From Nocardioides okcheonensis (GTDB lineage Bacteria > Actinomycetota > Actinomycetes > Propionibacteriales > Nocardioidaceae), in assembly GCF_020991065.1 (NCBI RefSeq), contig NZ_CP087710.1:930001-994000 (forward strand): 64,000 nt of DNA, in the 5' to 3' direction. Numbering within the stretch: the first letter of the stretch is position 1; the number at the start of each line of letters is the position of its first letter. Of the stretch, positions 1 to 64,000 are shown piece by piece. The notes beneath the pieces were generated by a model. That model saw nothing but the letters and a program-made list of their open reading frames with translations. It made no database searches and was not told where the DNA came from. The position numbers and the translations under genes were made by a program.

Positions 1-302
1 TGGCTCCACTCGCTCGTGACCGAGAGGATGGCGATCATCGGCAGGATGACCGACATGGGCAACCCGATCGCCGTCGCGAAGCTCTCGTAGGTGACGGCGT
101 TGTCCGGGGCGAACGCGATGACGGACCCGGTCGCGACGACCGACAGGACGCCGATGCTGACGAGCATCCAGAACCCCGAGCGGGTGTCGAACATCTTGCG
201 CAGCTCGACCTGGACGAGCCGCCCGGTCGGGATCGGGGGGACGGCCCGGCGCACCGCTTCGGCGTCCGTCGAGGCGGTCGACGGGACGGTCGCGGCGCTC
301 AT
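1..302 (-). CDS. ABC-2 type transporter permease, N-terminal part (cut by window edge)
   Basis: Reading on the minus strand from an ATG at 302 gives an open frame of 100 codons that runs off the left edge. After about 40 hydrophilic residues (with the segment LVQVELRKMFDTRSGFW) there are two hydrophobic stretches typical of ABC-2 permeases, the membrane half of drug, lantibiotic or Na+ exporters. The ATG overlaps the stop of the upstream ATPase gene by four bases (ATGA at 299-302), so the two are translationally coupled and almost certainly form one exporter. The substrate cannot be told from sequence. Confidence 0.8.
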   Translation of the reverse strand, partial: MSAATVPSTASTDAEAVRRAVPPIPTGRLVQVELRKMFDTRSGFWMLVSIGVLSVVATGSVIAFAPDNAVTYESFATAIGLPMSVILPMIAILSVTSEWS

Positions 303-1198
303 GCTGCCGCCCCTTCGCGCTGGGTGTCGGCCGTGAGGGACAGGAACATGTCCTCGAGCCCTGCGCCCTCGGCCGACCGGAGCTCGGTGAGGGCGATGCC
401 GGCGGCGAGGGCCACGGCCCCCACCCGGGCGGGCTCGGCCTCCGTGCGGACCGAGCCGTCGCCGGCGAGCGTGCTCGCGATCCCGGCCCGCTCGAGCGCG
501 TGCGCGAGGTCGCGCGGCGACGACGCACGGGCCAGCGTGCCGGCGGCCGCCAGGAGCTCCTCCTTCGTGCCGGACGCAACGATCCTGCCATGACCGATCA
601 CGACCAGGTCGTCGGCGACGACCTCGATCTCGTGGAGCAGGTGCGACGACAGCAGCACCGTGCCGCCCCGGCTCGCGAAGCCGGTCAGCAGGTCGCGCAT
701 CCAGCGGATCCCGGCCGGGTCGAGCCCGTTGGCCGGCTCGTCGAGGATCAGCACGTGCGGGTCGCCGAGCAGGGCGGTGGCGATGCCGAGTCGCTGGCGC
801 ATCCCGAGCGAGTAGGCGCGCACCCGGCGCCCGGCCTCGGCGGGCGTCAGGCTGACCCGCTCGAGCATCTCGTCGACCCGCCCGCGGGGCAGGCCCATGG
901 TGTGCGAGGCGACGGTGAGGACCTCGCGCCCGGTCCGACCGGCGTGCTGAGCCGAGGCGTCCAGCAGGACGCCCACCTCGCGTCCGGGGTTGGGCAGGTC
1001 GACGAACCGTGCGCCGTCGATGGTGGCGGAGCCGGACGAGGGCGCGGTCAGGCCCACCATCATGCGCATCGTGGTGGACTTCCCGGCGCCGTTCGGGCCG
1101 AGGAAGCCGGTCACGCGGCCGGGTCGGGCGGTGAAGGAGACGTCGTCGACCGCGGTGGAGCCGGCGTACGTCCGGGTCAGGGACTGGACTGTGATCAT
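299..1198 (-). CDS. ABC transporter ATP-binding protein (exporter type)
   Basis: 299-residue ATPase that powers the adjoining ABC-2 permease. Walker A GPNGAGKST is at residues 34-42, the signature LGMRQ at about 131-135, and Walker B VLILDEP with the catalytic Glu near 149-155, followed by the SSHLL switch-His region. The length and the C-terminal extension after the nucleotide-binding domain fit the CcmA/NatA/BcrA-like group (COG1131). It starts at ATG 1198 and is the first gene of a two-gene operon with the permease. These families export antibiotics, lipids or ions, and nothing here fixes the cargo. Confidence 0.92.
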   Translation of the reverse strand: MITVQSLTRTYAGSTAVDDVSFTARPGRVTGFLGPNGAGKSTTMRMMVGLTAPSSGSATIDGARFVDLPNPGREVGVLLDASAQHAGRTGREVLTVASHTMGLPRGRVDEMLERVSLTPAEAGRRVRAYSLGMRQRLGIATALLGDPHVLILDEPANGLDPAGIRWMRDLLTGFASRGGTVLLSSHLLHEIEVVADDLVVIGHGRIVASGTKEELLAAAGTLARASSPRDLAHALERAGIASTLAGDGSVRTEAEPARVGAVALAAGIALTELRSAEGAGLEDMFLSLTADTQREGAAA

Positions 1199-1283
1199 GG
1201 CTCCACCCTCGACGCGTCGCGTCGCGAGCGGATCGGCTCGATGGCCGGTCCTGCTGGCCGAAAGTACGAGGCCGGTCGACCGC

Positions 1284-1760
1284 CTACTCGCCGGAGCCGT
1301 CGGACCGCTCGCTCGGGGCCGGGACGGCGTCGAGCCGGCCGAGCATGTCGGTGAGGTGGCGGCGCAGCTGCTCGGAGTGCTCGGAGGCGACCCGCCGCAG
1401 GCGCGTGGCCTCCGACTCCTGCTGCGCGCGGTGCTGGTCGGCGTCCGCGCGGACGCTGTCGGCCTCGGCTCGCGCCTCGCCGATCGTCTTCTCGGCGGCC
1501 CGACGCGCGTCCTCGAGCATCGCGTCGGCGTCGCGCTGGGCGGCGCGCGTGACCTCGGCCGCCTCCTCCTTCGCGGCGGCGACGATCCCGTCGGCCTCGG
1601 CGCGGGCGTCGGCGCGCCACTGGTCGGTCTCGCGCGCGGTCATCTCGAGCAGCCGCGCCGCCGACGGCGAGCGCGGCGCGGGCACGTCGAGCTGCGCTCC
1701 GGGCTGGTCCTGCTCGCCCGCGTCGCCGCCGACGGTCCGGTCGAAGTCCTGGTCCAACAC
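1284..1760 (-). CDS. Alanine/glutamate-rich coiled-coil protein, DivIVA-like
   Basis: 158 residues from a GTG at 1760. That start is chosen because AGGAGG sits 5 nt upstream of it, whereas the longer frame to 1817 has no ribosome site. A short acidic N-terminal tail is followed by about 120 residues of continuous heptad-like helix rich in A, E, R and D (for example AKEEAAEVTRAAQRDADAML). It resembles the coiled-coil half of actinobacterial DivIVA/Wag31-type proteins but lacks a recognisable N-terminal membrane-binding DivIVA motif. A structural or polar-growth role is only an inference. Confidence 0.7.
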   Translation of the reverse strand: MLDQDFDRTVGGDAGEQDQPGAQLDVPAPRSPSAARLLEMTARETDQWRADARAEADGIVAAAKEEAAEVTRAAQRDADAMLEDARRAAEKTIGEARAEADSVRADADQHRAQQESEATRLRRVASEHSEQLRRHLTDMLGRLDAVPAPSERSDGSGE

Positions 1761-1976
1761 GTGCGCCTCCTCTGTTGCCCCCGCAGTGATGTCTGCAGCA
1801 GCGTACGAGGTCAGCACCCCACCTGCCGAGGGCGGGCGGCAGATCAGTCTTCGTCCTCACCCACGGACGTGGTCCCCGCAGCGGTCGTGGAGCCCGTCCG
1901 GACCGCCCGGCCGACGCCTAGGATCATCGTCATCCACACGTTGGATCCCTGACCTCCGGCCCCTGGGAGAGCGACC

Positions 1977-2567
1977 ATGACGCACAGCGTTGCCTGGACG
2001 GACGGACGCTGGACGAACGAGCCCGCCGAGGTCGTGGCCGAGGGCGACGGCCTGCGCGTCACGGCCCGTGAGGGCAGCGACGCCTGGCGCCTCACGTCCT
2101 ACGGGTTCATCCACTCCAGCGAGCACGCGCTGCTGGCCACGATGGACCCCGAGTCCGCGGTCGAGGTCCAGTTCCGTCTCGACCTCGCCGAGCAGTTCGA
2201 CCAGGCCGGCATCTTCGTGAAGGTCGACGACCACTCGTGGGTCAAGGCCGGCGTCGAGCTCAGCGACGGGGAGGAGAGCCTCGGCGCCGTCGTCACCCGG
2301 GGCGCGTCGGACTGGTCGCTGTCCCCCGTGCCGGCCTGGGCCGGGCGCCTGGTGACCGTCCGCGGCAGCTGGTCGGGCAACGCGCTGACGATCCGCGCGC
2401 GGGTGGACGACGAGCCCTGGCGGCTGGTCCGCGTGGCGCCCCTGGAGACGTCGGGACCCGTCACGGCCGGGCCGTTCTGCTGTGCGCCGACCCGGTCCGG
2501 GCTCACGGTGCACTTCACGTCGTGGCGGACCACCCCGCCCGACACCGGGCTGCACCCGAGCACGTGA
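1977..2567 (+). CDS. DUF1349 domain protein (concanavalin-like fold)
   Basis: 196 residues filling one DUF1349 domain, a family with a concanavalin-A-like beta sandwich once described as regulation-of-enolase-1-like. Typical segments are QAGIFVKVDDHSWVKAG near residues 77-93 and GAVVTRGASDWS soon after. There is no signal peptide or membrane segment, so it is probably cytoplasmic. GGGAGAG lies just ahead of the ATG, and a possible -10 (TAGGAT) lies about 55 nt upstream. It faces away from the coiled-coil gene. The ligand or reaction is unknown for the family. Confidence 0.85.
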   Translation: MTHSVAWTDGRWTNEPAEVVAEGDGLRVTAREGSDAWRLTSYGFIHSSEHALLATMDPESAVEVQFRLDLAEQFDQAGIFVKVDDHSWVKAGVELSDGEESLGAVVTRGASDWSLSPVPAWAGRLVTVRGSWSGNALTIRARVDDEPWRLVRVAPLETSGPVTAGPFCCAPTRSGLTVHFTSWRTTPPDTGLHPST

Positions 2568-2671
2568 GCCCGGTCGGCGAGTGTCTCCCCGCCGCCGGGC
2601 ATCCCCACGGGTGATCCGTGGCGACGGTCCGTCGGCTTGTGTGGAGGAACCACTGACACGAAGGAGCACAC

Positions 2672-3115
2672 ATGTCTGATGACGCCAAGGCCGCCAAGGA
2701 GCTCGTCGAAACGCTGAAGGACGGCGAGAAGGGGTTCGCGGACGCCGCCGACAAGCTCCGCGACGGGGAGCACCCGGAGTGGGCGACGACCCTCCACCGC
2801 CTGTCGGAGCAGCGCGCCGGGTTCTGGCGCGAGATCGTCGAGCTCGGCCACGAGTACGGCGACGACGTCGACAAGAGCGGCTCGGTCGCCGCAGCCCTGC
2901 ACCGCGGCTGGATCTCCCTGAAGGACGCGCTCACCGGCGACGACGCCGAGGCCGTCCTCAAGGCCGCCGCCACCGGCGAGGACCACGCAGTCTCGGAGTA
3001 CGAGGACGCCCTCAAGCTCGACCTCAGCGCCGGCTTCCGCGAGGTCGTCGTCCGCCAGCAGGCCGCGGTCGTCGCGGCCCGCGACGAGGTCAAGGCGCTG
3101 CAGACCGCCGCCTGA
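2672..3115 (+). CDS. PA2169-type four-helix-bundle protein (DUF2383)
   Basis: 147-residue, mostly helical protein of the DUF2383/PA2169 ferritin-like family. It shows the typical opening KELVETLKDGEKGFADAAD, a central LHRGWISLKDALTGDD segment and a last helix VVVRQQAAVVAARDEV. AAGGAG lies 8 nt before the ATG. Family members are small stress-associated proteins of unknown biochemical role, and metal binding as in ferritins is not established. A strong hairpin follows the stop, so it is probably a single-gene transcript. Confidence 0.85.
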   Translation: MSDDAKAAKELVETLKDGEKGFADAADKLRDGEHPEWATTLHRLSEQRAGFWREIVELGHEYGDDVDKSGSVAAALHRGWISLKDALTGDDAEAVLKAAATGEDHAVSEYEDALKLDLSAGFREVVVRQQAAVVAARDEVKALQTAA

Positions 3116-3126
3116 TCGGCTCGTGT

Positions 3127-3153
3127 CCGGCGCCGCGGTCACCGCGGCGCCGG
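3127..3153. terminator. Hairpin terminator between convergent genes
   Basis: A 13-bp perfect inverted repeat, CCGGCGCCGCGGT and its complement, is separated by one base and lies 11 nt after the DUF2383 gene and 29 nt from the end of the convergent membrane-protein gene. The apical pairs must open to form a loop. There is no T-run, as is usual for high-GC actinobacterial terminators. It may serve both genes. Confidence 0.65.
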
Positions 3154-3182
3154 GCCCTGCCGTTCGGGGCCCAGCGACGACG

Positions 3183-3872
3183 TCAGGTGGGATCGGGCAG
3201 CAGGAAGTGCCCCGTGACGAGCCACCAGGCGGCGTCCGCCGCCATGACGAGCCCCGCCAGCACCAGTGTCGCGGTCCCGACGCGAGCGAGAACCGGCCGA
3301 GCCCGCGGCATCAGGTCACGCAGCCACGCGACCGCGCGGCCATGGCGGCGCAGCATGATGGCGAAGGCGAGCGCGATGAGCGGGAGCTGGCTCGTCACGA
3401 TCCACGTCACGTGGGCCAACGCGATCTCGGGCACCGACTCGCTCCGCCCGGCAAGCACCACCAGGCCCACGAAGGTGGGATCGAGCGGCGCTGACGCGGC
3501 GAACACGAGGCCACCGGCCACCAGGGCCGAGCCGGTGCGGCCCGGACGGGCAGGCCTGGGCGGCCGCACGTCGCGGCGCCGCAGCCGCGCCACCGCCCAC
3601 GCGAGGAGCGCCCCCGCGAGCACGGCCTCGATCGCCGCGCCGAGCCAGTCCGGCGGGAGGACGGACGTCCAGTCGAAGTCCTGCAGCTGCTGACCGAGGG
3701 TCATCGTGAGGATCGTGCCCAGCAACGCGGTGCCCGCCACCACGATCGCGGTGAAGACCAGCACCGTTCGTTCGCGAGCGCCCGCAGCGAGCGACCCCAG
3801 GGCCAACAGCACGCCAGCCGGGTCGATCCCTGCTGTCCCGAGCGCCAGCGCGGTGACGAACAGTCCGGACAT
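3183..3872 (-). CDS. GAP-family (Sap-like) polytopic membrane protein
   Basis: 229 residues with about six hydrophobic segments: residues 3-28, 38-58, a segment near 80-95, then three in the C-terminal half separated by a basic loop ([17 protein letters not shown]). The layout and the opening ALALGTAGIDPAGVLLAL fit the actinobacterial GAP family, named for transporters linked to surface glycopeptidolipid and sulfolipid addressing in mycobacteria. Transport of a lipid or another solute is a family-level guess. It starts at ATG 3872 and stands alone. Confidence 0.65.
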   Translation of the reverse strand: MSGLFVTALALGTAGIDPAGVLLALGSLAAGARERTVLVFTAIVVAGTALLGTILTMTLGQQLQDFDWTSVLPPDWLGAAIEAVLAGALLAWAVARLRRRDVRPPRPARPGRTGSALVAGGLVFAASAPLDPTFVGLVVLAGRSESVPEIALAHVTWIVTSQLPLIALAFAIMLRRHGRAVAWLRDLMPRARPVLARVGTATLVLAGLVMAADAAWWLVTGHFLLPDPT

Positions 3873-3940
3873 GGTGGAAGCCTAGGAAGCGGACGAAAAC
3901 ACGGGGGCCACACCGTCTCGGCGCGTGCCCGTCGGCACGC

Positions 3941-4291
3941 TCAGCGAACAGCGTGGTTGCCGTACAGCGCGAACGCGACAGCGAACACGCTCAGCACGGC
4001 CACGAACGTCAGCCAGCGCCCCACCACGGTCCACCCGTCGGCCGCGTCGTGCGGCCCGGCCTGTGCGGCGGAGCCGTGCGCCTGCACGTGACCGAGCAGG
4101 CCGGTGTCGTGGTCGGCATAACGAGCGGCCGCTTCGCGGGCTCGTGCCCCTGCACGCGCACCCAGCACCTGCTGGCGGACATCGACGTCGATGACCTGGC
4201 GTGGACGGACCGCAGCGGGCGGGGTGGCCGACGTCGCAGGACGCACCACCAGCGTCCGCGAGACCTCACTAACGTCCACCGGCATCGGCAT
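3941..4291 (-). CDS. Hypothetical protein with C-terminal membrane anchor
   Basis: 116 residues if started at the ATG at 4291; an in-frame ATG at 4285 is equally possible and neither has a clear ribosome site. The body is basic and alanine-rich with no family recognised. The last 28 residues form one transmembrane helix (VVGRWLTFVAVLSVFAVAFAL) followed by a short polar tail, so it would be a tail-anchored protein. The long antisense frame over this region is a codon-bias shadow. The base composition is slightly less GC-rich than that of its neighbours. Confidence 0.45.
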   Translation of the reverse strand: MPMPVDVSEVSRTLVVRPATSATPPAAVRPRQVIDVDVRQQVLGARAGARAREAAARYADHDTGLLGHVQAHGSAAQAGPHDAADGWTVVGRWLTFVAVLSVFAVAFALYGNHAVR

Positions 4292-4519
4292 GCACGCGAC
4301 CGTAGGCACGAACCGTGCTCGCAAGCGGCCGGTGAGCACGACGTACCCGCAATCAGGGACGCGAGGCGAGCCCGCGGCAGCGACGGTCTGCCTCGCGTCC
4401 AGCGGTGCCTCACCCACCTTCTGGAGTGTGGGAGCGTGGCTCAGCCGTCACTGGCACGGCGAACTGTGCGACGTGCTGTCCAGTCGACCATGGGCCCTGC
4501 GCACATCGACCCGCGCGCG

Positions 4520-4981
4520 TCACGGGGCGGGCGGGAACTCCGCCCCGGCAAGCGCGAGCAGTGCAGTGGTCGAGCCGTCGAGGTAGGCGATGACTGCTTC
4601 GCCGCTGCGTCGGCTCATTCGAGCAGCGAGAGCATCGAGGTCTCGAAGCATCGGAAGCACGTGAGCGACGACGGTGTCACGGCCGGCGTCGGTGAGCTCG
4701 ATCGCCACCCGGCGGCGGTCCTCGGGGTCACTCGTACGGCGCGCGTGGTCACGCTTCTCGAGGCGCCTCAACAGGTGGGTCACGGCGCCTTGACTGATGC
4801 CGAGGCGCCCAGCGAGCTCCACCGCACTCAGGGGTCCGACCATCAGGTGCTCGAGGGCATCCACGTCCGTACGTGAAACCCCGAGCGTGCGAGCAAGATG
4901 ACCTTGAGCACGTGTGTGTGCCAGCAACACTCGTTGCAGCGCCGTTGACAGTGGGTCGTGCGGAACGTCTTCAGGTGTCAT
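4520..4981 (-). CDS. MarR-family transcriptional regulator
   Basis: 153 residues from ATG 4981; the frame is open further upstream, but that part would lie inside the divergent gene. It is a winged-helix MarR protein: the recognition region is LAGRLGISQGAVTHLLRRLEK at about residues 56-76, followed by the wing with the typical D-x-R motif (SDPEDRRRVAIELTDAG). It lies 42 bp from and divergent to an NAD(P)-binding oxidoreductase-like gene, the usual arrangement for a repressor that controls itself and its neighbour. The ligand is unknown. Confidence 0.88.
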   Translation of the reverse strand: MTPEDVPHDPLSTALQRVLLAHTRAQGHLARTLGVSRTDVDALEHLMVGPLSAVELAGRLGISQGAVTHLLRRLEKRDHARRTSDPEDRRRVAIELTDAGRDTVVAHVLPMLRDLDALAARMSRRSGEAVIAYLDGSTTALLALAGAEFPPAP

Positions 4982-4990
4982 ACTGCTTGC

Positions 4991-5003
4991 ATATCTAAAG
5001 TAT
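4991..5003. promoter_or_regulatory. Candidate MarR operator in divergent promoter
   Basis: The 42-bp gap between the divergent MarR and NAD(P)-binding genes contains a short AT-rich island with the imperfect palindrome ATATCTAAAGTAT (pattern ATA-n2-T-n-A-n2-TAT). In a genome above 70% GC such an island between a regulator and its target is a likely promoter and operator. Its boundaries are inferred by eye. Confidence 0.4.
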
Positions 5004-5023
5004 CGGCGAGGACGGTGGCACGC

Positions 5024-5662
5024 ATGAGAATCGGTCTCCTCGGAGCGACTGGCGGAAGTGGAGAGGCGCTTCTGAGTCTGGCATGCGAAGCAGGCCACGA
5101 CGTCCGCGTCGTCGCTCGACGCCCCGACGCGGTCCAGGTCCCGAAGGGAGCGTCGGTCCACGTCGCGTTGGGTGACGCCACCGACCCGGCAGCGCTCGGC
5201 TCTGGACTCGACGGCTGCGAGGTCGTCGTCAACCTCGTCGGCGTGAGCGGCCTGCTCGCCGCGCGGCGTGGCACCACGGTCTACTCACGGAGCGTCGCGG
5301 CCCTCGTCGCCGCAGCTCCTACAGCCGGATTCTCCCGCGTGGTGCTCGTCACCAGCGGCGGAGTCGTGGACCAACCGGATGACGGCTGGTTCTACACGCA
5401 CGTCCTCAAGCGCCACTTCCTCGAGCCGACGTACCGCGACATGCGCCTCGCGGAGCGATCACTCCAGCACAGCGACCTGGGCTGGACCATCGTCCGCCCC
5501 GGCTACCTCACGGGCGACAAGCAACGCACCGACTACCGCGTCAGCATCGATGCCCCCCTGGCCAAGGACGGCTCGTTGAGCAGGTGGAGCCTCGCGCACG
5601 CCATCCTCCAGCGGGCACTCAGCGACGAGGCGCTCGGCCACACGCTTGCCGTGGCCACGTGA
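5024..5662 (+). CDS. NAD(P)-binding atypical SDR-family protein
   Basis: 212 residues with an N-terminal Rossmann motif GATGGSG at about residues 7-13 and the NmrA/SDR-a5-like layout (second strand VRVVARRPDAV, then VVNLVGVSG, VVLVTSGGV and the late WTIVRPGYLT motif). Such proteins are short atypical short-chain dehydrogenases that sense or use NAD(P)H. The ATG at 5024 is chosen because the upstream extension overlaps the divergent MarR gene. Its likely job is a MarR-controlled stress or detoxification reductase; this is inferred from context. Confidence 0.82.
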   Translation: MRIGLLGATGGSGEALLSLACEAGHDVRVVARRPDAVQVPKGASVHVALGDATDPAALGSGLDGCEVVVNLVGVSGLLAARRGTTVYSRSVAALVAAAPTAGFSRVVLVTSGGVVDQPDDGWFYTHVLKRHFLEPTYRDMRLAERSLQHSDLGWTIVRPGYLTGDKQRTDYRVSIDAPLAKDGSLSRWSLAHAILQRALSDEALGHTLAVAT

Positions 5663-5756
5663 GACACGCAGGTCCTGAAGACGCGCTCGGTGACGAAAGG
5701 GGGCGACCTGCCCGGCATCAGCGACCGGCTCGGACGGAAGCACGTACCCGTGCCCC

Positions 5757-7007
5757 TCACGTCCGCATGGTGAAGCTGACCTGGTTGTCGGCGTGGATGG
5801 TCTTGGCGTAGCGCGGGTCGTGGGCCAGGCGGTGGTGGCGCGGGCACAGCAACCGCCCGTTCACCAGATCGGTCGCACCACCGTTGGACCACGGGTCGTC
5901 GTGGTGGGCATGACACCCCGACGCGGTCGTCTCACACCCCTTCGCGGTGCACCCGCCGTCCCGCAACCCCAGCGCGATCCGCTGCGCCTTGCTGAAGAGC
6001 CGCCGCGACCGTCCCAGGTCCAGCACCTGCCCGTCGCCGCCGAGCACCACCGGGACGATCCCGGCCTCGCACGCCAGCCGGCGGGCCTGGGCCGCCGACA
6101 TCCGCGTGCCGTCGTCCAGCAGCGCCACCGCGTGCTCACCCAGCAGGTCCTGCAACGTCACCGCCACCACCACCGACACGCTCACGCCCGCGGTCTGCGG
6201 GGTCGCGTCCAGCGGGTACCGCTCGACGTACTCCACGAACGCCTCACCCATCCGCCGCCGCGACGGCTTCCACACACCGTTCTCGTCGCGCAGGTCCCCC
6301 TCGGTGTGCCGGGCCGGGTTCGCCAACGCCTGCAGGATCCGCCGCAGGATCGCACCCACGTGCGAGGGGACCGTGAACCGGCCGTGGCAGCGGCCCTCAC
6401 CGTCGTCCGACATCAAGAACGACACCGACTCCGCCGCCCGGCGCTCCTCCTCGGCCAGCGCGTCGGCCTCGGCCGACTCCCCCACCTCGGGTGCCACCAC
6501 GTCCAGGATCCGCTTCCCGATCTGCCGCAACGCCCTCGCATCATGCAGCCGCGCGTAGGCCAGCAGCCTCGCCTCGGCCTCCTCCCGCACGGCGACGTCG
6601 ACACGGTCCGGCAGCGCATCAACCGCCTCGACGATCGCCCGCGCCTGCTCCGCCCGCAGCGTGCCGTCGGCAAGCAGACGCCCGACCTCCGGGTGGTTCT
6701 CCATCGCGCGCCCCAGCGCCAGGTCGCGGCGTACCTCACGCCGCGTGGACCGCGTCTCGGCCGCGACCCACGGAACCGCGTCCCGAGAACCCTCCACCGT
6801 CCCGACGTCGTCCGAGGCCGCCAGCACCCGCGAGAGCAGCCCGTCCAGCTGCGACCGCGCCGCCACCAGCTCCACCAGCGCCGCCCGCTTCTCCCCCACC
6901 GACATGAACACCGGCTCCACCGGCGCCACACCCTTCAACGACGCACGCAGGTCCACGGCGCACTCCACGATCGGATGCAGCTGCTCCACCGGATCCACCA
7001 GGGTCAT
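5757..7007 (-). CDS. DUF222 domain HNH endonuclease (13E12-repeat family)
   Basis: 416 residues. The first 300 or so form the DUF222 domain found in the mycobacterial 13E12 repeat family. The C-terminus (about residues 353-397) is an HNH nuclease with CTAKGCETTASGCHAHHDD, the central Asn in WSNGGATDLVNGRLLC and the last His pair PRHHRLAHD. The start at ATG 7007 is fixed by GAGGAGG 9 nt upstream. Members occur in many copies in actinobacterial genomes and are suspected mobile or DNA-damage-linked nucleases. A near-consensus LexA box and a tandem repeat lie upstream of this copy. Confidence 0.9.
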   Translation of the reverse strand: MTLVDPVEQLHPIVECAVDLRASLKGVAPVEPVFMSVGEKRAALVELVAARSQLDGLLSRVLAASDDVGTVEGSRDAVPWVAAETRSTRREVRRDLALGRAMENHPEVGRLLADGTLRAEQARAIVEAVDALPDRVDVAVREEAEARLLAYARLHDARALRQIGKRILDVVAPEVGESAEADALAEEERRAAESVSFLMSDDGEGRCHGRFTVPSHVGAILRRILQALANPARHTEGDLRDENGVWKPSRRRMGEAFVEYVERYPLDATPQTAGVSVSVVVAVTLQDLLGEHAVALLDDGTRMSAAQARRLACEAGIVPVVLGGDGQVLDLGRSRRLFSKAQRIALGLRDGGCTAKGCETTASGCHAHHDDPWSNGGATDLVNGRLLCPRHHRLAHDPRYAKTIHADNQVSFTMRT

Positions 7008-7220
7008 CCAGAGCCACCTCCTCGCACGCACGTCACTGACAACCGCCCGGGTCCGGGGCGGAGCGGTGAGGCATGGGGTGGCGTCGAAGGCCTGGCGTCA
7101 CCTGTGAGCCCTACGGCATCCCGTGAGCACCACCACGGGTTCTATGGGTGACTGACCCGGTCCCGGGCCCTCCGTCACCTCAGACGAGAGAACCGTTCCG
7201 GACCGGCGTGCTACGCACGA

Positions 7221-7236
7221 TCGTACACCTGTTCGA
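7221..7236. promoter_or_regulatory. LexA (SOS) box
   Basis: TCGTACACCTGTTCGA matches the actinobacterial SOS box TCGAAC-N4-GTTCGA at 11 of 12 defined positions. It lies 213 bp upstream of the DUF222/HNH gene, the only gene pointing away from it; the gene on its other side is convergent. The interval 7008-7422 holds no convincing gene, only this site and the tandem repeat at 7288-7410. Confidence 0.6.
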
Positions 7237-7287
7237 ATGCGTGAGCAAGGAGTGCCGACACCTGTGGAGGAACTGCTGTCCTTGGTC

Positions 7288-7410
7288 GAGGGGTCTCGAG
7301 ACGGGACTCCGTCCCTCCTCGACCACCGAGTGCCGTTCGTCCCTCCTCGACCAGCGAGTGCCGAGGGGTCTCGAGACGGGACTCCGTCCCTCCTCGACCA
7401 GCGAGCGCCG
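7288..7410. repeat. 48-bp interspersed/tandem repeat, two full copies and one partial
   Basis: Two 48-bp copies (7288-7335 and 7363-7410) differ at two positions. Between them lies a 27-bp copy of the 3' part of the unit (7337-7363). Each full copy contains the palindrome GTCTCGAGAC and a CCCTCCTCGACC end that can pair with the GGTCGAGGGG at its start, so each can fold into a hairpin. This is the architecture of repetitive extragenic palindromes. It lies downstream of the SDR gene at 7423 and upstream of the HNH gene. Confidence 0.75.
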
Positions 7411-7422
7411 CGGGGCTAGCGC

Positions 7423-8265
7423 TCAGCCGATCCCGACCAGCGCGGCCGACCGCTCCCAGAGCCCGTCGATGAGCGCCTGGTCGCTGGCCTGCCTGTTCTC
7501 CCGGCCGTCGACGTGGAAGCGGCTGAAGTACCGCCCGTTGACCTCGGGGTCAGGGCCGCGCTCGGCGAGGGCGACCAGCGGCGCGGCACCGTCGGGGACG
7601 CTGATCGTGGCGAAGCGGGCGAGCGGCGTGCGGTAGAGCAGGCCGACGATCCGGGAGTCGCGGCCGAAGGAGCTGCCCACCGGCCCGGGGTGCACGGCGG
7701 CCGAGGTGATCCCGTCGTCCGCCCACCGGTCGGCGATGCCGCGGGTGAAGAGGATGTTCATCAGCTTGCCGGTGCCGTAGGCGGGGAACTCGCGCGCCTT
7801 GCGGTGCTCGTAGTCGAGGTCGTCGAGCACGACCTTGCCCATCAGGTTGCCGATGCTGGAGGTGTTCACCACGAGCGAGCGTCCCGCCGCGGCCAGCGTC
7901 GGGCGCAGCAGGTTGGTCAGCAGGAACGGCGCGAGGTGGTTGACCTGGAAGTTGGGCTCGTGGCCGTCGTGGGTCGTCCTCGACGGCGAGAAGGTGCCGC
8001 CGGCGTTGTTCATCAGCACGTCGAGCGTGCCGGCGCGGTCCGCGACCTGCCCGGCGAGGCGGCGTACGTCGTCGAGGCGGGCGAAGTCGGCGACCAGCGG
8101 CTCCGTGCCGACGGCCTCCGCGACCGGGCGCAGCTTGTCGCGCGAGCGCCCCGTGACGAGGACCGTCGCGCCCCGCTGGGCCAGGACCCTGGCGGTCTCC
8201 GCGCCGATCCCGTCGCTCGCCCCGGTCACCAGCACCGTGCGGCCGGCCATCGTCTGATCAGTCAT
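7423..8265 (-). CDS. Short-chain dehydrogenase/reductase (SDR) family protein
   Basis: 280-residue classical SDR with the cofactor motif TGASDGIG near residues 14-21, the NNAG motif (MNNAGG) at about 85-90, a Ser in NTSSIGN, and the catalytic Tyr/Lys pair in YGTGK. The layout is retinol-dehydrogenase or oxidoreductase-like, using NAD(P)H on an unknown alcohol or ketone. It starts at ATG 8265 and is transcribed away from the dehydrogenase terminator at 8310-8347. No coupled neighbours are seen. Confidence 0.88.
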   Translation of the reverse strand: MTDQTMAGRTVLVTGASDGIGAETARVLAQRGATVLVTGRSRDKLRPVAEAVGTEPLVADFARLDDVRRLAGQVADRAGTLDVLMNNAGGTFSPSRTTHDGHEPNFQVNHLAPFLLTNLLRPTLAAAGRSLVVNTSSIGNLMGKVVLDDLDYEHRKAREFPAYGTGKLMNILFTRGIADRWADDGITSAAVHPGPVGSSFGRDSRIVGLLYRTPLARFATISVPDGAAPLVALAERGPDPEVNGRYFSRFHVDGRENRQASDQALIDGLWERSAALVGIG

Positions 8266-8309
8266 GCGCCGAGCCTAGGTCGCACGTGCTGAGCGGCAGC
8301 CCCACGCAC

Positions 8310-8347
8310 GACGCCCCGCGCACCCGGTCGTGGGTGCGCGAGGCGTC
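8310..8347. terminator. Hairpin terminator after the aldehyde dehydrogenase gene
   Basis: A 16-bp stem with one mismatch (arms 8310-8325 and 8332-8347) and a 6-nt loop GGTCGT lies 15 nt beyond the stop of the minus-strand dehydrogenase gene. No T-run follows. Confidence 0.6.
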
Positions 8348-8362
8348 GGAGGGTGCGGCGGG

Positions 8363-9739
8363 TCAGCCCGCGGGGGTGTAGATGAGCTTCTTGTTGACGA
8401 ACTCGTCGATGCCGTAGGGGCCGAGCTCGCGACCGACGCCCGAACGCTTGGTCCCGCCGAAGGGGAGGTCGGCCGCCGACCCCTGGGCGCTGTTGATCCA
8501 GACCATGCCGGTGTCGAGCTGGTCGGCGACCCGCTGGGCCTTCTCGGTGTCCGAGCTCCAGACGACGCCTCCGAGGCCGAACGACGAGTCGTTGGCCAGC
8601 GCGACCGCCTCGGCGGCGTCCTCGACGCGGTAGACGACCGCGGCGGGGCCGAAGAGCTCCTCGCCGTAGGCGCGCATGTCGGGCGTGACGTCGGTGAGCA
8701 CGGTGGCCTCGACGAAGGCGCCCGGGCGGTCGAGCCGCTTGCCGCCGGTGCGGAGCGTGGCGCCCTTGGAGACGGCGTCCTCGACCTGCTCGAGCAGGGT
8801 CGTCGCGGCGGCCTCGGAGGACAGCGGGCCGAAGCCGGAGGACGACTCGAACGGGTCGCCCGGCGTGAGCGCGCCCATCGCCGCGGTGAACTGCTCGACG
8901 AACTCGTCGTAGAGGTCGTCGACGACGATCATCCGCTTCGCGCCGTTGCAGGCCTGTCCGGCGTTGCCCATCCGGCCGCGGACGGCCGACTTCACGGCGG
9001 CGCCGAGGTCGTCGGCGTCGAGGAGGATGAACGGGTCGGAGCCGCCGAGCTCGAGGACGACCTTCTTGAGGTGGCGGCCCGCCACCTCCGCGACGGCCGA
9101 GCCGGCCCGCTCGGAGCCGGTCACGGAGACGCCGACGACGCGCGGGTCGGCGATGATGTCGGCCGACTGGTCGTTGGTGGCGAAGAGGTTGATGTAGGCG
9201 TCGGCCGGCAGCCCGGCGTCGGCGAAGATCTGGTCGATCGCGAGCGCCGACTCGGGGCACTGCGGGGCGTGCTTGAGCAGGATCGTGTTGCCGACCATGA
9301 GGTTGGGCGCGGCGAAGCGGGCCACCTGGTAGTAGGGGAAGTTCCACGGCATGATCCCGAGCAGCGGGCCGACCGACTCCTTGCGCACCAGCGCGCTGCC
9401 ACCCATCGCGGGGTCGAGCGGGGCGTCGGCGAGCAGCGTCGGGCCCTGGTCGGCGTAGTAGCGGAAGATCGAGGAGACGAGCTTGATCTCGCCCTTGCCC
9501 TCGCGGACCGGCTTGCCCATCTCGCGGGCGATGATCGCGGCGAGCTCGTCGGCGCGCTCGTCGTAGAGGTCGGCGACCCGGCGGAGCACCTGCGCGCGCT
9601 CGTCCTTCGACGTCGTGCGCCACTCGCCGTACGCCGCGTGGCTGCGCGCGAGCGCGTCCTGCACCTCGGCGTCGGTGGCGGTGGGGAACTCCTTCTCGAC
9701 CTCGCCGGTGGACGGGTTGGTGACCTGGTAGTCGCTCAT
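8363..9739 (-). CDS. NAD(P)-dependent succinate-semialdehyde dehydrogenase-like aldehyde dehydrogenase
   Basis: 458 residues. Oxidises an aldehyde to the acid with NAD(P)+. Visible family marks are PWNFPYY at 131-137, the general base Glu230 in LELGGSDPF and the nucleophile Cys264 in GNAGQACNG. The short N-terminus and the SDYQVTNPSTGEV start match the GabD2/Sad-type group that acts on succinate semialdehyde, but the substrate is inferred. The ATG at 9739 is preferred over the longer frame because GAGAGGA precedes it. It is a single-gene transcript ending in the hairpin at 8310-8347. Confidence 0.88.
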   Translation of the reverse strand: MSDYQVTNPSTGEVEKEFPTATDAEVQDALARSHAAYGEWRTTSKDERAQVLRRVADLYDERADELAAIIAREMGKPVREGKGEIKLVSSIFRYYADQGPTLLADAPLDPAMGGSALVRKESVGPLLGIMPWNFPYYQVARFAAPNLMVGNTILLKHAPQCPESALAIDQIFADAGLPADAYINLFATNDQSADIIADPRVVGVSVTGSERAGSAVAEVAGRHLKKVVLELGGSDPFILLDADDLGAAVKSAVRGRMGNAGQACNGAKRMIVVDDLYDEFVEQFTAAMGALTPGDPFESSSGFGPLSSEAAATTLLEQVEDAVSKGATLRTGGKRLDRPGAFVEATVLTDVTPDMRAYGEELFGPAAVVYRVEDAAEAVALANDSSFGLGGVVWSSDTEKAQRVADQLDTGMVWINSAQGSAADLPFGGTKRSGVGRELGPYGIDEFVNKKLIYTPAG

Positions 9740-9859
9740 GCGTGATCCTCTCGAACGGGGGTGGGGACGCGCGTGCATCCCCCACCTCCGAACGTACGCA
9801 CGGCTGCGGCCCTCACAAGGGTCCGGAGGGGTGAGGAGTCACACCGTGCGGATCGGGAA

Positions 9860-10888
9860 TCAGCCGCCGGCGAGGTCGCGGCTGCGCTGCTCGAGGCCTA
9901 GCTCGCCGTAGGGGTAGTCCGTGGCGGCGAGGTCGCTGGCCTCGTCGAGGACCGCCTGCTCCCCCGCCGACAGCACCAGCCCGGCCGCCTTCAGGTTGGC
10001 GGCGAGCTGCTCGGTGGTGCGGGCGCCGAGGATCGTGGAGGTGACGGCGGGGCGGTTGGTGACCCAGGCGAGGGCGACCTCGGCCATGGACACCCCGCGG
10101 TCCTGCGCGACGCGCTCGACGGCGTCGATGATCCGCCAGGTGCGCTCGCTCCCCCGCCGGTCCCAGGCCTCCATGCCGCGGCCGGGGTCCTCCCCGAGCC
10201 GGGTGTCGCCGGTGGGCCGCTGGTCGCGGGTGTACTTCCCGGACAGCCAGCCGCCGCCCAGCGGGCTCCACGGCAGCAGGCCCATGCCGGCGTCGAGCGC
10301 GGCCGGCACGACCTCCCACTCGATCTCGCGGACGATCAGGCTGTACTGCGGCTGCAGGGTCACGGGCTCGCGCAGGCCCAGCGCCCGGGCGGTGTGGACG
10401 GCCTTGGTCAGCTGCCACCCGGTGAAGTTGGAGAGCCCGTAGTAGTGGATCTTCCCGGCCTGCACGAAGCCGTCGAGCGTGCGCAGCGTCTCCTCCAGCG
10501 GCGTGTGCGGGTCGAAGGCGTGGACCTGGTAGAGGTCGACCGCGTCGACGCCGAGACGTCCGAGCGAGGCGTCGAGCGCACGGGTGAGGTGGCGCGTGGA
10601 GAGCCCGCTGTCGTTGGGCCCGGCGCCCATGGGGAACCGGCCCTTGGTGGCGAGGACGACCCGGTCGGTGACGTCGCGGGGCCGGTCGGCCAGCCAGCGG
10701 CCGATGATCTCCTCGGAGGTCCCGGCGGAGTAGACGTCCGCGGTGTCGACGAGCGTGCCGCCGGCCTCGACGAACAGGTCGAGCTGCTCGTGCGAGCCCG
10801 CCTCGTCGGTCTCGGCGCCGAACGTCATCGTGCCGAGGCACAGCTCGGAGACCGCGCAGCCGCTGTTGCCCATCCGTCGGTGTCGCAT
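9860..10888 (-). CDS. Aldo/keto reductase
   Basis: 342-residue (beta/alpha)8 oxidoreductase. The AKR tetrad is visible as Asp48 and Tyr53 (DTADVY), Lys83 (ATKGRF) and His124 (QVHAFD). The C-terminal cofactor segment STILGARTTEQLAANL is that of the NADPH-binding Tas/YajO-like group (COG0667). It reduces aldehydes or ketones; the substrate is unknown. The start is taken at ATG 10888, with ATG 10873 (MGNSGC) possible. It lies between two other redox enzymes on the same strand but with gaps above 50 bp, so co-transcription is uncertain. Confidence 0.88.
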   Translation of the reverse strand: MRHRRMGNSGCAVSELCLGTMTFGAETDEAGSHEQLDLFVEAGGTLVDTADVYSAGTSEEIIGRWLADRPRDVTDRVVLATKGRFPMGAGPNDSGLSTRHLTRALDASLGRLGVDAVDLYQVHAFDPHTPLEETLRTLDGFVQAGKIHYYGLSNFTGWQLTKAVHTARALGLREPVTLQPQYSLIVREIEWEVVPAALDAGMGLLPWSPLGGGWLSGKYTRDQRPTGDTRLGEDPGRGMEAWDRRGSERTWRIIDAVERVAQDRGVSMAEVALAWVTNRPAVTSTILGARTTEQLAANLKAAGLVLSAGEQAVLDEASDLAATDYPYGELGLEQRSRDLAGG

Positions 10889-10942
10889 GCCGTCGAGCCT
10901 AGCCACCGGTCCCGACGGCCGCCCCCGGCCGGAGCCGGGCTG

Positions 10943-12667
10943 CTACTCCGGCGAGACGACGAACTCCTTGCTCTTGGCGATCGCGAACCCCCACCCCTGC
11001 GCCAGGGTGGGCTTCGGCGGGAGCGCGATCTCGTCCGGGTTGGTCAGGACGTCGAGGAGGACGGGACCGGGGTGGGCCAGCGCGTCCGCGACGGCGGCGT
11101 CGACCTCGCGCGGGTCGGTCACCCGGATCCCGCGCATCCCGAGGGCTTCCGCGACCTTCGCGAAGTCGGGGTTGTGCAGGAATGTGCCGAACTCCGGCAG
11201 CCCCACCTGCTCCATCTCGAGCTTGACCATCCCGAGCCGGCCGTTGTCGAAGACGACCAGCTTGACCGGAAGCTCCTCGGTGACGGCCGTGATCAGGTCG
11301 CCCAGGAGCATCGTGAGCCCACCGTCGCCGCAGAGCGCGATGACCTGGCGGTCGCGGTCGAGCGCCTGGGCACCCAGGGCCATCGGCATCGCGTTCGCCA
11401 TCGAGCCGAGGTTGTACGACCCCAGCATCCGTCGTCGCCCGCTCATCCGGATGAAGCGGCTCAGCCAGACCGTCGACATGCCGGTGTCGGTCGTGAAGAC
11501 GGCGTCGGGGTCCGCGTGCCGCTCGAGGGCGGCCGCGAGCAGCTCCGGGCGGACCAGCCCGTCGGGGTTGTCCACCCTGCGTCGCAGCAACCCGACCTTC
11601 TTGTGGTCGTAGTCGGCGTGGGTGAAGTGCTCCTGCCCACCGGCCCACTTCTCGTAGACCGTGCGCGCCTCCTCGAGGTGGCCCCGGTCGGTCTTCTCCT
11701 GCAGCAGCGGCAGCAGCGCGGCCAGCGCCAGGCGCGAGTCGCCCACGACCGCGTGGTCGACCGGGGTACGCCGTCCGACGTGGGCGCCGCGGACGTCGAT
11801 CTGCACCACGGTCTTGCCGGTCGGGAGGAACTCCGGGTAGGGGAAGTCGGTGCCGATGAGCACCAGCACGTCGCACGACTCGAGGGCCCGCGCGGTGGCC
11901 GGGTTGCCGATCAGGCCGGACTGGCCGATCTCGAAGGGGTTGTCGTCGTCGAAGCCCTCCTTCGCCTTGAGCGAGAGCACCATCGGCGCCGCGAGGAGCT
12001 CGGCCGCCCGCAGCACCTCGTCGCGGGCGTGGCGGGCCCCCATGCCGACGAGGAACGTCACCGACCCGGCCGCGTTGATCGCACCGGCCGCGGCACGGAC
12101 GGCGTCGGAGGTGGGGGCGAGCTCCGGTTGCTCGGTCACGAACCTGGGGAGCGGGGTGTCCTTCGGGAGGTCGAGGCCGCCCACGTCGCCCGGCAGGCTC
12201 AGCACGGCGACCCCGCGCTCGGAGAGGGCCGCGTTGACCGCCTGCTCGATGATCCGGGGCACCTGGTCGACGCTGGTCACCGTCTCGCAGAAGACGGACA
12301 CGTCGGCGAAGAGCACGTCGTTGTCGACCTCCTGGAAGAAGTCCGAGCCGATCTCCTCCCGCGGGACCTGGCCGCAGATCGCCAGGACGGGCGTCCTCGA
12401 CTTCTTCGCGTCGTAGAGACCGTTGAGCAGGTGGATGGCGCCCGGGCCGACGGTGCCCATGCACACGGCGAGGTCGTCGGTCAGCTGCGACTGGGCGGAC
12501 GCGGCGAACGCCGCAGCCTCCTCGTGCCGCACGGCCATCCACTCGACGCGGTCCTCGCGGCGGATGGCGTCGGTGACCGGGTTGAGCGCGTCGCCCACGA
12601 CGCCCCAGACCTGCCGGACTCCGTGCTGGGCGAGGGACTCGATGAGCAGCTCCGCGACAGTCGTCAT
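10943..12667 (-). CDS. poxB: Pyruvate dehydrogenase (quinone)/pyruvate oxidase-like ThDP enzyme
   Basis: 574 residues, the size of E. coli PoxB (572). It is a thiamine-diphosphate and FAD enzyme that decarboxylates pyruvate to acetate and passes electrons to the membrane quinone pool. The ThDP-activating Glu is in RHEEAAAF (about residue 49-50), the central FAD/NAD-like domain has SGLIGNPATARALE, and the metal-ThDP motif is GDGGLTMLLGD. The C-terminal membrane-binding tail is short. The ATG at 12667 follows a GTG at 12670, either of which could be used. Other ThDP enzymes such as acetolactate synthase are less likely because of the PoxB-like opening. Confidence 0.85.
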   Translation of the reverse strand: MTTVAELLIESLAQHGVRQVWGVVGDALNPVTDAIRREDRVEWMAVRHEEAAAFAASAQSQLTDDLAVCMGTVGPGAIHLLNGLYDAKKSRTPVLAICGQVPREEIGSDFFQEVDNDVLFADVSVFCETVTSVDQVPRIIEQAVNAALSERGVAVLSLPGDVGGLDLPKDTPLPRFVTEQPELAPTSDAVRAAAGAINAAGSVTFLVGMGARHARDEVLRAAELLAAPMVLSLKAKEGFDDDNPFEIGQSGLIGNPATARALESCDVLVLIGTDFPYPEFLPTGKTVVQIDVRGAHVGRRTPVDHAVVGDSRLALAALLPLLQEKTDRGHLEEARTVYEKWAGGQEHFTHADYDHKKVGLLRRRVDNPDGLVRPELLAAALERHADPDAVFTTDTGMSTVWLSRFIRMSGRRRMLGSYNLGSMANAMPMALGAQALDRDRQVIALCGDGGLTMLLGDLITAVTEELPVKLVVFDNGRLGMVKLEMEQVGLPEFGTFLHNPDFAKVAEALGMRGIRVTDPREVDAAVADALAHPGPVLLDVLTNPDEIALPPKPTLAQGWGFAIAKSKEFVVSPE

Positions 12668-12756
12668 CACCCCACCGTGCCACCGAGTCCGGCACCCGGT
12701 ACCACCCGCAAGGTGGTGCTCCGGAGCGTGTGCCGGTCAGCCGGCAGCAAGGCGGG

Positions 12757-13605
12757 TCAGGCGAAGACCCCGGCCGGGAAGGCGCCGTTGGTCAGGGCGG
12801 TGGTGACGAGCGGACGGCAGAGCTCGGTGAGCCGCTGCGTGCCGGCCTTCCCGAGGTGCTCCCACGGTGCGTACGCGCTCTCCTCCGTCCGTCGCTCGAC
12901 CGCCTTCCGGAGCGCGACGCCCTCCTCGGTGAGCTGCCCGTCGGCCGTCATCAGGCCGCGCGTCTCCAGCGCGGCGACCGTCGCTCCCCACTGCTCGTCC
13001 GACCAGCCCCGCGTCGCCTGGGCCGCGGGCCGGGTGAAGCCCTTGCCGGTCGCGGTGTGGCTGACGAGCGCCTCGATGCCGTCGAGGTCGGAGCCGATCA
13101 GGGCGGCGACGTGCCCGTCCCCGCGGTGCTCGCGGAGCAGGGTGAGGGCGTGGAAGAGGACCATGTGCGGCTCCTCCGGCCAGGGCAGGTCGGCGTGGGC
13201 CGCGTGCAGCGGGCGACCGGCGACGGTGCACCCGTCGGAGGCCGTGCGTGCCAGGTCGGCGGCCTCCCGGACCTCGTCGGAGCCGAGCGTCTCCCCACCG
13301 AGGAGACGGGTCCACGCGGCCGAGACGCCGCGGTAGCGGGCGGCCACCACGTCCTCCGGGCTCGCCGCCTCCCAGACCGCCGGGACGAAGTGCGCGACCA
13401 GCGAGGGGTTGAACACGTAGAACGTCGCGGCCACGGGCCCGGGGCCGACGCGACCCATGGCCGCCGCGCGCGACGCGAAGTAGGTGGCGCGCCCCTTGCG
13501 GACGCCGAGCCCGACCACCTCCGCCTCGACCTCGGGGGCGAAGTAGCCCAGGGCGTGCAGGGGCTCCAGCAGGCGGGCGGTGCGTCCGGCGAGGCGAGGG
13601 TCCAT
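12757..13605 (-). CDS. SCO6745-family protein
   Basis: 282 residues matching the actinobacterial SCO6745 family in length and layout. It opens LLEPLHALGYFAPEVEAE, has a GRATYFASRAAAMGRV segment in the first quarter, and ends with a winged-helix-like region (ALETRGLMTADGQLTEEGVALRKAVE) resembling the DNA-binding half of a regulator. No catalytic motif is seen. Biochemical function is unknown for the family. It faces away from the glutamine amidotransferase gene across a 118-bp divergent promoter region. Confidence 0.75.
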   Translation of the reverse strand: MDPRLAGRTARLLEPLHALGYFAPEVEAEVVGLGVRKGRATYFASRAAAMGRVGPGPVAATFYVFNPSLVAHFVPAVWEAASPEDVVAARYRGVSAAWTRLLGGETLGSDEVREAADLARTASDGCTVAGRPLHAAHADLPWPEEPHMVLFHALTLLREHRGDGHVAALIGSDLDGIEALVSHTATGKGFTRPAAQATRGWSDEQWGATVAALETRGLMTADGQLTEEGVALRKAVERRTEESAYAPWEHLGKAGTQRLTELCRPLVTTALTNGAFPAGVFA

Positions 13606-13723
13606 GCCCCCTTCCTACCGTGCCACCCCGTCCGGAGGAGGTGGTGGGACCTCCGTCCGGCACCACCTAGGGTGGCCACGCCCGCGGCCGCCGGTCGCCA
13701 CACCCACCCGTGGAGGAACCCCC

Positions 13724-14674
13724 ATGTGCCGCGTGCTCGCCTACATCGGACCCGAGGTCCCCCTCGAGGACCTCCTGCTCACCCCGTCGAACAGCCTGGT
13801 GAACCAGTCCCTCGACCCGGAGCGCTACCCGGACCTCCACCTGGCAGGCTGGGGGTTCGGGGCGTGGAGCGAGCACCTGCTCAAGCCGGACGACCCCTTC
13901 CTCTACCGCCGCCCCGTGGCAGCCTTCTACGACGACAACGCCGCGCGGATGATCCCGAGCCTCCAGGCGAGCACGGTGCTCGGCCACGTCCGCGCGGCGG
14001 CGTACGACTCGAAGGTCGTGCTGGCCGACGAGAACTGCCATCCCTACTCGTTCGAGGGCACGCCGTGGATCCTGGCCCAGAACGGCGACCTGCCGCACTG
14101 GATGCTCCTCCAGCGTGAGCTGCTCCAGCACTGCGACGACACGTTCCTCACGCAGATGCGAGGCACGACGGACACGGAGTTCCTCTACGTGCTCCTGCTC
14201 TCGCTGCTCGAGGGCGACAGCGACGAGGACGTGCAGCGGGCGGTCGAGCAGATGGTCCGTCTCATCGCACAGGCCATGGCGGACCTCGACCTCCGGGCCC
14301 TTGCCAAGCTCAAGATGGCCCTGGTCTCGCCGAACCGGATCATCGGGATCAACACCGGGCTCGGGCACGACGGCGACACCGACCCGACGGGCGACTGGCA
14401 GGAGCTGCGGGAGTCCGGTCCCGGCACGGACGACTACGCCCTGTCGATGCTCCTCGAGCCGATGCACCTGCTGCTGGGACGCGCGGTCGAGACGGACGCG
14501 ACGACGTTCGGCTTCGAGGCGTGCACCGAGCAGGAGGCGACCACCGCGCTCTTCGCGTCCGAGGAGCTCACCGAGGACACCGACGGCTGGTCCGACCTGG
14601 CGTTCGGTGAGATCGTGTTCTTCGAGCGGACGGGCGAGCGCGTCACCCGCACCGTCAGGCGCCTGGAGGTCTGA
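13724..14674 (+). CDS. Class II glutamine amidotransferase (YafJ/GATase_4 type)
   Basis: 316 residues. The nucleophile Cys2 follows the initiator Met (MCRVLAYIG), as required for Ntn-type amidotransferases. LGHVRAAAYDSK and NCHPYSFEGTPWILAQNGDL give the substrate loop and the Asn-Gly oxyanion pair. Such stand-alone domains hydrolyse glutamine or, in the EgtC branch, a gamma-glutamyl bond; there are no ergothioneine genes nearby to support EgtC. GGAGG is 8 nt before the ATG at 13724, so the longer upstream frame is rejected. It ends 56 bp from the convergent msrB. Confidence 0.87.
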   Translation: MCRVLAYIGPEVPLEDLLLTPSNSLVNQSLDPERYPDLHLAGWGFGAWSEHLLKPDDPFLYRRPVAAFYDDNAARMIPSLQASTVLGHVRAAAYDSKVVLADENCHPYSFEGTPWILAQNGDLPHWMLLQRELLQHCDDTFLTQMRGTTDTEFLYVLLLSLLEGDSDEDVQRAVEQMVRLIAQAMADLDLRALAKLKMALVSPNRIIGINTGLGHDGDTDPTGDWQELRESGPGTDDYALSMLLEPMHLLLGRAVETDATTFGFEACTEQEATTALFASEELTEDTDGWSDLAFGEIVFFERTGERVTRTVRRLEV

Positions 14675-14730
14675 CGGCGCCCGAGGGGTACGTCCTCGTG
14701 TCGGACGATGACGCCCGCTGACCTCTGCTC

Positions 14731-15183
14731 CTACTTCGCCGGCCCGGCTCCTCGGGGAGCGCCGGGCTCGTCGAGGGTGAGCGCGGCACCGTTGATGCAC
14801 CACCGTCGACCCGTGGGGACCGGACCGTCGGCGAACACGTGGCCGAGGTGTCCCCCGCAGCGGGCGCACGAGGCCTCCCGCCGGGGCAGGAGCAGCGTGA
14901 AGTCGGTGTGCGTGCCGACCGCGTCCGCGGCTGCCGGGGCGGTGAAGCTGGGCCACCCCGTCCCGGAGTCGAACTGGTCGGCGGCCCGGAACAGCTCGGC
15001 CCCGCAGCCGGCGCACCGGTACGTCCCGGCGCGGTCCGCCGGCGGGTGCTCGTACGGACTGGAGCGGGGCGCCTCGGTGCCTGCCCGGCGCAGCACCCGG
15101 TAGGCCTCGGGATCGAGGCTCGCGCGCCACTCGGCGTCCGAGCGGACCACCTCGGGCTGCGGTCGGGAGCGGCGCCTGAACAC
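14731..15183 (-). CDS. msrB: Peptide-methionine (R)-S-oxide reductase MsrB
   Basis: 150-residue MsrB that repairs oxidised methionine-R-sulfoxide in proteins using thioredoxin. The zinc site is present (Cys57, Cys60, Cys106, Cys109 in CAGCG and CARCGGHLGHVF), along with the substrate motif SGTGWPSF and catalytic Cys129 in RWCINGAALT. No resolving Cys is obvious near residue 75. It starts at GTG 15183. It stands next to the DUF4287 gene on the same strand with a 41-bp gap. Confidence 0.93.
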   Translation of the reverse strand: MFRRRSRPQPEVVRSDAEWRASLDPEAYRVLRRAGTEAPRSSPYEHPPADRAGTYRCAGCGAELFRAADQFDSGTGWPSFTAPAAADAVGTHTDFTLLLPRREASCARCGGHLGHVFADGPVPTGRRWCINGAALTLDEPGAPRGAGPAK

Positions 15184-15224
15184 GTCACGATCCTAGTGAG
15201 GACCTGGTGGTGGCGTGAGGCGCG

Positions 15225-15506
15225 TCAACGCCGGTCGATGCCGTCGAGCCGCAGCTCGGTGGACGGGTCGGAGTGGGTGCCGCCGCTGCCGACGTGCTTG
15301 TCGCTGATCGTCGCGCCGTTCTTCAGCACGCCCCACAACGCCATGGCGTGCCCACGACCCACGTCGTAGTCGTCCTCGAGCCACAGGACGAAGTCGCCGG
15401 CCTTGCTCGCCGGGGTGAACCCGCGGGCGGCGGCCTCGCCCAGCAGCTCGTCCGGCGTCCTGCCGGTCTTCTTCTCGATCGCATCGAGGTAGGCCTGGTA
15501 GCTCAT
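15225..15506 (-). CDS. DUF4287 domain protein
   Basis: 93 residues from ATG 15506, which has AAGGGGA 7 nt upstream; the longer open frame has no such site. It opens YQAYLDAIEKKTGRTPDELL, the DUF4287 hallmark, followed by KAGDFVLWLEDDYDVGRGHAMALW. The family is short, soluble and uncharacterised, often found beside DUF5655-type proteins. It is probably co-transcribed with msrB downstream. No function can be given. Confidence 0.85.
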   Translation of the reverse strand: MSYQAYLDAIEKKTGRTPDELLGEAAARGFTPASKAGDFVLWLEDDYDVGRGHAMALWGVLKNGATISDKHVGSGGTHSDPSTELRLDGIDRR

Positions 15507-15606
15507 CGTGATCCCCTTCGGTGGTGTGCGAGCGACGCTAGTGGCACCGACCGCCTCACCGCTTCTCCGAAACCGCTGTCCCCTGGCCGGTGGACCACCC
15601 GGGCGG

Positions 15607-16167
15607 TCATGACCATCCGAGGGCCACAGCGGCGACGCGGCGACCGACCGTGGCAGGGTCGTCGGGCGCTCCCCGCAGGAGGCTCGCGAGGACACCGTTG
15701 TAGACCAGCGTCACCGTGTCGACGATCTCGTCGACCCGCGCGGGGTCCGCGGCCTCGGCGTACGCACGGAGTCGCTCCCGCAGCAGCGCGTCGTCGCGGG
15801 CGACCAGTGCGGCAGGCGCGTCGTCGGCGGCGGGTCGCTCGGAGGCGGTGGCGAGGAAGGTGCACCACTGGGTCGCCCCGGCCGTCGCCCGGAAGGTCGT
15901 CACGGCGTCGAAGACGGCCAGCACCCGGTCGCGCGGGTCCTCCGCCGCCTCGACGTGGGAGCGCCAGACCTCGTCCCACGCGTGGAGCCGCCTCGCGAGG
16001 ACGGCCTCGACCAGACCGTCCTTGCTCCCGAAGTGGGAGTAGAGCGTCACGACCGACACGCCCGCCTCGCGCGCCACGGCGTCGACGGGGGTGACGGCGA
16101 TGCCGTCGCCGAAGAACAGCCGCTCGGCCGCGTCGAGTGCTGTGGTTCGGGTGTCCGGACGCCCCAT
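15607..16167 (-). CDS. TetR-family transcriptional regulator
   Basis: 186 residues with an N-terminal TetR helix-turn-helix (AVAREAGVSVVTLYSHFGSKDGL split across residues 29-51) and a helical ligand-binding C-terminal domain. It is divergent from an MFS exporter gene across a 23-bp gap filled by a large inverted repeat, so it very probably represses that exporter and itself and is released by an exported compound. It starts at ATG 16167. Confidence 0.9.
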   Translation of the reverse strand: MGRPDTRTTALDAAERLFFGDGIAVTPVDAVAREAGVSVVTLYSHFGSKDGLVEAVLARRLHAWDEVWRSHVEAAEDPRDRVLAVFDAVTTFRATAGATQWCTFLATASERPAADDAPAALVARDDALLRERLRAYAEAADPARVDEIVDTVTLVYNGVLASLLRGAPDDPATVGRRVAAVALGWS

Positions 16168-16178
16168 GCCCGTAGTGT

Positions 16179-16210
16179 AACGTGCGTTTCATGGTGGTGA
16201 AACGTACGTT
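16179..16210. promoter_or_regulatory. Operator: inverted repeat overlapping the MFS start codon
   Basis: Arms AACGTGCGTTTCA (16179-16191) and TGAAACGTACGTT (16198-16210) are complementary at 12 of 13 positions around a 6-bp spacer. Each arm also holds its own 10-bp palindrome of the form AACGTRCGTT, so the site could bind two dimers. It lies between the divergent TetR and MFS genes and includes the exporter start codon. A -10-like TAGTGT (16173-16178) and the absence of a ribosome site suggest a leaderless exporter mRNA. Confidence 0.75.
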
Positions 16211-17259
16211 TCAATCCGGCACGACCCACGGCCTCCCGCTCGTCGCGGCCGGCACCCTGCTGGTCGCTGCGACGTACGGGATGGCCCGGTTCGGGGTCGG
16301 GCTGCTGCACCCGGCGATGGCGGTCGAGCGTCCGGGGATCGCGACGGCGCTGCCGTCGGCCGGCGCAGCGCAGTTCGCCTCGTACTGCGTGGCCGCCGCG
16401 CTGGCGGGCCTCGTCGTCCCCCGCAGGTCACGCGCGGTCGCCGGGGCCGCGGGCGTGCTGGCCGGGGCCGGGTGCGTGGGGCTGGCCACCAGCACGTCGA
16501 GCGGGTGGTTCGTCGTCAGCGCGTTCGTCGGCGGCGCCGGCGCGGGCCTCGCGTCTCCCGCACTGGTCGGCTTGCTCGACGCGCTGGTCCCGGAGCGGGT
16601 GGCCGGCAGCGCGCAGGCCGTGGTGAACTCCGGCACCACGCTGGGGGTCGTCCTCACCGGGCTGCTCGCCACCGCGATCACGGCGCCCGGAGCTGCGTGG
16701 GTGCTGATGGCGGTGGTGTGCGTGGTCGCCGGCGCCGCGGTCGTGCTCCTGAGCTCGGGCGCAGCGGTCGCCGGTCCTCCGGCAGGGCGCGGAGGACGAG
16801 CCGCGCGTTCCCTGGTGCTCCCGCTCGTGCTGGCCCTCGGCGCCGGGGTCGCCTCGGCCGCCGTGTGGACCTTCGGCCCCACCGTGGTCGTCGACCGCGG
16901 AGCACTCCGACCCGGCCAGGTCGGCCTGCTGTGGGCGGCGCTCGGGCTCGGCGGACTCGCGGGTGCGTTCGTCGCACGGCCGGTGTCGCGCCACGGACCC
17001 ACCACGGCGTTCGTCGTGTGCACGGCGGCACTGCTGGTCGGCTCGGCCGCGGTGCTGGTCCCGGGCGCCGACCCGGCACAACCGCTACTCGGGGCGGCCT
17101 GCTTCGGGGCGGCGTACATGTCCCTGAGCGGCGTGCTGATCCTCTGGGGACCGCCTGGTCGACCCGCGCGGCGGGGGTTCCGCCACCGCATGGCTGTTCA
17201 TCGCGCTCGCGATCGGGCAGGCCGCCGGCTCCCAGCTCCTGGGGCGCGTGCTCGCCTGA
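16191..17259 (+). pseudogene. MFS transporter (YbfB/YjiJ-like) with frameshift near the 3' end
   Basis: About 356 codons from ATG 16191, with roughly ten hydrophobic segments, starting GLPLVAAGTLLVAATYGMARFG as in the YbfB/YjiJ branch of the major facilitator superfamily. The original frame is good to ILWG near 17146, then becomes arginine-rich and non-membrane. Moving one base back after the GGGG run at 17146-17149 restores a hydrophobic end (ATAWLFIALAIGQAAGSQLL) and a stop at 17257-17259. So there is one extra base relative to an intact gene: either a sequencing error, a true null mutation or a recoded site. It is controlled by the divergent TetR. Confidence 0.75.
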
Positions 17260-17283
17260 GCGCGGGCGCGTCGGCCGCGCGGC

Positions 17284-17901
17284 TCAGGCCGGCGCGGCGC
17301 GCTCGACCGTGGTCACCACACTCGTCACCGACGGACGCGCCGGGGTCGAGGAGAACCCGAAGCGGCACGGCGGGTCGACGGGCGCCAGCGCGCCGAGGTC
17401 GGCGCCGCGCCAGTCCCCTGCGACCGACGTGACGGCGTGCACCGAGGTCGCGCCGTACCACTCGCGCCGGTCGTTGCCGGCGGTCCCGCGGGTCCGCACC
17501 CCGCGCACCACCACGCGCGCCACCGGGTCGATCGCGGTGCACCAGGCGGGCGCGGTCGCGACCCGCGCCGGGACCAGGCCGAGCAGCACGCCCAGCGGCG
17601 TACGCCCACCGAGCGCCAGCCGCAGCGACAGCGACGGGGTCGTCACCTCCCAGCCGTCGCCCCCGTCGGTGACCGACACGGGCTCGAGGACGTGCTCGTC
17701 GAAGGTGTAGGTCGCGCTGACGAAGTCGCGCACCCGCTCGTCCGGGGCGAGCAGCACGCGGTGGCCGGCGGCGTCCTCGACCATCACGTCGGCGAAGGAG
17801 CCCCACGGCGAGCCGTCCCACCGGCCGACGACGACGCGGACCCCGCTGGTGCTGCCCACGCCGGCGATCCGGCCGGTGAACCGCTCGCGGACACGCCTCA
17901 C
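17284..17901 (-). CDS. Conserved hypothetical protein coupled to PaiB
   Basis: 205 residues from a GTG at 17901 that overlaps the stop of the PaiB gene by four bases (GTGA), so it is translated from the same mRNA. No family is recognised. Visible segments are an N-terminal GRIAGVGSTSGVRVVVGRWD, a central VSATYTFDEHVLEPVSV and a C-terminal RFGFSSTPARP. It looks soluble and beta-rich with no membrane helix or signal. A role in lipid or cofactor metabolism would be guesswork. Confidence 0.65.
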   Translation of the reverse strand: MRRVRERFTGRIAGVGSTSGVRVVVGRWDGSPWGSFADVMVEDAAGHRVLLAPDERVRDFVSATYTFDEHVLEPVSVTDGGDGWEVTTPSLSLRLALGGRTPLGVLLGLVPARVATAPAWCTAIDPVARVVVRGVRTRGTAGNDRREWYGATSVHAVTSVAGDWRGADLGALAPVDPPCRFGFSSTPARPSVTSVVTTVERAAPA

Positions 17902-18512
17902 GGCGCCACCAGCCCGGACGGGTCGCGCCCGTCGGCGGAGAGTCCGGCCGCGACGCCCGCGCGGTCCTCGTCGGAGCGGTTCTGCGAGAGCTTCGCCTTC
18001 GCCTCGACCGAGTCGACGACGACCTCGACGCCGACGATCGGGCGGAGGTTCTTCTCGACGTAGTCCGCGGGGGCGTCTGCGACCGCCCACGGCTGCGCGC
18101 GCGGGGCCTCGTGGCGCTCGGTGAGGCGGGTGACCAGGTCCAGCACCCAGGCGGCGTCGTCGTGCACGCGGACCGTGCCGCGCAGGTGGACCACGGAGTA
18201 GTTCCAGGTCGGGACGACCCGGCCGTGCTCGGCCTTGGAGGCGTACCAGGACGGCGAGACGTACGCGTCCGGCCCGGTCACGACCGCCAGGGCGGGCGAG
18301 CCGTCGACCACGCGCCGCCAGTGGGCGTTGGCCCGGGCGAGGTGGCCGACGAGGCGGTCCCCCTCCCAGAGCACGGGCAGGAGGGTGGCGTCGGGCAGCC
18401 CGTCCTCGCCCACCGTGACCAGCTGGGCGACCCCGACGCCTGCGACGAAGGGACGTACGGCGTCGGCGTCCATCGCGTTGAAGCGGGGCACGTAGAGCGA
18501 GGCGTCGGGCAT
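17898..18512 (-). CDS. FMN-binding PaiB-like protein
   Basis: 204 residues of the PaiB family: split-barrel flavin-binding proteins named after a Bacillus regulator of protease and sporulation genes. The characteristic opening is [39 protein letters not shown] at about residues 86-105 is the strongly conserved core, and [11 protein letters not shown] near 175 is the late motif. In most bacteria the job is undefined; flavin or haem binding is likely. First gene of a coupled pair with the protein at 17284-17901, and divergent from the DNA ligase. Confidence 0.9.
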
Positions 18513-18571
18513 GGCTCCATCCTGCCCGTTCGGGCGCGGCGGCTGTCGGTGGCGGGCGGCAGGATGGGCGC

Positions 18572-20088
18572 ATGCTGCTCGCCGAGCTCGTCGCCACGTC
18601 CACCGCGGTCGCCGCCACGCGCTCGCGCAAGGCCAAGGTCGCCGCGCTCGCCGAGACCCTCGCCCGGGTCACGCCCGAGGAGCTCGAGGTCGTCGTGTCC
18701 TACCTCGGCGGCGCGCTGCTCCAGCGCCGCACCGGCCTCGGCTGGCGCGGCGTGAGCGAGGTCCCCGACCCCGCCGACGAGCCGTCCCTCGGCGTGCTCG
18801 AGGTCCACGAGGCGTTCGACGCGATGTCCCGCCTGGCCGGCGCGGGCTCCCAGCTCGCGCGGAAGGAGGCGGTCGCCGCGCTGTTCTCCCGCGCCACGGC
18901 GCCCGAGCAGCGGTGGCTGCAGGCGGTCGTCACCGGCAACGTGCGCCAGGGCGCGCTCGACGCCGTCACCCAGGAGGCCGTCGCGCAGGTCGCGGGCGTC
19001 CGCTGGCGGCCGTGCGCCGGGCCGCGATGCTGGCGGGGTCGACCGTGGCCGCGGCCGGCGCCGCGTGGGCCGGCGAGGACGCGCTGGCCGCCATCGGCCT
19101 CGAGGTCGGCCGCCCGGTCATGCCGATGCTCGCCTCCAGCGCGCCCGACGTGGCCACCGCGATGGCCGGCCTGTCCCCCGACGCCGGCACCGAGGTCGCC
19201 ATCGACGCCAAGCTCGACGGCATCCGGATCCAGGTCCACCGCGACGGCGACGAGGTGCTGGTCGTGACCCGGAGCCTCGACGACATCACCGGGCGGCTGC
19301 CGGAGGTCGTGGAGGTGGCCCGGTCGCTGCCCGCGGAGCGGTTCGTGCTCGATGGCGAGGCACTCGCGCTCACCGACGACGGGCGCCCGATGGCGTTCCA
19401 GGACACCGCCAGCCGCACCGCCCAGGACGCGGGCGTCCCGGTCACGCCGCACTTCTTCGACCTGCTCCACCTCGACGGCCGCGACCTGCTCGACTCCCCT
19501 GGCCGCGAGCGGATCGCCGCCCTGGACGCGCTCGTGCCCGAGCAGCACCGCGTGCGCCGCCTCGTCACCACCGACCCCGCGGAGGCCGACGCCTTCGCGG
19601 CCGAGACCGTCGCCGCCGGCCACGAGGGCGTCGTCCTGAAGGACCTGTCGGCGCCCTACGCCGCGGGCCGCCGCGGCTCGGCCTGGGTCAAGGTCAAGCC
19701 GGTCCACACCCTCGACCTCGTCGTCCTCGCCGTCGAGTGGGGCTCGGGGCGCCGCGAGGGCTGGCTCTCCAACATCCACCTCGGCGCCCGCGACGACACC
19801 TCGCCCACCGGCTTCGTGATGCTCGGCAAGACGTTCAAGGGCATGACCGACGAGGTGCTCGTCTGGCAGACCGAGCGGTTCCTGGCGCTCGAGACCCACC
19901 GCGAGGGCCACGTCGTCCACGTCCGGCCCGAGCAGGTCGTCGAGATCGGCTTCGACGGCCTCCAGCGCTCCACCCGCTACCCCGGTGGCCTCGCGCTCCG
20001 GTTCGCCCGCGTCCTGCGCTACCGCGACGACAAGGCCGCCGACCAGGCCGACACCATCGAGGACGTGCGCGCCCACGCCCGCGGGTGA
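18572..20088 (+). pseudogene. ATP-dependent DNA ligase (LigB/LigC-type) with one frameshift
   Basis: The two frames together give about 505 residues, the usual size of actinobacterial ATP-dependent DNA ligases. Residues 1-143 (18572 to about 19000) are the N-terminal DNA-binding domain. The second part (to 20088) has the nucleotidyl-transfer motif [10 protein letters not shown] with the lysine nucleophile near residue 215, [18 protein letters not shown] and SAWVKVKP. The frames join at GTCCGCTGG (about 18998-19006), where one base appears to be missing. If real, the protein would stop shortly after residue 230 and lack adenylation activity. Chromosomal replication uses the NAD-dependent LigA, so loss would be tolerated. 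Confidence 0.85.
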
Positions 20089-20161
20089 CACCGGGTCGGA
20101 CACGAAGATACGCCGCACCGGGGAGGCGGGAGGCCCCCGTCGTCTCCCTAGACTGACCGGC

Positions 20162-20872
20162 ATGAGCACCGAGCCGTCGACCCCGACCGGCGCCACCCGC
20201 GGCACGACCGCGGCGGCCCGGCGACGGCTCCGCGAGGCGGAGATCATCGCCGCCACCCGGGCCCTCTTCGACGAGCGCGGGGTCCGCGACGCCCAGATCG
20301 AGGACATCGCCCGCGCCGTCGGCATCAACCGGGCGATCATCTACCGCCACTTCACCGGCAAGGAGGAGCTGTTCGCCCTCACCCTGGTGCAGTACCTCGA
20401 CGAGCTGCGCGACGCGCTCCGCTCCGGCGCCGCCACCGCCGACGAGCCGCGCGCGCAGCTGCAGCGGCTCACGGAGGCGTTCGTCGACTACGGCCTCGCC
20501 CACCCTGCCTTCGTCGACTGCGCGCAGTCGATCATGCGTCGCCCGGGCGGCGACCTGCTCGAGGAGGTGAGCGAGAGCGCGATGTTCCGGCTGGGGCAGG
20601 CGATCAGCGGCTGCCTGGCGGTGCTGACCCAGACCATCGAGGCCGGCGTCGCGTCGGGCGACTTCCAGGTCGACGACCCCGGCCTGCTCGCCAACATGCT
20701 CTACGCCAGCGGGCTGGGCACCCTCCAGCTCGGCCGGGTCGCGATGCTCGTGTCCGAGGAGGCGCCGGGCGTGCCGCGGATCAGCCGGATCTCCGCCGAG
20801 CAGGTGCGCGACCACATGGTCACCACCGCGCTCGCCGTCGCCTCCGGCGGCACCCGGCCGCCGGGACGCTAG
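20162..20872 (+). CDS. TetR-family transcriptional regulator
   Basis: 236 residues. A 15-residue polar tail precedes the TetR DNA-binding domain (DIARAVGINRAIIYRHFTGKEEL near residues 47-69), followed by a long helical effector domain. The ATG at 20162 lies 73 bp after the ligase; the longer upstream frame overlaps it and is a shadow. Its last codon shares CTAG with the end of the convergent DUF1206 gene. It may control that gene or distant fatty-acid or lipid genes. No operator was found. Confidence 0.88.
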   Translation: MSTEPSTPTGATRGTTAAARRRLREAEIIAATRALFDERGVRDAQIEDIARAVGINRAIIYRHFTGKEELFALTLVQYLDELRDALRSGAATADEPRAQLQRLTEAFVDYGLAHPAFVDCAQSIMRRPGGDLLEEVSESAMFRLGQAISGCLAVLTQTIEAGVASGDFQVDDPGLLANMLYASGLGTLQLGRVAMLVSEEAPGVPRISRISAEQVRDHMVTTALAVASGGTRPPGR

Positions 20873-21681
20873 CGCGAGAGGTGCTTGGCGCGGGCGAAGC
20901 AGAACGCGCCATAGCCGGCGATCCCGAGCGCGATCGCGATCAGCAGCACCTGCCCGAACGGCTGCTCCAGCACCGTCTGCAGCGCCTGGTCGAGCCCGCC
21001 GGACTTCTTCGCGTCGTGGGTGGCCGAGGCCCAGGCGAACAAACCGCCCACGATCGCGATCGCGACGCCCTTGGCGATGTAGCCCACCTTGCCGAAGAGG
21101 ACGTACGCCGAGCCGTCCTGCCCGGCCTGGCCCTGCGCGTCGAGGTGCTCGCGGAACTTCTCGGTCCAGCCGCGCACGACCAGCGAGATCCCGTAACCGA
21201 TGATCGCGAGGCCGATCACGCCGACGATGAGCTGGCCGCCCGGCATCTGCATGATCTTCGCCGTGGTGCTGTCGGTCCCGCCCTTGCCGCCGCCGTCACC
21301 GGTGGCGGTCTTGAAGGCGCTCCACGCGAGGGCGCCGTAGATCACCGCCTTGCCGATCGAGGACGCGCGCTTGAGCAGCCGCTTCTTCTCGTCGGACTCG
21401 TCGGCGTAGCCGTAGAGCGCCTCGAGCACGCGCCACACGACGAGCAGCAGCATGCCGATCGCGATCAGCCAGACCAGCGCCTTGCCCATCGGCTGCTGGG
21501 CGAGGTAGTGCATGGCGCCGCTGTTGGAGGCCTGATCCTCCTTGTCGCCGATGGCGAGCTGGATCGCCAGCCACGCCACCAGCAGGTGGACGACGCCGTA
21601 CGCCACCAGCCCGGCGCGGATCGCGTGGTCGAACCACGCGCTGTCATGGACCTTCTCGGCGGCGTCCGACGCGTTGCTCAT
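20869..21681 (-). CDS. DUF1206 membrane protein
   Basis: 270 residues with six hydrophobic segments in three repeats of two: about residues 22-45 and 68-90, 110-122 and 152-172, and 200-220 and 245-262. Each repeat starts with a conserved amphipathic lead such as GLVAYGVVHLL, KAVIYGALAW and GYIAKGVAIAIV. This is the DUF1206 family, of unknown function, common in actinobacteria. It starts at ATG 21681. It converges on the TetR gene with a 4-bp overlap, so transcripts collide there. Confidence 0.9.
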   Translation of the reverse strand: MSNASDAAEKVHDSAWFDHAIRAGLVAYGVVHLLVAWLAIQLAIGDKEDQASNSGAMHYLAQQPMGKALVWLIAIGMLLLVVWRVLEALYGYADESDEKKRLLKRASSIGKAVIYGALAWSAFKTATGDGGGKGGTDSTTAKIMQMPGGQLIVGVIGLAIIGYGISLVVRGWTEKFREHLDAQGQAGQDGSAYVLFGKVGYIAKGVAIAIVGGLFAWASATHDAKKSGGLDQALQTVLEQPFGQVLLIAIALGIAGYGAFCFARAKHLSR

Positions 21682-21699
21682 GGGCCCAACGTAGGCCCT

Positions 21700-21734
21700 C
21701 GCAGAGGCTCCGGGCGAGGCCCGGAACCCCTGCG
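21700..21734. terminator. Hairpin terminator after nusB
   Basis: Arms 21700-21715 and 21719-21734 pair as CGCAG, GG and TCCGGGC with their complements, interrupted by two single A/C mismatches, around a GAG loop. It lies 12 nt after the nusB stop and 19 nt before DUF1206, closing the efp-nusB operon. Confidence 0.6.
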
Positions 21735-21745
21735 GGTGAGGCGGG

Positions 21746-22156
21746 TCAGACGAGGGTGGCGCGGTCGCGCATGACCGAGCCGAGCAGGCCGTTGACGAAG
21801 GTCGGCGACTCGTCGGTGGAGAGGTCCTGCACGAGGTGCATCGCCTCGCTCACCGCGACGCTCTGCGGCACGTCGTCGTCGCCCCACAGCAGCTCGAAGA
21901 CGCCGATGCGCAGCACGTTGCGGTCGACCGCGGGCATCCGCCCGAGCGTCCAGCTCTTGCTGTAGGTGCTCAGCACCTCGTCGATGCGCTCGCGGTGCTC
22001 GACGACACCGCGCACCAGGGTGGCCGTGTAGGGGTTGGTCGGGCCCTCGCCGGCGGCGATGGCGCGCTCGAGCGCCTCCACCGGGTCCTCGGAGCGGAGC
22101 TCGGAGGCGAAGAGGATGTCCAGCGCGCGCTTGCGGGCCTTGGAACGGGCAGCCAC
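21746..22156 (-). CDS. nusB: Transcription antitermination factor NusB
   Basis: 136-residue all-helical NusB, which with NusE (S10) binds boxA RNA and keeps RNA polymerase elongating through rRNA operons. It shows the opening RSKARKRALDILFASEL, the central VVEHRERIDEVLSTY and the last helices VSEAMHLVQDLSTDESPTFVNGLLG, listed here in part. It starts at GTG 22156, 9 nt after efp, and is co-transcribed with it as in most actinobacteria. Confidence 0.95.
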   Translation of the reverse strand: MAARSKARKRALDILFASELRSEDPVEALERAIAAGEGPTNPYTATLVRGVVEHRERIDEVLSTYSKSWTLGRMPAVDRNVLRIGVFELLWGDDDVPQSVAVSEAMHLVQDLSTDESPTFVNGLLGSVMRDRATLV

Positions 22157-22165
22157 GTGCGGAGC

Positions 22166-22729
22166 TCAGCCCTTGACGCGGCCGAGGTAGGACGAGTCGC
22201 GGGTGTCGACCTTGACCTTCTCGCCGGTGGTGATGAACAGCGGGACCGCGATGGTGTGGCCGGTCTCCAGCGTGGCGGGCTTGGTGCCGCCGGTGGAGCG
22301 GTCGCCCTGCAGGCCCGGCTCGGTCTCGGCGATGAGGAGCTCCACCGAGGCGGGCAGCTCGATGAAGAGCACGCGACCCTCGTTGGTGGCGACGATCGCC
22401 TCCTGGTTCTCCAGCATGAAGTTCTTCGCGTCGCCGACGACCTCGGGGGTGACCTCGAGCTGCTCGTAGGTGCTGGTGTCCATGAAGACGTAGGACGAGC
22501 CGTCGTTGTAGAGGTACTGCATGGTGCGCTTGTCGACGTTGGCCGTCTCGACCTTGGTGCCGGCGTTGAAGGTCTTGTCGACGTTCTTGCCCGACTCGAC
22601 GTTGCGCAGCTTGGTGCGGACGAAGGCCGGGCCCTTGCCGGGCTTGACGTGCTGGAACTCGACGACGGACCAGAGCTGGCCCTCGATCTTGAGGACCATG
22701 CCGTTCTTCAGGTCGTTGGTGGTTGCCAT
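22166..22729 (-). CDS. efp: Elongation factor P
   Basis: 187 residues, three beta-barrel domains. EF-P enters the ribosomal E site and helps form bonds in polyproline stretches. The tip loop is PGKGP at residues 30-34 with Lys32. Actinobacterial EF-Ps with this loop have been reported to work without lysine modification, and no modifying enzyme gene is nearby. The C-terminal OB domain has the signature [18 protein letters not shown]. It starts at ATG 22729 and heads the efp-nusB operon. The mycobacterial pepQ partner is absent here. Confidence 0.96.
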
Positions 22730-22822
22730 GTGATTCTGTCCGCCTTCGTCGCTGTCTGGTCTCGAGGAGTGTCAAAGAACGTGTGGGCGACGAGACGACG
22801 GGTCCCGCGCCGACGGGCCAGT

Positions 22823-23650
22823 CTAGTGGTGGCCCACGAGAGCCATGAAATGCGCGGCGTGCGCCTCGGTCGTCCCCGCCGGGTTCCTGTGCCACGCGCG
22901 GTTGCCGGGCAGCAGCATCGCGAGCCAGAACGCCCCCCACAGCGGCCGGTAGGCCGCCGCCCGCTCCCGGTCGGCCCGGGTCAGCCCGACGGCGTCGGCG
23001 AGCGCGCGGGCGTCGTACACGCCCGGGAGCCGGCTGCCGAGGTGCTCGACGTGGTCGGCGAGCTCATAGGCCGGGTCGCTGAGGCCGGCGTCCTCGAAGT
23101 CGACGAGCCGCACCGCCCGCCCGTCCCACAGCACGTTGGCGGGGTTGAGGTCGGCGATCCCCAGGCAGGTCAGGTGCGGCTCCGGGAGCCGCGGGTCGGC
23201 GACGTACGCCCGCGCCGCCGCGAGCGCCTCGGCCACCAGGCCGGGGTCGCGGCACGGCGCGAGGTCGACCTCGCGGCCCAGCCACTCCACCATCAGGTCG
23301 GCGTGCTCGCGCGGGCCGTGGCTGCGTCCGCCGATCCCGGCGTCGGCCAGCGCGGTCGGCGCGACGTCGTACATCCGTCGCAGCGCTGCGCCCAGGGCCG
23401 CGGTCTGCGCCGCCGACAGCGGGCGCGGCGCGAGCGGCTCACCGGGGACCCGCTCCATCACGACCACCGGTGTCGCGCCGTCCTCGCGCCGCAGCGGGCG
23501 CGGGGCGAGCCCGGGTGCGTGCTCGGCCAGCAGCGCCAGGCAGGCCCACTCACGCTCGGCCTCGGCCTCGTGGTCGGCGACGAACTCCTTGCGGACCTCG
23601 GTGTCGCCGAGCGTCACCGCGTGCGTGGAGGTCTGGACCGTGGTCTGCAC
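22823..23650 (-). CDS. APH-family phosphotransferase-like protein
   Basis: 275 residues with the aminoglycoside phosphotransferase/choline-kinase fold. The catalytic loop reads CLGIADLNPANVLW (about residues 164-177), keeping the catalytic Asp and metal-binding Asn but with Ile in place of the usual His of HGDLHPxN. The second metal Asp is in RLVDFEDAG. VVVMERVPGEPL is the hinge. A small-molecule kinase is likely; antibiotic resistance is not implied. It starts at GTG 23650, divergent by 32 bp from the next gene. Confidence 0.8.
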   Translation of the reverse strand: MQTTVQTSTHAVTLGDTEVRKEFVADHEAEAEREWACLALLAEHAPGLAPRPLRREDGATPVVVMERVPGEPLAPRPLSAAQTAALGAALRRMYDVAPTALADAGIGGRSHGPREHADLMVEWLGREVDLAPCRDPGLVAEALAAARAYVADPRLPEPHLTCLGIADLNPANVLWDGRAVRLVDFEDAGLSDPAYELADHVEHLGSRLPGVYDARALADAVGLTRADRERAAAYRPLWGAFWLAMLLPGNRAWHRNPAGTTEAHAAHFMALVGHH

Positions 23651-23682
23651 CGCGCCACCGTAGCCGCGCTAGCGTCTCTGAC

Positions 23683-24336
23683 ATGCACACCACGATCTTC
23701 GGCGGCCACGGCAAGGTGGCCCTCCTGCTCGCTCCCCTCCTCGTCGAGGCCGGTCACGAGGTCCACTCGGTGATCCGCAACCCCGACCACGTCGCCGAGG
23801 TCGAGGCGACCGGCGCCACCGCGGTGGTCTCCTCGGTCGAGGACGCCGACCTGGCCGCCCTCACCGACCTGCTCCGCGGCTCCGACGCGGTCGTCTGGTC
23901 GGCCGGCGCGGGCGGCGGGTCCCCCGAGCGCACCGACGCCGTCGACCGGGACGCCGCGATCCGCTCCATGGACGCCGCCGTCGCCGCGGGCGTCGGTCGC
24001 TACGTCATGGTGTCGTTCTCCGGCGCCTCCCCCGACCACCTGGTGCCCGAGGACGACCCGTTCCGGCGCTACCAGGACGCCAAGATCGCCGCCGACGACC
24101 ACCTGCGCGGCACCGACCTCGGCTGGACCGTGCTGGGCCCCGGCGCGCTCACCTCCGAGGCGTCCGACGGGCGGGTCAACCCCGACGCCTCCTCGCGCGA
24201 CGGCGACGAGTCGCCCCGCGAGCTGGTGGCGCAGGTCGCCGCCGCGGTGCTCGCCGACGAGCGCGCGGTCGGCAGGACGCTGGTCTTCGGCAAGGGCGAG
24301 GTCCCGATCGACGAGTGGCTCTCCTCGCTGGGCTGA
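23683..24336 (+). CDS. NAD(P)-binding SDR-a5-type protein
   Basis: 217 residues of the atypical SDR family (NmrA/YtfG-like). The Rossmann motif is GGHGKVA near residues 8-14, the central strand is AVVWSAGAGGG, then RYVMVSFSGA, and DLGWTVLGPGALT near the end. It probably uses NADPH or senses redox state; the substrate is unknown. ATG 23683 is chosen because upstream sequence overlaps the divergent phosphotransferase. A large hairpin element lies 45 bp after its stop. Confidence 0.82.
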   Translation: MHTTIFGGHGKVALLLAPLLVEAGHEVHSVIRNPDHVAEVEATGATAVVSSVEDADLAALTDLLRGSDAVVWSAGAGGGSPERTDAVDRDAAIRSMDAAVAAGVGRYVMVSFSGASPDHLVPEDDPFRRYQDAKIAADDHLRGTDLGWTVLGPGALTSEASDGRVNPDASSRDGDESPRELVAQVAAAVLADERAVGRTLVFGKGEVPIDEWLSSLG

Positions 24337-24380
24337 GCCCACCGGCGGTCTGGGCCCACCGGCGGTCCGGACACCCGTCG

Positions 24381-24472
24381 TCCACACCCCTCCCGATAGT
24401 CCGCTGCGATCGGCCGGTGCCGGGCGCCCCGGGACCGGCCGTTCGCAGCGGACTACTGGTGGAGGGTGTGGA
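24381..24472. repeat. Long near-perfect inverted repeat (92 nt)
   Basis: Arms 24381-24418 (38 nt) and 24434-24472 (39 nt) are complementary apart from a few changes near the outer third and one inner mismatch, around a 15-nt GC-only loop. The innermost stretch AGTCCGCTGCGA pairs with TTCGCAGCGGACT apart from one base. It lies between convergent genes ending at 24336 and 24516. It is preceded by a 14-bp direct repeat, GCCCACCGGCGGTC, at 24337-24350 and 24354-24367. No T-run. It could be a bidirectional terminator or a REP-type element. Confidence 0.8.
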
Positions 24473-24515
24473 CGGACGGGTCCCCCTCCCGTCGCGTCCC
24501 GGCCCGCTGGACGCC

Positions 24516-24872
24516 TCAGGCCCCGCCGGCCGCCTCGCGCAGCCGGTCGGCAGCGACCCGGAGGTCGCGCCAGTCGTTCACCGCGAGCCGCGCAGCCGTC
24601 GCCAGGCGCCCCACGTCGCCGTCGGCGACCAGCCAGAGGTCGTCCATCACGTCGGCCGGTGGCGCCAGGTCGCCGTAGCACCGGTGCCACCCCAGCTCGA
24701 ACAGCTCGACGAGATCGAGCGCCGACCCGGAGGCCGGCCCGAAGTCGGCCTCGGCGCGACGGCGCGCCGCCTCGCGGCGCACCGCCATGCCGAGCCCCAT
24801 GGTCGACAACGGCACCCGTCCCCCACCCCGGGCCCCCGCACCGCCCCCTGCGGCTCCGTCGCGCACCATCAT
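24516..24872 (-). CDS. Hypothetical protein, second gene of a coupled small-gene pair
   Basis: 118 residues from ATG 24872, which has GAGGAGGG 7 nt upstream and shares ATGA with the stop of the preceding small gene. A glycine/alanine-rich, probably disordered start of about 25 residues is followed by a compact helical part with ALDLVELFELGWHRCYGDL and ARLAVNDWRDLRVAADRL. No family is recognised. Coupling to a cysteine-rich 62-residue protein suggests that they act together. Confidence 0.6.
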   Translation of the reverse strand: MMVRDGAAGGGAGARGGGRVPLSTMGLGMAVRREAARRRAEADFGPASGSALDLVELFELGWHRCYGDLAPPADVMDDLWLVADGDVGRLATAARLAVNDWRDLRVAADRLREAAGGA

Positions 24873-25057
24873 CGGCGCACCCTCCTCGGCCGGACGGTCG
24901 TGATCCGGAGCAGCAGCGCGTCCCTGCGGGCCGCGCGCACCTCTCCCAGCTTGACCTGGCAGGTCCAGCAGCGGTCGGTCGCGACGCAGCACGTCGCGTC
25001 GCGCACCTCTGCCTCCAGCTGGTCCGCGTGCGCGCTCCTGCTCACCACGCTCCGCAT
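24869..25057 (-). CDS. Small cysteine-containing hypothetical protein
   Basis: 62 residues from ATG 25057 with GGGGAGGG 5 nt upstream; longer starts in the same frame lack this site. A helix-like lead (AHADQLEAEVRDA) is followed by a Cys cluster, TCCVATDRCWTCQV, with spacing C-C-x5-C-x2-C that could bind a metal, then a basic tail ending PRRVRR. It is the first gene of a two-gene unit with 24516-24872. No homologue is recognised. Confidence 0.55.
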   Translation of the reverse strand: MRSVVSRSAHADQLEAEVRDATCCVATDRCWTCQVKLGEVRAARRDALLLRITTVRPRRVRR

Positions 25058-25169
25058 CACGCCCTCCCCGACGCCGTTGACGGCACGACGTCTGGGCCCA
25101 GCCTCGCCGCAGCCGGGCAGCGGTCGCATCGGCAGAACTACCGATGTTCGCCGCGGGGCGTAGCCGCGA

Positions 25170-26018
25170 TCAGGCGGGGCCGAGGTCGACCCGGCCCGCC
25201 ACCCGCGTGACGGCGTCGCCGGACACCCAGACCGTCGCGTCGACGGCCTCGAGCCAGACGCGGCCCTCGCGGCCGATCACGCTGCCCTGCCGGGAGGTGT
25301 ACGCGGCCGGCAGCGCCCCGCTGCCGATCAGCCACTGGGCCAGCCCGGCGTTCGCGCTGCCGGTGACGGGGTCCTCGGTGAAGTCGCGCCCGTCCGCGAA
25401 GAACGCCCGCACCTCGACGTCGGCGCCCAGCTCGTCCGCCCGCGCGTCGTCCCAGCGCCCCAGTACCGTGACCTTCAGGTCGGTGAACGCAGCGAGGTCG
25501 GGCACCAGCGCCACCACGGCCTCGGCGTCGCCGAGGTCGACCCCGACCCAGCCCGGTCCGTTGTCGATCCACGCCATGTCCTGCACGAGGGACGCCTGCA
25601 CCGCGAGCCCGGCGAGGATCCGGTCCCGCAGCGCGTCGTCCACCGGCCCGGAGCGGACCAGCGGCGGCGCGGCGAACCCGAGCCGTGGCGAGCGGCGCAC
25701 GTCGACCAGCCCGGCCCCGCACTCCTGCACCACGACGTCGCCGCGCGGCACTCCCCCGGCCTCCAGCCACGCGTGGGCGCTGCCGATCGTCGGGTGCCCG
25801 GCGAACGGGAGCTCACCCGCGGGCGTCCAGATCCGCACGCGGTAGTCCGCGGCCGGGTCGGTCGGTGCGCTCAGGAAGGTGGTCTCCGAGAGGTTGGTCC
25901 AGCGCGCGAAGGCCGCCATCTGCGCGTCGCTCACGCCGTCGGCGTCGTGGACGACGGCGAGCGGGTTGCCGAGCCACGGCTCGGAGCTGAACACGTCGAC
26001 CTGGCGGAAGGGCAGCAT
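25170..26018 (-). CDS. PhzF-family isomerase/epimerase
   Basis: 282-residue PhzF-like protein with the diaminopimelate-epimerase fold. Typical stretches are FRQVDVFSSEPWLGNPLAVV at the start, the catalytic Glu in NLSETTFL, RIWTPAGELPFAGHPTIGSA at about residues 62-81, and DPVTGSANAGLAQWL with the Gly-Ser pair near 215. No other phenazine genes are near, so it is one of the many PhzF relatives of unknown substrate. The start is ATG 26018 with a GGATCGGCGG lead. It ends 112 bp after the small gene pair begins. Confidence 0.9.
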   Translation of the reverse strand: MLPFRQVDVFSSEPWLGNPLAVVHDADGVSDAQMAAFARWTNLSETTFLSAPTDPAADYRVRIWTPAGELPFAGHPTIGSAHAWLEAGGVPRGDVVVQECGAGLVDVRRSPRLGFAAPPLVRSGPVDDALRDRILAGLAVQASLVQDMAWIDNGPGWVGVDLGDAEAVVALVPDLAAFTDLKVTVLGRWDDARADELGADVEVRAFFADGRDFTEDPVTGSANAGLAQWLIGSGALPAAYTSRQGSVIGREGRVWLEAVDATVWVSGDAVTRVAGRVDLGPA

Positions 26019-26030
26019 CCGCCGATCCAA

Positions 26031-26309
26031 TCAGAGGTGGGCGCTCCAGCGCCGTCCGGCCTCGTCCGCGGCGGCGGACAAGAGCGCAGCGAGCTCGGGC
26101 CGGTCCGGCACGGGGAACGAGACGTACGCGCCCCGACCGCCCGCGACCGGCCGCCCGTAGGCCTTCGCGGCCAGGGACCCGTCCGGCAGCATCCTGATCG
26201 TCAGGCTCTGGAGCTCGAACTCCTCGTCGCGGCGCGTGTCGCGCCAGCGCAGCTCCTCGGGGATGACCACGTTGATCGCCATCGCGCTGACCTCGACGCC
26301 CTCGTCCAT
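26031..26309 (-). CDS. Hypothetical protein
   Basis: 92 residues, soluble, with no recognised domain. It starts EVSAMAINVVIPEELRWRDT and ends AADEAGRRWSAHL; the middle has alternating beta-like segments (LQSLTIRMLPDGSLAAKAYG). It lies 12 nt upstream of the PhzF-like gene and is probably on the same mRNA. The ATG at 26309 is supported by codon use typical of its neighbours. Confidence 0.6.
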   Translation of the reverse strand: MDEGVEVSAMAINVVIPEELRWRDTRRDEEFELQSLTIRMLPDGSLAAKAYGRPVAGGRGAYVSFPVPDRPELAALLSAAADEAGRRWSAHL

Positions 26310-26367
26310 GGGGGTCAGGCTCGCACGTCGGTGGGTCGGCCGGAAGCTCCTGCCGGCTCGGCGGCGC

Positions 26368-26799
26368 TCAGGTCCCGGAGAGGAACACGAGCGCCTGGCG
26401 GTAGCCGTCGATCCCCTGCCCGGCGATCGTCGCGGCGGCGTGCGGCTCGACGACGGACGTGTGCCGGAACTCCTCGGCGCGCTGCTTGGGGTCGGAGATG
26501 TGCACCTCGACCAGCGGCGCGGTGAGCTGGGCGCAGGCGTCCCAGAGGGCCAGCGAGTAGTGGGTCCAGGCGCCCGCGTTGAGCACCACCGGCACCCCGT
26601 CGTCGGCGGCGGCGTTGAGCCAGTCGAGCAGGTCGCCCTCGTGGTTGGTCTGGCGCACCTCGACCTCCAGCCCGAGTCCGCTCCCCCACTCCACGCACTG
26701 GTGCGCGAGCTCGGCGTGGGTCGTCGATCCGTAGATCTCCGGCTGGCGCCGGCCGAGCCGGCCGAGGTTGGGGCCGTTCAGGACGAGGACACGGGTCAT
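26368..26799 (-). CDS. aroQ: Type II 3-dehydroquinate dehydratase
   Basis: 143 residues, a normal length for type II enzymes that form dodecamers. It dehydrates 3-dehydroquinate to 3-dehydroshikimate, step three of the shikimate pathway. The flexible lid NGPNLGRLGRRQPEIYG carries catalytic Arg and Tyr23; NAGAWTHYS and EVHISD are the substrate-binding segments. The ATG at 26799 overlaps the DUF402 gene stop by four bases. Last gene of the coupled aroC-aroK-aroB-DUF402-aroQ operon. Confidence 0.94.
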   Translation of the reverse strand: MTRVLVLNGPNLGRLGRRQPEIYGSTTHAELAHQCVEWGSGLGLEVEVRQTNHEGDLLDWLNAAADDGVPVVLNAGAWTHYSLALWDACAQLTAPLVEVHISDPKQRAEEFRHTSVVEPHAAATIAGQGIDGYRQALVFLSGT

Positions 26800-27584
26800 G
26801 CCGAGAGCGTACGGCTCCGCGCGGCCCGGACGTCGTCGCCGTCCGGCAGCGACGGCGGCGTCCACGCGGCCGGCGGCCGCCAGGTGGTCCACTCCTCGTC
26901 GAGCACCCACGAGCGGCCCTCGACGACCTCGGCGCGCGCCCACTCGGCGACGGCGCGGACCTCGTCGGCCGCGGCCGCCGACAGGTGGCCTCCCGCGACC
27001 GCCGCCCCGATCTCGTCGGCGTCCTTGAGCCAGAGCGCGCCGTCCGCGTCGAGCCAGAGGTCGAGGACGAGGTCGCGCGAGGCCGTCGTCGCGCCGTCGC
27101 GGTGGTGGACCAGCTCGAGGTTGACGTAGTGGCCGGCGAGGCTGCCGTCGTCCTCGAGGAAGACCCAGACCGACCAGGGGCGTCCGGTCGGCGCCAGGCG
27201 CAGCACCCCCGAGCCCTGCCAGCGGCGGACCACCGGGGCGCGGGGCACCCCGAAGCGCTCCTCCAGCGGCACCTCGCGCATCGCGCGCCCGTCCGCGGGC
27301 CACCACATCAGCTGCTCGGTGTCCTCTGCGAGCCAGGCGACCAGCCCGCGCTCGTCGTCGCGGACCACCCGCATCGGGTCGATGCTCGCGCCGTGGCACC
27401 ACTGGACCACCTCGCCCGGGGCGAGGAAGGGCCCGCTGCCGGCGACCGGCCATCCCGCGCCGACCGAGCGGTGCTCCTCCAGCAGCGCCAGGTCGACCTG
27501 CCGCGGGGCGGCCGCCCCGGACAGCCGCTGCATCGTCCCGCCGGACTCGCTGACGGCCGTCTCGTCCCCCGTGGTGTCGCTCAC
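26796..27584 (-). CDS. DUF402 (FomD-like) domain protein
   Basis: 262 residues with a DUF402 core: VQWCHGASIDPMRVVRD, a beta-rich middle (PWSVWVFLEDDGSLAGHYVNL) and the late DLVLDLWLDADGALWLKDADE with the conserved acidic cluster. Relatives include FomD, which hydrolyses cytidylyl phosphonates, and nucleoside di/triphosphatases. It starts at GTG 27584 inside the aroB stop (GTGA) and ends inside the aroQ start (ATGA), so it is fully embedded in the shikimate operon. Its role there is unknown. Confidence 0.85.
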   Translation of the reverse strand: MSDTTGDETAVSESGGTMQRLSGAAAPRQVDLALLEEHRSVGAGWPVAGSGPFLAPGEVVQWCHGASIDPMRVVRDDERGLVAWLAEDTEQLMWWPADGRAMREVPLEERFGVPRAPVVRRWQGSGVLRLAPTGRPWSVWVFLEDDGSLAGHYVNLELVHHRDGATTASRDLVLDLWLDADGALWLKDADEIGAAVAGGHLSAAAADEVRAVAEWARAEVVEGRSWVLDEEWTTWRPPAAWTPPSLPDGDDVRAARSRTLSA

Positions 27585-28678
27585 TTGGCAGACGCTAGCG
27601 CCGCGTAGGCCGCGCGCAGGTCGTCCTCGCCGGGGCCGGCGAGGATCCGCGGCGCGGCCAGGGCGTCGAGCACGACGAACCGGAGCTGTGAGCCCCGCGC
27701 CTTCTTGTCCACCTTCATCGCGGCGTGCAGGTCGTCGAAGGAGGCCGCGTCGTAGGTCGTCGGCAGCCCGACCCGCGCCAGCACCGCACGGTGCCGCTCG
27801 ACGAGCGCAGGGTCGAGCGAGCCGGCCCGCGCGGCGAGCTCGGCGACGTAGACGCAGCCGATGGCGACGGCCTCGCCGTGGCGCACGGCGTAGTCGCTGG
27901 TGCGCTCGATCGCGTGCGCCAGGGTGTGGCCGTAGTTGAGCACCTCGCGGCCCGGGTGGCCCCCGGTGCCGCCGGTCTCCTTGAGGTCGTCGACCACGAC
28001 GTCCACCTTCACCCGGACGGCCCGCTCGACGAGCTCGCGCAGCTCGGGTGAGTCCCACGTGATCGCGGCGGGGTCGGTGCGCTCGACGAGGTCGAGGATC
28101 GCGGGGTCGGCGACGAAGCCGCACTTGACCACCTCGCCGAGCCCGGCGACGAGCTCCGCGCGCGGCAGCGACTCCAGCAGCGCGAGGTCGCACAGCACGC
28201 CGGCCGGCTCGTGGAAGGCGCCGACGAGGTTCTTCCCGGCGCCGGTGTTGATGCCGGTCTTGCCACCCACGGCCGCGTCGACCATCGCGAGCAGCGTCGT
28301 CGGCACGTGGACGACGCGCACGCCGCGCAGCCAGCTCGCCGCCACGAACCCGCCCAGGTCGGTGGTCGCTCCCCCGCCGATCGTGACGACGGCGTCGGAG
28401 CGGGTGAAGCCGGCCTCGCCGAGCGCCTCCCAGCAGTCCGCGGCGACGGGTGCGGTCTTCGCCCGCTCCCCGTCGGGCAGGCCGAGCGCCAGCACGTCGT
28501 AGTGCTCGACCAGCGCGTCGACGACGGGGTCGGCGAGCGCGCCCAGCGTGCCGGCGTAGAGCACGGCGACGCGCTGCACCGACTCGCCCAGCATCCCGGG
28601 CAGCCGGTCGGCCAGGCCGTGGCCGACCACCACGTCGTAGGGCGAGGCGCCTCCGACGTGGATGACCGTGTCAGTCAT
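27581..28678 (-). CDS. aroB: 3-dehydroquinate synthase
   Basis: 365 residues, NAD- and metal-dependent enzyme that cyclises DAHP to 3-dehydroquinate. Motifs seen are IGGGATTDLGGFVAASWLRG for NAD binding, VPTTLLAMVDAAVGGKTGIN with catalytic Lys, FHEPAGVLCD, and the zinc ligands around REVLNYGHTLAHAIE and the GEAVAIG stretch. The ATG at 28678 lies 8 nt inside the aroK 3' end. Coupled downstream to DUF402. Confidence 0.96.
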   Translation of the reverse strand: MTDTVIHVGGASPYDVVVGHGLADRLPGMLGESVQRVAVLYAGTLGALADPVVDALVEHYDVLALGLPDGERAKTAPVAADCWEALGEAGFTRSDAVVTIGGGATTDLGGFVAASWLRGVRVVHVPTTLLAMVDAAVGGKTGINTGAGKNLVGAFHEPAGVLCDLALLESLPRAELVAGLGEVVKCGFVADPAILDLVERTDPAAITWDSPELRELVERAVRVKVDVVVDDLKETGGTGGHPGREVLNYGHTLAHAIERTSDYAVRHGEAVAIGCVYVAELAARAGSLDPALVERHRAVLARVGLPTTYDAASFDDLHAAMKVDKKARGSQLRFVVLDALAAPRILAGPGEDDLRAAYAALASAK

Positions 28679-29237
28679 GCTCCGGGGTCCCCTCGGCGTC
28701 GTGCGACGGAGACGGACGTCGCCGAGTCGCGCCCAGCAGGTCCCGGATCTCCGCGGCCACCTCGTCGGGGGTGCGGCCGTCGGTCTCCACGACGTGGTCG
28801 GCCACCGACTCGTAGATCGGGGCGCGCTCGTCGAGGAGGGCCTTGATCCGCCCCCGCACGTTGCCGAGGAGCAGCGGGCGCCCGACCCCGAGGCCGACCC
28901 GCCGGACCGCGTCGGAGAGCCCGACGCGCAGGAACACCACCGTCACGCCGTCGAGCGCCGCACGTGTCTCGGGGCGCAGCACGGCGCCGCCACCGAGGGC
29001 CAGGACGCCGTCGTGGTCGGCCAGCGCGGACGCCACTGCCGCCGCCTCGAGGTCACGGAAGGTCTCCTCGCCGGACTCCACGAAGATGTCGGCGATCTCG
29101 CGGCCGCTGGTGGCCACGATGTCGGCGTCGGTGTCGCGCACCGGCACTCCCCACGCGTCGCCGAGCAGGCCGGCGACCGTCGTCTTGCCGGCGCCCATCG
29201 GTCCGACGAGCACCACACGGGGAGCCATCGCGCTCAC
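28671..29237 (-). CDS. aroK: Shikimate kinase
   Basis: About 185-188 residues; transfers the ATP gamma-phosphate to the shikimate 3-hydroxyl. The P-loop is GPMGAGKTT near the N-terminus, the shikimate-binding Asp is in [18 protein letters not shown] is the substrate loop, and the lid has VGRPLL. The C-terminal 20 residues are a polar extension. The start may be GTG 29237, which shares GTGA with the aroC stop as elsewhere in this operon, or ATG 29228. Confidence 0.94.
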
Positions 29238-30412
29238 CTGAACCGGAGGGTGTCGAGGTACGACTCGGCGTTGCGCCGGGTCTCGGCGACCGAGTCGCCG
29301 CCGAACTTCTCGACCACCGCGTCGGCCAGCACCAGCGCCACCATCGCCTCGGCGACGATGCCCGCGGCGGGCACCGCGCACACGTCGGAGCGCTGGTGGT
29401 GGGCGACGGTGGCCTCGCCGGTGGCGACGTCGACGGTGCGCAGCGCCCGCGGGACCGTGGCGATGGGCTTCATCGCCGCGCGCACCCGCAGCACCTCGCC
29501 GGTCGACATGCCACCCTCCGTGCCACCGGAGCGGCCCGAGGCGCGGCGCAGGCCTTCGTCGGTCGCCACGATCTCGTCGTGGGCCAGCGAGCCCGGGGTG
29601 TCGGCGAGCTCGAAGCCGTCACCGACCTCGACGCCCTTGATCGCCTGGATGCCCATCAGCGCGCCGGCCAGCCGGGCGTCGAGGCGGCGGTCCCAGTGCA
29701 CGTGGGAGCCGAGGCCCGGCGGGAGGCCGTGGACGACGACCTCGACGACGCCGCCGAGGGTGTCGCCGTCCTTGTGGGCCTCGTCGATGCGCGCCACCAT
29801 CGCGGCGCTCGCCCCGGGGTCGAGGCAGCGCACCTCGTCGGCGTCGAGGCGCTCGACGTCGTCGGGCCCGGGGATCGAGCCCGCGGGAGCCTTCACCCCG
29901 CCGAGCGACACGACGTGGGAGACGATCCGGGCGCCGACGGCCTGCTCGAGGAAGTTGGAGGCGACGCGACCGAGCGCGACGCGGGCCGCGGTCTCGCGGG
30001 CGGACGCGCGCTCGAGGATCGGGCGGGCCTCGTCGAAGTCGTACTTCTGCATGCCGACGAGGTCGGCGTGGCCGGGGCGCGGGCGGGTCAGCGCGGCGTT
30101 GCGGGCGAGGGCGTCGAGCTCGACCGGGTCGACGGGATCGGCCGACATGACCTTCTCCCACTTCGGCCACTCGGTGTTGCCGACCTCGATGGCGACCGGG
30201 CCGCCCTGGGTCTCACCGTGGCGCACGCCGCCGAGGACCCGCACCTGGTCCTGCTCGAACTTCATCCGTGCCCCGCGGCCGTAGCCGAGGCGGCGCCGGG
30301 CGAGCGAGTCGGCGAGGTCGTCGGTCGTGACGCGGACGTGGGCGGGCAGCCCCTCGAGGATCGCCACCAGCGAGGGACCGTGGGACTCGCCTGCTGTGAG
30401 CCATCGGAGCAT
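29234..30412 (-). CDS. aroC: Chorismate synthase
   Basis: 392 residues, the usual size. It uses reduced FMN to convert EPSP to chorismate, the last common shikimate step. Signatures are [17 protein letters not shown] at residues 8-24, the flavin-site [12 protein letters not shown], and the late [23 protein letters not shown] in part. First gene of the aro operon, 12 nt downstream of the prepilin-peptidase-like gene, so the whole run from aroE may be one transcript. Confidence 0.96.
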
Positions 30413-30424
30413 GGCGCCAGTCTC

Positions 30425-31150
30425 TCAGCCCCAGAGCCGCGCACCGAGCGCGGTCCCCCAGACGAGACCCACCAGTGCTCCCGCGAGCATCGCCGGACCG
30501 AAGGGGTACGCCTTGCGCACCAGCGCCAGGTCGCGGCGCACCAGCGCCAGCAGCACGCCCGGGACGCCGAGCGCGACGAAACCGGACCACAGGCCGAGCG
30601 CGACCGCACCCCAGCCCTCCCAGCCGAGCACCAGGCCGACCAGCGCGGCGAGCCGCACGTCGCCGAAGCCGAGCCCCGACGCGTGGACGAACCACAGCAC
30701 CCAGAAGAACGAGCGCACGACGACCATGGCGACCACCGCGCGCACCAGGGCGTCGCGCTGGTCGGTGGCGAGGCCGACCACGACGACCGCGGCCAGCACG
30801 GCGAGGGTGGCCGGCACGACGACCCGGCGCGGCAGCAGCCGCGTGTGCCAGTCGACGTGGGCCAGGCCCACCGCCACCGGCACCAGCGGGGCGAGCCAGA
30901 CGAGCGGCCAGTCGAGACCCTGGGTGGCGCCCACCAGGGCGCCGAGCACCGCCGACACCAGCGCGCAGCGCCAGCCCAGCCCGGGGCGCGCCGCCAGCAC
31001 GGCGTACGCCACCGGCGGCTCCTCGCCCTCGGGCAGCGGCGTCGTCGGCGGCTCGGGTGCCGGCAGCTGCGCGAGGACGACCGGCACCAGCAGGCCCCCG
31101 AGCGCCGCGACGAGCGCCGCGAGCAGCGAGGCCAGCACGGTGTCGGTCAC
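30425..31150 (-). CDS. A24-family prepilin peptidase-like membrane protein
   Basis: 241 residues with about seven hydrophobic segments. The two catalytic aspartates of type IV prepilin peptidases are visible in GLAHVDWHTRLLP and GLGFGDVRLAALVG. The N-terminal cysteine-rich methylase domain of full-length PilD is missing, as in other actinobacterial versions that process tight-adherence or type II-like pseudopilins. It starts at GTG 31150 overlapping the aroE stop (GTGA). No pilin genes lie in the window. The same gene sits here in mycobacteria (Rv2551c). Confidence 0.85.
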   Translation of the reverse strand: MTDTVLASLLAALVAALGGLLVPVVLAQLPAPEPPTTPLPEGEEPPVAYAVLAARPGLGWRCALVSAVLGALVGATQGLDWPLVWLAPLVPVAVGLAHVDWHTRLLPRRVVVPATLAVLAAVVVVGLATDQRDALVRAVVAMVVVRSFFWVLWFVHASGLGFGDVRLAALVGLVLGWEGWGAVALGLWSGFVALGVPGVLLALVRRDLALVRKAYPFGPAMLAGALVGLVWGTALGARLWG

Positions 31151-31971
31151 GTCGGGCTCCGTCCGGCGAGCGCGCGGTGGCCCGCCTCCCTCATCGCCTC
31201 CAGGGGAGCCTGCAGGCCGGTGAAGAGATGGAACTGCAGGACCGCCTGGTGCACCAGCAGGTCCAGCCCACCCACGAGCACCCGGTCGCCCGCCGACGCG
31301 GCGAGCGGCGTGGGCCAGGGGTCGTAGAGCACCTCGAACAGCACCGGCGCGAGCCCGCACCGCGCGACCAGGTCGGGGGTCTGCGCCGCCGCCGGGACGG
31401 TCGAGGTCACCACGTCGACGTCGAGCGGGTCGCGGCCCGCCAGGTCGCCGGTGGTCACCTCGATCCCGGCCGGGTGGGACCGCAGCGCCCGCACCGTCTC
31501 CTCCGCGCGGGACGCGTCGCGGACCAGCACCCGGACCGAGCGCACCCCGAGGTCGGCCAGGGCCAGCCCGGTCGAGGTGGCCGTCGCGCCGCCGCCGAGC
31601 ACCGCGGCCGACACCAGCGGCAACGAGGTGCGCTCGCGCACCGCCGCCACCGCTCCCGGGAGGTCGGTGTTGTCACCGGTGCGGGCGCCGTCGTCGTCCA
31701 GCACCAGGGTGTTGACCGCCCCCGCGAGCCGCGCGCGGTCGGTCAGCCGGTCGGCCAGCGCCATCGCCTCGCGCTTGAGGGGCATGGTCAGCGACAGCCC
31801 GCGCCACTGCGGGTCGAGGCCGTCGAGGAAGCCCGCCAGCCCGCCGGCCGACACCCGGTGCGCGTCGTAGCGCCAGTCGAGCCCGAGCGCGGCGTAGCCG
31901 GCGCGGTGCAGGACCGGGGACAGCGAGTGGGCGACCGGGTCGCCCAGCACGCCGCAGCGGCGCCCGCTCAC
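31147..31971 (-). CDS. aroE: Shikimate dehydrogenase
   Basis: 274 residues; reduces 3-dehydroshikimate to shikimate with NADPH. The catalytic pair is Lys66 (LTMPLK) and Asp103 (GDNTD). The N-terminal SLSPVLHRAGYAALGLDW binds shikimate, and GGGATATSTGLAL is the Rossmann loop. GTG 31971 is the start, 40 nt after mltG. Coupled to the prepilin-peptidase-like gene by a GTGA overlap and just upstream of aroC. Confidence 0.94.
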   Translation of the reverse strand: MSGRRCGVLGDPVAHSLSPVLHRAGYAALGLDWRYDAHRVSAGGLAGFLDGLDPQWRGLSLTMPLKREAMALADRLTDRARLAGAVNTLVLDDDGARTGDNTDLPGAVAAVRERTSLPLVSAAVLGGGATATSTGLALADLGVRSVRVLVRDASRAEETVRALRSHPAGIEVTTGDLAGRDPLDVDVVTSTVPAAAQTPDLVARCGLAPVLFEVLYDPWPTPLAASAGDRVLVGGLDLLVHQAVLQFHLFTGLQAPLEAMREAGHRALAGRSPT

Positions 31972-32011
31972 CCCCGGCCGCTCCCGCCGTACGTCGCGCC
32001 GACCCCCGGGA

Positions 32012-33181
32012 TCAGCACCGGTCCGACGTCTCGCAGTAGGTCTTGTACTCCTCGCGTCCCTCGAGGAACCCGTCGTAGGTCTCGTAGAACTTCGTCTCGC
32101 CCGTGGAGAGGTCGACGGTGACGTAGTAGTACCAGCCGCCCTCCTCCGGGTTGGCGGCCGCGGCGATCGCGTCGTCGCCCGGCGCCTCGATGGGCGTCGG
32201 CGGGAGCCCGGCGTTGAGGCGGGTGTTGTAGGGCGTGTCCTCGGCGAGCTGCTCGGGCGTCAGCTCGGTGGAGCCGGGCGAGAGCCCGAGGCCGTAGGCG
32301 ATGGCCGCGTCGATGCCGAGGGTGCCGTTGGTGCCGCCCTTGTCGCCGGGGCCGTCGAGGCGGTTGTAGATGACCCGCGAGATCTTCGGCATGTCGGAGC
32401 CGCGGCCCTCGGCCTGGATCAGCGAGGCGATGATCATCAGCTCGCCCGGCGTGTGGCCGAGCTCGGCGGCCTTCTCCTCCAGGCCCGCCTCGTCGGCCGC
32501 CTGCTGCCAGCGCGCCACCATCATCTTGAGGATCGCGACCGGCTTCATGCCGGGCTTGATCTCGTAGGTCGCCGGGAAGAGGTAGCCCTCGGCGTTGCCG
32601 TCGGCGTAGTCGGGCAGCCCGATCCGGTCGGGCTGCTGCAGCGCCCGGTTGTAGGCCGCCTCGGAGAAGTCGGTGCCCTCGGCGAGGGTGGACACGATCT
32701 CGGTGAGGCGGAGGCCCTCGGGGATCGTGACGGTCGGGAAGCCGATCAGGTTGGCGGGGTCGATGAGGACCTCGAGCGCGTCGGAGGCCTTCATCTCCTT
32801 CTGGAGCTCGTAGGCACCCACCTGGATGCCGCTGGAGTCGGGCTCGCCGGCCGCGGCGTCGATGAAGGCCTGGACCGACTTGGTGACGCCCTCGGCCTTC
32901 AGGTTGCGGCCGATCTGGGCGACGGAGTCGCCCTCGTTGACGTCGAACTGCACCGAGCCGGTGCCGGGTCCGGGGTAGTCGTCCGGTCCCTGGAACTGGT
33001 CGGAGACCCACTCCACGCCCTTGGTGAGGCCGACGTAGAAGCCGCCGACGAGCACCGCCAGCGCGACCACGACGGCGAGGCAGCCCTTGCCGCCGCGGCG
33101 CTTGCGCCGCTTGCCGCCGGGGACGTACTCGTAGGGCTGGTCGTCGCGGTCGTCCTCGACGGGGGCCTCGTGCTCACTCAT
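32012..33181 (-). CDS. mltG: Endolytic murein transglycosylase MltG
   Basis: 389 residues. A basic cytoplasmic tail (GGKRRKRRGGKG) and one transmembrane helix at about residues 34-52 place the rest outside the membrane. A LysM-like part follows, then the YceG catalytic domain with the catalytic Glu258 in ASLIQAEGRG. MltG cuts nascent glycan strands and is thought to set their length. The ATG at 33181 overlaps the ruvX stop by 8 nt. The order alaS-ruvX-mltG-aroE is conserved in actinobacteria. Confidence 0.94.
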   Translation of the reverse strand: MSEHEAPVEDDRDDQPYEYVPGGKRRKRRGGKGCLAVVVALAVLVGGFYVGLTKGVEWVSDQFQGPDDYPGPGTGSVQFDVNEGDSVAQIGRNLKAEGVTKSVQAFIDAAAGEPDSSGIQVGAYELQKEMKASDALEVLIDPANLIGFPTVTIPEGLRLTEIVSTLAEGTDFSEAAYNRALQQPDRIGLPDYADGNAEGYLFPATYEIKPGMKPVAILKMMVARWQQAADEAGLEEKAAELGHTPGELMIIASLIQAEGRGSDMPKISRVIYNRLDGPGDKGGTNGTLGIDAAIAYGLGLSPGSTELTPEQLAEDTPYNTRLNAGLPPTPIEAPGDDAIAAAANPEEGGWYYYVTVDLSTGETKFYETYDGFLEGREEYKTYCETSDRC

Positions 33182-33635
33182 CGTTCACCTCGACGATCTC
33201 TCCGGGTGGCCTTCCGCTCGACCGCTCCGTGTCGAGGGCAGTCTGCAGGATCAGCACGGCCGCTGCCTGGTCGACCACGGCACGCCGTTTCGCCCCACGT
33301 CGGCCCTGCTCGCGCAGGATCGACTCGGCCGAGACCGTGGTCAGTCGCTCATCACACAGCCTGACGGGGACGGGTGCAACTCGGCGCGCCACCTTGGCCG
33401 CGAACTCGCGGACCTTGGTCGCGGCCGGTCCCTCGTCCCCGCTGAGCGAGCGCGGGAGGCCCACCACGACCTCCACCGCCTCGACCTCGACGGCGAGCGC
33501 GGCGATGCGGCGTACGTCCCCGGACCCGCGCCGGACCGTCTCGACCGGGGTGGCGAGGAAGCCGGAGGGGTCGCTGCGGGCGACACCGATCCGGGAGTCC
33601 CCCGGGTCGATGCCCAGCCGCACGCCGAACCGCAC
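33174..33635 (-). CDS. ruvX: RuvX/YqgF-family putative Holliday junction resolvase
   Basis: 153 residues with an RNase H-like fold: the first catalytic Asp in LGIDPGDSRIGVARSD, the central VEVVVGLPRSLSGDEG, and the last acidic residues in LCDERLTTVSAE and VVDQAAAVLIL. Family members are linked to pre-16S rRNA 5' processing and possibly to Holliday junctions. The GTG start at 33635 sits two bases after the alaS stop. An apparent long fusion frame with alaS is only a reading-frame shadow. Confidence 0.9.
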   Translation of the reverse strand: MRFGVRLGIDPGDSRIGVARSDPSGFLATPVETVRRGSGDVRRIAALAVEVEAVEVVVGLPRSLSGDEGPAATKVREFAAKVARRVAPVPVRLCDERLTTVSAESILREQGRRGAKRRAVVDQAAAVLILQTALDTERSSGRPPGEIVEVNDE

Positions 33636-33637
33636 GC

Positions 33638-36339
<2,702 letters not shown>

Positions 36340-36340
<1 letters not shown>

Positions 36341-36612
36341 CAGTGGGGGTCCTTCGTCTCGGTGGTGCTCGTCAGCTCGGGAAGTCCGTCTGGACCTGAA
36401 GTGGGCCTCAGGCCCAGCTGCTCCCGCAACTCGGTTTCACGCTCGTCCCGGCCCTGGCGGACCTCCTCGGCGAACAGGCGGGCGCCGACCTGCCAGCCGC
36501 GGACGCGGTCGCGCAGGCCGTCGGCGGTGAGCGACTCGGCGACGCGGCGGGCGCGGGCAGCGGCGTAGACCCCGACCCCCGCCCCGGCGACGAACCAGAG
36601 AGGGCGTCCCAT
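36340..36612 (-). CDS. Small DUF6167-like membrane-associated protein
   Basis: 90 residues from ATG 36612. A short hydrophobic N-terminus (PLWFVAGAGVGVYAAARA) is followed by a charged helical tail with RDRVRGWQVGARLFAEEVRQ. This matches the small actinobacterial family found just before alaS, of unknown function. Both ends overlap neighbours by a single base (TGATG), giving a tightly coupled three-gene unit that feeds into alaS. Confidence 0.7.
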
Positions 36613-37127
36613 CAGGCGACGTCCTCCCCGACCTCGGCCGGACGGCCCGCCGACCGCTCGCGGGCACGGAACTCGCGCAGCGCCTGCTTCATCTCCGCAC
36701 GACGCTCGCGTCCGGCGCGCCTGGTCTCGCGGCGCACCTCGAAGCGGATCCGGTTGCGGGTCTCGGCCGACAGCGCGCGACGCACGCCGTGGGTCCACGA
36801 CGCGGCCGCGACGACCGCCTCACGGGCCACGATGTCGGTGAAGAGCCGCCCGTCGATCTCCCGCGCCACCGGCTGCGGCGCGACGTCGGGACGCAGCGCG
36901 GTGATCACGAACGTCGCCGCGTCCTCCCCGGACGGAGCCGGAGGTGCCGTGGTGACGGGTGACTCCAGCAGCGCGACACGCTCGGACAGCTCACGGGCCA
37001 GGACGTCGGCCCGGGCCTCGGCGCGGAGCGCACGGGCGCGGGCGCGCAGGCCGACGAGCAGCGCCACGAGCGCCAGCACCGAGGCCGTCGCCGTGGTGGC
37101 CACCAGCCACGCCTGCTCCGTCGTCAC
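36612..37127 (-). CDS. Membrane-anchored charged hypothetical protein upstream of alaS
   Basis: 171 residues. One transmembrane helix lies at about residues 5-27 (AWLVATTATASVLALVALLVGL), then a basic coiled-coil-like stretch and a C-terminal half very rich in Arg, Glu and Ala (RRETRRAGRERRAEMKQAL). There is a short conserved-looking patch, DGRLFTDIVAREAVVAAASW. No family is recognised beyond position before alaS, where DUF948-type proteins often sit. First of the coupled run to alaS. Confidence 0.65.
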   Translation of the reverse strand: MTTEQAWLVATTATASVLALVALLVGLRARARALRAEARADVLARELSERVALLESPVTTAPPAPSGEDAATFVITALRPDVAPQPVAREIDGRLFTDIVAREAVVAAASWTHGVRRALSAETRNRIRFEVRRETRRAGRERRAEMKQALREFRARERSAGRPAEVGEDVA

Positions 37128-37152
37128 CCGGACAGCCTATAAGCCGCGCCGT

Positions 37153-38937
37153 TCACCGCTCGAGGTAGAGGTCCTTGTAGTTGGGCGTTCCCATCGAGCT
37201 GTCTCCGCTGGGGTTGCCGACGTCGGTGCCGAAGACGAACAGCCGGTTGATGTAGGCGATCGGGATCACGGGGAACCACGTCGACATGATCTTCTCGTCG
37301 AGCGCACCCCACGCGGCGGCCTGCTCGTCGACGGGGAGCATCGCGATCCGGTCCATCTCGTCGTCGACCGACTGCTCGGAGAAGCCCGCCGTGTTGAGGA
37401 GCGCCCCGGTCCTCAGGAGGGTCGGCAGGATCGCCGAGCCGCCGGGCCACAGTGGGCAGAGGCTGGCGCCCCGCACGTCGAGCTTCTGGTTGAGCGGGTC
37501 GTCGGGGTCGAGCCATACGTTGTAGGGCGACTCCTGGACCGGGATCGCCCGTACGGAGAAGCCACCGGCCTCGAAGCCCTTCGTGATCTGCTCCTGGGCC
37601 GCACGCGCCTGGTCGTCGACCTCGTAGTAGATCATCGTGATCGGGTACGGCTCGTCCGCGTGGCCGGCCTCGGCCAGCAGCTCGCGCGAGCGCGCCGGGT
37701 CGTAGCCGGTCTGCGCGCCCCCGACCCGGACGTCGTGACGCCCGGCCATCCCGGGCGGCATCACCGAGCTCGCCGGCACGCGGGTCACGTCCGGGACCTC
37801 ACCGCCGGCGATCCACACGTCGCGGTAGGGGAACGCGTGCGCCAGCGCCCGGCGCACCCGGACGTCCGCGACCTTGTCGTAGTCCGGCGCGAGCGTCGAC
37901 ACGCAGTCGGTCGGGGTCTGCACCAGTCGCTCGCCCAACGACGAGCTGGCCTCCTCGTAGCGCCCCGACCCCACCGCCGTGGCGATGGCCGCGCGACCGC
38001 GGGGGCTGTCGGACAGCATGATCTCGTCGACCTTGGCCTGGTCCTGGCTGAACTTGAAGACCCACCGCTCGGGGTACTGGTGACGCGCCGGGTCGGACCC
38101 GGCGTCCCACTCCTCGTTGCGCACCAGCACGAGCTGCTCGGCCGGGTCCCAGCGCTCGACCCGGTAGGGTCCGTTGGCGAGCGGACGCAGCTTGTAGTCC
38201 CCCGGCGCCGAGGCGTCGCCGACGGGGACCGGGCCCATCGCCATGGAGGCGCCGTAGTAGTCCATGTCCGGGAAGGGCCGCGACATCTCCAGGGTGATGT
38301 CCTGGCCGTCGACCGAGATGCCCGGCCAGTCCCGGCAGGTCGGGTCCTCGCCGGAGTACGGGCCCAAGTAGCCCTCGGCGCCGGCGAAGTAGGTGCGCGA
38401 GTACTGGGCGCCGGGCCCCGCGGGGAACTCTCCGGCGTCGAGCGAGCGGCAGATCCCGAAGGCCACCTGCTCGGCGGTCACGCTGCTGCCGTCCTCCCAC
38501 GTCGCGTCGTCACGGATCGTGAAGGTCCACTCGGTGTAGTCCTCGTTGTGCCGGCCCAGGTCGGTGGCCAGGTCGGGCACGAGCACCGTCTCGCCGTCCT
38601 CGCCGCGCGCGTACTGGGTCAGCGACCGGCTCACCAGGGCCTGCTGGATCGGGTTGCCGATCGCGGAGAACGCCTCGGAGGGGTCCAACGTGTCCGGGCC
38701 GGGAGCACCAGGGAGGTAGACCGTCAGGGTGCCGCCCTCGACCGCGCCCTCGACCTCGGGGGCCGGACCGCGACGGTCGGCGTCGCGGCGAGCCGCGCCC
38801 ATCTCCACGTACGCCCGCGTGCCACCCGTGCGGTCACCGTTACCGCCGTCGTCCCGGGCGGGCCCGCCTGCACAGGCGGCGAGGCCGGCCACCAGGACCG
38901 CCCCGGCTCCGAGGACCAGCGGCTTCGACCGGCTCAT
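37153..38937 (-). CDS. Oligopeptide ABC transporter substrate-binding lipoprotein (orphan paralogue)
   Basis: 594 residues from ATG 38937. A signal peptide with lipobox (LVAGLAACAGG, Cys near residue 22) shows it is a lipoprotein. The rest is a SBP_bac_5 (DppA/OppA) domain from GGTLTVYLPG to the end. It is closely similar along its whole length to the binding protein at 44068-45834 (shared DATWEDG, FGICRSLD, ESPYNVWLDPD, PNYKDLY). No permease or ATPase adjoins it; rarA separates it from the transporter operon. It probably feeds that transporter with another peptide. Confidence 0.92.
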   Translation of the reverse strand: MSRSKPLVLGAGAVLVAGLAACAGGPARDDGGNGDRTGGTRAYVEMGAARRDADRRGPAPEVEGAVEGGTLTVYLPGAPGPDTLDPSEAFSAIGNPIQQALVSRSLTQYARGEDGETVLVPDLATDLGRHNEDYTEWTFTIRDDATWEDGSSVTAEQVAFGICRSLDAGEFPAGPGAQYSRTYFAGAEGYLGPYSGEDPTCRDWPGISVDGQDITLEMSRPFPDMDYYGASMAMGPVPVGDASAPGDYKLRPLANGPYRVERWDPAEQLVLVRNEEWDAGSDPARHQYPERWVFKFSQDQAKVDEIMLSDSPRGRAAIATAVGSGRYEEASSSLGERLVQTPTDCVSTLAPDYDKVADVRVRRALAHAFPYRDVWIAGGEVPDVTRVPASSVMPPGMAGRHDVRVGGAQTGYDPARSRELLAEAGHADEPYPITMIYYEVDDQARAAQEQITKGFEAGGFSVRAIPVQESPYNVWLDPDDPLNQKLDVRGASLCPLWPGGSAILPTLLRTGALLNTAGFSEQSVDDEMDRIAMLPVDEQAAAWGALDEKIMSTWFPVIPIAYINRLFVFGTDVGNPSGDSSMGTPNYKDLYLER

Positions 38938-39017
38938 GCTCGACGTTCTCCCCTTCGACGCGTGCGAGGCATCAGTGGACCATGCTCTCACGCCTCACCG
39001 GGCACGAACGCGATGTG

Positions 39018-40397
39018 CTACCGGCCACGCACGATCCGGCGCACCCGCTCCCACCGCTCGCGCACGCCCGCCTCGGCACCCAGGCTGGTCGGGGTGTAGT
39101 AGCTCGCGTCGGCGAGGGCGTCGGGGAGGTACTGCTGCTCCACGACGCCGTACGGCTCGTCGTGCGGGTACGCGTAGCCCTTGCCGTGGCCCAGGTCCTT
39201 CGCGCCGCCGTAGTGGGCGTCGCGCAGGTGGGACGGCACCTGGCCGATCTTCCCGGCGCGCACGTCGGAGATGGCGGCGTCGATGGCGCTGATCACCGCG
39301 TTGGACTTCGGCGCGACGGCGAGGTGGATCGTGGCCTGGGCGAGGTTGATCCGGGCCTCGGGCATCCCGATCAGCTGGACCGCCTGTGCGGCCGCGACGG
39401 CGGCCTGGAGGGCGGTCGGGTCGGCCAGGCCGATGTCCTCGCTGGCGTGCACGACGAGCCGGCGCGCGATGAACCGCGGGTCCTCCCCCGCCTCGATCAT
39501 CCGCGCGAGGTAGTGCAGCGCGGCGTCCGGGTCGGAGCCACGGATCGACTTGATGAACGCGCTGATCACGTCGTAGTGCTGGTCGCCCTGGCGGTCGTAG
39601 CGCACCGCGGCCTGGTCGACGGCCGTCTCGGCGGTCGCCAGGTCGATGACGTCCTGCCCGTTGCTGGTCGCGGCGCCGGCAGCCGCCTCGAGGTAGGTCA
39701 GCGCTCGGCGGGCGTCCCCGCCGGCCAGGCGCACGAGGTGGTCGCGCGCGTCGTCCTCGAGCGAGGTCTCGCCCGACAGCCCGCGCTCGTCGGCGAGCGC
39801 CTGGTCGATCACCTCGGCGACGTCGTCGTCGGTGAGCGACTGGAGCCGCAGCAGCAGGCTGCGCGAGAGCAGCGGGCTGATGACCGAGAAGAACGGGTTC
39901 TCGGTGGTGGCGGCGATCAGGGTGACCCACCGGTTCTCCACCCCCGGGAGCAGCGCGTCCTGCTGGGCCTTGGTGAAGCGGTGCACCTCGTCGACGAACA
40001 GCACCGTCTCCTGTCCGCTGCGCACCAGCTCGGCACGGGCGCCGTCGATCGCCGCCCGCACCTCCTTGACCCCGGCAGCCACCGCGGAGACCTCGACGAA
40101 GCGGCGCCGGGTCTGCTGGCTGACGATCGCCGCGATGGTCGTCTTGCCGGTCCCGGGCGGTCCCCAGAGCAGCAGCGACATCGACTGGTCGCCCTCGACC
40201 AGCCGGCGCAGCGGCGAGCCCGCCGCGCGCAGCTGCTGCTGGCCGACGAGCTCGTCGATGGTGCGTGGTCGCATCCGCACGGCCAGGGGCGCGGAGGCGT
40301 GCGTGTTGGCGCCGAGCGACCCGGCGCCCGGGTCGTTCCCGGACACGGAACCGGGCGCGGGTTGCCCCGCGCCCGGAATCTCGAACAGGCCGTCCAC
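39018..40397 (-). CDS. rarA: Replication-associated recombination protein A (RarA/MgsA)
   Basis: 459-residue AAA+ ATPase that acts at stalled replication forks. Walker A is [12 protein letters not shown], Walker [12 protein letters not shown], sensor 1 ATTENPFF. The C-terminal tetramerisation part has [22 protein letters not shown] in segments. A short N-terminal tail of about 30 residues precedes the [12 protein letters not shown] start motif. It starts at GTG 40397. It lies between the peptide transporter operon and its orphan binding protein, in its conserved actinobacterial place before alaS. Confidence 0.94.
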
Positions 40398-40413
40398 GCG
40401 ACCGAGTATCCCA

Positions 40414-40435
40414 GTCCCGGCGCGGTGGCCGGGAC
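40414..40435. terminator. Hairpin after the peptide transporter operon
   Basis: A perfect 8-bp stem, GTCCCGGC with GCCGGGAC, and a 6-nt loop lie 10 nt after the stop of the last transporter ATPase gene and 16 nt before the rarA start. It probably ends the transporter mRNA or reduces read-through into rarA. Confidence 0.45.
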
Positions 40436-40445
40436 CGGGACCGGG

Positions 40446-41765
40446 TCAGGCCCCGGTGGTCTGCTTCGTCTTCAGGTCGTACCAGGTCTTCTCGTAGCCC
40501 GGGATGGTGAGCTGCGTGTTGGACGGGACGGCACCGGAGACCGCGCTGCCCTGGTCGTCGACGCCGAGCAGCTCCGTCGTCACGGGCGCCGCCGGGTGGG
40601 CGCCGAGCTCGCCGGCGAAGTGGCAGGCGACCTTGTGGCGAGGACCGATCTGCAGCAGCGGCGGCTCGACCTTCGCGCAGATCTCCTGCGCGAACTGGCA
40701 GCGGGTGCGGAACCGGCAGCCGGACGGCGGGTTGATCGGGCTCGGGACGTCGCCCTCGAGCCGGATCCGCTCGCGCCGACCGCCGATCGCCGCCTGCTTC
40801 ACGTCGGGCACCGCCGAGAGCAGCGCCTGGGTGTAGGGGTGGTGCGGGCGGCCGTAGATGGTCTCGCGGTCGCCGATCTCGACGATCTTGCCGAGGTACA
40901 TGACGGCGATCTCGGGGCAGAAGTGCCGCACGATCGCGAGGTCGTGGGCGATGAACAGGAACGCCACGTCGAACTCGCGCTGGATGTCCTGGAGCAGGTT
41001 GACGACCTGCGCCTGGATCGACACGTCGAGCGCGGAGACCGGCTCGTCCGCGACCAGCACCTTCGGGTTGAGGGTCAGCGCGCGGGCGATGCCGATGCGC
41101 TGGCGCTGGCCGCCGGAGAACTCGTTCGGGTAGCGGTTGTAGTGCTCGGGGTTGAGCCCGACCACCTCGAGCAGCTCCTGGACCCGCTTGAGGACCTGGT
41201 TCTTCGGGACGATCTTGTGCACCTCGAGGGGCGCGCCGACGATCGTGCCGACCGTGTGGCGCGGGTTCAGCGAGGTGTACGGGTCCTGGAAGATCATCTG
41301 CACGTCGCGGCGCAGCGGCTTCATCTCGCGGTTGTTGAGCTTGGCCAGGTCGTGGCCGTCGAACATCATCGACCCGCCGGTGGGCTTGTAGAGGCGGGTG
41401 ATGAGCCGGCCGGTGGTGGACTTGCCGCAGCCGGACTCGCCGACCATGCCGAGCGACCCGCCCTTGGGCACCTCGAACGAGATGCCGTCGACCGCCTGGA
41501 CGTGGCCGATCGTGCGGCGCACCAGGCCGGAGGACTTCACCGGGAAGTACATCTTCAGGTTGTCGACGGTCAGCACCGCCGGGGCGTCGGGGTCGAGCTC
41601 GGTGGCGGCACGCCCCAGGTCGGCGAGGTCCAGGCTCTCGTGGGCGAGCTCGTGGTCGGCCGTCACGTCGTGACGGTCGTCGAGCACGCGGTCACCGGTC
41701 TCGGCCGCGTTGGCGCCCACCTCGGTCGGCTCGATCGAGGCACGGGCGTTGGGGTCCTGGGTCAT
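40446..41765 (-). CDS. Oligopeptide ABC transporter ATP-binding protein (DppF/OppF-like)
   Basis: 439 residues, longer than usual because of an acidic N-terminal extension of about 75 residues. Then come Walker A GESGCGKST, signature FSGGQRQRIGIARAL, Walker B VLVADEPVSALD, and the C-terminal oligopeptide ABC domain with a Cys cluster (SGCRFRTRCQFAQEIC) that in relatives binds an Fe-S centre. It pairs with the other ATPase to power peptide import. The ATG at 41765 overlaps the upstream gene by four bases. Confidence 0.93.
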   Translation of the reverse strand: MTQDPNARASIEPTEVGANAAETGDRVLDDRHDVTADHELAHESLDLADLGRAATELDPDAPAVLTVDNLKMYFPVKSSGLVRRTIGHVQAVDGISFEVPKGGSLGMVGESGCGKSTTGRLITRLYKPTGGSMMFDGHDLAKLNNREMKPLRRDVQMIFQDPYTSLNPRHTVGTIVGAPLEVHKIVPKNQVLKRVQELLEVVGLNPEHYNRYPNEFSGGQRQRIGIARALTLNPKVLVADEPVSALDVSIQAQVVNLLQDIQREFDVAFLFIAHDLAIVRHFCPEIAVMYLGKIVEIGDRETIYGRPHHPYTQALLSAVPDVKQAAIGGRRERIRLEGDVPSPINPPSGCRFRTRCQFAQEICAKVEPPLLQIGPRHKVACHFAGELGAHPAAPVTTELLGVDDQGSAVSGAVPSNTQLTIPGYEKTWYDLKTKQTTGA

Positions 41766-42865
41766 CGGGTCTCCTCGACGAGGTCGGGGGCGATCTCGGG
41801 CAGCACCTCGGTCTGGTAGACCGCGACGGGGTCGGCGAGGTGGCAGCGCTTGAGGTGCGCCGTGCCCGAGCTGGCCGGCAGCAGCTCGGGAAGCTGGGTG
41901 CTGCACAGGTCGCCGGCGACCTTGTCGGAGTGCACGCACCGCGGGTGGAAGGAACAACCCGACGGCGGCCGCAGCAGGCTCGGCGGGTTGCCCGGGATCG
42001 GGATGAGGCGCGCGTCGGTGGAGGCGCTGACGTCCGGGATGCTCGAGAGCAGGCCCCAGGTGTAGGGCATCTCGGGCGACGTCAGGATCTGCTTCGCGGT
42101 GCCGTACTCCACGCAGCGACCGGCGTACATCACGAGGACGTCGTCGGCCATCTCGGCGATCACGCCGAGGTCGTGGGTGATGATGATGACGGCGGAGTTG
42201 AACTCGCGCTGCAGGTCCTGGAGCAGGTCGAGGATCTGCGCCTGCACCGTCACGTCGAGCGCGGTGGTCGGCTCGTCGGCGATGAGCAGGGACGGGTCGT
42301 TGATCAGGCCCATCGCGATCATGGCGCGCTGGCGCATGCCGCCGGAGAACTGGTGCGGGAAGTCGTCCACGCGACGGTCCGGCTGCGGGATGCCGACGCG
42401 GTCGAGCATCTCGATCGCCTTGCGGCGCGCGTCGCGCTTGGAGGCGCCCGAGTGGTGCACCAGGTAGGCCTCCTCGAGCTGCTTGCCGATCTTGTAGAAC
42501 GGGTGCAGCGCGGCGAGCGCGTCCTGGAAGATCATCGCCATCGAGTTGCCGCGCAGGCCACGCATGCGCGACTCGCTCAGGCCGACGACCTCGGTGCCGC
42601 CGACGCGGATCGAGCCGGAGATCTGGGCCGACTTCGCGTCGTGCAGGCCCATCACGGCCATGCTGGAGACGGACTTGCCCGAGCCGGACTCGCCCACGAT
42701 GCCGAGGGTCTTGCCCTTCTCGACCGAGTAGCTCAGGCCGCTGACCGCGGTCACCGGGCCGTCCTCGGTCGGGAAGGTCACCTTCAGGTCCTCGACGACG
42801 AGGAACGGGCCGTCGGACTCGGCCGCCGCGGCGGCGCTGGTCTGGGTCATGGGAACGCTGGTCAC
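41762..42865 (-). CDS. Oligopeptide ABC transporter ATP-binding protein (DppD/OppD-like)
   Basis: 367 residues. Walker A GESGSGKS, signature FSGGMRQRAMIAMGL, Walker B LLIADEPTTALD, and a C-terminal SGCSFHPRCVHSDKVAGDLC cluster typical of OppD. The GTG start at 42865 overlaps the permease stop (GTGA); an in-frame ATG five codons later (MTQTSA) is an alternative. Coupled on both sides to permease B and the second ATPase. Confidence 0.93.
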   Translation of the reverse strand: MTSVPMTQTSAAAAAESDGPFLVVEDLKVTFPTEDGPVTAVSGLSYSVEKGKTLGIVGESGSGKSVSSMAVMGLHDAKSAQISGSIRVGGTEVVGLSESRMRGLRGNSMAMIFQDALAALHPFYKIGKQLEEAYLVHHSGASKRDARRKAIEMLDRVGIPQPDRRVDDFPHQFSGGMRQRAMIAMGLINDPSLLIADEPTTALDVTVQAQILDLLQDLQREFNSAVIIITHDLGVIAEMADDVLVMYAGRCVEYGTAKQILTSPEMPYTWGLLSSIPDVSASTDARLIPIPGNPPSLLRPPSGCSFHPRCVHSDKVAGDLCSTQLPELLPASSGTAHLKRCHLADPVAVYQTEVLPEIAPDLVEETR

Positions 42866-43872
42866 GAGAGCCTCACCCTCGGGTCGAGGACGGAGTAGAC
42901 GATGTCCACGAGCAGGTTGGAGATGATCAGGACGACGGCGCTGAACAGGGCGGTGGCCTGCACGACCGGCAGGTCCTTGCCCTGGACGGCCTGGAGGCTC
43001 CAGTAGCCGATGCCCTGGATCTCGAAGATTCGTTCGGTGAAGATCGTGCCGGCCAGCAGGGTGCCGAAGTCGATGCCGAAGATGGTGACGACGGGCACCA
43101 GGGCGGCGCGCAGGCCGTGCTTGTAGACGATGGTCCGGGTCGGCAGGCCCTTGGCCTTCGCCGTGCGGATGTAGTCCTCGCTGAGCGCCTCGACCATCGC
43201 GCCGCGGGTGAATCGCGTGTACTGCGTGCAGCCGAAGATGCCGAGCGCGACCCACGCCAGGAACATGCCGCTGAACCACTTCCACGGCCCGTCGGCGATC
43301 GGAGAGAAGTAGCCGGTGTCGCTGAAGAGCGGCACCTGGAAGGTGATCGTGAGGTAGAGCCAGGTCAGCAGCGCGAAGAGGTAGTACGGGATCGAGCTGA
43401 TGAACAGGAAGCTCGAGACGAGCGCCTTGTCCGAGACCGAGCCGCGGCGCCTCGCCGCCGCCACCCCGATCGGGATGCCGAAGAGCAGGTAGAGGAACGC
43501 GCCGCCGATGGCCACGGAGAACGTCGCCGGCATGCGGTCGACCAGCTCCTCCTTGACCGGCTGCTTGGTGCGGTAGCTCAGGCCCAGACAGGGGGCGTCG
43601 CAGCGGTACTCGTTGGAGGCGATCGTGAGGGTGCGTCCGACGAAGACGCCGGAGACGTACTTGCCGTACTCCTCGTAGACCGGGTTGTTGTAGCCCAGGG
43701 TCCTCTCGTACCGCTCCAGCTTCTCCGCCGAGCAGCGGTTGCTGGTCTCTCGGTCGCAGATCGGCTGGGCCGGACTCGAGGGTCCGTACCAGAACAGCAG
43801 GAAGATCGCCATCGAGACCAGCGTCACGACGAGGACTCCCGAGATCAGCCTCTTCACGATATACGCGAACAT
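42862..43872 (-). CDS. Oligopeptide ABC transporter permease (DppB/OppB-like)
   Basis: 336 residues. The family opening FAYIVKRLISGVLVVTLVSM forms the first membrane helix, an extracytoplasmic loop of about 80 residues with four Cys follows, then five more helices. The EAA cytoplasmic loop reads RGAMVEALSEDYIRTAKAKGL. It forms the membrane channel with the permease at 45917-46951. It starts at ATG 43872, 195 nt after the binding-protein gene; a hairpin lies in that gap. Confidence 0.93.
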   Translation of the reverse strand: MFAYIVKRLISGVLVVTLVSMAIFLLFWYGPSSPAQPICDRETSNRCSAEKLERYERTLGYNNPVYEEYGKYVSGVFVGRTLTIASNEYRCDAPCLGLSYRTKQPVKEELVDRMPATFSVAIGGAFLYLLFGIPIGVAAARRRGSVSDKALVSSFLFISSIPYYLFALLTWLYLTITFQVPLFSDTGYFSPIADGPWKWFSGMFLAWVALGIFGCTQYTRFTRGAMVEALSEDYIRTAKAKGLPTRTIVYKHGLRAALVPVVTIFGIDFGTLLAGTIFTERIFEIQGIGYWSLQAVQGKDLPVVQATALFSAVVLIISNLLVDIVYSVLDPRVRLS

Positions 43873-43944
43873 CGCAGGTCACTCTCCGGGGATGGTGGAT
43901 GAGTCGGACCCCCCGAGGCAGGAAGCCTACTGGGTCCGCGCTGC

Positions 43945-43979
43945 CGTGTGGGGGCCCCCGGATCGGGAACCCCCACACG
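43945..43979. promoter_or_regulatory. Intra-operon hairpin between binding protein and permease
   Basis: A perfect 10-bp stem, CGTGTGGGGG with CCCCCACACG, around a 15-nt loop lies 88 nt after the binding-protein stop and 72 nt before the permease start on the minus strand. In ABC importer operons such structures stabilise the binding-protein message or partly end transcription so that binding protein exceeds permease. Confidence 0.6.
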
Positions 43980-44067
43980 TCAGTGTTGCTTGGGTGTTGC
44001 TCGAGTGCTCAGGTGGAGCGGGTGCCCCCGGGACCGGGCGGTGCCACGGCCCCGGGGAGCGCCAGGA

Positions 44068-45834
44068 TCACTGCATCACGTACAGGTCCTTGTAGTTCGG
44101 CGCACCGAGGGCACCGTCGCCCGTCGGGTTGCCGACCTTGGTGCCGAACACGAACAGGTCGTTGCGGAACGCGGTCGGGATGATCGGGAAGTACTCCGTC
44201 ATGATCTTCTCGTCCAGCGCGCCCCAGGCGTCAGCCTGCTCCTCCTGCGGCAGGGTGGCGATGTTGTCCATCTCCTCGTCCACCGACGGCTCCGAGAAGA
44301 GCGCGGTGTTGTAGACGGCGTCCGTCTTCAGCAGCGGCGGCAGCATGGTCGAGCCGGCCGGCCAGTCGGAGCACCAGTTGACGCCACGCAGGTTCAGGGT
44401 CTTGTTGACCTTGTTGTCGGGGTCGAGCCACACGTTGTAGGGCGACTCCTGGACCGGGATGGCCTTGACCGAGAAGCCCGAGGCCTCGAAGCCCTTGGTG
44501 ATCTGGTCCTGGGTGGCCTTGGCCAGCGGGTCGACCTCGTAGTAGACCATGGTGATCGGGTACGGCATCTCGACGCCGGCCTCCTCGAGGAGGGCCTTCG
44601 CCTTCTCCGGGTCGTAGGTGATCTGCTCACCGTCGACCTGGAAGTCCTTCTTGCCCGCCATGCCGGGAGGCATGACCGAGTTCGCGGGGATGCGGGTCAC
44701 GTCCGGAACCTCACCGCCGGCGATCCACACGTCGCGGTACGGGTACGCGTAGGCGAGGGCCTTGCGGACGTTGATGTCGGTGATCTTGGTGTAGTCAGGC
44801 GTCAGCGTGGAGACACACTGCGACGTCTGCTGCACCAAGCGGTCACCGAGCTGGCCGTTGGCGTCGTTGTACTTGTCCGAGCCGAGGCCGGTGGACACGG
44901 CGGTCTGGCTGTCGGAGTTGTCCGAGAGCATGATCTCGTCGACCTTGGCCTGGTCCTGGTTGAACTTGAACACGAACTCGTCGGCGTACTGGTGACGGGC
45001 CGGGTCGGAGTCAGCGGACCACTGGTCGTTCTTGACGAGGACGAGCTCCTCGTTGGGCTTGTAGCTGTCGACCTTGTAGGGGCCGTTGGAGAGCGGCTTG
45101 GTGCCGTAGTTCGGCGGCTTGGACGCGTTGCCCAGCGGGGCCGGGCCCATCGCCATGAAGGCGCCCCAGTAGTCCATGTCCGGGAACGGCTTGGCCATCT
45201 TGATGGTGATGTCCTGGCCCTCGACCGAGATGCCCGACCACTTCTCGCAGTTCGGGTCCTTGCCGGTGTAGGGGCCCTCGTAGTCGGCCGCACCGTCGAA
45301 GTAGGCCTTCGAGTACTCGGTGCCGGGGCCGGACGGGAACGCCTCGGAGTCCAGCGAACGGCAGATGCCGAAGGCGACCTCCTCGGCGGTGACGGGCTTG
45401 CCGTCCTCCCACGTGGCGTCGTCACGGATGGTGAACGTCCACTCGGTGAAGTCCTCGTTGGGGGTGCCGAGGTCGGTCGCCAGGTCCGGGACCAGGATGG
45501 GCTGGCCGTCCTCGCCGCGCTTGTACTGGGTCAGCGAGCGGCTGGTGAGGGCCTGCTGGATGGAGTTGCCGGTGACCGACCAGCCAGCGGTCGGGTCGAG
45601 CGTGTCCGGACCGGGGTCGCCGGGGAGGTAGACCGTGATGGTCCCGCCCGCGGTGGCGCCCTCGATGTCGGCAGCAGGACCCTGGGCATCCTTGTCCTTG
45701 GTGCCTCCGGTCTGCTCGCCGAACTCTCGCTTCTCCCCGCCGGTGGTGCCACCGTCGTCCGACCCGCCGCCACAGGCAGCGAGGGTCAGGAGAGCGGCGC
45801 CAGCGACGAGTGCGAGCGGCTTGTTCCGCTTCAT
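44068..45834 (-). CDS. Oligopeptide ABC transporter substrate-binding lipoprotein
   Basis: 588 residues from ATG 45834 (AAAGGAAAGG lies about 10 nt upstream). The signal peptide has lipobox LLTLAACGGG. A Gly/Ser/Asp/Lys-rich linker of about 40 residues leads into a SBP_bac_5 domain. It captures peptides outside the membrane for the permease and ATPase genes around it. Second gene of the operon, after permease C and before permease B. Paralogue of 37153-38937. Confidence 0.94.
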   Translation of the reverse strand: MKRNKPLALVAGAALLTLAACGGGSDDGGTTGGEKREFGEQTGGTKDKDAQGPAADIEGATAGGTITVYLPGDPGPDTLDPTAGWSVTGNSIQQALTSRSLTQYKRGEDGQPILVPDLATDLGTPNEDFTEWTFTIRDDATWEDGKPVTAEEVAFGICRSLDSEAFPSGPGTEYSKAYFDGAADYEGPYTGKDPNCEKWSGISVEGQDITIKMAKPFPDMDYWGAFMAMGPAPLGNASKPPNYGTKPLSNGPYKVDSYKPNEELVLVKNDQWSADSDPARHQYADEFVFKFNQDQAKVDEIMLSDNSDSQTAVSTGLGSDKYNDANGQLGDRLVQQTSQCVSTLTPDYTKITDINVRKALAYAYPYRDVWIAGGEVPDVTRIPANSVMPPGMAGKKDFQVDGEQITYDPEKAKALLEEAGVEMPYPITMVYYEVDPLAKATQDQITKGFEASGFSVKAIPVQESPYNVWLDPDNKVNKTLNLRGVNWCSDWPAGSTMLPPLLKTDAVYNTALFSEPSVDEEMDNIATLPQEEQADAWGALDEKIMTEYFPIIPTAFRNDLFVFGTKVGNPTGDGALGAPNYKDLYVMQ

Positions 45835-45916
45835 ACTGTCCAGCCTTTCCTTTTTGTTCTCACCGAGGACGGCGTCTCCGGCGACGTGCGTGGTTCCCGA
45901 AGGAGCTGCGAGCAGC

Positions 45917-46951
45917 TCAGCGGCGGGTCTTGGGGTCCAGGGCGTCGCGGATCGCGTCGCCGAGGAGGTTGAGGGCCAGCACCAGCGCGACGATGCCGAG
46001 GAGCGGCTGCCACAGGAACTGGGGGTAGTCACGGAAGTACGTCGGCGTCGCGGCCCGCAGGATCGTCTGGCCCCACGAGATGCCGTCGGAGACGCCGATG
46101 CCGAGGTAGGCCAGGCCGGCCTCGGCGGCGACGAACGCGGGCAGCATCAGCGACACGCTGATGATGATCGGCGCGGCCAGGTTGGGCAGCAGCTCCTTGA
46201 ACAGGATGCGGGAGGTCGGCATGCCCATCACGCGGGCGGCCTGCACGAACTCGCGCTCGCGCAGCGCGAGCACCTCGCCGCGGATCAGGCGCGCGGTGCC
46301 CATCCACCCGAAGAGCGCCAGCACGCCGACCAGGCTGAGCTTCTGGATGGTCTGGTAGTTGTCCGAGAGGTTGAACCGCTCGTTGAGGATCGGGGCCAGC
46401 GTGAGCGCGGCCAGCAGGAACGGGATGGTCAGGAACATGTCGATGAAGAACGACAGCACCTTGTCGACCGCACCGCCGAGGAAGCCGGCCAGCAGGCCGA
46501 CGATCACGCCGACGAGGCTCGCGACGAGCGTGGCGACCGTGGCGATCAGCAGCGAGGTGCGGCAGCCGTAGAGCCAGTAGGCCAGGTTGTCGTTGCCGGT
46601 CTGCGGCGCCACGCCCATCGGGTGGTCCCAGGTGAACGGGCCGTTGGGCGGGCCCATCTCGGGCAGCGGCAGCGAGTTGTTGAGGCCGTCGACGCGCTCG
46701 CTGGCGAGCGGGGTCGCCAGGCTCACGCCGAAGAGGTCGGCGATCGGGCCGGCGAAGGCGGCGCAGATCACGAAGAACAGCACGACGACGGCGCAGACGA
46801 CGGCGATCTTGTCCTTGGCGAGTCGCCCCAGCGCGATCCGGAGCGGGGACTTGCCCGCGAACTCCTTCTCCTGCTTGCTGTTGGGGTCCTGGTGGTCCGG
46901 CTCCTGGCTCAACGAGCCCAGCGTCTCCGGTCCTGCGGTCTCTGCCGACAT
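45917..46951 (-). CDS. Oligopeptide ABC transporter permease (DppC/OppC-like)
   Basis: 344 residues from ATG 46951, with GGGGAG 4 nt upstream; longer frames lack this. A cytoplasmic tail of about 50 residues precedes the first helix (IAVVCAVVVLFFVICAAF). There are five further helices, and the EAA loop is RGEVLALREREFVQAARVMG. It pairs with the DppB-like permease. First gene of the transporter operon, 82 nt before the binding-protein gene. Confidence 0.93.
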   Translation of the reverse strand: MSAETAGPETLGSLSQEPDHQDPNSKQEKEFAGKSPLRIALGRLAKDKIAVVCAVVVLFFVICAAFAGPIADLFGVSLATPLASERVDGLNNSLPLPEMGPPNGPFTWDHPMGVAPQTGNDNLAYWLYGCRTSLLIATVATLVASLVGVIVGLLAGFLGGAVDKVLSFFIDMFLTIPFLLAALTLAPILNERFNLSDNYQTIQKLSLVGVLALFGWMGTARLIRGEVLALREREFVQAARVMGMPTSRILFKELLPNLAAPIIISVSLMLPAFVAAEAGLAYLGIGVSDGISWGQTILRAATPTYFRDYPQFLWQPLLGIVALVLALNLLGDAIRDALDPKTRR

Positions 46952-47021
46952 GCTCTCCCCATCTGGTTCGGGACTTTCGCGGCGCGGTCCGAGGGTCCCC
47001 CGGGCCCCTGCGCCGAACGGG

Positions 47022-47076
47022 ACTCTATGTGACCCGCGCCGCACGGACGATCACCGACGGGTAACGATCCCGTTAC
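47022..47076 (-). promoter_or_regulatory. Candidate promoter and GlnR-like palindrome for the peptide transporter operon
   Basis: On the minus strand a -10-like TAGAGT (47027-47022) lies 70 nt upstream of the first permease. About 35-50 nt further upstream is the palindrome GTAACGATCCCGTTAC (47061-47076), which fits the actinobacterial GlnR half-site spacing GTnAC-n6-GnnAC. The position, roughly -45 to -60, would suit an activator. The gap 46952-47269 holds this region and the aspS terminator and no gene. Confidence 0.35.
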
Positions 47077-47180
47077 GACGCGTTCGTCCGCGGGCCCCGG
47101 CAAACCTCAGGCCGTTCGGTCATCGGACGGGACGTCCTCCGTCGAGGAGGCGCGTGCGAGGCAGGTCCTTCCACGCAGAC

Positions 47181-47220
47181 GTGCCCCCGCAGCCCCGGGG
47201 TCCCGGGGTTGCGGGGGCAC
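47181..47220. terminator. Strong hairpin terminator after aspS
   Basis: Two 19-nt arms (47181-47199 and 47202-47220) pair along their full length with one G-U wobble around a 2-nt centre. They lie 50 nt past the aspS stop, ending the metallohydrolase-hisS-aspS transcript. Confidence 0.75.
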
Positions 47221-47269
47221 GGTCTCGAACGCCGTCGAGGACGCCGCAGAGGGCGGCAGGAGGCGCCTG

Positions 47270-49078
47270 TCAGGCGGGTGCGCCGGTCCCCTCGACCGGC
47301 TCCGCCGCGGCCGGCTTCGCGTCAACACCGGCCTCCTTGCGCTGCTCGGGCGTGATCGGCGCGGGGGCCGCGGTGAGCGGGTCGTAGCCGCCGCCCGACT
47401 TGGGGAACGCGATCACGTCGCGGATCGAGTCGCTGCCGGCGAGCATCGCGACGATGCGGTCCATGCCGACCGCGATGCCGCCGTGCGGGGGCGCGCCGAA
47501 CTTGAAGGCGTCGAGCAGGAAGCCGAACTTCTCCTGCGCCTCCTCCTCGCCGAGACCCATCACCTTGAAGACCCGCTTCTGCACGTCGCCGCGGTGGATA
47601 CGGATCGACCCGCCGCCCAGCTCGTTGCCGTTGCAGACGATGTCGTAGGCGTAGGCCAGCGCGCTGCCGGGATCGGTGTCGAAGGTGTCGACGTACTCGG
47701 GCTTGGGGCTGGTGAACGCGTGGTGGACGGCCGTCCACGCACCCGCACCGACCGCGACGTCGCCGCTCGCGACCGCGTCGGAGCTCGGCTCGAACAGCGG
47801 CGCGTCGACCACCCAGGTGAAGGCGAAGGTCGACTCGTCGAGCATCCCGCCGCGGCGACCGATCTCGAGCCGGGCGGCGCCGAGCAGCGCGCGGCTGCTC
47901 TTGACCGGACCGGCGGCGAAGAAGATGCAGTCACCGGGCGACGCGCCGACGTGGGCAGCGAGGCCCTCGCGCTCGGCGTCGGTGAGGTTCTTGGCGACCG
48001 GGCCGCCGAGCTCGCCGTCCTCCGCGATCGTGACGTAGGCCAGGCCCTTGGCGCCGCGCTGCTTGGCCCAGTCCTGCCACGCGTCGAACTGGCGGCGCGG
48101 CTGGCTGCCACCGCCCGGCATCACGACGGCACCGACGTAGTCGGCCTGGAAGACGCGGAACGTCGTGTCCTTGAAGTAGTCCGTGCACTCGACGAGCTCG
48201 AGGCCCATCCGGAGGTCGGGCTTGTCCGAGCCGTACTTCTCCATCGCCTCGGCGTAGGTCATCCGCGGCAGCGGTCGCTCGATGGTGTGGCCGGCCTGCG
48301 CCCACATCGCCTCGAGGACGTCCTCCATCAGCTCGATGACGTCCTCCTGGTCCACGAAGCTCATCTCGATGTCGAGCTGGGTGAACTCGGGCTGGCGGTC
48401 GGCGCGGAAGTCCTCGTCGCGGTAGCAGCGCGCGATCTGGTAGTAGCGCTCCATGCCGCCGACCATGAGCAGCTGCTTGAACAGCTGCGGGCTCTGCGGC
48501 AGGGCGTACCAGCTGCCGGGCGCCAGGCGGGCCGGGACGAGGAAGTCGCGCGCGCCCTCGGGGGTCGAGCGGGTCAGGGTGGGCGTCTCCACCTCGACGA
48601 AGTCGCGGGCGTCCAGCACGTCGCGGGCCGCCTTGTTGATCTTGCTGCGCAGGCGCAGGGCCGCGTTGGGGCCGGAGCGGCGCAGGTCGAGGTAGCGGTG
48701 CTTGAGGCGGGCCTCCTCCCCCACGTCGCCGCCCTTGTGGCCCTGGGCGTCGTCGATCGGGAACGGCAGCGGCGCCGACTCCGAGAGCACCTCGACGTCG
48801 GTGGCGACGACCTCGACGTCCCCGGTCGCGAGGTTCGGGTTCTCGTTGCCGGCCTTGCGGGCCACGACCTCGCCGGTGACCGTCAGGCAGTACTCGCTGC
48901 GCAGGCTGTGGGCCACGTCCTCGTCGCGCACGACGACCTGCACGACCCCGCTGGCCTCGCGGAGGTCCAGGAACGCCACGCCGCCGTGGTCGCGCCGACG
49001 CGCCACCCACCCGGCGAGCGTGACGGTCTGGCCGACGTGGTCGGCGCGCAGGGCGCCGGCGTCATGGGTGCGGATCAC
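47270..49078 (-). CDS. aspS: Aspartyl-tRNA synthetase
   Basis: 602 residues, bacterial type: an N-terminal OB fold ([23 protein letters not shown]), class II motifs ([26 protein letters not shown] in parts), a GAD insertion domain in the middle, and the late [15 protein letters not shown]. It charges tRNA-Asp. Many actinobacteria lack AsnRS and use a non-discriminating AspRS plus GatCAB, but that cannot be judged here. The ATG at 49078 overlaps hisS by four bases. Confidence 0.97.
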
Positions 49079-50442
49079 TGGTTCTCCTCGGTTTCACTGA
49101 CGGTGCTGATGACGGTGGGCCGGAGGTCGCGCTCCGGCGGTGTCCAGGTGGCGGGGTCGGCGGCGACCTGCTCCCCGGTGCGGATGTCCTTGACCTGGTG
49201 CTGGACCTGGCCGGTCCCGGCGTCCGCCTGGACGAACCAGACGAACGGGATGCCGCGGCGCTCGGCGAAGCGGATCTGCTTGCCGAACTTCGCCGGGGAC
49301 GGCGCGACCTCGCACGCGACGTCGCGGGCGCGGAGGGCGGCGGCGACACCTGCGCTGGCGGCGCGGTCGTCCTCGGTGTTGAGGGCGACCAGCACGGCGC
49401 TCGGCACGGGCCGGCTGCCGGAGAGCACGCCGTCGGCGATCAGCGGGACGAGCGTGCGGGACACGCCGAACGACACGCCGACGCCGGGATAGGTCGTACG
49501 ACCGTCGCTCGCGAGCGCGTCGTAGCGCCCGCCCCCGCCGACCGACTTCAGCCGCTCGTAGCCCTCCATGAAGATCTCGACGACGGTGCCGGTGTAGTAG
49601 TCGAGGCCGCGCGCGATGCGGAGGTTGGCCTCGACGTCGACCCGGTCGCCGGCGACCGCCCGGCAGCCCTCGACGACCGCGGCGAGCTCCTCGAGCCCCT
49701 GCTCGAGCAGGTCGTCGGTGACGCCGAGGGCACGCACCCGCTCGACGAACGAGGTGTCCGCCACCCGGATGGTCGCGAGGTCGAGGCAGCGCTGCGCCTG
49801 CTCGGGCGTGGTGCCGACCCGCTCCACCAGCATCCGCGCGACCTCCTCGCCCGGCAGCTTGTCGAGCTTGTCGATCACCCGGATCGCGTCGGTGACGTCG
49901 TCGATCCCGAGGCCGCGGTAGAAGCCCTGGATCAGCTTGCGGTTGTTGAACTGGAAGGACACGCGCGGGATCGGGAGGCCGGCCAGCGCGTCGACCATCA
50001 CCGCCATCACCTCCACGTCGTGGTGGAAGGGCAGGTCGTCGCGCCCGACGATGTCGACGTCGGCCTGGGTGAACTGGCGGTAGCGGCCCTCCTGCGGGCG
50101 CTCGCCGCGCCAGGCGGGCTGGACCTGGAAGCGCCGGAACGGGAACTCGAGGTGCCCGGCGTGCTCGAGGACGTAGCGGGCGAACGGCACGGTGAGGTCG
50201 AAGTGGAGGCCGACCTCGGCCTTCGCGTCGGCGTCGGCGTTGATCCGCTGGAGGACGTAGATCTCCTTGTCGACCTCGCCGCCCTTCGCGAGCCGCTCGA
50301 CCGGCTCCACGACGCGCGTCTCGATGTTGGCGAAGCCGTGCAGCTCGAAGGTCCGGCTCAGCGAGGCGATCACCTCGCGCTCGACGGCGCGCTGCGAGGG
50401 CAGCAGCTCGGGGAACCCGCTCAGCGGGGCGATCTTGCTCAT
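49075..50442 (-). CDS. hisS: Histidyl-tRNA synthetase
   Basis: 455 residues with class II motifs: motif 1 near the start ([13 protein letters not shown]), motif 2 [23 protein letters not shown] in segments, the histidine A motif [14 protein letters not shown], and a C-terminal anticodon-binding domain ([12 protein letters not shown]). It is somewhat longer than the E. coli enzyme. ATGA overlaps couple it to the metallohydrolase upstream and aspS downstream. Confidence 0.96.
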
Positions 50443-51137
50443 CGGAGGTCCTGTCTGGGGTCCTGGACGAGGTCCTGGAGGTACGGGTTGGTGGCGCGCT
50501 CGCGCCCGATCGAGGTCTGCTCGCCGTGGCCCGGCAGGACCACGACGTCGTCGGCGAGCGGCAGCACCTTGTCGGTGAGGCTGCGCAGCATCGTGGCGTG
50601 GTCACCGCCCGGCAGGTCGGTGCGACCGATCGAGCCCGCGAAGAGGAGGTCGCCGGAGAACATCACCTCGGACACGTCCTGCTGGGCGTGCGGCGTGCGG
50701 AAGGTGACCGATCCCTGCGTGTGCCCCGGGGTGTGGTCGACGACGAACCGCAGCCCGGCGAGCTCGAGCTCGGCCAGGTCCGCCAGCTCGCGGACGTCGT
50801 CCGGCTCGGCCCACGAGTAGTCGCCACCCAGCAGCATCTGGGTGGTCTCCCGGCTCATCCCGGCCATCGGGTCCGAGAGCAGGTGCCGGTCGGCCGGATG
50901 GATCCACGCGGTCGCGTCGTAGGTCCCGGCGACCGGCGCCACGCACCACATGTGGTCGACGTGGCCGTGGGTCACCAGCACGCTGACCGGCTTGAGCCGG
51001 TGCTCGCGCACCACCTGGTCGACGCCGGCGGCGGAGTCCTTGCCGGGGTCGATGACGACGCACTCCGCGCCGGGTCCCGTCGCCACGACGTAGCAGTTGG
51101 TCCCCCAGGGGCCGGCGGGGAAACCAGCGATGAACAC
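50439..51137 (-). CDS. MBL-fold metallohydrolase (glyoxalase II-like)
   Basis: 232 residues. The metal-binding motif is VTHGHVDHMW (HxHxDH) at about residues 56-65, with later ligands in DHTPGHTQGSV and FSGDLLFAGSIGRTDLPGGD, and a C-terminal VLPGHGEQTSIGRE. The order of these motifs is that of glyoxalase II/persulfide-dioxygenase-like thiol hydrolases. It sits before hisS as in mycobacteria (Rv2581c). The GTG start at 51137 lies 111 bp from the divergent DUF349 gene. Confidence 0.9.
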   Translation of the reverse strand: MFIAGFPAGPWGTNCYVVATGPGAECVVIDPGKDSAAGVDQVVREHRLKPVSVLVTHGHVDHMWCVAPVAGTYDATAWIHPADRHLLSDPMAGMSRETTQMLLGGDYSWAEPDDVRELADLAELELAGLRFVVDHTPGHTQGSVTFRTPHAQQDVSEVMFSGDLLFAGSIGRTDLPGGDHATMLRSLTDKVLPLADDVVVLPGHGEQTSIGRERATNPYLQDLVQDPRQDLR

Positions 51138-51248
51138 AGGCGTCAGTCCTTGCAGGGGCTCGGGGGCGGCACGATCGGGCGGACGGGTGGCGCCCGCCGG
51201 ACGGAAGCCTACCGAGGCCCGTCCGGGGCATGACTACGATGGGCGACC

Positions 51249-52526
51249 ATGAGCGCCGACCAGCAGTCCCAGGCCGACCCGACCCCCGGCGCGAACGCCT
51301 GGGGTCGCGTGGCCGAGGACGGCACCGTCTATGTCCGCACCGCCGATGGCGAACGATCCGTCGGGTCCTACGAGGCCGGCACGCCGGCCGAGGCCCTGGC
51401 GTTCTTCACCAAGCGCTTCGACGAGCTGGAGGGCAAGGTCCGCCTGCTCGAGCAGCGCGTCGCGTCCGGACGTCTGGCGCCGGAGGAGGCCGGCTCCTCG
51501 ATCAAGTCGCTGCGCGAGCAGGTCGTCGACGCCCACGCCGTCGGCGACCTCGTGTCGCTCGCCGCCCGCCTCGACGCGCTCGCACCGGTGGTGGCCGCCC
51601 AGCGCTCCGCCCGCAAGGAGGAGCGTGCCCAGAAGAGCGCGGAGGCCAAGGCGCAGAAGGAGCAGCTGGTCGCCGAGGCGGAGAAGCTCGCCGCCGGCAC
51701 GGACTGGCGCAACGGCGCCAACCGGCTGCGCGACCTGCTCGCCACGTGGAAGGAGCTGCCCCGGCTCGACCGGGCCACCGACGACGCGCTCTGGCGGCGG
51801 TTCTCGACCGCCCGCACCACCTACACCCGCCACCGCAAGGCGCACTTCGCCGAGGAGCACGAGCGCCGCGACGGTGCCCGCGTGGTCAAGGAGCGCCTGG
51901 CCACCGAGGCGGAGGCTCTCGCCACCTCCACCGACTGGGGCCCGACCGCCGGCCGCTACCGCGACCTGATGCGCGAGTGGAAGGCCGCCGGCCCCGCACC
52001 GCGCGAGGTCGACGACCAGCTCTGGCAGCGCTTCCGCGGGGCCCAGGACACGTTCTTCGGCGCCCGTGACGCCGCCAACGCGGCCCTCGACGAGGAGTTC
52101 GCCGCCAACGCCGAGGTCAAGGACGCGATCCTCGTCGAGGCCGAGGCGCTCGTCCCGCTGGCCCAGGCGGGCGGGGCCGACCTCGAGGCGGCCAAGAAGT
52201 CCTTCCGCGACCTCGCCGACCGCTGGGACGCCGCCGGCAAGGTCCCGCGCGACCGGATGAAGGAGCTCGAGGGCCGGATGCGCAAGGTCGAGCAGGCCAT
52301 CCGCGCCGTCGAGGACGAGCAGTGGAGCCGCAGCGACCCGGAGAAGTCCGCGCGCGCCGACGACATGATCGCCAAGCTCGAGGCGGGCATCGCCGAGACG
52401 CAGGCCAAGCTCGACAAGGCCACCGCCGCCGGCGACGACCGCAAGGTCAAGGACCTCGAGTCCGAGCTCGCCAACAAGCAGGCCTTCCTCGACATGGCCC
52501 GCAAGGCCGCCGCCGACTTCGGCTGA
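51249..52526 (+). CDS. DUF349 domain protein
   Basis: 425 residues, highly charged and helical. A short beta-rich start (AWGRVAEDGTVYVRTADG) is followed by several DUF349 repeats of about 70-75 residues, each with a Trp-Lys core such as LATWKELPRLDRATDDALWRRF and LMREWKAAGPAPREVDDQLW, given here in part. The end is a coiled coil. The function is unknown; it is conserved in actinobacteria next to rel and the hisS region. Only its stop codon touches the 31-bp repeat array. Confidence 0.9.
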   Translation: MSADQQSQADPTPGANAWGRVAEDGTVYVRTADGERSVGSYEAGTPAEALAFFTKRFDELEGKVRLLEQRVASGRLAPEEAGSSIKSLREQVVDAHAVGDLVSLAARLDALAPVVAAQRSARKEERAQKSAEAKAQKEQLVAEAEKLAAGTDWRNGANRLRDLLATWKELPRLDRATDDALWRRFSTARTTYTRHRKAHFAEEHERRDGARVVKERLATEAEALATSTDWGPTAGRYRDLMREWKAAGPAPREVDDQLWQRFRGAQDTFFGARDAANAALDEEFAANAEVKDAILVEAEALVPLAQAGGADLEAAKKSFRDLADRWDAAGKVPRDRMKELEGRMRKVEQAIRAVEDEQWSRSDPEKSARADDMIAKLEAGIAETQAKLDKATAAGDDRKVKDLESELANKQAFLDMARKAAADFG

Positions 52527-52800
52527 CCGGGCACTTCCTCGCGCTGGCGAGGCCCGACCGGGCACTTCCTCGCGCTGGCGAGGCCCCACCGGGCACTTCC
52601 TCGCGCTGGCGAGGCCCCACCGGGCACTTCCTCGCGCTGGCAGCGGCGCCACAGCGCGAGGAACTGCCCGCTCGGCACGATCCAGCGCGACGAAGCGCCC
52701 GCTCGGCGTGATCCAGCGCGACGAAGTGCCCGCTCGGCGTGATCCAGCGCGACGAAGTGCCCGCTCGGCACGATCCAGCGCGAGGAAGTGCCCGCTTGGC
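52526..52800. repeat. Array of nine 31-bp units, four direct then five inverted
   Basis: The core GGGCACTTCCTCGCGCTG occurs at 52529, 52560, 52591 and 52622, exactly 31 bp apart. After a 12-nt gap its reverse complement (with small changes) starts at 52652, 52683, 52714, 52745 and 52776, again 31 bp apart. The 13-nt parts between cores differ between the two orientations. Each of the first three forward copies also contains CCTCGC-GCTG-GCGAGG, a small hairpin. 31 is not a multiple of three, so no frame is preserved. The array fills the whole gap between the convergent DUF349 and rel genes. Confidence 0.93.
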
Positions 52801-52805
52801 GGGGG

Positions 52806-55094
52806 CTACGCGGTGACGCGGTAGGCGTCGAAGACGCCCGGCACGGCGCGTACGGCCCGGAGCACGCCGTCGAGGTGGGCGGCGTCGGCCATCTCGAAGG
52901 AGAACCGGCTCTTGGCGACCCGGTCGCGGGTGGTGGAGAGGGTCGCGCTGAGGATGTTCACGTGGGCGTCGGAGAGCGCCATCGTGATGTCGGAGAGCAG
53001 GCGCGCCCGGTCGAGCGCCTCGACCTGGATGTTGACCAGGAACGTGGTCTGCGACGTGGGCGCCCACTCGACCTCCAGCACCCGCTCGGGCTGGTTGAGC
53101 AGGCTGGCGGCGTTGGTGCAGTCCTTGCGGTGCACCGACACCCCGCCGCCCTTGGTGACGAAGCCGAGGATCGGGTCGGGCGGGACCGGGGTGCAGCACT
53201 TGGCGAGCTTGACCCACAGGTCGTCGACGCCGCGGACGATCACGCCGGCGTCGGTCGGGCCGGGCTTGGCGGCGCGCGAGCGACCGGTGATGGTGACGCC
53301 CTCGGCGAGGTCCTCGGCCGCGCCGTCGTCGCCACCGTGCAGGTCGATGACCCGGCGGACCACGGCCTGGGCGCTGAGGTTGCCCTCGCCGACCGCGGCG
53401 TAGAGCGCGGACACGTCGGCGTGGTGGAAGTGCTCGGCCACCAGGGCCAGCACGTCGTGGGTCATCAGCCGGTTGAGGGGCAGGCCCTCCTTGCGCATGA
53501 GCTTGGCGATCTGGTCCTTGCCGCGCTCGATCGCCTCCTCGCGGCGCTCCTTGGTGAACCACTGGCGGATCTTGGAGCGGGCGCGCGGCGACTGCACGAA
53601 GTTGAGCCAGTCGCGCGAGGGGCCGGCGGTGGGCGCCTTGGAGGTGAACACCTCGACGACGTCGCCGTTGTCGAGGGTGGACTCCAGCGGGACCAGGCGG
53701 CCGTTGACCCGTGAGCCGATCGTGTGGTGCCCGACCTCGGTGTGCACGGCGTAGGCGAAGTCCACGGGGGTCGAGCCGGCCGGGAGCGGGATCACGTCGC
53801 CGCGGGGCGTGAAGACGTAGACCTGCGCCTGGTTCATCTCGAAGCGCAGCGACTCCAGGAACTCCCCCGGGTCCTCGACCTCGCTCTGCCAGTCGAGCAG
53901 CTGGCGCACCCAGGTCATGTCGTCCCGGTCGCCGAGCTTGTCGGTGTCGACGCCCGCCTTGTTGTTCTCCTTGTACTTCCAGTGCGCGGCGACGCCGTAC
54001 TCGGCGCGACGGTGCTGGGAGAAGGTCCGGATCTGCACCTCGACCGGCTTGCCCTGCGGGCCGATCACGGTCGTGTGCAGCGACTGGTACATGTTGAACT
54101 TCGGCATCGCGACGTAGTCCTTGAACCGCCCCAGCACCGGGTTCCACCGCGAGTGGATGACGCCGAGCGCGCTGTAGCAGTCGCGGTCCTCGTCGACGAG
54201 GATCCGGATGCCGACCAGGTCGTAGATGTCGGAGAAGTCGCGGCCGCCGACGATCATCTTCTGGTAGATCGAGTAGTAGTGCTTCGGGCGCCCGGTCACC
54301 TTGGCGTTGATCTTCGACGACTTGAGGTCGGCCTCGATGTCGGAGACCACCTCGGCGAGGAACTGGTCGCGCGAGGGCGCCCGCTCGGCCACCATCCGGA
54401 CGATCTCGTCGTAGATCTTCGGGTGGAGGGTCGCGAACGCGAGGTCCTCGAGCTCCCACTTGAGGGTGTTCATGCCGAGCCGGTGGGCCAGCGGGGCGTA
54501 GATGTCGAGCGTCTCGCGCGAGGACCGCTCCTGCGAGGCCGCCGGGACGTAGCGCAGGGTGCGCATGTTGTGCAGCCGGTCGGCCAGCTTGATGACGAGC
54601 ACCCGGATGTCGCGGGCCATCGCCACGATCATCTTGCGGATCGTCTCGGCCTGCGCCGAGTCGCCGTACTGGACCTTGTCGAGCTTGGTGACACCGTCGA
54701 CCAGCAGCGCGACCTCGTCACCGAAGTCGGCGCGGAGCTCCTCGAGCGTGTAGGGCGTGTCCTCGACCGTGTCGTGCAGCAGCGCCGCGACCAGGGTCGG
54801 CTCGGTCATGCCGATGTCGGCCAGGATCGTCGTCACCGCGAGCGGGTGGGTGATGTAGGGGTCGCCGCTCTTGCGCATCTGGCCGGTGTGCCACTTGTCG
54901 GCCACGTGGTACGCGCGCTCGAGCAGCGCCAGGTCGGCCTTGGGGTGGTTGGCCCGCACCGCGCGGAACAACGGCTCCAGCACGGGGTTCGACGACGGCG
55001 GCCGGGTGCCGACCCGGGCGAGCCGGGCGCGCATGCCGCGAGCGGTCAGCGGGGCCGACCTCGTCTCCTGCGCGGGCCCCTGCTCCTCTGCCAT
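52806..55094 (-). CDS. relA: Bifunctional (p)ppGpp synthetase/hydrolase Rel
   Basis: 762 residues. The HD hydrolase domain (His83, His107-Asp108 in [13 protein letters not shown]) appears intact. The synthetase domain has [13 protein letters not shown] and [11 protein letters not shown]. The TGS domain ([20 protein letters not shown]) is followed by a zinc-finger-like region ([15 protein letters not shown]) and a C-terminal ACT domain. It makes and degrades the stringent-response alarmone at the ribosome. It follows apt by 57 bp, the usual actinobacterial order. Confidence 0.96.
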
Positions 55095-55151
55095 TGCCCC
55101 AGTCTAGTGAGGGGTCGCGAGCCGCGGACGCGGGTCCGCCCGGCCGGCGCC

Positions 55152-55700
55152 TCAGATGGTCAGCAGCGTCTCGACCGGGAGGTCGCCCGTGGTGGCCCGG
55201 GGGTCGAGGAAGCTCAGCTCCATCAGCACCGACACGGCCGTCGCCACTCCCCCGCAGGACTCGACGAGGCGGCGGGTCGCGGCCACCGTGCCGCCGGTGG
55301 CGAGCACGTCGTCGACGAGCAGGACCCGCTCGCCGGGGGCGATCGCGTCACGGTGCAGCTCGAGGGTCGCCTCGCCGTACTCCAGGGTGTAGGAGACGGC
55401 GTGGGTGTCGCGGGGCAGCTTGCCGGCCTTGCGCACCGGCACGAAGCCGACGCCGAGCGCCAGGGCCACCGGTGCGGCGAGGATGAACCCGCGGGCCTCC
55501 ATGCCGACCACCTTGTCGACCGCGACGGCGCCGTGCTCGTCGCGGCCGGCCGCGGCGAGCGCGGTGATGACGGCCGAGAAGGCGTCGTGGTCGGCGAGGA
55601 CCGGGGTGATGTCCTTGAACGTCACACCGGGCTCGGGCCAGTCCTCGACGTCGACCGTGAGCCGGCTCAGCGCCTCCGCGGCCGCCTGCCGCTCAGGCAT
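55152..55700 (-). CDS. apt: Adenine phosphoribosyltransferase
   Basis: 182 residues; salvages adenine to AMP using PRPP. The PRPP motif is VLLVDDVLATGGTVAA at about residues 124-139, the purine region is KVVGMEARGFILAAPVALAL, and GVTFKDITPVL lies near the start. The ATG at 55700 lies 8 nt inside the yajC 3' end. In most actinobacteria secD and secF stand between yajC and apt; here they do not. Confidence 0.95.
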   Translation of the reverse strand: MPERQAAAEALSRLTVDVEDWPEPGVTFKDITPVLADHDAFSAVITALAAAGRDEHGAVAVDKVVGMEARGFILAAPVALALGVGFVPVRKAGKLPRDTHAVSYTLEYGEATLELHRDAIAPGERVLLVDDVLATGGTVAATRRLVESCGGVATAVSVLMELSFLDPRATTGDLPVETLLTI

Positions 55701-55986
55701 CGCCGGGCTCGTCGGCCTGGCCGAGCACCGGCTCGTCGACCTTCGCGATCGCCGCGCGGGCGATCTCGATCTGGGTGCCGGGCGCGATCTCGAGCCGGGC
55801 GCGGTCGTCGGTGAGCGAGACGACGGTGCCGAAGACGCCGGACGACATCATGACGCGCTGGCCGACCTGGATGCTCTGCTGCAGCGAGACCACCTCGCGC
55901 TGGCGTCGCTGCTGCGGCCGGATCACCATGAACCAGAAGAGGGCCACGATGGCCACCAGGGGCAGGAGGGCGGCGAGGTCGTTCAC
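55693..55986 (-). CDS. yajC: Preprotein translocase subunit YajC
   Basis: 97 residues: one N-terminal membrane helix (LAALLPLVAIVALFWFMVI), the RPQQRRQRE motif, then a small beta domain (VGQRVMMSSGVFGTVVSL). YajC is an accessory of the SecDF complex in the inner membrane. It follows ruvB by 69 bp and overlaps apt, with no secD or secF at the locus. Confidence 0.95.
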   Translation of the reverse strand: MNDLAALLPLVAIVALFWFMVIRPQQRRQREVVSLQQSIQVGQRVMMSSGVFGTVVSLTDDRARLEIAPGTQIEIARAAIAKVDEPVLGQADEPGDA

Positions 55987-56055
55987 GGGTGGGATCTCCT
56001 GGAGAGGTCGGGGGTGCGTGAGCGCCGCGAGTCTACGCGGGGCTCCCCGGCCGCC

Positions 56056-57144
56056 TCACACCTCGTCGAACAGCGTGGAGTCGACCGTGGCGACGGCGGG
56101 CGGCGTGAGGCCGAGGTGGTGCCAGGCGGCCGGCGTGGCGATCCGGCCGCGCGGCGTGCGGGCGAGCATGCCCATCCGGACCAGGAACGGCTCGGCGACC
56201 TCCTCCACCGTCTCGCGCTCCTCACCGACCGCGACGGCGAGGGTCGAGACGCCGACCGGACCGCCGCCGAAGCGGCGGCAGAGCACGTCGAGGACCGCCC
56301 GGTCGAGCCGGTCGAGCCCGGACTCGTCGACCTCGAACAGGTCCAGCGCGGCCCGCGCGACCGGGAGCGAGAGCACGCCGTCGGCCCGCACCTGGGCGTA
56401 GTCGCGCACGCGCCGCAGCAGGCGGTTGGCGATGCGCGGGGTGCCGCGGGAGCGGGACGCGATCTCGCCGGAGCCCTCGGAGGTGAGGTGCACGCCGAGC
56501 AGGCCCGCCGAGCGGTGCACGATCCGGTCGAGCTCGTCGGGCTCGTAGAACTCGAGGTGGGCGGTGAAGCCGAACCGGTCGCGCAGGGGCCCGGGCAGCA
56601 GGCCGGCCCGGGTGGTGGCACCGACCAGGGTGAACGGCGGGATCTCGAGCGGGATCGCGGTCGCGCCGGGGCCCTTGCCGATGACGACGTCGACCCGGAA
56701 GTCCTCCATCGCCATGTAGAGCATCTCCTCGGCCGGCCGCGACATCCGGTGGATCTCGTCCACGAAGAGGACGTCGCCCTCGTTGAGCCCGGAGAGGATC
56801 GCGGCCAGGTCACCGGCGTGGGTGATCGCGGGACCGCTGGTGAGGCGCAGCGGGGTGCTCATCTCGGCCGCGATGATCATCGCGAGCGTGGTCTTGCCGA
56901 GCCCGGGTGGGCCGGAGAGCAGGACGTGGTCGGGCGCGCGCCCGCGGCGTCGGGCGGCCTCGAGCACCAGCCCGAGCTGGTCGCGCACCCGCGCCTGGCC
57001 GACGACCTCGTCGAGGGTCTTGGGCCGCAGCGCCGCCTCGACGGCACGGTCGTCGCCGTCGGCCTCGGCGTCGGTCAGGCGCTGCAGGTGGGCGAGCTCG
57101 GCCCCGCTCAGCTCGTCGTCGACGTCGGTGTCGTCCCAGTTCAT
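56056..57144 (-). CDS. ruvB: Holliday junction branch migration helicase RuvB
   Basis: 362 residues; hexameric AAA+ motor that drives branch migration with RuvA. Walker [15 protein letters not shown], Walker [11 protein letters not shown], sensor 1 [10 protein letters not shown], arginine finger region GPLRDRFG, and a winged-helix C-terminus with [17 protein letters not shown]. The start follows the ruvA stop after one base. Part of the LexA-boxed ruvCAB operon. Confidence 0.97.
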
Positions 57145-57145
57145 C

Positions 57146-57745
57146 TCACGCCCTGCTCAGGGTGCGCAGCGCGGCGCGCAGCAGCGCACCGACGTCGGGG
57201 GCGTCGCCGGCCTGGTCGGCCACCGCGTCGACCGCCTTCTCCGACTCCTTCGCCGACCAGCCGAGCCCGACGAGGCCCTGCTGGACCTGGGCGCGCCACG
57301 GCTCCCCCGCGTGCGGCGCTGCCACGGCGTGGGCGCCGCCGGTCGGCGGGCCGATCCGGTCCTTGAGCTCGAGGATGATCCGCTGGGCGCCCTTCTGACC
57401 GATCCCGGGCACGCGGGTCAGGGCCTTGACGTCCTCGGCGGCGATCGCGCGGCGCACGTCGTCGGGGCTCATCACCGCGACGATCGCCTGCGCGACCTTG
57501 GGCCCGACACCCGAGGCGGTCTGGGCGATCTCGAAGACCTGCTTCTCGTCCTCGTCGAGGAACCCGAAGACCGTGAGGCTGTCCTCGCGCACCACCATGC
57601 TGGTGGGCAGCCTGGCCTCACGTCCCACGCGCAGGGTGGCGAGGGTGCCGGGGGTGCACATCAGCTCGAGACCCACGCCGCCGACCTCGAGGACGGCGCT
57701 GGTGAGCGTGACGGCGGCGACCTCGCCGCGGACGAAGGCGATCAT
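57146..57745 (-). CDS. ruvA: Holliday junction DNA-binding protein RuvA
   Basis: 199 residues. An N-terminal OB fold ([21 protein letters not shown] in parts), two helix-hairpin-helix motifs ([11 protein letters not shown] and [19 protein letters not shown]), and a C-terminal domain that touches RuvB ([20 protein letters not shown]). It tetramerises on four-way junctions. The ATG at 57745 overlaps the ruvC stop by four bases. Confidence 0.96.
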
Positions 57746-58287
57746 CGGGACCTCACGGGATAGCTGGTACGTCGGGGGCCGGCCTGGGCGACGGCGGCCT
57801 CGAGCCGGCTGGCGGCCGAGCCGCGCCAGACGTGGGTGATCGCGAGCGCGAGCGCGTCGGCGGCGTCGGCCGGCTTCGGCGGCTCGGCGAGCCGGAGGAT
57901 GCGGACGACCATCGCGCCGACCTGGGCCTTGTCGGCGCGGCCGTTGCCGGAGACGGCGGCCTTGACCTCGCTGGGGGTGTGCATCGCGATCGGCAGCCCG
58001 CGGCGGGCGGCGACCACCAGCGCGATGCCGCTGGCCTGGGCGGTGCCCATGATGGTGCTGGAGTCGGAGCGGGCGAACACCCGCTCCACGGCCACCGCGT
58101 CGGGGCGGTGCTCCTCGATCCAGGCGTCGAGGCCCTTCTCGATGCTCACCAGGCGCTCGGCGATCGGGAGCGTGGAGCTGGTCCGGATCACGCCGACGTC
58201 GACCATCGAGAGCGGTCGCCCGACGCTGCCGTCGACCACGCCGACGCCGCACCGGGTCAGCCCGGGGTCGATGCCGAGCACGCGCAC
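57742..58287 (-). CDS. ruvC: Holliday junction resolvase RuvC
   Basis: 181 residues; cuts Holliday junctions symmetrically. Acidic residues of the RNase H-like site are visible: Asp7 in VLGIDPGLTRCGVG, a Glu in VAVERVFARSD, and the late DAADALALAI. It starts at GTG 58287. First gene of ruvCAB, with a LexA box 21 nt upstream. Confidence 0.96.
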   Translation of the reverse strand: MRVLGIDPGLTRCGVGVVDGSVGRPLSMVDVGVIRTSSTLPIAERLVSIEKGLDAWIEEHRPDAVAVERVFARSDSSTIMGTAQASGIALVVAARRGLPIAMHTPSEVKAAVSGNGRADKAQVGAMVVRILRLAEPPKPADAADALALAITHVWRGSAASRLEAAVAQAGPRRTSYPVRSR

Positions 58288-58308
58288 GCTGTCCCCTTCC
58301 GTCGGCGT

Positions 58309-58324
58309 CCGAACAGGTGTTCGT
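58309..58324. promoter_or_regulatory. LexA (SOS) box of ruvCAB
   Basis: CCGAACAGGTGTTCGT contains the perfect core GAAC-N4-GTTC of the actinobacterial SOS box and matches TCGAAC-N4-GTTCGA at 10 of 12 positions. It ends 21 nt before the ruvC start, where bound LexA would block the promoter. ruvC is an SOS gene in mycobacteria as well. Confidence 0.75.
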
Positions 58325-58384
58325 GCGCCACGCTATCCCGCCGCGGGCGTCGTCGGCCGTCCGACACGCGCGGCGGGCCGGGGG

Positions 58385-59158
58385 TCAGGCGTCGGCGGAC
58401 TCGAGCTCGGCCATCACGTCGGCGGGGATGTCGACGTTGGTGAACACGTCCTGCACGTCGTCGAGGTCCTCGAGGGCGTCGACGAGGCGCATCACCTTGC
58501 CGGCGCCGTCGGCGTCGACCGGGATCTCGAGGCTGGCGACGAACTCCACGTCGGCGGAGTCGTAGTCGATGCCGGCCTCCTGCAGGGCGGTGCGGACGGC
58601 GACCACGTCGGTGGCCTCGCTCTGCACCTGGAACGCCTCGTCGAGGTCGTTGACCTCCTCGGCGCCCGCGTCGAGGGTGGCCTCGAGGACGTCGTCCTCG
58701 GTCACCTCACGACCCTCCTGGGACTTCGGCACCACGACGACGCCCTTGCGGTTGAACAGCCGCGACACCGAGCCGGGGTCGGCCATCGTGCCGCCGTTGC
58801 GGGTGACGGCGGTGCGGACCTCCATCGCGGCGCGGTTCTTGTTGTCGGTGAGGCACTCGACGAGGAACGCGACGCCCTGCGGGCCGTAGACCTCGTAGGA
58901 GATGCCCTGGTAGTCGACGCCGCCGGACTCGGCACCCGACCCGCGCTTGACCGCCGAGTCGATGTTCTTGTTGGGGACCGAGCTCTTCTTGGCCTTCTGG
59001 ATGGCGTCGTAGAGCGTCGGGTTGCCCGCGGGGTCTCCCCCGCCCTGCTTCGCCGCGACCTCGATGTTCTTGATCAGCTTGGCGAAGAGCTTGCCGCGCT
59101 TGGCGTCGATCGCGGCCTTCTTGTGCTTGGTCGTTGCCCACTTGGAGTGGCCGGACAT
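58385..59158 (-). CDS. YebC/PmpR-family regulatory protein
   Basis: 257 residues of the YebC family: the typical start [36 protein letters not shown] in the first third, [16 protein letters not shown] in the middle domain, and an acidic C-terminal domain. It is described as a transcriptional regulator and, more recently, as a factor that relieves ribosome stalling. It sits between pdxT and ruvC in its usual actinobacterial place. Confidence 0.95.
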
Positions 59159-59193
59159 GAGTACCTCTGTCTGTCGTGGTTCGGCGTACGGCG

Positions 59194-59789
59194 TCAGGCC
59201 GAGCGCACCAGGTCCACGAACATGCCGTGGACCCGGTCGTCGCTGCCGACCTCCGGGTGGAACGAGGTCGCCATCAGGGGGCCTTGACGGACCGCCACGA
59301 TCCTACCCGCGGCGGGCCCGTCCTCGACCCGAGCCAGCACCTCGACGTCGTCGTCGACCGCCTCGACCCACGGCGCGCGGATGAAGACGGCGCGCACGGG
59401 GTCGGCGAGCCCGGTCAGGTGCAGGTCCTCCTCGAAGGAGTCGACCTGCCGGCCGAACGCGTTGCGGCGGACGGTGATGTGCAGGCCGCCGACGGTCTCC
59501 TGCCCGGGCGCCCCGTCCTCGATCCGGTCGGCGAGCATGATCATCCCCGCACACGTGCCGAACGCCGGCAGACCGCCCCGCACGGCCTCGCGCAGCGGCT
59601 CGAGCAGGTCGAAGATCCGCGCCAGCTTGACCATCGTCGTGGACTCCCCGCCCGGGACGACGAGCCCGTCGCAGGCGGCGAGCTCGTCGGGCCGGCGCAC
59701 CGTGATCGGGTCGGCGCCCAGCGAGCGCAGGGCAGCCAGGTGCTCGCGGACGTCGCCCTGGAGGGCGAGGACGCCGATGGTCGGCTGGG

Positions 59790-59793
<4 letters not shown>
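59194..59793 (-). CDS. pdxT: Pyridoxal 5'-phosphate synthase glutaminase PdxT
   Basis: 199 residues; class I glutaminase that supplies ammonia to PdxS. The catalytic triad is Cys81 (FGTCAGM) with His179 and Glu181 (SFHPEVG); VPGGESTT at 47-53 is the oxyanion region. The GTG start at 59793 overlaps the pdxS stop (GTGA), so the two subunits are co-translated. Confidence 0.95.
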
Positions 59794-60698
<905 letters not shown>

Positions 60699-60741
60699 GG
60701 CTGGATGGTAGACCGCGCGCGCCCGCGGGGGCGCATCGGGC

Positions 60742-61365
60742 TCAGGGCTGCGCGGACGCCCTCGCGAGGGCCTGGCGGCGTACGGTCCAGATCCGCTGGA
60801 CCACCGTGACGGTGGCGGCGACCGCGAGTGCCCACAGGGCGACGTGGAGCAGCCACGGGAGGTCGAGGACGTCGGCGAAGAAGGCGGGCACCAGCATGCC
60901 GACCAGCCGGTCGGGGCGCTCGGCGATGCCGACCTTGGCGTCGTAGCCGAGGTGGTCGGCCTTGGCCCGGGCGTACGACGTGACCGCGCCCATCACCAGG
61001 ATCACCAGGCACAGGACCACGGAGAGTCGGCTGTCGGTGTTCCACGCGAAGTAGAGCGCCAGGCCGCCGAAGAGCGCGCCGTCGGCGACCCGGTCGAGCG
61101 TGGAGTCGAGGAAGGCCCCGAAGTCGTCCTTGCGGCCGACCTTGCGGGCCATCGCGCCGTCGACGAGGTCGCTGAAGACGAAGGCGGTGATGAACAGGAC
61201 GCCCTGCCACACCCAGCCGTGGGAGAAGAAGAACAGCGCGCCGAAGCTGACGCCGAGGGTGCCGACCAGCGTCACCACGTCGGGGCTCACCCCGAGCCTG
61301 ATGAACAGGTTGATGAAGGGCGCGAGCATGACGCCCTGCCAGAACTGCTTGAACCGATCGAGCAC
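60742..61365 (-). CDS. pgsA: CDP-alcohol phosphatidyltransferase, probable phosphatidylinositol-phosphate synthase
   Basis: 207 residues, about six membrane helices. The CDP-alcohol motif D-x2-D-G-x2-A-R-x8-G-x3-D-x3-D is complete at residues 66-91 ([10 protein letters not shown] ... GAFLDSTLD). Place and length match mycobacterial PgsA1 (Rv2612c), which joins CDP-diacylglycerol to inositol phosphate for phosphatidylinositol. An inositol-monophosphatase-like gene next to it fits that pathway. It starts at GTG 61365. Confidence 0.85.
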
Positions 61366-61374
61366 GGCCGCAGG

Positions 61375-62148
61375 CTACCCGCCGAGCAGCGCTCTCCTGA
61401 CGTCCGCCACCGCCGCGGACGCGCCGGTGACCGTCCAGTCGACCCCGGCGGCGTGCACCACGACGGACGCGCCGCCCGCCCCGCGCACGATCGCGGCGCC
61501 GGGCAGCCGGTCCCAGTCGGCGACCGAGTGCTGGAACAGCACGTCCCACTGCCCGGCCGCGACGGCGGTGCAGTCCATCGTCCCCGAGCCGAGCATCCGC
61601 AGCGTCCCGACCTCGCCGAGGGCCCGGGTGAAGGCCTCGCCCACCTCGCCGGCGTAGAACGGCGGGTGGAGGTAGGTCACCGCGCAGCGGGCCTCGCGGG
61701 CGGTCTCCGGGAGCGGACCGAGGGCGACGCCGTCGCAGGTGCTGGGCAGGTCCGGACCGCCGACCCAGGTCCGCAACGACGCGGCGTGGTGGACCGCCCC
61801 GAGCAGCACGTCGTCCTCGTCGTGGAGCGCGATCGCGCTGCACCACCAGTCGCTGCCGCGGGCGAAGTTGTAGGTGCCGTCGACGGGGTCGATGACCCAG
61901 GTGCGGCCCGACGTCCCCGGCCGCGACGTGCCCTCCTCCCCCACGACCGCGTCGTCCGGGCGCTCGGCGGCGAGCTGCTGGACGATCAGCCGCTCCGCGG
62001 CGGTGTCGGCCTGGGTGACGATGTCCGAGCCGCTCGTCTTGCGCTCCACGTCGAGGCCCTCCGCGCGGATCCGCGCCGCGAGCAGGGCGGCCTCCCGGAC
62101 CAGGTCGGCGGCGAGGGCGGCGTCGGCGGCGAGGCGCGGGTCGGGCAT
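61375..62148 (-). CDS. Inositol monophosphatase family protein
   Basis: 257 residues. Metal ligands are the Glu pair 71-72 in VVGEEGTS, Asp87 and Asp90 in WVIDPVDGTYNF, and a late Asp in WDRLPGAAIVRGAGG. These Li-sensitive phosphatases act on inositol phosphates or related sugars (also 3'-phosphonucleotides or histidinol phosphate). It ends 9 nt before pgsA on the same strand, so a role in making inositol or in phosphatidylinositol metabolism is likely. Confidence 0.88.
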   Translation of the reverse strand: MPDPRLAADAALAADLVREAALLAARIRAEGLDVERKTSGSDIVTQADTAAERLIVQQLAAERPDDAVVGEEGTSRPGTSGRTWVIDPVDGTYNFARGSDWWCSAIALHDEDDVLLGAVHHAASLRTWVGGPDLPSTCDGVALGPLPETAREARCAVTYLHPPFYAGEVGEAFTRALGEVGTLRMLGSGTMDCTAVAAGQWDVLFQHSVADWDRLPGAAIVRGAGGASVVVHAAGVDWTVTGASAAVADVRRALLGG

Positions 62149-62236
62149 GGCGCCACGCTAGCCCGGACGGCCGCGCTGGCGGGCAGGCGTACTGTGACAG
62201 CACGGAGCCATCCAGGCTTCCGACCGAGGAGCCCCG

Positions 62237-62374
62237 ATGAGCGACAAGTCGCCACGGCAAGGCATGTCCAAGAAGTCCGGCAAGTCCATCAAGGAGAAGC
62301 GTGCCGACAAGCACGCGAAGGCGGCCGGGAAGAGCGGCGCCGACGAGACCTTCCTGCCTCCGAAGAAGAAGTGA
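62237..62374 (+). CDS. Small basic lysine-rich protein (45 aa)
   Basis: 45 residues from ATG 62237 with GAGGAG 5 nt upstream. Very rich in Lys and Ser (MSKKSGKSIKEKRADKHAK in the middle, PPKKK at the end) and predicted disordered. Tiny proteins of this pattern recur in actinobacteria with unknown role. Its stop overlaps the GTG of the next gene (GTGA at 62371-62374), so the two are translationally coupled. It is too short for ordinary gene callers to rank well, but the ribosome site and overlap support it. Confidence 0.7.
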   Translation: MSDKSPRQGMSKKSGKSIKEKRADKHAKAAGKSGADETFLPPKKK

Positions 62375-63513
62375 GCCTGCTCGGCCTCGGTGTGATCGGC
62401 ACGTCCGCCAAGGAGAACGAGCACCGGCTCCCGCTCCACCCGGAGCACCTGTCCCGCCTCGACCCGGACGTCGCGTCGCGCACGACGCTCGAGCACGGCT
62501 ACGCCACCCGGTTCGGCTTCGCCGACGCCGACCTCGCGCCGTTCGTGGCGGGCTTCGCGTCGCGTGAGGAGATCCTGCGCGAGTCCGACGTGGTCGTGCT
62601 GCCCAAGCCGCAGCACGAGGACGTCGCCTCGATGCACGCCGGGCAGGTGCTCTGGGGCTGGCCGCACTGCGTCCAGGACCCGGAGATGACCCAGATCGCC
62701 ATCGACCGGGGTCTCACGCTGATCGCCTTCGAGGCGATGAACCACTGGACCTCCGACGATCGCGTGGGGCTCCACGTCTTCCACAAGAACAACGAGCTCG
62801 CCGGCTACTGCTCGGTGCTGCAGGCGATGGAGCTCAGGGGCGTGACCGGCGACTACGGCCGTCGGCTGAGCGCCGTGGTGATCGGCTTCGGCGCGACCGC
62901 GCGCGGCGCCGTGACCGCGCTGAAGGCGCACGGCGTCAACGACGTCGCGGTCCTCACCACCCGCGGGGTGGCTGCCGTCGGGTCGCCGATCCACTCGGTG
63001 CGGATCCGCCAGTTCGACCACGACCCGGACACGCCGGGCGTGAGCCACGTGATCACCGACCGCGGCCGGGAGCCGCTCGCGGCCTACCTCGCCGAGAACG
63101 ACATCGTCGTCAACTGCACGCTCCAGGACACCGCGGCGCCGCTGACCTACCTGAGGACCGAGGACGTCGCGGCCTTCCGGCAGGGCAGCCTCGTCGTCGA
63201 CGTGTCGTGCGACGAGGGCATGGGCTTCTCCTGGGCGGTGCCCACGACCTTCGACGAGCCCATGTTCACCGTCGGCGGTCGGGTCCACTACTACGCGGTC
63301 GACCACAGCCCGTCGTACCTGTGGAGCTCGGCCACCTGGGAGAACAGCGAGGCCCTCCTGCCCTTCGTCCGCACCGTCCTCGGCGGCCCGACGGAGTGGG
63401 ACGCGCACGAGACGGTGCGCCGCGCCATCGAGATCCGCGAGGGACGGATCTGCAACCCGGCGATCCTGGCGTTCCAGGGGCGGGCTGCCGAGCACCCCTA
63501 CGAGGTCGCCTGA
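62371..63513 (+). CDS. Alanine dehydrogenase/N5-(carboxyethyl)ornithine synthase-like enzyme
   Basis: 380 residues with the alanine dehydrogenase/transhydrogenase fold: N-terminal domain KENEHRLPLHPEHL, catalytic-region LPKPQHEDVASMHAGQVLWG, and an NAD(P)-binding loop VIGFGATARGAVTAL near residue 170. The overall pattern best fits N5-(carboxyethyl)ornithine synthase-type enzymes, which reductively couple pyruvate to an amino acid; the true substrate is uncertain. GTG 62371 is the start. It ends with a 16-bp overlap with the convergent HIT gene. Confidence 0.78.
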   Translation: MSLLGLGVIGTSAKENEHRLPLHPEHLSRLDPDVASRTTLEHGYATRFGFADADLAPFVAGFASREEILRESDVVVLPKPQHEDVASMHAGQVLWGWPHCVQDPEMTQIAIDRGLTLIAFEAMNHWTSDDRVGLHVFHKNNELAGYCSVLQAMELRGVTGDYGRRLSAVVIGFGATARGAVTALKAHGVNDVAVLTTRGVAAVGSPIHSVRIRQFDHDPDTPGVSHVITDRGREPLAAYLAENDIVVNCTLQDTAAPLTYLRTEDVAAFRQGSLVVDVSCDEGMGFSWAVPTTFDEPMFTVGGRVHYYAVDHSPSYLWSSATWENSEALLPFVRTVLGGPTEWDAHETVRRAIEIREGRICNPAILAFQGRAAEHPYEVA

Positions 63514-64000
63514 GCGTCCCACGCGTCGGCGAGCAGCCGACGGGTGTCCTCGAGCAGCTGCGGGACGGTCTTGGTGCCGCCGACGACGGTGATGAAGTTG
63601 GCGTCGCCGGTCCAGCGCGGGACGACGTGCTGGTGCAGGTGGTCGGCCAGGGACCCGCCCGCCGACCGGCCGAGGTTGAGCCCCACGTTGAACGAGTGCG
63701 GCTGGCTCACCGACCGGATCGTGCGCACCGCCTGCTGCGTCATCGTCATCAGCTCGCCCGCCTCGGCGTCGGTCAGGTCGGTGAGGTCGGCGACGTGGCG
63801 GTAGGGCAGCACCATCAGGTGCCCGGGGTTGTAGGGGTGCAGGTTGAGCACCGCGTAGACCTCCTGCCCGCGCGCGACGACGAGCGACTCCTCGTCGGGG
63901 TGCGACGGGATCGCGCAGAACGGGCAGCCGTCGTCGTCGACGGCCGTGCGGACGTACGCCATCCGGTGCGGCGTCCAGATCCGCTCCAGGCCGTCGGGAC
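63498..64000 (-). CDS. HIT-domain protein, N-terminus beyond window edge
   Basis: At least 166 residues. The histidine triad is HLHQHVVPRW near the C-terminus. CPFCAIPSHPDEE near the start of the visible part resembles a zinc site, and LNLHPYNPGHLMVLPYRH is typical. An internal ATG at 63962 could start a 154-residue protein, but the frame stays open upstream and encodes PDGLERIWTPHRM, which matches the N-terminus of the mycobacterial homologue Rv2613c. So the gene very probably continues past 64000. It hydrolyses or phosphorolyses dinucleotide polyphosphates (Ap4A-type). It neighbours the phosphatidylinositol genes as in mycobacteria. Confidence 0.9.
   Translation of the reverse strand, partial: PDGLERIWTPHRMAYVRTAVDDDGCPFCAIPSHPDEESLVVARGQEVYAVLNLHPYNPGHLMVLPYRHVADLTDLTDAEAGELMTMTQQAVRTIRSVSQPHSFNVGLNLGRSAGGSLADHLHQHVVPRWTGDANFITVVGGTKTVPQLLEDTRRLLADAWDAQATS

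Follow-up and report, generated by a model that had tools for sequence, protein, structure and literature searches.

The window, a stretch of 64,000 nucleotides from Nocardioides okcheonensis (contig NZ_CP087710.1, positions 930,001 to 994,000), contains a convergent gene pair, DUF349 and rel, and Pfam confirms both genes as originally predicted. Between them lies an array of short repeats in two facing arms. The features are given below, with positions counted from the first letter of the window.

51249..52526, + strand: DUF349 gene (Pfam PF03993, 1.1e-53), with the C-terminus DMARKAAADFG, then stop
52524-52526: TGA stop codon of the DUF349 gene, which doubles as the YGA of forward unit 1
52524..52546, + strand: forward unit 1 (TGACC box and core)
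52555..52577, + strand: forward unit 2
52586..52608, + strand: forward unit 3
52617..52639, + strand: forward unit 4
52640..52651, no strand: 12-nt centre between the arms (centre step 30)
52652..52674, - strand: inverted unit 1 (innermost)
52683..52705, - strand: inverted unit 2
52714..52736, - strand: inverted unit 3
52745..52767, - strand: inverted unit 4
52776..52798, - strand: inverted unit 5 (outermost, degenerate box), 12 nt from the rel stop codon
52806..55094, - strand: rel (RelA/SpoT) gene, stop codon TAG at 52806-52808 (Pfam HD_4, RelA_SpoT, TGS, ACT)

Between the last base of the DUF349 stop codon (52526) and the start of the rel stop codon (52806), the gap measures 279 bp. It is filled by an 18-nt core that occurs four times in forward and five times in inverted orientation, the first core lying 2 nt past the DUF349 TGA and the last ending 12 nt before the rel TAG. 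The coordinates confirm the nine cores at 31-bp steps first described: forward cores start at 52529, 52560, 52591 and 52622, inverted cores at 52652, 52683, 52714, 52745 and 52776, with all same-strand steps at 31 bp (7/7) and a centre step of 30 bp. All four forward cores are exact; among the inverted ones, one is exact, three carry one mismatch and one carries two. The same repeats also appear as two tandem arrays of period 31. Conservation extends beyond the 18 nt of the core: a YGASC box joined to the core forms an asymmetric motif of about 23 nt, which with some 8 unconserved nt makes up one unit. As predicted, the linkers of the forward arm differ from those of the inverted arm, and no reading frame is kept in the array because 31 is not divisible by 3. 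The predicted central hairpin needs refining: the centre of this array is a 12-nt loop and not an abutting palindrome.

Is the array a peculiarity of the rel locus? A genome-wide search for the core, which the original prediction had proposed, gave 66 matches with at most 2 mismatches (versus 1 for a reversed-pattern control) and about 12 array loci, in which forward units are followed by inverted ones or one arm stands alone. With at most 1 mismatch, the core was matched in 25/147 genomes of the genus, 11 of which have at least 7 matches and 14 one or two. A longer motif matched in 86/294 genomes of the family; 13, all of the same genus, have at least 5 matches, and no genome outside the genus has more than 2. 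Of the 62 stretches of GTDB contigs that match an exact tandem pattern, 61 bear the title Nocardioides and one comes from an Actinomycetota MAG; the pattern had no match in viral contigs. Similar arrays exist in 13 relatives, and the family occurs at some 38 different loci. The array is thus one of a Nocardioides-specific family of gene 3'-end repeat arrays. The original prediction had allowed that the core might be absent from all relatives and the array an assembly artefact; relatives do carry the core, and orthologous arrays in separate assemblies rule the artefact out. A plasmid or phage origin was likewise rejected, as the array has no match in plasmids or phages. No RNA family in Rfam matches the array up to an E value of 1, and a literature search of limited scope brought no evident published account of such arrays to light. 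The proposal of a variable-number repeat beside rel survives insofar as unit number varies between orthologous loci; the family shows no tie to rel.

The arrays are closely associated with the ends of genes. According to gene calls made with a custom script, 97/159 clusters lie between convergent genes, 60/159 between tandem genes (rplY-pth is an example) and 2/159 in gaps called divergent, one of which (L108) probably reflects a missed gene; 157/159 thus sit at gene 3' ends in convergent or tandem gaps. At 116/221 gene ends that run in the same direction as the units, the core begins exactly 2 nt after the stop codon, and all 116 of these stops are TGA; at a further 73/221 the core follows after 5-17 nt. 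The C-terminus of DUF349 is alike with and without arrays, which indicates that the stop codon predates the array. Beyond a one-arm array adjoining pyrG, two strong hairpins unrelated to the units were observed (L031:5247-5320).

The DUF349-rel gap itself differs among relatives. We found 30 rel loci, 28 of them readable. Units of the kind described above (family A) occupy the gap in G000, the genome of the window, and in G007; a palindromic 31-bp variant is present in G045 and G095, and an array with a 32-bp step and the core CGAGTCGGCGCA (family B) in G021 and G074. In each of these six genomes DUF349 ends in TGA, and the array begins at this stop codon. Such arrays are missing from the remaining 22 readable loci, although G070 has a single stray B-like match. 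The corresponding gap of G112 (L243:2386-2746) contains several GGACACGTGTCC palindromes that bear no relation to either family. Family B arrays lie at L224:2392-2602 and L239:2386-2636; the family is widespread, with at least 10 matches in 27/147 genomes of the genus, its centres are too mixed, and its core too nearly palindromic, for phasing to be read from unit orientation. Mutual exclusion of the two families was considered and dropped: 10/11 A-rich genomes have at most 5 B matches, but given 27/147 B-rich genomes overall this is not significant. Palindromic variant units, GGGCACTTCGTGCCCGTC, were seen at L235:1356-1454 (in 31-bp steps) and L229:1321. Nine distinct units of this type were collected; 6/9 end in CCCGTC, an ending that canonical units do not have. 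They are a possible link between REPs and family A.

To describe the arrays we used 149 stretches fetched from the genome itself and 13 relatives (window included), which hold 650 units. Clusters for fetching were picked by eye, with isolated weak matches left out, and those of G083 and G286 were chosen among the matches listed; two fetched stretches, L043 and L217, contain no array. Across this set, 371/380 same-strand steps are exactly 31 bp, the remaining nine being 32 (four), 62 (two), 63, 30 and 33. Inverted units precede forward ones in no cluster of the 149 stretches, so that the arms always face each other; one-arm arrays also occur. The YGASC box at -5 to -1, which played no role in selecting units, is 96-99% conserved, and core identity is 0.87-0.96 (0.87-0.88 between different loci). 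Identity of the 8-nt linkers is 0.86 inside one arm, 0.39 when the two arms are compared and 0.51 between orthologous loci; between different loci it is 0.46, against 0.46 expected from composition. As the linkers are at composition level and the 31-bp step is exact, linker sequence is free while linker length is not.

The distance across the centre, measured between the last core of the forward arm and the first of the inverted arm, is likewise restricted. Among 111 two-arm clusters it is mostly 18-20, 29-31 or 40-42; most centres of 40 conceal a degenerate unit at 9, and centre steps of at least 40 contain whole 31-bp units. Taken modulo 31, 107/111 centres fall within 9-11, 18-20 or 28-31, residue classes that were defined after the data had been seen and that are spaced about one helical turn apart. 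The off-lattice centres are 23, 68, 95 and 96. A Rayleigh test with period 31/3 and one value per ortholog group gave R 0.80 and p 1e-9 (n=32). The best-fitting periods are 10.65-10.90, not 10.33, which counts against an explanation by protein phasing. The centre class switches between species in ortholog groups 6, 8, 10, 23 and 25, and the window locus has a centre of 30 where its ortholog in G007 has 19. Taken together, the centre distances argue for helical register, albeit from related loci that are not independent of one another.

Could this regularity be a mere by-product of copying? Selfish REP-like repeats with no host role might have been inserted at TGA stops and expanded by slippage. 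Their fusion to TGA stops, their patchy distribution and the fact that another family takes their place in the corresponding gap of some relatives would all suit such elements. Still, many array loci are common to several species, and cores that are 0.88 identical beside linkers at composition level, with no change in linker length, look like the product of selection. Moreover, the Y1/RAYT transposase (PF01797) was found in 0/12 genomes tested, while 5/14 control genomes were positive; a RAYT-driven REP was rejected on this ground, and the result speaks against the selfish reading, which we regard as quite unlikely. Even if selfish, the arrays would represent a REP-like family without a RAYT.

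A different account invokes nucleic acid structure. The original prediction had put forward a very long hairpin, as a cruciform or in RNA, that could end both transcripts; more generally, a transcript entering the inverted arm might fold and have its 3' end terminated or protected, and the array would act as a bidirectional terminator or an mRNA-stabilising REP. The location at gene 3' ends is in keeping with this, and the palindromic variant units at some loci fit REPs or hairpins better than protein phasing. The predicted fold of the array is strong (z -8.7 and -11.9), a trivial score since inverted repeats pair anyway. As for covariation, at centres of 18-20 (51 arrays) the innermost pair of units is more alike than shuffled pairs (z 5.5) and the outer pair is not (z -1.2); in the 26 arrays with centres of 29-31, the class of the window array, neither pair is (innermost z 0.0, outer z -1.3), and the 7 arrays with centres of 40-42 give no signal. 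Counting core positions 4-5 in pairs that are not both consensus, identical innermost pairs amount to 22/32 at centres of 18-20 versus 1/12 at 29-31 (Fisher p 5e-4), and identical outer pairs to 1/22 and 0/11. Collapsed by ortholog group, the values are 13/23 and 1/11 for innermost pairs, and 1/21 and 0/11 for outer pairs.

Covariation is thus limited to innermost units that flank a tight centre and gives no sign of selection for a giant hairpin. Local covariation of tight palindromes is also produced by quasipalindrome template switching, as passages of PMC7202029 describe, and this process explains the signal at tight centres; a short functional hairpin at such centres is the alternative. 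A stem requires neither centres spaced by one turn nor an exact 31-nt step, and the existence of one-arm arrays also counts against it. No intrinsic terminator (hairpin and U-tract) was detected at 52300-53000, nor, as noted, an Rfam match. Foldable as the array is, the long hairpin originally envisaged thus gains support neither from a U-tract nor from covariation in the 29-31 class, and we consider the structural account unlikely.

Of the three ideas originally advanced, phased binding of a protein, with 31 bp as about three helical turns, is best supported, through the exact step with composition-level linkers and the quantised centres; the protein is putative. We tentatively favour, at somewhat less than even confidence, that the arrays are REP-like repeats without RAYT whose units, mostly non-palindromic, are phased asymmetric sites. 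At the 3' ends of genes these sites would bind this protein and might in this way present RNA polymerase with a polar barrier. Such arrays may have originated at TGA stop codons, where they would have been inserted or have grown in a REP-like manner, again without RAYT. A sequence-specific DNA-binding protein would sit on the units along a single helical face, with head-to-head contact between the two protein-bound arms. As a weaker inference, the bound array might act as a boundary with polarity. On its way out of a gene, RNA polymerase would pass that gene's own units and halt at units of opposite orientation, so that neither convergent gene would be read into by the other; an array with a single arm would protect no gene but the one that precedes it. 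A non-polar roadblock at a stop codon would halt RNA polymerase inside the gene, hence any transcription-blocking array should be polar. Such polarity would fit one-arm arrays and tandem cases such as rplY-pth; the polar barrier is the weakest step of the argument.

An AbiEi-like gene (L032:5059-6057, - strand), the one conserved neighbour tested for a link to the arrays, is flanked on either side by an arm of the pgl/rbpA array; it occupies this position in 8 genomes, with 68-78% identity, and has no Pfam family and a weak PADLOC match to AbiEi (E 3e-7). It was rejected as the protein or transposase of the arrays, as it does not track them (9/14 array genomes, 5/17 others).

One observation that the protein-boundary model does not explain, and that counts against it, is the location of array loci on the same side of dnaA: 12/12 in G000 (loci L031-L041 and the window), 15/16 in G121 and 7/9 in G088. 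The arrays might instead organise a chromosome arm, as sites for a nucleoid or topology protein needed on one replichore. Positive supercoils collect in convergent gaps, and gyrase acts on the REP/BIME of E. coli. The loci are orthologous, however, so that the three genomes are not independent; the gene content of the arm may account for the bias, and this account, too, relies on a putative protein. We deem it very improbable.

Phased binding can be extended to an undescribed bacterial boundary system in which a polar site of about 23 bp is recognised by a protein that assembles along one DNA face every three turns, and in which two facing assemblies dock in helical register at gene ends and so insulate transcription units; specificity would shift between A (31-bp) and B (32-bp) among lineages, implying a co-evolving protein. 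This fuller version we hold to be rather unlikely. If true, a protein-made, sequence-coded gene boundary would join the few known ways of separating convergent genes in GC-rich bacteria, in whose genomes U-tract terminators are scarce. The arrays offer natural controls, since forms with one arm and with two, centre classes that differ by one turn and two alternative families all occur, and the gap at a given locus can also be empty.

How do the arrays compare with known systems? They are not a CRISPR, as originally stated: CRISPR spacers are unique and of about repeat length, whereas here only 8 nt are free and these are 0.86 identical within an arm. Asymmetric sites are shared with Tus-Ter and the yeast Rap1/Reb1 roadblocks, and passages of PMC10310618 report orientation-dependent roadblocks for Rap1 and dCas9; the Nocardioides sites differ in forming tandem facing arrays, with a cognate protein that is only putative. 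The MIRUs of mycobacteria, whose unit contains an ORF coupled to the gene beside it, are likewise actinobacterial tandem intergenic repeats tied to a gene-boundary codon. PMC12548453 describes them as ORF-bearing elements with start codons as their insertion sites, unlike the arrays, which sit at stop codons, have a 31-bp unit with no frame or ORF, and form two facing arms. The closest likeness is to REP/BIME (GTAG and CGTC superfamilies), with which the arrays share short clustered repeats, location in gaps, opposite orientations and the supply of stop codons; according to PMC3733652, REPs cluster in gaps flanked by convergent or tandem genes, occur in both orientations and have a terminal tag that often supplies the stop codon. 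REP/BIME units are imperfect palindromes, whereas canonical units here have no shared intra-unit stem (the 9 variants excepted), and the exact 31-bp step, free linkers and phase-locked centres set the Nocardioides arrays apart. REP/BIME bind gyrase, Pol I or IHF; CGTC REPs have a CGTC tag beside an 8-9 bp stem and no dedicated transposase. As canonical units are non-palindromic and no Y1 transposase was found in the 12 genomes tested, the arrays are not classed as REP members and are a new variant within the REP-like kind.
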